In this document: positions 1-21,268 of the stretch, in pieces
How positions within the stretch are numbered: position 1 is the stretch's first letter
Layout of the letters: each line of letters begins with the position of its first letter
Virus record (IMG/VR): IMGVR_UViG_3300032294_002178
Span: 1-21,268 of that record
Length of the DNA stretch: 21,268 nucleotides
Direction: 5' to 3' (one strand)
Source: a virus
The notes under the pieces: model-generated
The model's input: only the letters and a program-made list of their open reading frames with translations
Database searches by the model: none
What the model was told of the DNA's origin: nothing
Translations under genes and position numbers: made by a program

Positions 1-55
1 GGATTATTTGTTTTTATGTATTTATAAGAAAAAGTAGGATAGTATATTTATATAT
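1..55. other. Leader region upstream of the gp25-like gene
   Basis: This short AT-rich stretch holds no gene. It contains GTATTTATAA at 18-27, a motif that also appears in the three other longer intergenic gaps of the window, and a second TATTTATA-like run just before the start codon. No Shine-Dalgarno-like purine run sits at the usual distance from the ATG at 56. The upstream gene lies outside the window. Confidence 0.4.
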
Positions 56-526
56 ATGGCAAACGGTGTTACATATGGAATTAATTTCCCGTTCAGAGAT
101 TCTGTACGAGGAGACTACTTGGAGTTAACAGAGTTACAATCTCAACAAATAAAGGCTGACCTTGTTCACCTTTTGTTGACGAGAAAAGGTTCAAGATATT
201 TTTTACCAGCGTTCGGTACAAGATTATATGAATTTCTTTTTGAACCTTTTGACGGATTAACTTTCAATGCAATTGAATCTGATATAAGAGATGCGATTGA
301 AAATTTTATGCCGAATTTATTGGTAAATAGTTTATCAATAACACCTGCTGACCCACAAGAAGAATTAGACATAGCAACAGGACAAAATACTGTAGGTACA
401 AGTGAATCTTCAATTTATAGATTTCCTGGAAAAGGGACATCAGAGTATACTGCAAAAATAAGACTAGATTACTCAACTAACAACTCAACATTTGCTCAAA
501 GCGATTTTGTGATTATCAATATTTAA
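56..526 (+). CDS. 25: gp25-like baseplate wedge protein (GpW/gp25 family)
   Basis: This 156-residue protein matches the GpW/gp25 baseplate family (T4 gp25, P2 GpW, and the TssE/eCIS homologues). The diagnostic block runs from about residue 32 to 66: a helix with LLLTRKGSR (39-47), then LPAFGTRLYEFLFEPFD (50-66), which fits the family pattern of 'LL.T..G.R...P.FG..L...LFEP'. A second helix around 70-85 and the 'P.L.V.S.SI' strand follow. In T4-like phages gp25 binds gp6 and starts sheath polymerisation at the baseplate wedge. Here the next gene, 5 nt downstream, is a gp6-like protein, which supports the call. The length is somewhat above T4 gp25 (about 130 aa) because of a C-terminal extension. 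No Shine-Dalgarno is visible. The family assignment is strong; the T4-type phage context is inferred from neighbours. Confidence 0.93.
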   Translation: MANGVTYGINFPFRDSVRGDYLELTELQSQQIKADLVHLLLTRKGSRYFLPAFGTRLYEFLFEPFDGLTFNAIESDIRDAIENFMPNLLVNSLSITPADPQEELDIATGQNTVGTSESSIYRFPGKGTSEYTAKIRLDYSTNNSTFAQSDFVIINI

Positions 527-531
527 TATAG

Positions 532-2370
532 ATGGCAAACAATAGAATATCATATGCAACCAGAGATTATCAAGCGATAAGAACTGAACTTTTAAATTAT
601 GTAAGGACATACTATCCTGAATTAATACAGGATTTTAATGATGCTTCTGTATTCTCAGTTTTTTTAGATTTGAATGCCGCGGTTGCTGATAACCTAAACT
701 ATAATATTGATAGAAGTTTACAAGAAACTGTATTACAATATGCACAACAAAGGTCTTCAATTTATAACATTGCAAGAACTTATGGTTTAAAATTGCCAGG
801 ACAAAGACCTTCAGTATCTTTGGTAGATTTTTCAATTACAGTCCCCGCTTTTGGAGATAAAGAAGATGAAAGATATCTTGGAATACTAACAAGAGGGTCT
901 CAAGTTGTAGGTGCAGGAGTTGTTTTTGAAAACGTTTATGATATTGATTTCGCATCACCATATAATGCTCAAGGTTTTCCTAACAGATTAAAGATACCTA
1001 ATTTCAACTCAAACAACGTCCTTGTTAACTATACTATCACCAAAAGAGAAATAGTAGTTAACGGTGTTACAAAAGTTTTCAAGAGAGTTATTGGGGCAAA
1101 CGACGTTAAACCTTTCTTTGAATTATTCCTACCCGAAAAAAATGTTTTAGGTATAACTAGTGTATTATTAAAAAATGGTACAGAATATACAAATACTCCA
1201 ACAACTGCAGAATTTTTAGGTTTGGAAAACAGATGGTATGAAGTTGATGCTTTGGCTGAGGATAGAGTGTTTGTTGAAGACCCTACAAAAGTTTCAGACC
1301 AACCAGGAATAAAAGTTGGAAAATATATTCAAACGCAAAATAGATTCATCACCGAATATACCCCCGAAGGATTCAAAAAGATGACATTTGGTGGTGGTAC
1401 AAATACTGCTCAAGACCAATTAAATCAATTTACAACTTTGGGAACTACTTTAGAATTACAAAAATATTCTAATAATTTCTCATTAGGTTCAACATTAACA
1501 CCAAATTCAACATTGTTCGTTCAATATAGAGTTGGTGGTGGTTTAGCGACAAACTTAGGAACTAATGTCATTAATCAAATTGGGACAGTTTCATTCTTTG
1601 TAAACGGCCCTTCAGAGACAACTAATTCTTCAGTTGTTAGTTCCCTTAGATGTGTAAACGTGACTGCGGCGGTTGGTGGCGCTGGAGTACCATCTTTAGA
1701 AGAAATTAGAAATTATGTTTCATTCAACTTTGCGGCACAAAAAAGAGCGGTAACAGTTCAAGATTACGAATCTATAATTAGAAATATGCCAGCACAGTAT
1801 GGAGCACCTGCCAAAGTGTCTATTACGGAAAATGATAATAAAATTTTAATTCAAATATTATCATATGATACTTCAGGAAAATTGACCAACATAGTATCAA
1901 ACACCCTAAGACAAAATATTGCAAATTATTTATCAAATTATAGAATGATGAATGATTATATTTCAATTTTTACCGCTGATGTTATCGACCTTAGCGTTGA
2001 CGTTTCTATTGTCTTAGATTCTGCTCAAAACTCAGGACAAGTTATTTCTAGTGTTGTAGATAAAATATCTGATTATTTCAATCCACAAACGAGACAACTT
2101 GGACAAAATGTCTATTTGTCTGAATTAAGGAGTATTGTTCAAAATACAAATGGTGTATTAACAGTTGCAAACATTGATGTGACAAATGAGGTTGGAGGAC
2201 AATATTCTTCTGCGGAAACATCTATGGAGTATTCAAATCCTGAAACAAAGTTAATAGGACCTGTAGATGATACAATCTTTGCACAACCATCACAAGTTTA
2301 TCAAATTAGATATCCTAATAAAGACATTAGAGTATCGGTTAAGAATTTCCAATCAATTACTTTCTCTTAA
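532..2370 (+). CDS. 6: gp6-like baseplate wedge protein (baseplate J family)
   Basis: This 612-residue protein resembles T4 gp6 and the wider baseplate-J family, which forms the ring of the baseplate wedge and controls the switch that triggers sheath contraction. The N-terminal part (about 1-100, beginning with ISYATRDYQAIRTELLNYV) has the helical start typical of these proteins. The central part (about 100-380) is beta-rich. The C-terminal core from about 384 carries GVPSLEEIRNYV (385-396) and RAVTVQDYE (405-413), the 'R.VT..DYE' signature shared by gp6 and P2 GpJ, followed by alternating strands and helices ending in a 'YLSELRSIVQNTNGV' segment. The length is close to that of T4 gp6 (about 660 aa). 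It follows the gp25-like gene after 5 nt, which implies co-transcription. The family call is firm; the exact boundary of each subdomain is approximate. Confidence 0.92.
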   Translation: MANNRISYATRDYQAIRTELLNYVRTYYPELIQDFNDASVFSVFLDLNAAVADNLNYNIDRSLQETVLQYAQQRSSIYNIARTYGLKLPGQRPSVSLVDFSITVPAFGDKEDERYLGILTRGSQVVGAGVVFENVYDIDFASPYNAQGFPNRLKIPNFNSNNVLVNYTITKREIVVNGVTKVFKRVIGANDVKPFFELFLPEKNVLGITSVLLKNGTEYTNTPTTAEFLGLENRWYEVDALAEDRVFVEDPTKVSDQPGIKVGKYIQTQNRFITEYTPEGFKKMTFGGGTNTAQDQLNQFTTLGTTLELQKYSNNFSLGSTLTPNSTLFVQYRVGGGLATNLGTNVINQIGTVSFFVNGPSETTNSSVVSSLRCVNVTAAVGGAGVPSLEEIRNYVSFNFAAQKRAVTVQDYESIIRNMPAQYGAPAKVSITENDNKILIQILSYDTSGKLTNIVSNTLRQNIANYLSNYRMMNDYISIFTADVIDLSVDVSIVLDSAQNSGQVISSVVDKISDYFNPQTRQLGQNVYLSELRSIVQNTNGVLTVANIDVTNEVGGQYSSAETSMEYSNPETKLIGPVDDTIFAQPSQVYQIRYPNKDIRVSVKNFQSITFS

Positions 2371-2464
2371 CAAGTTTATTTATTTCTTCTTTAGTTTATA
2401 ATTTAAAGGTGTGGGTTTAATTTAAAAAATTCCACATAAACTATTTATTAATTAAAGAGATTTA
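2371..2464. promoter_or_regulatory. Intergenic gap with a dyad and TATTTAT motif
   Basis: This 94-nt gap between the gp6-like gene and the 1581 aa gene contains a possible hairpin. TGTGG (2410-2414) can pair with CCACA (2432-2436), and inside it AATTT (2419-2423) can pair with AAATT (2427-2431), leaving a 4-nt bulge. No T-tract follows directly, so it is not a textbook terminator. CTATTTATTA at 2441-2450, 14 nt before the ATG, resembles motifs in the other gaps and could be a promoter element. Both readings are tentative. Confidence 0.35.
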
Positions 2465-5400
2465 ATGGGTCAATCATATAGAATAAGGACTGAATTAGGA
2501 ATCAACAAAACAATCAATGTACAGTTAGACCAACAGTTTGATTTTTTAGAGATACTTTCTTTGAAAATTCAACAAGAAGACGTGTACACCAGAAGTTGTG
2601 CAAACTATGGTGTCGTCGTTGGTAGAATTACAGCAAATAATGGATTGGGTGTTCCTAATGCGAGAGTGTCGGTATTTATCCCCATCACAGTACAGGACCA
2701 GTCTAATCCCTATATTTCAAGTATATACCCTTACAAATCTTTAACAGACAAAAATGAGGATGGATATAGATATAATTTATTACCATACGAACAATCCTAC
2801 TCTACACATGCTGCAACAGGTACGTTTCCATCAAGACAAGATGTTCTAACGGGAAACACCGCAATAGAAATTTACGACAAGTATTTTAAGTATACTGCAA
2901 AAACTAACGAAAGTGGTGATTACATGATTATGGGTGTTCCGTTAGGATACCAAACGATGGTTATGGATGTAGACTTGTCGGATATCGGTGAGTTTTCATT
3001 AACACCACAAGATTTAATTAGAATTGGTAGAGCTACCCCATCCCAAGTAGCTGGTGGTAGATTCAGAACTTCTACTGACTTAAATTCATTACCTCAGATA
3101 GTAACTATTACAAAAAGTTTAGAAGTTTCACCACTTTGGGGAGACCCTGAGGTTTGTGATATATCAGTTAATAGATTGGATTTCGACTTAAGAGATGATG
3201 CTAACATTGATATACAACCGACATCAGTATTCATGGGGTCAATATTTTCATCACCTGATGAATATAGAATTAGAAATAATTGTGAGCCGAGAGATGATTT
3301 AGGAAATTTATGTGATTTGGTATCAGGTCCAGGTCAAATACTTGCTATAAGGCAAACTATACAAATAGATACGGATGGTAATCCTGTGTTAGAAGTTTAT
3401 ACTTTAGAAAATTCTGGAAATGTAATTGACCAAGATGGTACTTGGTTATTAGAAATGCCTATGAATTTAGATTACTTTGTGACTAATGAATTTGGTGAAA
3501 AAGTTTTATCAAACGACCCAGCATTTGGTATACCGACTAAAGCAAAATATAGATTTAAAATTAAGTGGCAACAACCTAATTCATTAAGTGAAATGGTTAG
3601 AAGACCATATCATTTAGTACCTAACGTTAAAGAGTATGGATGGTTAACATCAACTCAAGACCCATCAAATTTAAACCCAAATTCTAATGCAAGAAAAAAA
3701 GTTGATAGTTCTTATTATTTTGGACTTGCGTGGAGTGGATACACTAACGGTTTCATAGGTAATGAATTAACCTCAAGATTAAATGAAGTTATAAATTGTG
3801 AAGATACTTTCTACGAGTTTAATTTTAATAAAGTTTATACTGTATCATCATTAATTGACCAATATAAAAAAGGGATTGGTAAAGGTAAATTTATTGGAAT
3901 AAAAGAAATTGACGATAATTCATGTGCAAGTAATGTAAATAAATTTCCTGTCAATGACGGATTCAGAAATTTTGATTTATTATATTTTATATTTTCAGTG
4001 TTATTTTTAGTAATTCAATTACTTGGTATCAATTTATTAATTGTTGCACATATTGCTTTATGGTTATATAATATAGTAATCTCAATATTATGTTTTTTAT
4101 GTAATTTAAGTTTTTTAGGTATTAGTCCTTTTCGTTTTTTATGTGGGTTAATTCCCGAAGGCCAATGTGATAATGTAAATACTACAATTCGTCTACCAAT
4201 GATTACTTATCCTGATTGTCAAGCTTGTGATTGTAGTACTGATGTATCATTTAAACCTAATGAAAATTTAGATTTTCCTAGTGGTGGATTGTCATTTTTT
4301 TCGTCACCACTTTTTTATCAAAATAATTTAGAATTATATTTTTCAGGTAGTTCGACTAATTTTATAGTGCCATTTGCCAATGCATTTTCTATCGCATTTG
4401 CGGGATTCAACGATAAAGCATTTATAAATGACGCAAAAATATACAAAATACCACAATCTTTTCTTTTTGAGGTAGATGCCTCATTTCCTAAGAGGTATAG
4501 ATTTGCTAATTCTAGAACATTACCTTTAGGTGAAAGAATCAATTTATTCAATCAAAGAAGTAATTATTTTAACGGATTAAATAAAATTAAAGTAACTTTT
4601 GCAAAAGACTCAAATATTAATAAGAATCACTTTGACAATACATTAACGGTATTAGCAAATCAAGAGTATAAAACAGGTGACTTGCTTACTTTTGTTAATC
4701 CATCAAATTCGTTTGATACAAATTATAAATATAGCGCGAACACTATAAATGGTATTATTAATGGTATAAGTGGTACATCTTATAATAGTAGTTCAGCAAC
4801 TACTGTGAATGTAAGTTATGCTACTTCACAATATAGTGCAACTACAGTATCTTATTCATTACCATATGGTTCCACAAATACAAATTATAAGTACCCTCAA
4901 GACATTGAATACTATCAAGTAGTTACTGCAATCACCGTTAGTGATGCTGCTAAAATTTGGACATCTGGAACAACTCAATCTATCGGGAATATTCTTGAAT
5001 CAAAACAAGATATTAATTGGTATTTAACCGATTATACACCTTATGTAGGGTTTTCAACTACAAGCAAACCATCGTTAAAATTCAGAGATTATTACGATGG
5101 ATTTGATAATCAATATATTTTAGTTCTACAAAGAGGGGTTGACCCTTATTCTCCGAAATATGTTAATGAATTTAAACTTGGTTTATTATTTGGTAGTACA
5201 ATTGATGACCCAAAATTTACATTTACTGCTGAAACAAGATTAAATATACCAATTCAAAAGTTGGAAAATAATGTGATTTCAGTTCAATCATTCAAAAATC
5301 AGAATGAAATTTTTTATAAATCGTACTTTTTCAAACCTGGTATAAGTGGAACTACAACTCCTGGTTTACAATACACAGGGTATACATCAAGTTCTGTTGG

Positions 5401-7210
5401 ATATTATGGAAGTACAGATGCTCAAAATACATCGGTAACCAGTACCAACGTATCTGGTATATCCGTATATTCTAAAACAAATAATCAGTTTTATTTATCA
5501 ACTATTAATAGCGGTAAATACGATTTAAGTGAAGACATTACATCTGGAGCTATTATGGTTGGTACTAATGCTTTTTTGGGTGGATTAACACAAAATGCAA
5601 TATTACAAGACTATTATAAAAGTGACTTTTTATATTATACGAAGGCTTTATATCCAACATTACTATCATCTCCGATGTTAATTAATAACTCAGTTAATAA
5701 TGTAATGAGAACTGATAGATTACCAACTTCAGATGTACTTGATGGAGGTTCATGGATTAATAACCCGAGTATATTACAACAAAATTTAAATTTTGGAATT
5801 TATGTTATTAGCGATACTGGTATTAATATTACAACTACTTCATATACAACAGGCGCGGAACAAGTAACACCTGATATATCGGGACTTCCAAACTCCCTCA
5901 GAGTATTAGAAAGTTTCAATTGTGAAAATATGGTTGGGTTAGATTGTTACCAAGGATTTGGTAATAATTTTAGTATTAATAGTGGATGTACGACTTCAGA
6001 TGCGGTTGATAAAGGATGTTATATGTTCTTAAGAAGACCTTTGATAGATTTATTCAAAGACTTGGATAATTTTTCTGAGTGGGGATATCGTTTTAGATTT
6101 TTCTATGGTTTATGTAGAGGAGTTTTATCACAGTCTTTTGTGAACAACTGGATTAACGGTTCATTATTTACTTTTCCAATCCAAGTAGATACGTATTTTG
6201 ACCAACAAAATAAACCATTACCCCCAAAGTTTTGTAAAGATATTACACATTTTGATTCAAATACTAATAATTTTTATGTTAGGAGTAGTCCATATAATAT
6301 AGTTACCAATAAATTTGTCGGAAAAAAAACTTTAAATGTTGGTGCAATTAATGATGTGAACTTGTTGTTTCCAACAACTATTATCAATTTAGGTTTTAAG
6401 GATTCTTTTTACTCTGAAATAGTATTTGACCCATCAACTAAAGCTTATGTACTACCAAATATAAATCCGACTAGTTATTCTGACACATCTGATTTGGTTA
6501 ATCTTTTTGTTATTTCTAGAATTACTGATGAAAATTTCTTAACAAGAATCATATCTTTTGGCGATAACTCGTTGAATCAGTTATTTTCAAGACCTTACAG
6601 AAGAGTCGACGGTGATTTAGCTCAATTAATGTCAATTAATTCAGAAATTGGTAATATAAGTTTTTCACCCCAATTCTACGAAAGTGTTAGTGGTGCTCCA
6701 ATGACAATATTAGGAACTGCAAACAACCCAACTATTGCTGTATGGTTTTCATCGACTACTGAAAATTTACAAACAAAAGATTATTTAACCCCTGGTAGAA
6801 TTAATTTTAGAAGTAGTGACAATGTGAATAATTATCCATATCCATATGGGATAAAATCTCAAGTGGTACCATTCTATCAATGGAGATTAGCGAACACGTC
6901 AACAATTTTTGGAAACGAAAACAATACTTGGGCGACTAATGAAACTGAGATTGTACAAAATAGAACATATCAATCTTTGGATAGAACAACTCTTACAACA
7001 CCAAACTATTTTAGAAATACTAACTCAACTGCAAGTGATTTGTATGCTAGAGGATATATATTCAGTGTAGACGCAAATGGAAAATATATTCAAACAGGGG
7101 CTTCGAGTAGTAAGTTTATAGTTGGTGCCCCATTCCAATTTTATTTCGGAACGGTAAAAGGTGCAACTGCACTTGATAAATTTAAAACAAAATACTCAAT
7201 AGGTGAATAA
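2465..7210 (+). CDS. Giant structural protein with CarboxypepD-reg-like domain and membrane-like segment
   Basis: I do not recognise this 1581-residue protein as a named family; position suggests a baseplate component. The N-terminus (1-45) has FDFLEILSLKI (25-35). Residues 49-72 (VVVGRITANNGLGVPNARV, then a strand) and 141-175 (FKYTAKTNESGDYMIMGVPL) look like the two halves of a carboxypeptidase-regulatory-like beta-sandwich, split by an insertion of about 70 residues. Residues 505-553 are very hydrophobic, long enough for two membrane-spanning helices, and end with CFLC (543-546). Further cysteines follow at 560, 568, 585, 588 and 590, the last three as CxxCxC. The region after 600 is beta-rich, Asn/Ser/Thr/Tyr-rich and unassigned, with more cysteines around 1155-1190. 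There is no N-terminal signal peptide. The stop overlaps the start of the next gene. Role in host envelope penetration is speculation. Confidence 0.75.
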   Translation: MGQSYRIRTELGINKTINVQLDQQFDFLEILSLKIQQEDVYTRSCANYGVVVGRITANNGLGVPNARVSVFIPITVQDQSNPYISSIYPYKSLTDKNEDGYRYNLLPYEQSYSTHAATGTFPSRQDVLTGNTAIEIYDKYFKYTAKTNESGDYMIMGVPLGYQTMVMDVDLSDIGEFSLTPQDLIRIGRATPSQVAGGRFRTSTDLNSLPQIVTITKSLEVSPLWGDPEVCDISVNRLDFDLRDDANIDIQPTSVFMGSIFSSPDEYRIRNNCEPRDDLGNLCDLVSGPGQILAIRQTIQIDTDGNPVLEVYTLENSGNVIDQDGTWLLEMPMNLDYFVTNEFGEKVLSNDPAFGIPTKAKYRFKIKWQQPNSLSEMVRRPYHLVPNVKEYGWLTSTQDPSNLNPNSNARKKVDSSYYFGLAWSGYTNGFIGNELTSRLNEVINCEDTFYEFNFNKVYTVSSLIDQYKKGIGKGKFIGIKEIDDNSCASNVNKFPVNDGFRNFDLLYFIFSVLFLVIQLLGINLLIVAHIALWLYNIVISILCFLCNLSFLGISPFRFLCGLIPEGQCDNVNTTIRLPMITYPDCQACDCSTDVSFKPNENLDFPSGGLSFFSSPLFYQNNLELYFSGSSTNFIVPFANAFSIAFAGFNDKAFINDAKIYKIPQSFLFEVDASFPKRYRFANSRTLPLGERINLFNQRSNYFNGLNKIKVTFAKDSNINKNHFDNTLTVLANQEYKTGDLLTFVNPSNSFDTNYKYSANTINGIINGISGTSYNSSSATTVNVSYATSQYSATTVSYSLPYGSTNTNYKYPQDIEYYQVVTAITVSDAAKIWTSGTTQSIGNILESKQDINWYLTDYTPYVGFSTTSKPSLKFRDYYDGFDNQYILVLQRGVDPYSPKYVNEFKLGLLFGSTIDDPKFTFTAETRLNIPIQKLENNVISVQSFKNQNEIFYKSYFFKPGISGTTTPGLQYTGYTSSSVGYYGSTDAQNTSVTSTNVSGISVYSKTNNQFYLSTINSGKYDLSEDITSGAIMVGTNAFLGGLTQNAILQDYYKSDFLYYTKALYPTLLSSPMLINNSVNNVMRTDRLPTSDVLDGGSWINNPSILQQNLNFGIYVISDTGINITTTSYTTGAEQVTPDISGLPNSLRVLESFNCENMVGLDCYQGFGNNFSINSGCTTSDAVDKGCYMFLRRPLIDLFKDLDNFSEWGYRFRFFYGLCRGVLSQSFVNNWINGSLFTFPIQVDTYFDQQNKPLPPKFCKDITHFDSNTNNFYVRSSPYNIVTNKFVGKKTLNVGAINDVNLLFPTTIINLGFKDSFYSEIVFDPSTKAYVLPNINPTSYSDTSDLVNLFVISRITDENFLTRIISFGDNSLNQLFSRPYRRVDGDLAQLMSINSEIGNISFSPQFYESVSGAPMTILGTANNPTIAVWFSSTTENLQTKDYLTPGRINFRSSDNVNNYPYPYGIKSQVVPFYQWRLANTSTIFGNENNTWATNETEIVQNRTYQSLDRTTLTTPNYFRNTNSTASDLYARGYIFSVDANGKYIQTGASSSKFIVGAPFQFYFGTVKGATALDKFKTKYSIGE

Positions 7211-8897
7211 GTTTAGTATCGTGCCGAGTAGTCAACAATATAAGTCGGCACCGTTAGTCGACCAAGAGATTACTTTTTCGTTGGAAGAACAAACCCAACA
7301 GATGGTTGAATACGACAAAAGTCAAAGTATTAGTTTAGCTCAAATTTTTGACGAGGAAAGACAATCGTCTACAATTTTTAGACCTACATTTAAAGTAAGT
7401 TATATATACGACAACACCTATACAGGTAGTACTAATTATAATCCCTTCAGGGATAATTTATATTACGTTGACCCTGTTAATTCTATGTCAACAAACATAT
7501 GGAAAGGTTTACCGCAATATTATGAGTTTGATTTTTATAGACCTGATGTACAAGACCAACATGTAAGTTACAAAGCTATTAGTGCTTACACCTACAACTG
7601 GACATATTATGTTAGTTACGCATATAGAAACAACTATGACAAACAATTATTTTATACCTTAGATAATAATAATTTGACATGGACGGCATCTACAGGTATA
7701 CCATTCACAATTAATAACTCAACACAAAATGGTGCTGGACTAATTGCGTTTCAATGTATTGCACCTCACGGATTGACTGAAGGTGAGTATGTTGAATTAT
7801 CTTTTTCATATAATGGTAACAATTTGTTCCAAGTTTTTTCATTAGGTAATAATAGTTTCGGTAGTGAGGTTTATGTGTTTAACATATATAATCTTGGTTA
7901 TACAGGAACTACTTTTGCAAATAGTACTTCAGGTACATTTAAAAGAGTTATCAATCCAGAAAATATTTTGGAAACTACATCTAAATATTATATAAGAGAA
8001 CACAAAATAATAACTAATGTTAACGATTGTATGATGACTAAAAATGCGTTTGAAAAAAACGTATTTAATGAAGATAAAAAATTTGAATATAGTTCAATAA
8101 CACCCAATAAAATTTCAAGAATATCTCAAAAAAATAGTAGTAATGTTTACAACATGACAGTCAACTACGATTTGAATTTGTTGAATGTTATAGACAATCA
8201 AAAAAGACCTGTTAGTGAATTATTCTTAACTGTAATAAATAAGGGCTATACTGGTTATTTTAATAAACCCAATAATGGTATCGGATTGAAACAAGGATGG
8301 GAGTTTAATTTAACTAACAGAACTAACTCGTGGTGGGATTTAAATAACATAGATTCAAATACAAATATACAAACTTCTGCTTACACTCTGACAAATGGGT
8401 CCACAAAAACATTTTATTTCAATCAAGATTTAATGTCAGGTGATACAATTGACGGTGACTTTTGTGAATGGAATGATTATGAACAATTGGAAAGAGTAAT
8501 ATCCCCTTATTATCATAAAATAAAATATAATGAAGATGTATTTCAAACTACTAATACTTCGAGTACGAATGCTCCAGGGTATTATTATGAACCACATCAT
8601 TCAATGCAAATAAGGGTATTCTCAGATTATATTGAAACAGGTGATTTACAGTTTATAGAACAAGTACCAAGTTATTCTTTTTATTCAAATTCTGACCAAC
8701 AATTCAGATGGAGAGATTTATATACTTATGGTTTCATAGACAATCTTCAGAGAGGAGTTGATTACCCTTTTTTAAACAGTGCACAGTATCCTTTTAAAGA
8801 GACGGTATTTAGATTAATACCTGAAGGAATAAACTACAATGCTGATTTACTTGGCATACCATTCCCTAACAAACCGTTAATAGATGGATGTGAATAA
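7203..8897 (+). CDS. Unrecognised virion-type protein, GTG start, overlaps the previous gene
   Basis: I do not recognise this 564-residue protein. The reading frame opens with GTG at 7203, overlapping the end of the 1581 aa gene by 8 nt (GTGAATAA). The first in-frame ATG is about 34 codons later, and the intervening residues look like real protein, so the GTG is preferred. The sequence is rich in Tyr, Asn, Phe and Ser, as in phage tail and baseplate proteins. Around residues 189-235 there is an HGLTEGEYVEL segment followed by an 'N..FQV' strand; this 'HGL..G..V' pattern recurs in viral structural beta domains. No signal peptide, membrane helix or catalytic motif is visible. Its tight packing between the giant protein and the next gene implies one transcript and a structural role, possibly as an accessory baseplate part. 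Confidence 0.8.
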   Translation: MNKFSIVPSSQQYKSAPLVDQEITFSLEEQTQQMVEYDKSQSISLAQIFDEERQSSTIFRPTFKVSYIYDNTYTGSTNYNPFRDNLYYVDPVNSMSTNIWKGLPQYYEFDFYRPDVQDQHVSYKAISAYTYNWTYYVSYAYRNNYDKQLFYTLDNNNLTWTASTGIPFTINNSTQNGAGLIAFQCIAPHGLTEGEYVELSFSYNGNNLFQVFSLGNNSFGSEVYVFNIYNLGYTGTTFANSTSGTFKRVINPENILETTSKYYIREHKIITNVNDCMMTKNAFEKNVFNEDKKFEYSSITPNKISRISQKNSSNVYNMTVNYDLNLLNVIDNQKRPVSELFLTVINKGYTGYFNKPNNGIGLKQGWEFNLTNRTNSWWDLNNIDSNTNIQTSAYTLTNGSTKTFYFNQDLMSGDTIDGDFCEWNDYEQLERVISPYYHKIKYNEDVFQTTNTSSTNAPGYYYEPHHSMQIRVFSDYIETGDLQFIEQVPSYSFYSNSDQQFRWRDLYTYGFIDNLQRGVDYPFLNSAQYPFKETVFRLIPEGINYNADLLGIPFPNKPLIDGCE

Positions 8898-9705
8898 AAT
8901 ACAAATATTACAAAATGGATTAGTTGACAAACAACTAACAATACCTGTGCAATTAACTTGGGATTATTTGGGTTTGGACCAAAGTATTGACGAATATGAA
9001 ACAGAGGTTATAACTAAAGTAATTGGTGTTGGTAGGGACTTTGAAGTTACAAGATTTCCACATGCACCTGAATCAGGAGATACTAATAATACCAACATAA
9101 AATATCAATTCTATTTTTATTCAGGAGGGTCATTGAATGATGAAATAAATTGGAAAATTGATTATAGAATGGAAGGGTTTACTGCACAAGAAATCTATTA
9201 CTATAGTAATGCATTTACTAACTCATTTTTCAAATTGGATTTATATGACAACGTTGACCCAAAAAAACAAAAAAATTACATAACAATTATCTTACCAACA
9301 CAACAGGGTTTGAAAATGGATGCTCTTATGCAAAGAACGCCAGTGTCAATAAAAAAACCCGATTATGTTTTAGATTATGTTGGTGATAAAGAAGGATTTT
9401 TTATTTATTGGTTGAAGAAAAGAACTTTTTTGGATATTAATACATTCTTCATGAGTGCAAAATTTTATGATGCCCAAACAGGCCAATTTGTTAAAATGAT
9501 GAATATGCCACAATCATCAATTTCGGGTGATAAGTACTCATTTGATAGTTCACAGTTTTTCTATTATAGAGTTGAATTGGACTATGAACAACACAATTAT
9601 AAAGTGTTTAATATGAATGGTAACCAAGACATCTATGATGCTACTTATCAAAGAGCTGGGACATTAGTACCCATAAAATGGTATGAATACATAAATGCTA
9701 ACTAA
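8884..9705 (+). CDS. Unrecognised structural protein
   Basis: This 273-residue protein has no family I can name. It starts at an ATG lying 14 nt inside the end of the preceding gene, and its stop overlaps the next start by one base (TAATG), so translation is probably coupled on both sides. The N-terminal third resembles a beta-rich binding domain (QLTIPVQLTWDYLGL around 17-31). The remainder is rich in aromatic residues (YQFYFYSGG, EGFFIYWLKKR). There are no cysteines, signal peptide, membrane segment or enzyme motif. Its place in an unbroken run of baseplate-region genes suggests a virion or assembly role. That is inference from context only. Confidence 0.78.
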   Translation: MDVNKIQILQNGLVDKQLTIPVQLTWDYLGLDQSIDEYETEVITKVIGVGRDFEVTRFPHAPESGDTNNTNIKYQFYFYSGGSLNDEINWKIDYRMEGFTAQEIYYYSNAFTNSFFKLDLYDNVDPKKQKNYITIILPTQQGLKMDALMQRTPVSIKKPDYVLDYVGDKEGFFIYWLKKRTFLDINTFFMSAKFYDAQTGQFVKMMNMPQSSISGDKYSFDSSQFFYYRVELDYEQHNYKVFNMNGNQDIYDATYQRAGTLVPIKWYEYINAN

Positions 9706-10787
9706 TGGAAGATTTATATAACATTATAATTTCGCCAGAGACAATTAAGGGAGATGTTTCAACAGTAACATATAGTGGTGTTTCTGTAGGGGTCTACTCC
9801 GCTATGACTCAGGTGCTTAGTTCAGGTCCGAACGGTTCGTCTTTATTGACAGGATTGACTATTCCAATTTTAATAAGACAAACTGCGGTAGACGTTGGTT
9901 ATTATAGTCCATTTGATGGAGCGGTGTTACAAAAAGATGTTGTTGCAAATTTTATATTTTCATCAACGACTGAAAATCCTTATGTTTACAACATATATAA
10001 CACATCAAGTGAATTTCAAAAGTTTCTTGACTTATCGGAATATAAAGTAGATTGGGGGGACGGGTCACCAAAACAAACAATTACAGGATATACACCTAAT
10101 TCAATTAGTCATACATATCCAAATGCCGAGGCTCAATATCAAATAGTATTGGAACAATTTAATCCGTGGGGTGTAACAAAAGTTGCTAAGACAGTCACAA
10201 CTCCATATCAGAATGTTGTAATTAATAATCCAAATGGGGAGGCATTTTTCATACCTGCTGGTGGTAATTGGTTGAACACACCTGTGAGTTACGACTATAT
10301 TTTTTCAGGAGATGCGGTTAATGAAATTTCGGCTCAAACGTCAAATAATTTCGTTACAGTTCCATTTACAATATCTGGTATAACTAAGTCAAGATTGACT
10401 GAATTGGCGTTATATGGTACTCCGAAATATCAAACAGGAGTTCCCGTGATTAAGAATGGGCAAATATGGGGAGCTATAAGTGATATGAATCCAATTTTTA
10501 CTGCGTATACTGTTCAAGAAATTAACTACTATGATTATAATGATGGTACAACAATATTTTTTGAACAATCATCAGGATTAACTGAAAATAATTTATCACA
10601 ACGACCAATAACCAAAGAAGAGGTTTTATTAAGAGTTATTGACCAACCACAGATACAAACCAATGTTTTTGTTGAAAGAGGAAAGAATTCTGCATATGAA
10701 AGAATTCAAAGATTAGGTGAGGTTGATAACTTAGGTGACATGATAAATTACGGTTATGGGTTTTTTAATGTTACGAAAAAAGAATAG
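9705..10787 (+). CDS. Structural protein with a PKD-like domain
   Basis: This 360-residue protein contains a PKD-like beta-sandwich at about residues 75-170. The signature is VDWGDGSP at 115-122, then SHTYP at 135-139, a strand with YQIVL, and NPWG, which follows the PKD order of 'WGDG...HTY...Y.V.L...N..G'. PKD domains are non-catalytic adhesion or spacer folds, common in surface proteins of Bacteroidota and in some phage tail proteins. The rest (1-75 and 170-360) is beta-rich and unassigned, and the C-terminal part has several charged helix-like stretches (around 305-345). The start codon overlaps the stop of the upstream gene by one base. A gap of 74 nt follows, so this gene may end a translationally coupled set beginning with the giant protein. 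Exact function is unknown. Confidence 0.8.
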   Translation: MEDLYNIIISPETIKGDVSTVTYSGVSVGVYSAMTQVLSSGPNGSSLLTGLTIPILIRQTAVDVGYYSPFDGAVLQKDVVANFIFSSTTENPYVYNIYNTSSEFQKFLDLSEYKVDWGDGSPKQTITGYTPNSISHTYPNAEAQYQIVLEQFNPWGVTKVAKTVTTPYQNVVINNPNGEAFFIPAGGNWLNTPVSYDYIFSGDAVNEISAQTSNNFVTVPFTISGITKSRLTELALYGTPKYQTGVPVIKNGQIWGAISDMNPIFTAYTVQEINYYDYNDGTTIFFEQSSGLTENNLSQRPITKEEVLLRVIDQPQIQTNVFVERGKNSAYERIQRLGEVDNLGDMINYGYGFFNVTKKE

Positions 10788-10861
10788 AGGGTATTTATGA
10801 TAATATAGAGTTTGTGTAGAAACGGATATAACAAAGTAATAAAAGTAAAAAAAATAAAAAA
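10788..10861 (+). promoter_or_regulatory. Gap with TATTTAT motif and A-rich translation leader
   Basis: This 74-nt gap has GTATTTATGA at 10791-10800, matching the motif seen in the other gaps. It ends in an almost pure A leader (10841-10861) directly before the ATG. The last bases, AAAAAAATAAAAAA plus the start codon, are the same as those before the collagen-like gene at 18381. There is no Shine-Dalgarno. Bacteroidota-type initiation usually relies on A-rich, unstructured leaders instead, so this probably serves as the ribosome entry region. Promoter status is unproven. Confidence 0.45.
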
Positions 10862-11770
10862 ATGGCAATAGGTTCATATGGTACTATAAGACCTTCAGAC
10901 GTAAGTCCTGAAGATGTACAAATAATAATGAATTACACACCATCAAGAGATGTTACGGATAACTTTGTCCTGACTGAACTTGATGCTCAAACGATATTAA
11001 AACCTTATTTTAATAATACCGAGACAGGGGGTAATGCTGGTGTTGAAGTCCTTGGTGGTTTATACAATTTGACTTTACCTGCAGAACAGTTTAATGCACT
11101 TGGATTCTACACACTTTACTTAAGACCTGCTCAAATTAGAACTGTAATCACAGATTGTGGTGTATTAAGCGCTCTCCCTAATGTTAAAGGTATTATAATT
11201 GATATAACTAACGTACCTGTTCAGTATCAAAATAAATTTGTACCTCAAGGATTGGTAGGATTTAGAATTGAGTATTTGAATGCCGACGGGTCTAAAATTC
11301 CTAACTTCTTTAGAGTTGTTACTTCGTCTTTCTTCTGTGAACCAGTTGTTACTAACGAAGTTAACACAACACAAAAATCCGTAAGATATAGATATGTTGA
11401 TGGAACCTCAAATTTAATTTTCTTAACACTATCACCATCATCATCACCAACTAATAAGCCAAACGCCACACCGTTTATTGGACAACCTAGTCAGAATATC
11501 ATTATATCAAACACATTCTTCAATCCTGTAACATTAGAAATTGAAATGGTTGAAAACGATATTTCAACTCTTGCAATTGCACTTTACGGTAATCAGACTA
11601 AGTCTATTGACGATGGTATCTACACAATTTACGATAGTCAAGATAACATCTACAGACAATACAACTTATATGAGATTAGAGACCAATTTAATGCATTATT
11701 GTATGAGGTTAGACAAAGTAGAGGGAATAATATTGATTTCAGTAAAAACTTTACAAATATAACTACTTAA
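10862..11770 (+). CDS. Unrecognised structural protein
   Basis: I cannot name this 302-residue protein. It opens with a polar N-terminus (SYGTIRPSDVSPEDV). A beta-rich region from about 60 to 180 includes LPAEQFNALGFYTLYLRP and VKGIIIDITNVPV. A short Ser/Pro/Asn linker lies near 190-205 (LSPSSSPTNKPNATPF), and the C-terminal domain (about 210-302) ends in a helix. The linker suggests two globular domains. It begins after a fresh A-rich leader, unlike its coupled neighbours upstream, and its stop overlaps the start of the gp7-like gene (TAATG), so it is probably expressed with that gene. This fits a wedge accessory protein, but nothing in the sequence proves it. Confidence 0.78.
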   Translation: MAIGSYGTIRPSDVSPEDVQIIMNYTPSRDVTDNFVLTELDAQTILKPYFNNTETGGNAGVEVLGGLYNLTLPAEQFNALGFYTLYLRPAQIRTVITDCGVLSALPNVKGIIIDITNVPVQYQNKFVPQGLVGFRIEYLNADGSKIPNFFRVVTSSFFCEPVVTNEVNTTQKSVRYRYVDGTSNLIFLTLSPSSSPTNKPNATPFIGQPSQNIIISNTFFNPVTLEIEMVENDISTLAIALYGNQTKSIDDGIYTIYDSQDNIYRQYNLYEIRDQFNALLYEVRQSRGNNIDFSKNFTNITT

Positions 11771-14748
11771 TGGCTACATCGAGAACCAAATATTTTTATC
11801 CACCTAGACCAGGAAGTGGTGCGGGTACATTTTCCGACAACATTGTGGGTTTACAAACTGTTGAAGGTGGTGGACTTACGCAAGGAAATTTTGAGTTTAC
11901 AACAGGTGTGACTGAAAAGGTTAACAGAAAATTCAACGTAGGTGCGTTCTCAGAACCTATCTCGTTGGAGATGTTGAACATTGACAGTTTAGATGAAAGT
12001 AGAAGAATTCTGTCGACTCAATTCAGAGTATATCCTAACTATGATATTAGTCAAGTTTTGAATTTTTCAATGTACGGTTCATTGGCTAAAAGATTCAGTG
12101 TGTCAATTACTCAAATAATTAATTATTTTCCTGCTTCTTTGGATGTTGTATTTAATGCAAATGACTATACAACAGGAAATACTGCAATCAATATTTCATA
12201 TGATGTACAAAATGACGAAACTTATTTTCAAGTTGATGTAAATAGGATTAACAATCCATTTGATATAGACTACTCTTTAAGTGCCTCAACAAACATTTCC
12301 GTCAGAGAATTACAAGTTTCACCTTATAGAAATTTATATGCTACCTATTTAGATTACTGTATTAGTATAAATGATAACATATATAATGTATTATCATTTA
12401 CTCCATCAGAAACTTTATCTTCGGGTTATTTAACATTTTATGTGTCAGGTGCTCCTTTTGGAACAACTGCAACAACAATTGAAGACGACTTTCAAATTAG
12501 ACCAAACGATTTTATAGTAGATAAAGTATTTGCCGAGACATTTGATGAGGTTCAAAAGTTTTTAGTTAATAGATTAATTAGACCTGAATATACTGCAATA
12601 TTCCAAGTACCTCAACAAAATGAGTATGGACAAACTTATACGGATTATCAACAAGTGACTTGGCCAAAAGATGGTCCTTGGAATTTAGACATTAGTTCTT
12701 TCTTGTTTGATGCGTATTTGGAACAAGTTCAAGCTATCGCACTGAATTTAGATGAGTTCAAAACCAACTTAATTTCAAGATTTTTAGTTACTGATTCATT
12801 GAAAGAATTTGATACCTTGGGTCAAAAAGTTGAGAAAATATTCCAAATTTATGGTAGAAGTTTTGACCAAATAAAACAATTTGTGGATGGATTGGCTTAT
12901 ATGACCTCGGTTAATTACAATCCTTCAAATGATATACCATCAGAATTATTGGTTAACTTAGCCAGAACTCTAGGCTGGACATCAAATTTTTCACCAATAA
13001 CTAACGAGGATTTCTTGGGGTCAGTCTTTGGTAACACAAACACTCCAACTTATCCTGGTTATGCAAGAGCCCTGACACCAACTGAGTTGAATTATGCGTT
13101 TTATAGAAATTTAATATTAAACGCTTCATATTTGTTCAAGTCTAAAGGAACAAGAAGGTCCATTGAATTTTTATTAAGATTGATTGGGGCTCCCGATTCA
13201 TTAATAGAATTTAATGAACACATTTATTTAGCTGACCAAAAAATTAATTTAGACCAATTTTATACCCAATGGGCTCAAATATCTGGTGGAACATATGTAC
13301 AACAAAGTCCAAGTTATTTACCTAACGATACGTTTAAAGTTAAAGGACAATTATTTACTGCATTTACATCGACATCATCTTATGAAGATACTAGCATCAG
13401 ATTAGTTGATTATCCAATGGACGCTGAAGGTTACCCAAGAGCTCCACTTAATACTGAGACTTATTTTTTCCAAATAGGTTCTGGTTGGTATGAAGAAACT
13501 CCACAACATAGAAGTCCTGACGAGGTGGTTCTTACAGGTGCTGTTTTCACAGGTCAAAATTTTGATATTCAAACACAATTAATGCCATTTACCTATGGTC
13601 AAACGTATTTAAATAGATTTAGAAATTTTCCATTCATGAATGAAGGTTTTAAACTTCAAAAAGTTGTGGACAATAATAAGTCATGGTTACAAGATGACAA
13701 CAAAATCAGAGTGTCAACTCAAGGTGATTATAATGCATACTACTTTGTTGATAACGAAAAATTAGTACTGAATGTTAAGAATCTTGATTTATTTTTGAAT
13801 CCTGCTCAAGGTATTGTTTACGATGTGTGGGACGAATCTAGAAGATATGACTATCCGATACCTGAATCAGGTTTTACTGTCGGATATCCCGTACCAGGTG
13901 GTGTAGATTCAACATATATTAATCCTGAACCAAAGAAAAAAACATTCTTTGAATTTTCTCAAACATTTTGGGAAAACATGATTAACGTTAGAAACAGACA
14001 ATACATCACTGATGGTAAAACTGGTGGTTATCCTACATTACAATCTATATTTTGGAAATATATTCAGTCACAACAAACTGTTGGATTACCGAATAACCAA
14101 TATACTTACCAAAAGTTGATTGATTATGTTAATGGGATTGGACCTTATTGGTTGAAGTTAGTAGAACAAATGATACCTGCAACAACCATTTGGCAAGGAG
14201 GAGTTAAATTGGAAAACAATGTTTTCAATAAACAAAAATTTGTTTATAGAAGACAAAGAGGTTGTCAATTTATACCAGTCCCTGTGGACCCATGTTATAT
14301 TATATCAAATATATTTGATTATACATGTTCAACTGAATATGTAGACTTCTTTATTTATCCATGGTTGAATGGTGATGTAACTGTGTCTAATTTCAGTAGT
14401 ATATTAGTTAACCGAGTAAACAACATGTTGGCATCAAGCGGATTAACATTGAGCCAGTGTGTTGAAAGTTCAATTTCAACAACTTGGTATGTTGATTTGA
14501 AAGTTGGAAATGAAACTATTATTCAAAATTCTTTCTATAGTGGATTTGGACTAACTGACGTGCCAACAAATTCTCAATGGAGAAACGCTTTAATTAATTA
14601 TTTACCAAATATGTATGAATATGGCTACACATATTTCTTAAATGGTAATACATTAACCATAACTAACTTAACTTGCCAACCTCAAAATTTACAAGAAACA
14701 GTATTTTTGAATGTTGGGATAAATATTGATATAGATTGTACTAACTAA
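11770..14748 (+). CDS. GpI/gp7-like baseplate wedge protein with C-terminal adaptor domain
   Basis: This 992-residue protein carries a signature of the phage tail protein I class (P2 GpI, structurally equivalent to part of T4 gp7). A helical region at about 328-410 contains the NDIPSELLVNLARTLGW segment. Residues 443-475 contain YRNLILNASYLFKSKGTRR followed by SIEFLLRLIGAP, matching the class pattern of a helix with 'KGT...I...L...G'. In contractile tails this protein links gp6/GpJ and the peripheral fibre network. The N-terminal 320 residues are beta-rich and unassigned. The middle (500-860) is also unassigned. The C-terminal roughly 119 residues (874-992) look homologous to the end of the next protein. 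The start overlaps the previous stop by one base, and the next gene begins 2 nt after the stop. Confidence is high for a tail structural protein, moderate for gp7 equivalence. Confidence 0.8.
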   Translation: MATSRTKYFYPPRPGSGAGTFSDNIVGLQTVEGGGLTQGNFEFTTGVTEKVNRKFNVGAFSEPISLEMLNIDSLDESRRILSTQFRVYPNYDISQVLNFSMYGSLAKRFSVSITQIINYFPASLDVVFNANDYTTGNTAINISYDVQNDETYFQVDVNRINNPFDIDYSLSASTNISVRELQVSPYRNLYATYLDYCISINDNIYNVLSFTPSETLSSGYLTFYVSGAPFGTTATTIEDDFQIRPNDFIVDKVFAETFDEVQKFLVNRLIRPEYTAIFQVPQQNEYGQTYTDYQQVTWPKDGPWNLDISSFLFDAYLEQVQAIALNLDEFKTNLISRFLVTDSLKEFDTLGQKVEKIFQIYGRSFDQIKQFVDGLAYMTSVNYNPSNDIPSELLVNLARTLGWTSNFSPITNEDFLGSVFGNTNTPTYPGYARALTPTELNYAFYRNLILNASYLFKSKGTRRSIEFLLRLIGAPDSLIEFNEHIYLADQKINLDQFYTQWAQISGGTYVQQSPSYLPNDTFKVKGQLFTAFTSTSSYEDTSIRLVDYPMDAEGYPRAPLNTETYFFQIGSGWYEETPQHRSPDEVVLTGAVFTGQNFDIQTQLMPFTYGQTYLNRFRNFPFMNEGFKLQKVVDNNKSWLQDDNKIRVSTQGDYNAYYFVDNEKLVLNVKNLDLFLNPAQGIVYDVWDESRRYDYPIPESGFTVGYPVPGGVDSTYINPEPKKKTFFEFSQTFWENMINVRNRQYITDGKTGGYPTLQSIFWKYIQSQQTVGLPNNQYTYQKLIDYVNGIGPYWLKLVEQMIPATTIWQGGVKLENNVFNKQKFVYRRQRGCQFIPVPVDPCYIISNIFDYTCSTEYVDFFIYPWLNGDVTVSNFSSILVNRVNNMLASSGLTLSQCVESSISTTWYVDLKVGNETIIQNSFYSGFGLTDVPTNSQWRNALINYLPNMYEYGYTYFLNGNTLTITNLTCQPQNLQETVFLNVGINIDIDCTN

Positions 14749-14750
14749 GA

Positions 14751-16883
14751 ATGGCAGATTTTAATTATATTGTATCGGTTACAGGTGATTGTCAATCAAA
14801 TTCATCTGGGGCGATGTCATTGTTTTATTCAGGGGGTACTCCACCGTATACTACTGAGTGGGCTGCGCCTTTTTTATCTTACACTGCAACAACCAATCCT
14901 GCTTTTCTAGGTTCATTGAGCGCTAATACCTATGTTCTTAGGGTTAATGATAGTACATTACCAATCAACCAAGAATTTTTTATTAACGTACCAATTTCAA
15001 GTGGGATTTGCTCAAGTATTACCGCAGTACAAGGTACGACTTGTTCTTTAAACAATGGTTCAGTTACTGGTACATCTACATCTGAATTTTCGTCAACAAA
15101 CTATTATCTTTATTTTGCGGATAATACTTACATCACTTCTGCAACAACTAATACATCATATGTTACGTTTGATAATTTGACTGCGGGAACTTATTATATG
15201 ACAGTTGAAGATTTAGGAGGATGTTCTGGTACAACTTCTGATTTCATTGTTGAAGGTTCGAACCCATTAAGTTATGGTTTATACGTTGTACCTAATTCGA
15301 GTTGTGGAGGCTTTCCCATAGGTAAAATATTTGTAACAGGTGTAACAGGACATGCACCATTTACTTATTTATGGAATACAGGACAATCAGGGAGTACTAT
15401 TACGGGATTAACAAGTGGGAGTTATTCAGTTCAAGTTACCGACAATTTCGGTTGTTCATTAACCCAAGAGGGTTATGTTGCTGATGTAAATTCAATTGGT
15501 TTAAGACCATTTCAAGCAACACAACCTAGTTGTTTTTCATCTAATGGTACAATAACAGTCCAAATTACGGGGGGTACTGCACCATATTACTATTCTGCAT
15601 CTACAGGAAATATTTTTGTAGGTTACCCTCAAACATGGACATTGTCAGGTTTATCCGCAGGTCAGTATAACTTCCAAGTTACAGATGCCGCACTATGTAC
15701 TGTTGTTGGAGGAACAACACTAGAAACACCTCAAGGTATTTCATCTCTAAACATAAACGCTCAGGGTTCAACTTGTTCAAGTTCAGGAGGTTCAATAACA
15801 GTATCAGTTATCGGAGGAACAACACCATATGTCTACACTTTGATAAAACCAAATGGAGACACGGTTAATGTTAATAATACACAAACAACTCAAGTATTTT
15901 CAAATTTATCAACAGGCACTTATACTGTAGTAGTTCAGGATGCGGTGGGATGTTCGTTCATGCAAGAAGTAACATTATACGCGACAAATACTTTTACAAT
16001 TTCAACACAAACCACAGGAACAACTTGTAATCAAAATAATGGTTCGGTTTTAGTAACAAAAACTTCAGGTGGAACTTCACCTTTTACATATACATTAGAT
16101 GGTAATGTAAGTGTATTAAATACTGAATTATCTGCAGTTACATTTAATAACGTTCTTGGTGGACAACACACAGTTACTGTTTCAGATGCGACGGGTTGTA
16201 CTCAAACAACACAAGTATATGTCAACCAAAGTGTGCCTTTAGATTTTATATTATATACTACATCTTGTGGAACTGGTTCAAATGGAAGTCTAACTTCATT
16301 CATATCTTCAGGTACACCTCCATATACATTCAATTGGTCAAGTAATATACCAAACAATCCACAAAAAATTCAAATTACAGGATTAACTGCTGGTACTTAT
16401 AGTTTGACTGTCGTTGATGATGCAGGTTGTTCATTAAAAAGAACAAGCATTATTGATTGTGATGCCACGTATGTTTCATACCAAACTTACATAATGGGGT
16501 CTGAAAAATTCAATGTTGAAACATTGACTAAGTATGGTTTATCTCAAATGTTGAATGAAGGGTTTAATGATTTGACCTCAGGTAATACAAGTTGTAGTTT
16601 AGTCTCCGCCACATTCGGAGTTACAGTTTCTGTAAACCCTTTGGGTTCAACTACAAGTTCAAACTTTTTCACTTCAACATCGTTAGTTAGTGCGCCAACT
16701 GACAATCAATATTATGACACAGTGAAAAATTTATTGAGTTCAATATCGGGTATCGGAAATATAATTATTGACGATTCCAATAACCAAATAACTATTGAAA
16801 CAAATCCTGGAAATACGACATTAAACGGACAAGAAATTGTTGTGGATTTAACGATAGTTTATGACATTATGTGTATATCATGA
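14751..16883 (+). CDS. SprB-repeat adhesin-like virion protein
   Basis: This 710-residue protein has about seven tandem repeats of 70-85 residues in positions 1-565. They share the SprB-type pattern: a Cys near the start, an 'NG.I.V' strand, 'GGT.PY.Y.W', then 'L.AGTY.V.V.D..GC'. Clear examples are GGTPPYTTEW (28-37), HAPFTYLWNTG (about 201-211), GGTAPYYYS (near 274), GGTTPYVYT (near 355), GGTSPFTYT (near 440) and SGTPPYTFNWS (near 521). Such repeats are known from SprB, the mobile gliding adhesin of flavobacteria. There is no signal peptide or type IX secretion C-terminal domain, so a virion protein is more likely than a secreted one. Residues 586-710 form a different domain that resembles the C-terminus of the gp7-like protein upstream. 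The first and second repeats are degenerate. It probably projects from the baseplate as an adhesin; that role is inferred. Confidence 0.85.
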   Translation: MADFNYIVSVTGDCQSNSSGAMSLFYSGGTPPYTTEWAAPFLSYTATTNPAFLGSLSANTYVLRVNDSTLPINQEFFINVPISSGICSSITAVQGTTCSLNNGSVTGTSTSEFSSTNYYLYFADNTYITSATTNTSYVTFDNLTAGTYYMTVEDLGGCSGTTSDFIVEGSNPLSYGLYVVPNSSCGGFPIGKIFVTGVTGHAPFTYLWNTGQSGSTITGLTSGSYSVQVTDNFGCSLTQEGYVADVNSIGLRPFQATQPSCFSSNGTITVQITGGTAPYYYSASTGNIFVGYPQTWTLSGLSAGQYNFQVTDAALCTVVGGTTLETPQGISSLNINAQGSTCSSSGGSITVSVIGGTTPYVYTLIKPNGDTVNVNNTQTTQVFSNLSTGTYTVVVQDAVGCSFMQEVTLYATNTFTISTQTTGTTCNQNNGSVLVTKTSGGTSPFTYTLDGNVSVLNTELSAVTFNNVLGGQHTVTVSDATGCTQTTQVYVNQSVPLDFILYTTSCGTGSNGSLTSFISSGTPPYTFNWSSNIPNNPQKIQITGLTAGTYSLTVVDDAGCSLKRTSIIDCDATYVSYQTYIMGSEKFNVETLTKYGLSQMLNEGFNDLTSGNTSCSLVSATFGVTVSVNPLGSTTSSNFFTSTSLVSAPTDNQYYDTVKNLLSSISGIGNIIIDDSNNQITIETNPGNTTLNGQEIVVDLTIVYDIMCIS

Positions 16884-17176
16884 TACAAGTAAGGATAACA
16901 AGTATTTCGGGGGGTACAGACCCAATTAGTGTTTATATTGCTGATGTTTACGGTAATAATAAATCTTTCCTTGGAACAATTTCTTCGGGGGTGCCACCTA
17001 CCGTTGCATATAATTCGGTGATACCTGCTATATTTCAAACTGCTCCTGAAATCATGTTAATACTTACAGATTCTTTAGGTTGTGAAGTCTTCCAAATTTT
17101 AGATTGTACATTTGGATGTGCATTTGAAATTACTATAGAGTTAGCATCTTGTGTTGTAAATATGACAATTCAATAA
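16880..17176 (+). CDS. Small beta-domain protein related to the N-terminus of the next gene
   Basis: This 98-residue protein starts at an ATG that overlaps the previous stop as ATGA. A GTG three codons upstream (16871) is possible but less likely. Three parts are visible: a strand-rich unit IQVRITSIS...ISVYIAD (2-22) with L.....SGVPP (31-40); a unit MLILTDSLGCEVFQILDC (59-76) ending TFGC; and the beginning of another unit, FEITIELAS (82-90), that stops soon after. The same modules in another order start the 352 aa protein downstream ([30 protein letters not shown]). It therefore looks like a short member, or a shortened copy, of a modular family. There is no signal peptide. The function is unknown, probably a virion appendage or accessory. 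Confidence 0.65.
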   Translation: MIQVRITSISGGTDPISVYIADVYGNNKSFLGTISSGVPPTVAYNSVIPAIFQTAPEIMLILTDSLGCEVFQILDCTFGCAFEITIELASCVVNMTIQ

Positions 17177-17294
17177 CTTTAGATTCAACAATTACTGCTA
17201 CGAATTTTAAAGATAATCACATTGTAAAAAATCTTTTCTGATTGAGTTTTAATGAATTCTATTGGTCGTGGTATTTATTTAATAAAAACTGCGG
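17177..17294. promoter_or_regulatory. Intergenic gap with TATTTAT motif, weak hairpin and possible coding remnant
   Basis: This 118-nt gap has no complete gene. AAAGAT (17209-17214) can pair with ATCTTT (17231-17236), followed only by a short T run, so it is at best a weak terminator. GTATTTATTT at 17271-17280 lies 14 nt before the next ATG and matches motifs in the other gaps. In a frame two bases on from the upstream gene, codons run open to a TGA at 17239-17241 and encode a protein-like stretch (SITLDSTITATNF), which could be a remnant. Confidence 0.35.
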
Positions 17295-18353
17295 ATGTCT
17301 ACATATACTATTCTTGTAACTAATAATGCACCTGGTTGTGATACTACAATTGAACAACAAATTCCCGTAACAGGATGTACAACATATATCGTTAGATTAG
17401 CATCTAATTCAAATGCACTTGGACCATTTAATGTTTACGTGGATTCAAGTATTTATTATTCTGCCCAAACAAGAACAGAAATGTTAAATGGTGTTGTTGT
17501 TAACTTGTCTTGTGGAACGCCAACTCCTACACCGACTCCAACTGTAACTACAACAAATACGTTAACACCAAGTGTTACTCCAACAAACACTCCTACACCA
17601 TCTTTTGGTAGTTCACCAACACCGACTGCATCACTTACTGCGACACCTACTCCAACACCTACAATTGGTAGTTCACCAACTCCAACTGAAACTCCAACAA
17701 GAACCCCTACACCAACTTACACACCAACGCCTTCACCAACATCAGCAGCATTCTACGCTTATTTATTTATAGATACAAATTATAATGTTGCGAGAAATAA
17801 CCTATCTAGTTGGATGCAAGTTAATCAAGGTTCAGTAACACCACAATTTAGAGGATATAATGTAGCGGGATATTCGGCACCATCCACCAGCCAAAACGAC
17901 TTTGATATTCAAATGAATGCGTTCATAAGTTATACTGGTTGGACAGGAAATCTGGCAAACGGGGAAGAACCAGCTATAATTTCGGCTCCAATATGTACAA
18001 GTGGTTGCTCAGGTTATGATTCGGAAGGAAATCCTATCCAACAAAATGTGTTCCAAACAATAAAAGTACCGATAGGTGCTTTCACAGCGACATCATCTAA
18101 CTGGTGTACAATATTTGTTCCTGTTGATGCAACACCAGGACAGAAATATTCTGCGATTAATAGTGGAAGTTATGGTGGAACAATTGCAAGACTTATGAAT
18201 TCAGATTATAACAGTTTAATAATAAATTATTCGGGAAGTACTATACCTACAGGAGCTTATAGAATGTATACAACATATCTAAGTACAGGATTTATGTTAG
18301 GTACAAGTAATCTACCAAATTATTTCAATGGAGCGGCATTAGAAAATCTCTAA
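17295..18353 (+). CDS. Pro/Thr-stalk fibre-like protein
   Basis: This 352-residue protein has three parts. Residues 1-73 form a small Cys-containing beta region ([35 protein letters not shown]) related to the 98 aa protein upstream. Residues 74-149 are a Pro/Thr/Ser linker of mostly PT pairs, with a 20-residue unit repeated (FGSSPTPT and IGSSPTPT, exactly 60 nt apart). Residues 150-352 form a globular domain with four cysteines, [14 protein letters not shown] and a C-terminal Gly/Tyr/Ser-rich region. The layout fits a small anchor, an extended stalk and a distal binding domain, as in phage fibres or surface adhesins. Linkers of this type are common in aquatic Bacteroidota. The distal domain family is not recognised. 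There is no signal peptide, which favours a virion location. Confidence 0.82.
17605..17680 (+). repeat. 60-nt spaced repeat within the Pro/Thr linker
   Basis: TTGGTAGTTCACCAAC occurs at 17605-17620 and again at 17665-17680, exactly 60 nt apart. The surrounding codons encode two copies of a 20-residue Pro/Thr unit. This indicates in-frame tandem duplication of the stalk and a possible means of length change without breaking the reading frame. Confidence 0.75.
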
Positions 18354-18380
18354 AACTAAAAAAAACAAAAAAATAAAAAA
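18354..18380 (+). promoter_or_regulatory. A-rich translation leader of the collagen-like gene
   Basis: The 27 nt between the stop of the 352 aa gene and the next ATG are nearly all A, with two C and two T. The end, AAAAAAATAAAAAA plus ATG, is identical to the leader before the 302 aa gene at 10862. There is no Shine-Dalgarno. It probably acts as an unstructured, A-rich ribosome entry site of the type used in Bacteroidota. Confidence 0.5.
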
Positions 18381-21268
18381 ATGAGCTTTAATTATAAAAA
18401 TCCAACGTCAGACACCCGTGTAACAGTTCCATTCTCAGTAGATTTAGAATCAACAACTGGTACAAATTTTAGTGTAGATTCGGTGGGTGGATACATGGAA
18501 GTTTGGAGTCTAGCTGATTTGAACTGGACAATCCCACAAGACGTTTATGATAATGGTGGGCCAGTAAACTACTCAGGTAACACCATCCCTATCAATTTTA
18601 TTAGTGGTGGGTACGTTCCTTATAATCCTCCAGTTATTAATCAACTGAACCTTTATAATGATGGTATTTCTTCAGGTAGAAGAAGATTGGGTATGTTGGT
18701 TTTTGTCCAAGAAAATGAGACAACATATCAATACTTAATTCCTGATTATAATACTCTTTGGAATGCAGCCTTAGCTGATGGAGATATTATTGAAAATGAA
18801 TTTGGATATTCGGTAATTAATTTAAATCCAAGTGGACAGGCCCTTATGGACGCATGGACAGGCTCAACTATTGAGGGAGTTAATGGTGTCAGTAGAGAAG
18901 ACGCCAGATGGGTAATTGCTAATCTGAATGACACCTTCATTACAGGAGGTACATATTTTTCGGCTTCGACAACTTTACAATTATATAATAATAGCGGAGG
19001 TACAGTAACAATTACAGGATTTACAGGTACAGTAACAGGAGGAACATATAACAGTGGTAGTGCAACTTTATCACTTAATAATAGTGATGGAAGTATAGTT
19101 TCAATTACAGGTATTACTTCAGGTTCTGGAGCTGCTTTATCCGTTGGAGATGGTACAACGACAGTTTTTCCTGTTTCAGGAATTACTTTCAACGGGGCAT
19201 CTGTGACTAATAATTCAAATGGAAATATTACAGTTACAATTACAGGAGGAACCACTGGAACTTCAGGAACCGCGGGTACATCAGGAACTGCTGGTACATC
19301 TGGATTAAGTGGTGTAAACGGGACAAATGGTTCAAGTGGTACAGATGGAACTAGTGGTACTTCAGGAACAAGTGGTACTTCAGGAACAAGTGGTACATCA
19401 GGAACTAGTGGTACAGATGGTACTAACGGTACATCGGGTACAAGTGGTGCGGATGGAACTAGCGGAACAGATGGAACTAGCGGAACAGATGGAACTAGCG
19501 GAACAGATGGAACTAGCGGAACAGATGGTACTTCTGGTACTTCGGGTACAACAGGTACTTCGGGTACTTCGGGTACAACAGGTACTTCGGGTACTAGCGG
19601 CACAAACGGTACTAGTGGAACTGACGGTACTAGTGGAACTGACGGTACTAGTGGAACATCAGGAACTAGTGGAACGGACGGTTCTTCAGGAACTGCTGGA
19701 ACATCTGGATTGAGTGGAGTAAACGGAACGAATGGCTCAAGTGGTACAGACGGAACTAGTGGTACTTCAGGAACTAGTGGTACTTCAGGAACAAGTGGTA
19801 CATCAGGTACAGATGGTACTTCAGGAACAAGCGGAACGTCAGGTTCAAGTGGAACAAGTGGTACATCAGGAACAAGTGGAACAAGTGGGTTAGAAGGAAA
19901 CCTTGCTGTTTGGAGATTTACAGGAAATACTGATACTAGTCAAAATCCTGGAACAACTTATTTTTCTTTGGATAGTGGTGATGATTTCGGTACTACAACA
20001 ACTTCAATTGCAATAAATGATATTGCATATTTTCCTCAAAGTAATTTTGGAACAATATTGAACGGTCTAACCATCGGAACAATATTGAAAATTGTGAGGG
20101 TCGATGACTCTACCTTTTTCAAGGTATTACGAATAACTCAAGTATCACCTTTAGTTGGAAGTTTTGAAAATTTTGATGTTCAACAAGTTGCTTCGGGAGG
20201 TTCAGGCACAGTTCCTGACAATACTGAGTTTATATTAATAGTTATAGGGCAGTCAGGGACGTCTGGTACTTCAGGAACATCTGCTACTTCAGGAACAAGT
20301 GGTACATCGGCAACAAGTGGAACTTCAGGAACTAGCGGTACATCGGGAACTAGTGGTACTTCAGGAACTAGTGGTACAGATGGAACATCTGGTACATCAG
20401 GTACAGATGGTACATCAGGCACTAGTGGTACATCAGGTACTAGCGGTACATCAGGGACTAGCGGTACATCAGGAACAAGTGGCACAGATGGTACTTCAGG
20501 TACTAGTGGCACTTCAGGAACAAGTGGAACAGATGGTACTTCGGGAACTGCTGGAACATCTGGATTAAGTGGTGTAAACGGAACGGATGGTACTTCAGGA
20601 ACTGGCGGTACATCAGGGACTAGTGGAACATCGGGTACATCAGGTACAGACGGTACATCAGGGACTGGTGGAACATCGGGTACTTCAGGAACTAGTGGTA
20701 CTTCGGGGACTAGTGGAACTTCAGGTACTAGCGGTACTTCGGGAACTAGTGGTACAGACGGAACTTCAGGTACCTCAGGAACTAGTGGCTCTTCAGGTTC
20801 AAGTGGAACAGACGGTACATCAGGGACTAGTGGAACGTCGGGTACTTCAGGTACTTCAGGAACTGATGGGACTTCAGGAACTAGTGGAACAACAGGTACT
20901 TCAGGTACTAGTGGTACAGATGGTACTTCAGGTACAACAGGTACATCAGGAACTAGTGGAACAGACGGTACATCGGGTTCTTCGGGAACTAGTGGTTCAT
21001 CAGGCACAGATGGTACCTCAGGTACTAGTGGAACTTCAGGTACAACAGGAACATCAGGAACTAGTGGTACAGACGGTACTTCAGGTACAAGCGGTACTTC
21101 AGGTACAAGCGGTACTTCAGGTACAAGTGGTACCGATGGAACTAGCGGAACTTCAGGTACAAGCGGTACTTCAGGTACTAGTGGTACTTCAGGTTCAGAT
21201 GGTACATCAGGTACATCAGGAACTAGTGGTACTTCAGGTACAGATGGCACATCAGGAACTAGTGGTAC
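18381..21268 (+). CDS. Collagen-like fibre protein, 3' end outside the window
   Basis: This frame is open from the ATG at 18381 to the last base of the window: at least 962 residues, no stop reached. Residues 1-185 form an N-terminal domain of unknown family (GRRRLGMLVFVQENETTYQY, 99-118), probably the virion attachment part. Residues 186-289 are Gly/Thr/Ser/Asn-rich beta repeats (GGTVTITGF, GGTYNSGSATLSL, DGSIVSITGI). Residues 290-505 are 72 uninterrupted Gly-X-Y triplets, mostly GTS, GTD and GTA. Residues 506-622 form a globular insert (NLAVWRFTGN ... EFILIVIG). A second Gly-X-Y array starts at 623 and continues to the edge, with two Gly-to-Ala breaks. Gly-Thr-Ser triplets are compatible with a collagen-like triple helix, so a trimeric fibre is likely. 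The distal tip, which would show the receptor-binding domain, is not visible. The long antisense open frames here are by-products of the repeats. Confidence 0.88.
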   Translation, partial: MSFNYKNPTSDTRVTVPFSVDLESTTGTNFSVDSVGGYMEVWSLADLNWTIPQDVYDNGGPVNYSGNTIPINFISGGYVPYNPPVINQLNLYNDGISSGRRRLGMLVFVQENETTYQYLIPDYNTLWNAALADGDIIENEFGYSVINLNPSGQALMDAWTGSTIEGVNGVSREDARWVIANLNDTFITGGTYFSASTTLQLYNNSGGTVTITGFTGTVTGGTYNSGSATLSLNNSDGSIVSITGITSGSGAALSVGDGTTTVFPVSGITFNGASVTNNSNGNITVTITGGTTGTSGTAGTSGTAGTSGLSGVNGTNGSSGTDGTSGTSGTSGTSGTSGTSGTSGTDGTNGTSGTSGADGTSGTDGTSGTDGTSGTDGTSGTDGTSGTSGTTGTSGTSGTTGTSGTSGTNGTSGTDGTSGTDGTSGTSGTSGTDGSSGTAGTSGLSGVNGTNGSSGTDGTSGTSGTSGTSGTSGTSGTDGTSGTSGTSGSSGTSGTSGTSGTSGLEGNLAVWRFTGNTDTSQNPGTTYFSLDSGDDFGTTTTSIAINDIAYFPQSNFGTILNGLTIGTILKIVRVDDSTFFKVLRITQVSPLVGSFENFDVQQVASGGSGTVPDNTEFILIVIGQSGTSGTSGTSATSGTSGTSATSGTSGTSGTSGTSGTSGTSGTDGTSGTSGTDGTSGTSGTSGTSGTSGTSGTSGTSGTDGTSGTSGTSGTSGTDGTSGTAGTSGLSGVNGTDGTSGTGGTSGTSGTSGTSGTDGTSGTGGTSGTSGTSGTSGTSGTSGTSGTSGTSGTDGTSGTSGTSGSSGSSGTDGTSGTSGTSGTSGTSGTDGTSGTSGTTGTSGTSGTDGTSGTTGTSGTSGTDGTSGSSGTSGSSGTDGTSGTSGTSGTTGTSGTSGTDGTSGTSGTSGTSGTSGTSGTDGTSGTSGTSGTSGTSGTSGSDGTSGTSGTSGTSGTDGTSGTSG
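19284..19401 (+). repeat. Cassette copy 1 with GLSGVNG signature
   Basis: This 118-nt stretch encodes GTAGTSGLSGVNGTNG and the triplets after it. It recurs at 19689-19806 with the same protein sequence and about eight base changes, all at third codon positions. A shorter third copy starts at 20544. Confidence 0.85.
19689..19806 (+). repeat. Cassette copy 2 with GLSGVNG signature
   Basis: This is the second copy of the 118-nt cassette, 405 nt (45 triplets) after the first. All of the differences I counted from copy 1 are synonymous (GGT/GGA, TTA/TTG, GGG/GGA, ACA/ACG, GGT/GGC, GAT/GAC, ACA/ACT). Confidence 0.85.
20247..21268 (+). repeat. Collagen-like array 2, continues past the window
   Basis: At least 113 Gly-X-Y triplets follow the globular insert, beginning GQSGTSGTSGTS. 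The third-position residues are mainly Ser, with Asp, Thr and Ala. Glycine is replaced by alanine at 20283-20285 and 20310-20312, and two triplets are Gly-Thr-Gly (near 20595 and 20661). Serine codons alternate TCN/AGY, and I saw no two adjacent triplets both using AGY. A GLSGVNG signature occurs at 20562-20582. The array is cut by the window end. Confidence 0.92.

Follow-up and report, generated by a model that had tools for sequence, protein, structure and literature searches.

Two neighbouring genes in the baseplate region of an uncultured phage encode proteins of otherwise different architecture, a wedge-type protein of 992 residues (A) and an adhesin-like protein of 710 residues (B). A first-pass annotation of the DNA had proposed that both proteins end in the same module. 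Are these two ends really related, and what might a common domain do on a wedge-type subunit and on an adhesin? To answer these questions, we analyzed the 21-kb IMG/VR fragment that carries both genes (21,268 nucleotides, called the window below), which belongs to a group of uncultured freshwater phages, together with its relatives.

The locus and its neighbours

Upstream of gene A, the window carries genes for a gp25-like and a gp6-like wedge subunit (Table 1), and five genes lie between the gp6-like gene and gene A. Gene B is followed by the genes of a 101-residue protein and of a Thr-Pro-rich protein and then by a collagen-like fibre gene. In the relatives, gene B is located directly 3' of gene A and in most of them the genes of a 302-residue and of the 101-residue protein flank the pair.

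Table 1. Features of the window discussed in the text (positions in nucleotides of the window)
Feature	Position	Strand	Basis
gp25-like baseplate wedge subunit (context)	56-526	+	phrog_261 baseplate wedge subunit, E = 1.4e-18
gp6-like baseplate wedge subunit (context)	532-2370	+	phrog_219 baseplate wedge subunit, E = 3.4e-23
Gene A, 992 residues, baseplate-wedge-type (gpI/gp7-like signature), copy 1 of the domain at its C-terminus	11770-14748	+	ORF; weak PF09684
gpI-like core of A, residues 362-483, '..YLFKSKGTRRSIEFLLRLIGAP..'	12853-13218	+	tblastn, BLASTP, hhalign
Shared domain, copy A, residues 874-992	14389-14745	+	AlphaFold2; homology to copy B
Gene B, 710 residues, SprB-repeat adhesin-like protein with copy 2 of the domain	14751-16883	+	ORF; Pfam SprB
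SprB-type Ig-like repeat region of B, residues 1-570	14751-16460	+	Pfam SprB, BiPBP_C, Y_Y_Y; PHROG Hoc-like Ig matches
Shared domain, copy B, residues 586-710	16506-16880	+	AlphaFold2; homology to copy A
Cys897 of A (domain Cys24) = Cys615 of B (Cys45 of the 140-residue segment)	14458-14460 / 16593-16595	+	
Pro932 of A (domain Pro59), two residues before helix 2 = Pro649 of B (Pro79)	14563-14565 / 16695-16697	+	
Cys990 of A (domain Cys117), just after the last strand = Cys708 of B (Cys138)	14737-14739 / 16872-16874	+	

A number of observations were made on the neighbouring genes. The 1581-residue protein of the baseplate cluster (2465-7210) contains a long hydrophobic stretch at about residues 505-575 (FIFSVLFLVIQLLGINLLIVAHIALWLYNIVISILCFLC...), which is unusual in a tail structural protein and is perhaps membrane-inserting. 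The 360-residue protein (9705-10787) has a very conserved C-terminal peptide (NVFVERGKNSAYERIQRLGEVDNLGDMINYGYGFFNV) and matches the profile of the A domain weakly and probably spuriously. The 302-residue protein (10862-11770), which is encoded directly 5' of gene A, was the most conserved among nine proteins compared (mean column identity about 90%), and an FSK.F..I ending is common among its relatives. The collagen-like fibre gene (18381-21266) encodes GTSGTSG repeats and runs off the window; the long antisense open reading frames within it are artefacts created by these repeats.

Architecture of the two proteins

Gene A is conserved in more than 140 relatives. Its product had been annotated as gpI/gp7-like. 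In hhalign, A aligned with P2 gpI on the KGT signature (a weak match, P = 0.04) and the gene order gp25-like, gp6-like, A, adhesin is that of the gpI/gp7 (BW3) class, with five genes intervening. The family profile did not bear the assignment out: gene A matched PF09684 at E = 0.04-0.1 (10.4-10.8 bits), which is under the curated cut-off of 20.6, the Pfam search of the window protein gave no PF09684 match, and Mu gp48 gave no profile match to A in hhalign. In each of two large records, however, this PF09684 match was the only one and was located in gene A. Compared with the gp7/gpI/BW3 class (T4 gp7, P2 gpI, Mu gp48, XM1 gp17; PF09684 Tail_P2_I), A is alike in the KGT..(S)I signature and in its location, 3' of gp25-like and gp6-like genes with an adhesin gene as its next neighbour, but it differs by its PF09684 score, its size and an end domain that is absent from the families searched. 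These sequence data weakly support the assignment of A to the gpI/gp7 (BW3) wedge family.

The sole named relative of gene A was found in Microcystis phage Mel-JY01 (PP395634), a baseplate-region protein that matches the gpI-like core alone (tblastn E = 1e-5, BLASTP E = 3e-11); a search of the Mel-JY01 genome showed that the shared domain is absent from it. On one contig (L117, L173, L283), gene A is distributed over two frames (653 + 319 residues), which reflects either an assembly frameshift or a real mutation.

The description of B as SprB-like was confirmed. Pfam SprB (PF13573) matched B in five stretches (E = 2.4e-20; 72.3 bits, cut-off 28), all of them outside the shared domain, and the family was also detected in the divergent B relatives L408, L498 and L511. 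B is similar to SprB-repeat proteins, which are known from the gliding adhesins of Bacteroidota, in carrying at least five SprB-type Ig-like repeats; it differs from them as a phage protein that is encoded in a baseplate cluster and that ends in, or is interrupted by, the shared domain. The PHROG matches of the Ig-like region are Hoc-like head decoration families, which might suggest that B decorates the capsid and that its likeness to the end of A is an accident of domain shuffling. We consider this highly improbable, since these matches fall on generic Ig-like repeats outside the shared domain, B is always encoded right behind the wedge-type gene of the baseplate cluster and has the domain in common only with A.

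In front of copy B there is a conserved linker (16461-16505) that is predicted to be disordered. A C-terminal location of the domain, as originally described, applies to every A protein examined, but B is more variable: in 25 of 141 B relatives the domain is internal and is followed by another 31-694 residues, often Thr-Pro linkers and a variable tip. When such extensions were searched against Pfam, three gave no match and one an LRR-like match.

Homology of the two C-terminal regions

When the two ends of the window proteins were compared directly by BLASTP, no match was obtained (E = 36). We collected relatives from IMG/VR, and with shallow family profiles built from close relatives hhalign aligned A and B collinearly over the domain (P = 5e-4). 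A search of the records of 12 relatives with the B profile picked out the end of A in two of them (E about 5e-4). For control measurements, 464 windows of 140 columns each were taken from the phage's own protein families and were used in forward and reversed form. Here, the best non-self partner of each domain was the other copy, with a score of 27.5 against 19.3 for the next unrelated window.

Intermediate relatives were then brought in by a query on the core of gene A. Among them, the gene after A in L408 was matched by the A profile (E = 3.9e-10) and by the B profile (4.3e-26) over one and the same stretch. Rebuilt profiles, each made from its own family alone, aligned over 94 columns with an hhalign probability of 95.4% (P = 2e-8). 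The B-HMM detected A proteins at E = 3e-4 (1.8e-9 in a larger set), and the B profile matched 135 A proteins of the final set at ≤1e-3. Even BLASTP connected the two copies of one and the same phage in L426 (3e-7), L374 (1e-5), L408 (2e-5) and L362 (7e-5). On the basis of these profile and sequence comparisons, the homology of the two copies, as members of one family, is established.

The first-pass annotation had placed the module correctly in both proteins, and the landmarks it had listed (the motifs F....L...PT[ND].Q and N..(I)TI, a Cys and the final Cys) are real. Its ML..G match was about nine residues out of register, and the first helix aligns FSSIL of A with LSQML of B. Both cysteines, the proline (Table 1) and a phenylalanine (Phe49 of the A domain, Phe69 of the B segment) are conserved in the two copies; these residues are invariant in the 21-row joint A/B alignment and reach at least 94% in the full families. 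Each of the two cysteines occupies every row of both family alignments.

Two further candidates for the family were rejected. The 360-residue protein was considered as a third carrier of the domain (A profile, E = 0.0015-0.1), but the alignment is confined to its 'FVERG...YGYGFF' tail and lacks the C-terminal strands, and its hhalign score was 19.3 compared with 27.5 for B. A Thr-Pro-rich open reading frame of L003 (E = 0.1) was discarded as a low-complexity match.

One might argue that two beta-rich ends came to look alike by chance or convergence, since the BLASTP search of the window pair was empty and the tail of the 360-residue protein gives a spurious weak match of similar size at shallow depth. 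The profile match of the rebuilt families, the crossing match in L408, the within-phage BLASTP hits, the common predicted order of fold elements (see below) and the shared invariant residues render such a coincidence extremely improbable.

Predicted structure of the two copies

Both copies were folded separately with AlphaFold2. The model of copy A (pLDDT 92, pTM 0.83) consists of H2-16, E30-39, E42-53, H61-78, E80-85, E88-93 and E105-114. For copy B, a model of moderate confidence was obtained (pLDDT 76, pTM 0.68) with the elements H27-39, E43-59, E63-72, H81-93, E98-104, E109-114 and E125-139. Thus, the seven elements follow one another in the same alpha-beta-beta-alpha-beta-beta-beta order in both models, and the profile alignment places equivalent elements of A and B together.

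When the model of copy A was searched against viral models (BFVD) with Foldseek, the top match was A0A6J5LD72 (E = 6.4e-4, probability 1.00, TM 0.59), a 714-residue 'SprB repeat' protein of an uncultured Caudovirales phage. Judged by its length and name, this protein is a B homologue, the name being silent on the C-terminal domain; a 985-residue protein that ranked behind it is probably an A homologue. Taken together, the order of the elements and this cross-match indicate that the predicted fold is common to both copies. The conserved cysteines flank the first and the last strand of the domain and, judging by their positions only, they probably form an intradomain disulfide that links the beginning of strand 1 with the end of strand 5.

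A fold search of the PDB with both models yielded no significant match; the phage tail chain 9vvr_d came up with both of them (probability 0.51 and 0.35) and was dismissed as not significant. As suspected from the outset, no named family matched the domain: Pfam, PHROG, NCBIfam and PDB contained no convincing match and only isolated weak ones. Among the latter, a PDB sequence match to FepE/enterobactin transport (E = 0.007) was isolated, was unsupported by the fold searches and was rejected.

Distribution and evolution

A search with a joint profile found exactly two copies, one in A and one in B, in each of 13 records, five of which are 309-326 kb long, and no copy in three clade-II records. 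In the fetched loci, every domain-bearing open reading frame was of the A or B type, the few apparent exceptions being split A genes. Neither copy matched any of the named phages of INPHARED, and no relative was found among the GTDB genomes.

Next, we inspected 147 distinct complete neighbour pairs. The domain was present in both genes of 141 pairs, in neither gene of six and never in one gene only, but joint presence or absence may reflect one evolutionary event and the counts are thus not independent. The six pairs lacking the domain belong to clade II. Here, the A proteins are 38-40% identical over residues 1 to ~827 and have a different end, and the neighbours of A are unrelated to B, with no SprB repeats detected. 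The C-terminus of the clade-II A proteins was considered as an equivalent shared module, but it is unrelated and is not common with its neighbours. In the clade-II relatives L356, L357 and L370, Tyr is the last residue of both the A protein and the protein encoded two genes downstream, and in many cases a Gly-rich tail precedes it (..GGGGY, ..EGGY).

The tree separates all A copies from the B copies by a branch with a support of 100/99, and the deep branching order is identical on both sides. Thus, the domain goes back to a single old duplication in the ancestor of the phage group, and the two copies have been inherited together since.

Possible function of the shared domain

In the phage Milano, receptor-binding proteins bind to the C-terminal domains of BW2 and BW3, and binding of the receptor-binding protein to BW3 has been stated for earlier baseplates too (PMC10811340). 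Flexible parts of XM1 gp17 bind the tail spike (PMC10457771), and a docking loop for the fibre is present in Mu gp48 (PMC11915804). A fibre gene follows directly on the wedge gene in P2 (I-H) and Mu (48-49), as B follows A. From the role of the wedge class as anchor of receptor-binding proteins and from this gene order, we infer that the two domains constitute either a joint between A and B or sockets for a common partner. A domain that was duplicated once and retained across the relatives would probably join the adhesin to the baseplate. For a docking module that connects the SprB adhesin B to the wedge protein A or the baseplate, we see about an even chance; wedge class, gene order and the joint presence or absence of the two copies speak for it.

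This proposal starts from the single domain of some 120 residues that was duplicated once in the ancestor and is now carried by the adjacent wedge-type A and adhesin B. As a wedge-type subunit, A would be the usual anchor of receptor-binding proteins in contractile tails. Most likely, the related domains would pack onto one another or lie side by side at A's end and would mount B at the periphery of the baseplate, and the SprB repeats of B, in some relatives together with the Thr-Pro-linked tip, would project toward the host. That wedge and adhesin hold each other via the duplicated domain (paralogous hetero-docking), with host-binding modules freely exchanged on the adhesin side, is conceivable but somewhat doubtful. 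For trimerisation, which had also been suggested, we found no evidence.

Alternatively, both copies may bind one third component and would then be parallel sockets rather than mutual partners. Candidates are the 101-residue protein after B, the 302-residue protein upstream and the collagen-like fibre. Duplication of a binding domain would most simply yield two sockets of shared ancestry, and the flanking 302- and 101-residue genes are maintained in most relatives. However, clade II has a 302-like gene upstream of A and yet lacks the domain, and thus the 302-residue protein alone does not require it. All in all, a third component appears unlikely, although it deserves consideration.

The domain might also be a module of general use in folding, capping or oligomerisation, the two copies of which do not contact each other. 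In phage proteins, beta-rich ends frequently act as caps, and the domain is always terminal in A. When whole domains were compared in a mirror-tree test, the pair of A and B domains appeared specific, but with segments of equal length this pair was not singled out; since the effect was abolished, we did not use the mirror-tree as evidence for docking, and the non-specific outcome is compatible with a generic module. Its internal location in part of the B proteins indicates that the domain is not simply an end cap. Its restriction to the A and B gene types in every record searched and the lack of mixed presence and absence among the neighbour pairs also argue against such a module, which we regard as rather improbable.

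In T4, the tail proteins gp10, gp11 and gp12 have folds in common that go back to duplication, and these proteins set a precedent for paralogous domains in contacting parts of a baseplate. The A/B domain differs from them in fold and in the genes that carry it, and it had no match to solved structures here. As a domain that attaches an adhesin to a wedge, it would be of a known kind; we did not find a description of such a fold at this place, paralogous on both partners, and among open-access papers, judged by titles and abstracts, the domain is not apparently described.

The shared domain is a candidate for addition to Pfam or PHROGs, and its signature (C..., F......P, ...C-end) could pick out baseplate-bound adhesins in metagenomes. 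As a marker of wedge and adhesin, it offers a testable attachment point for the host-binding proteins of uncultured, jumbo-sized freshwater phages.
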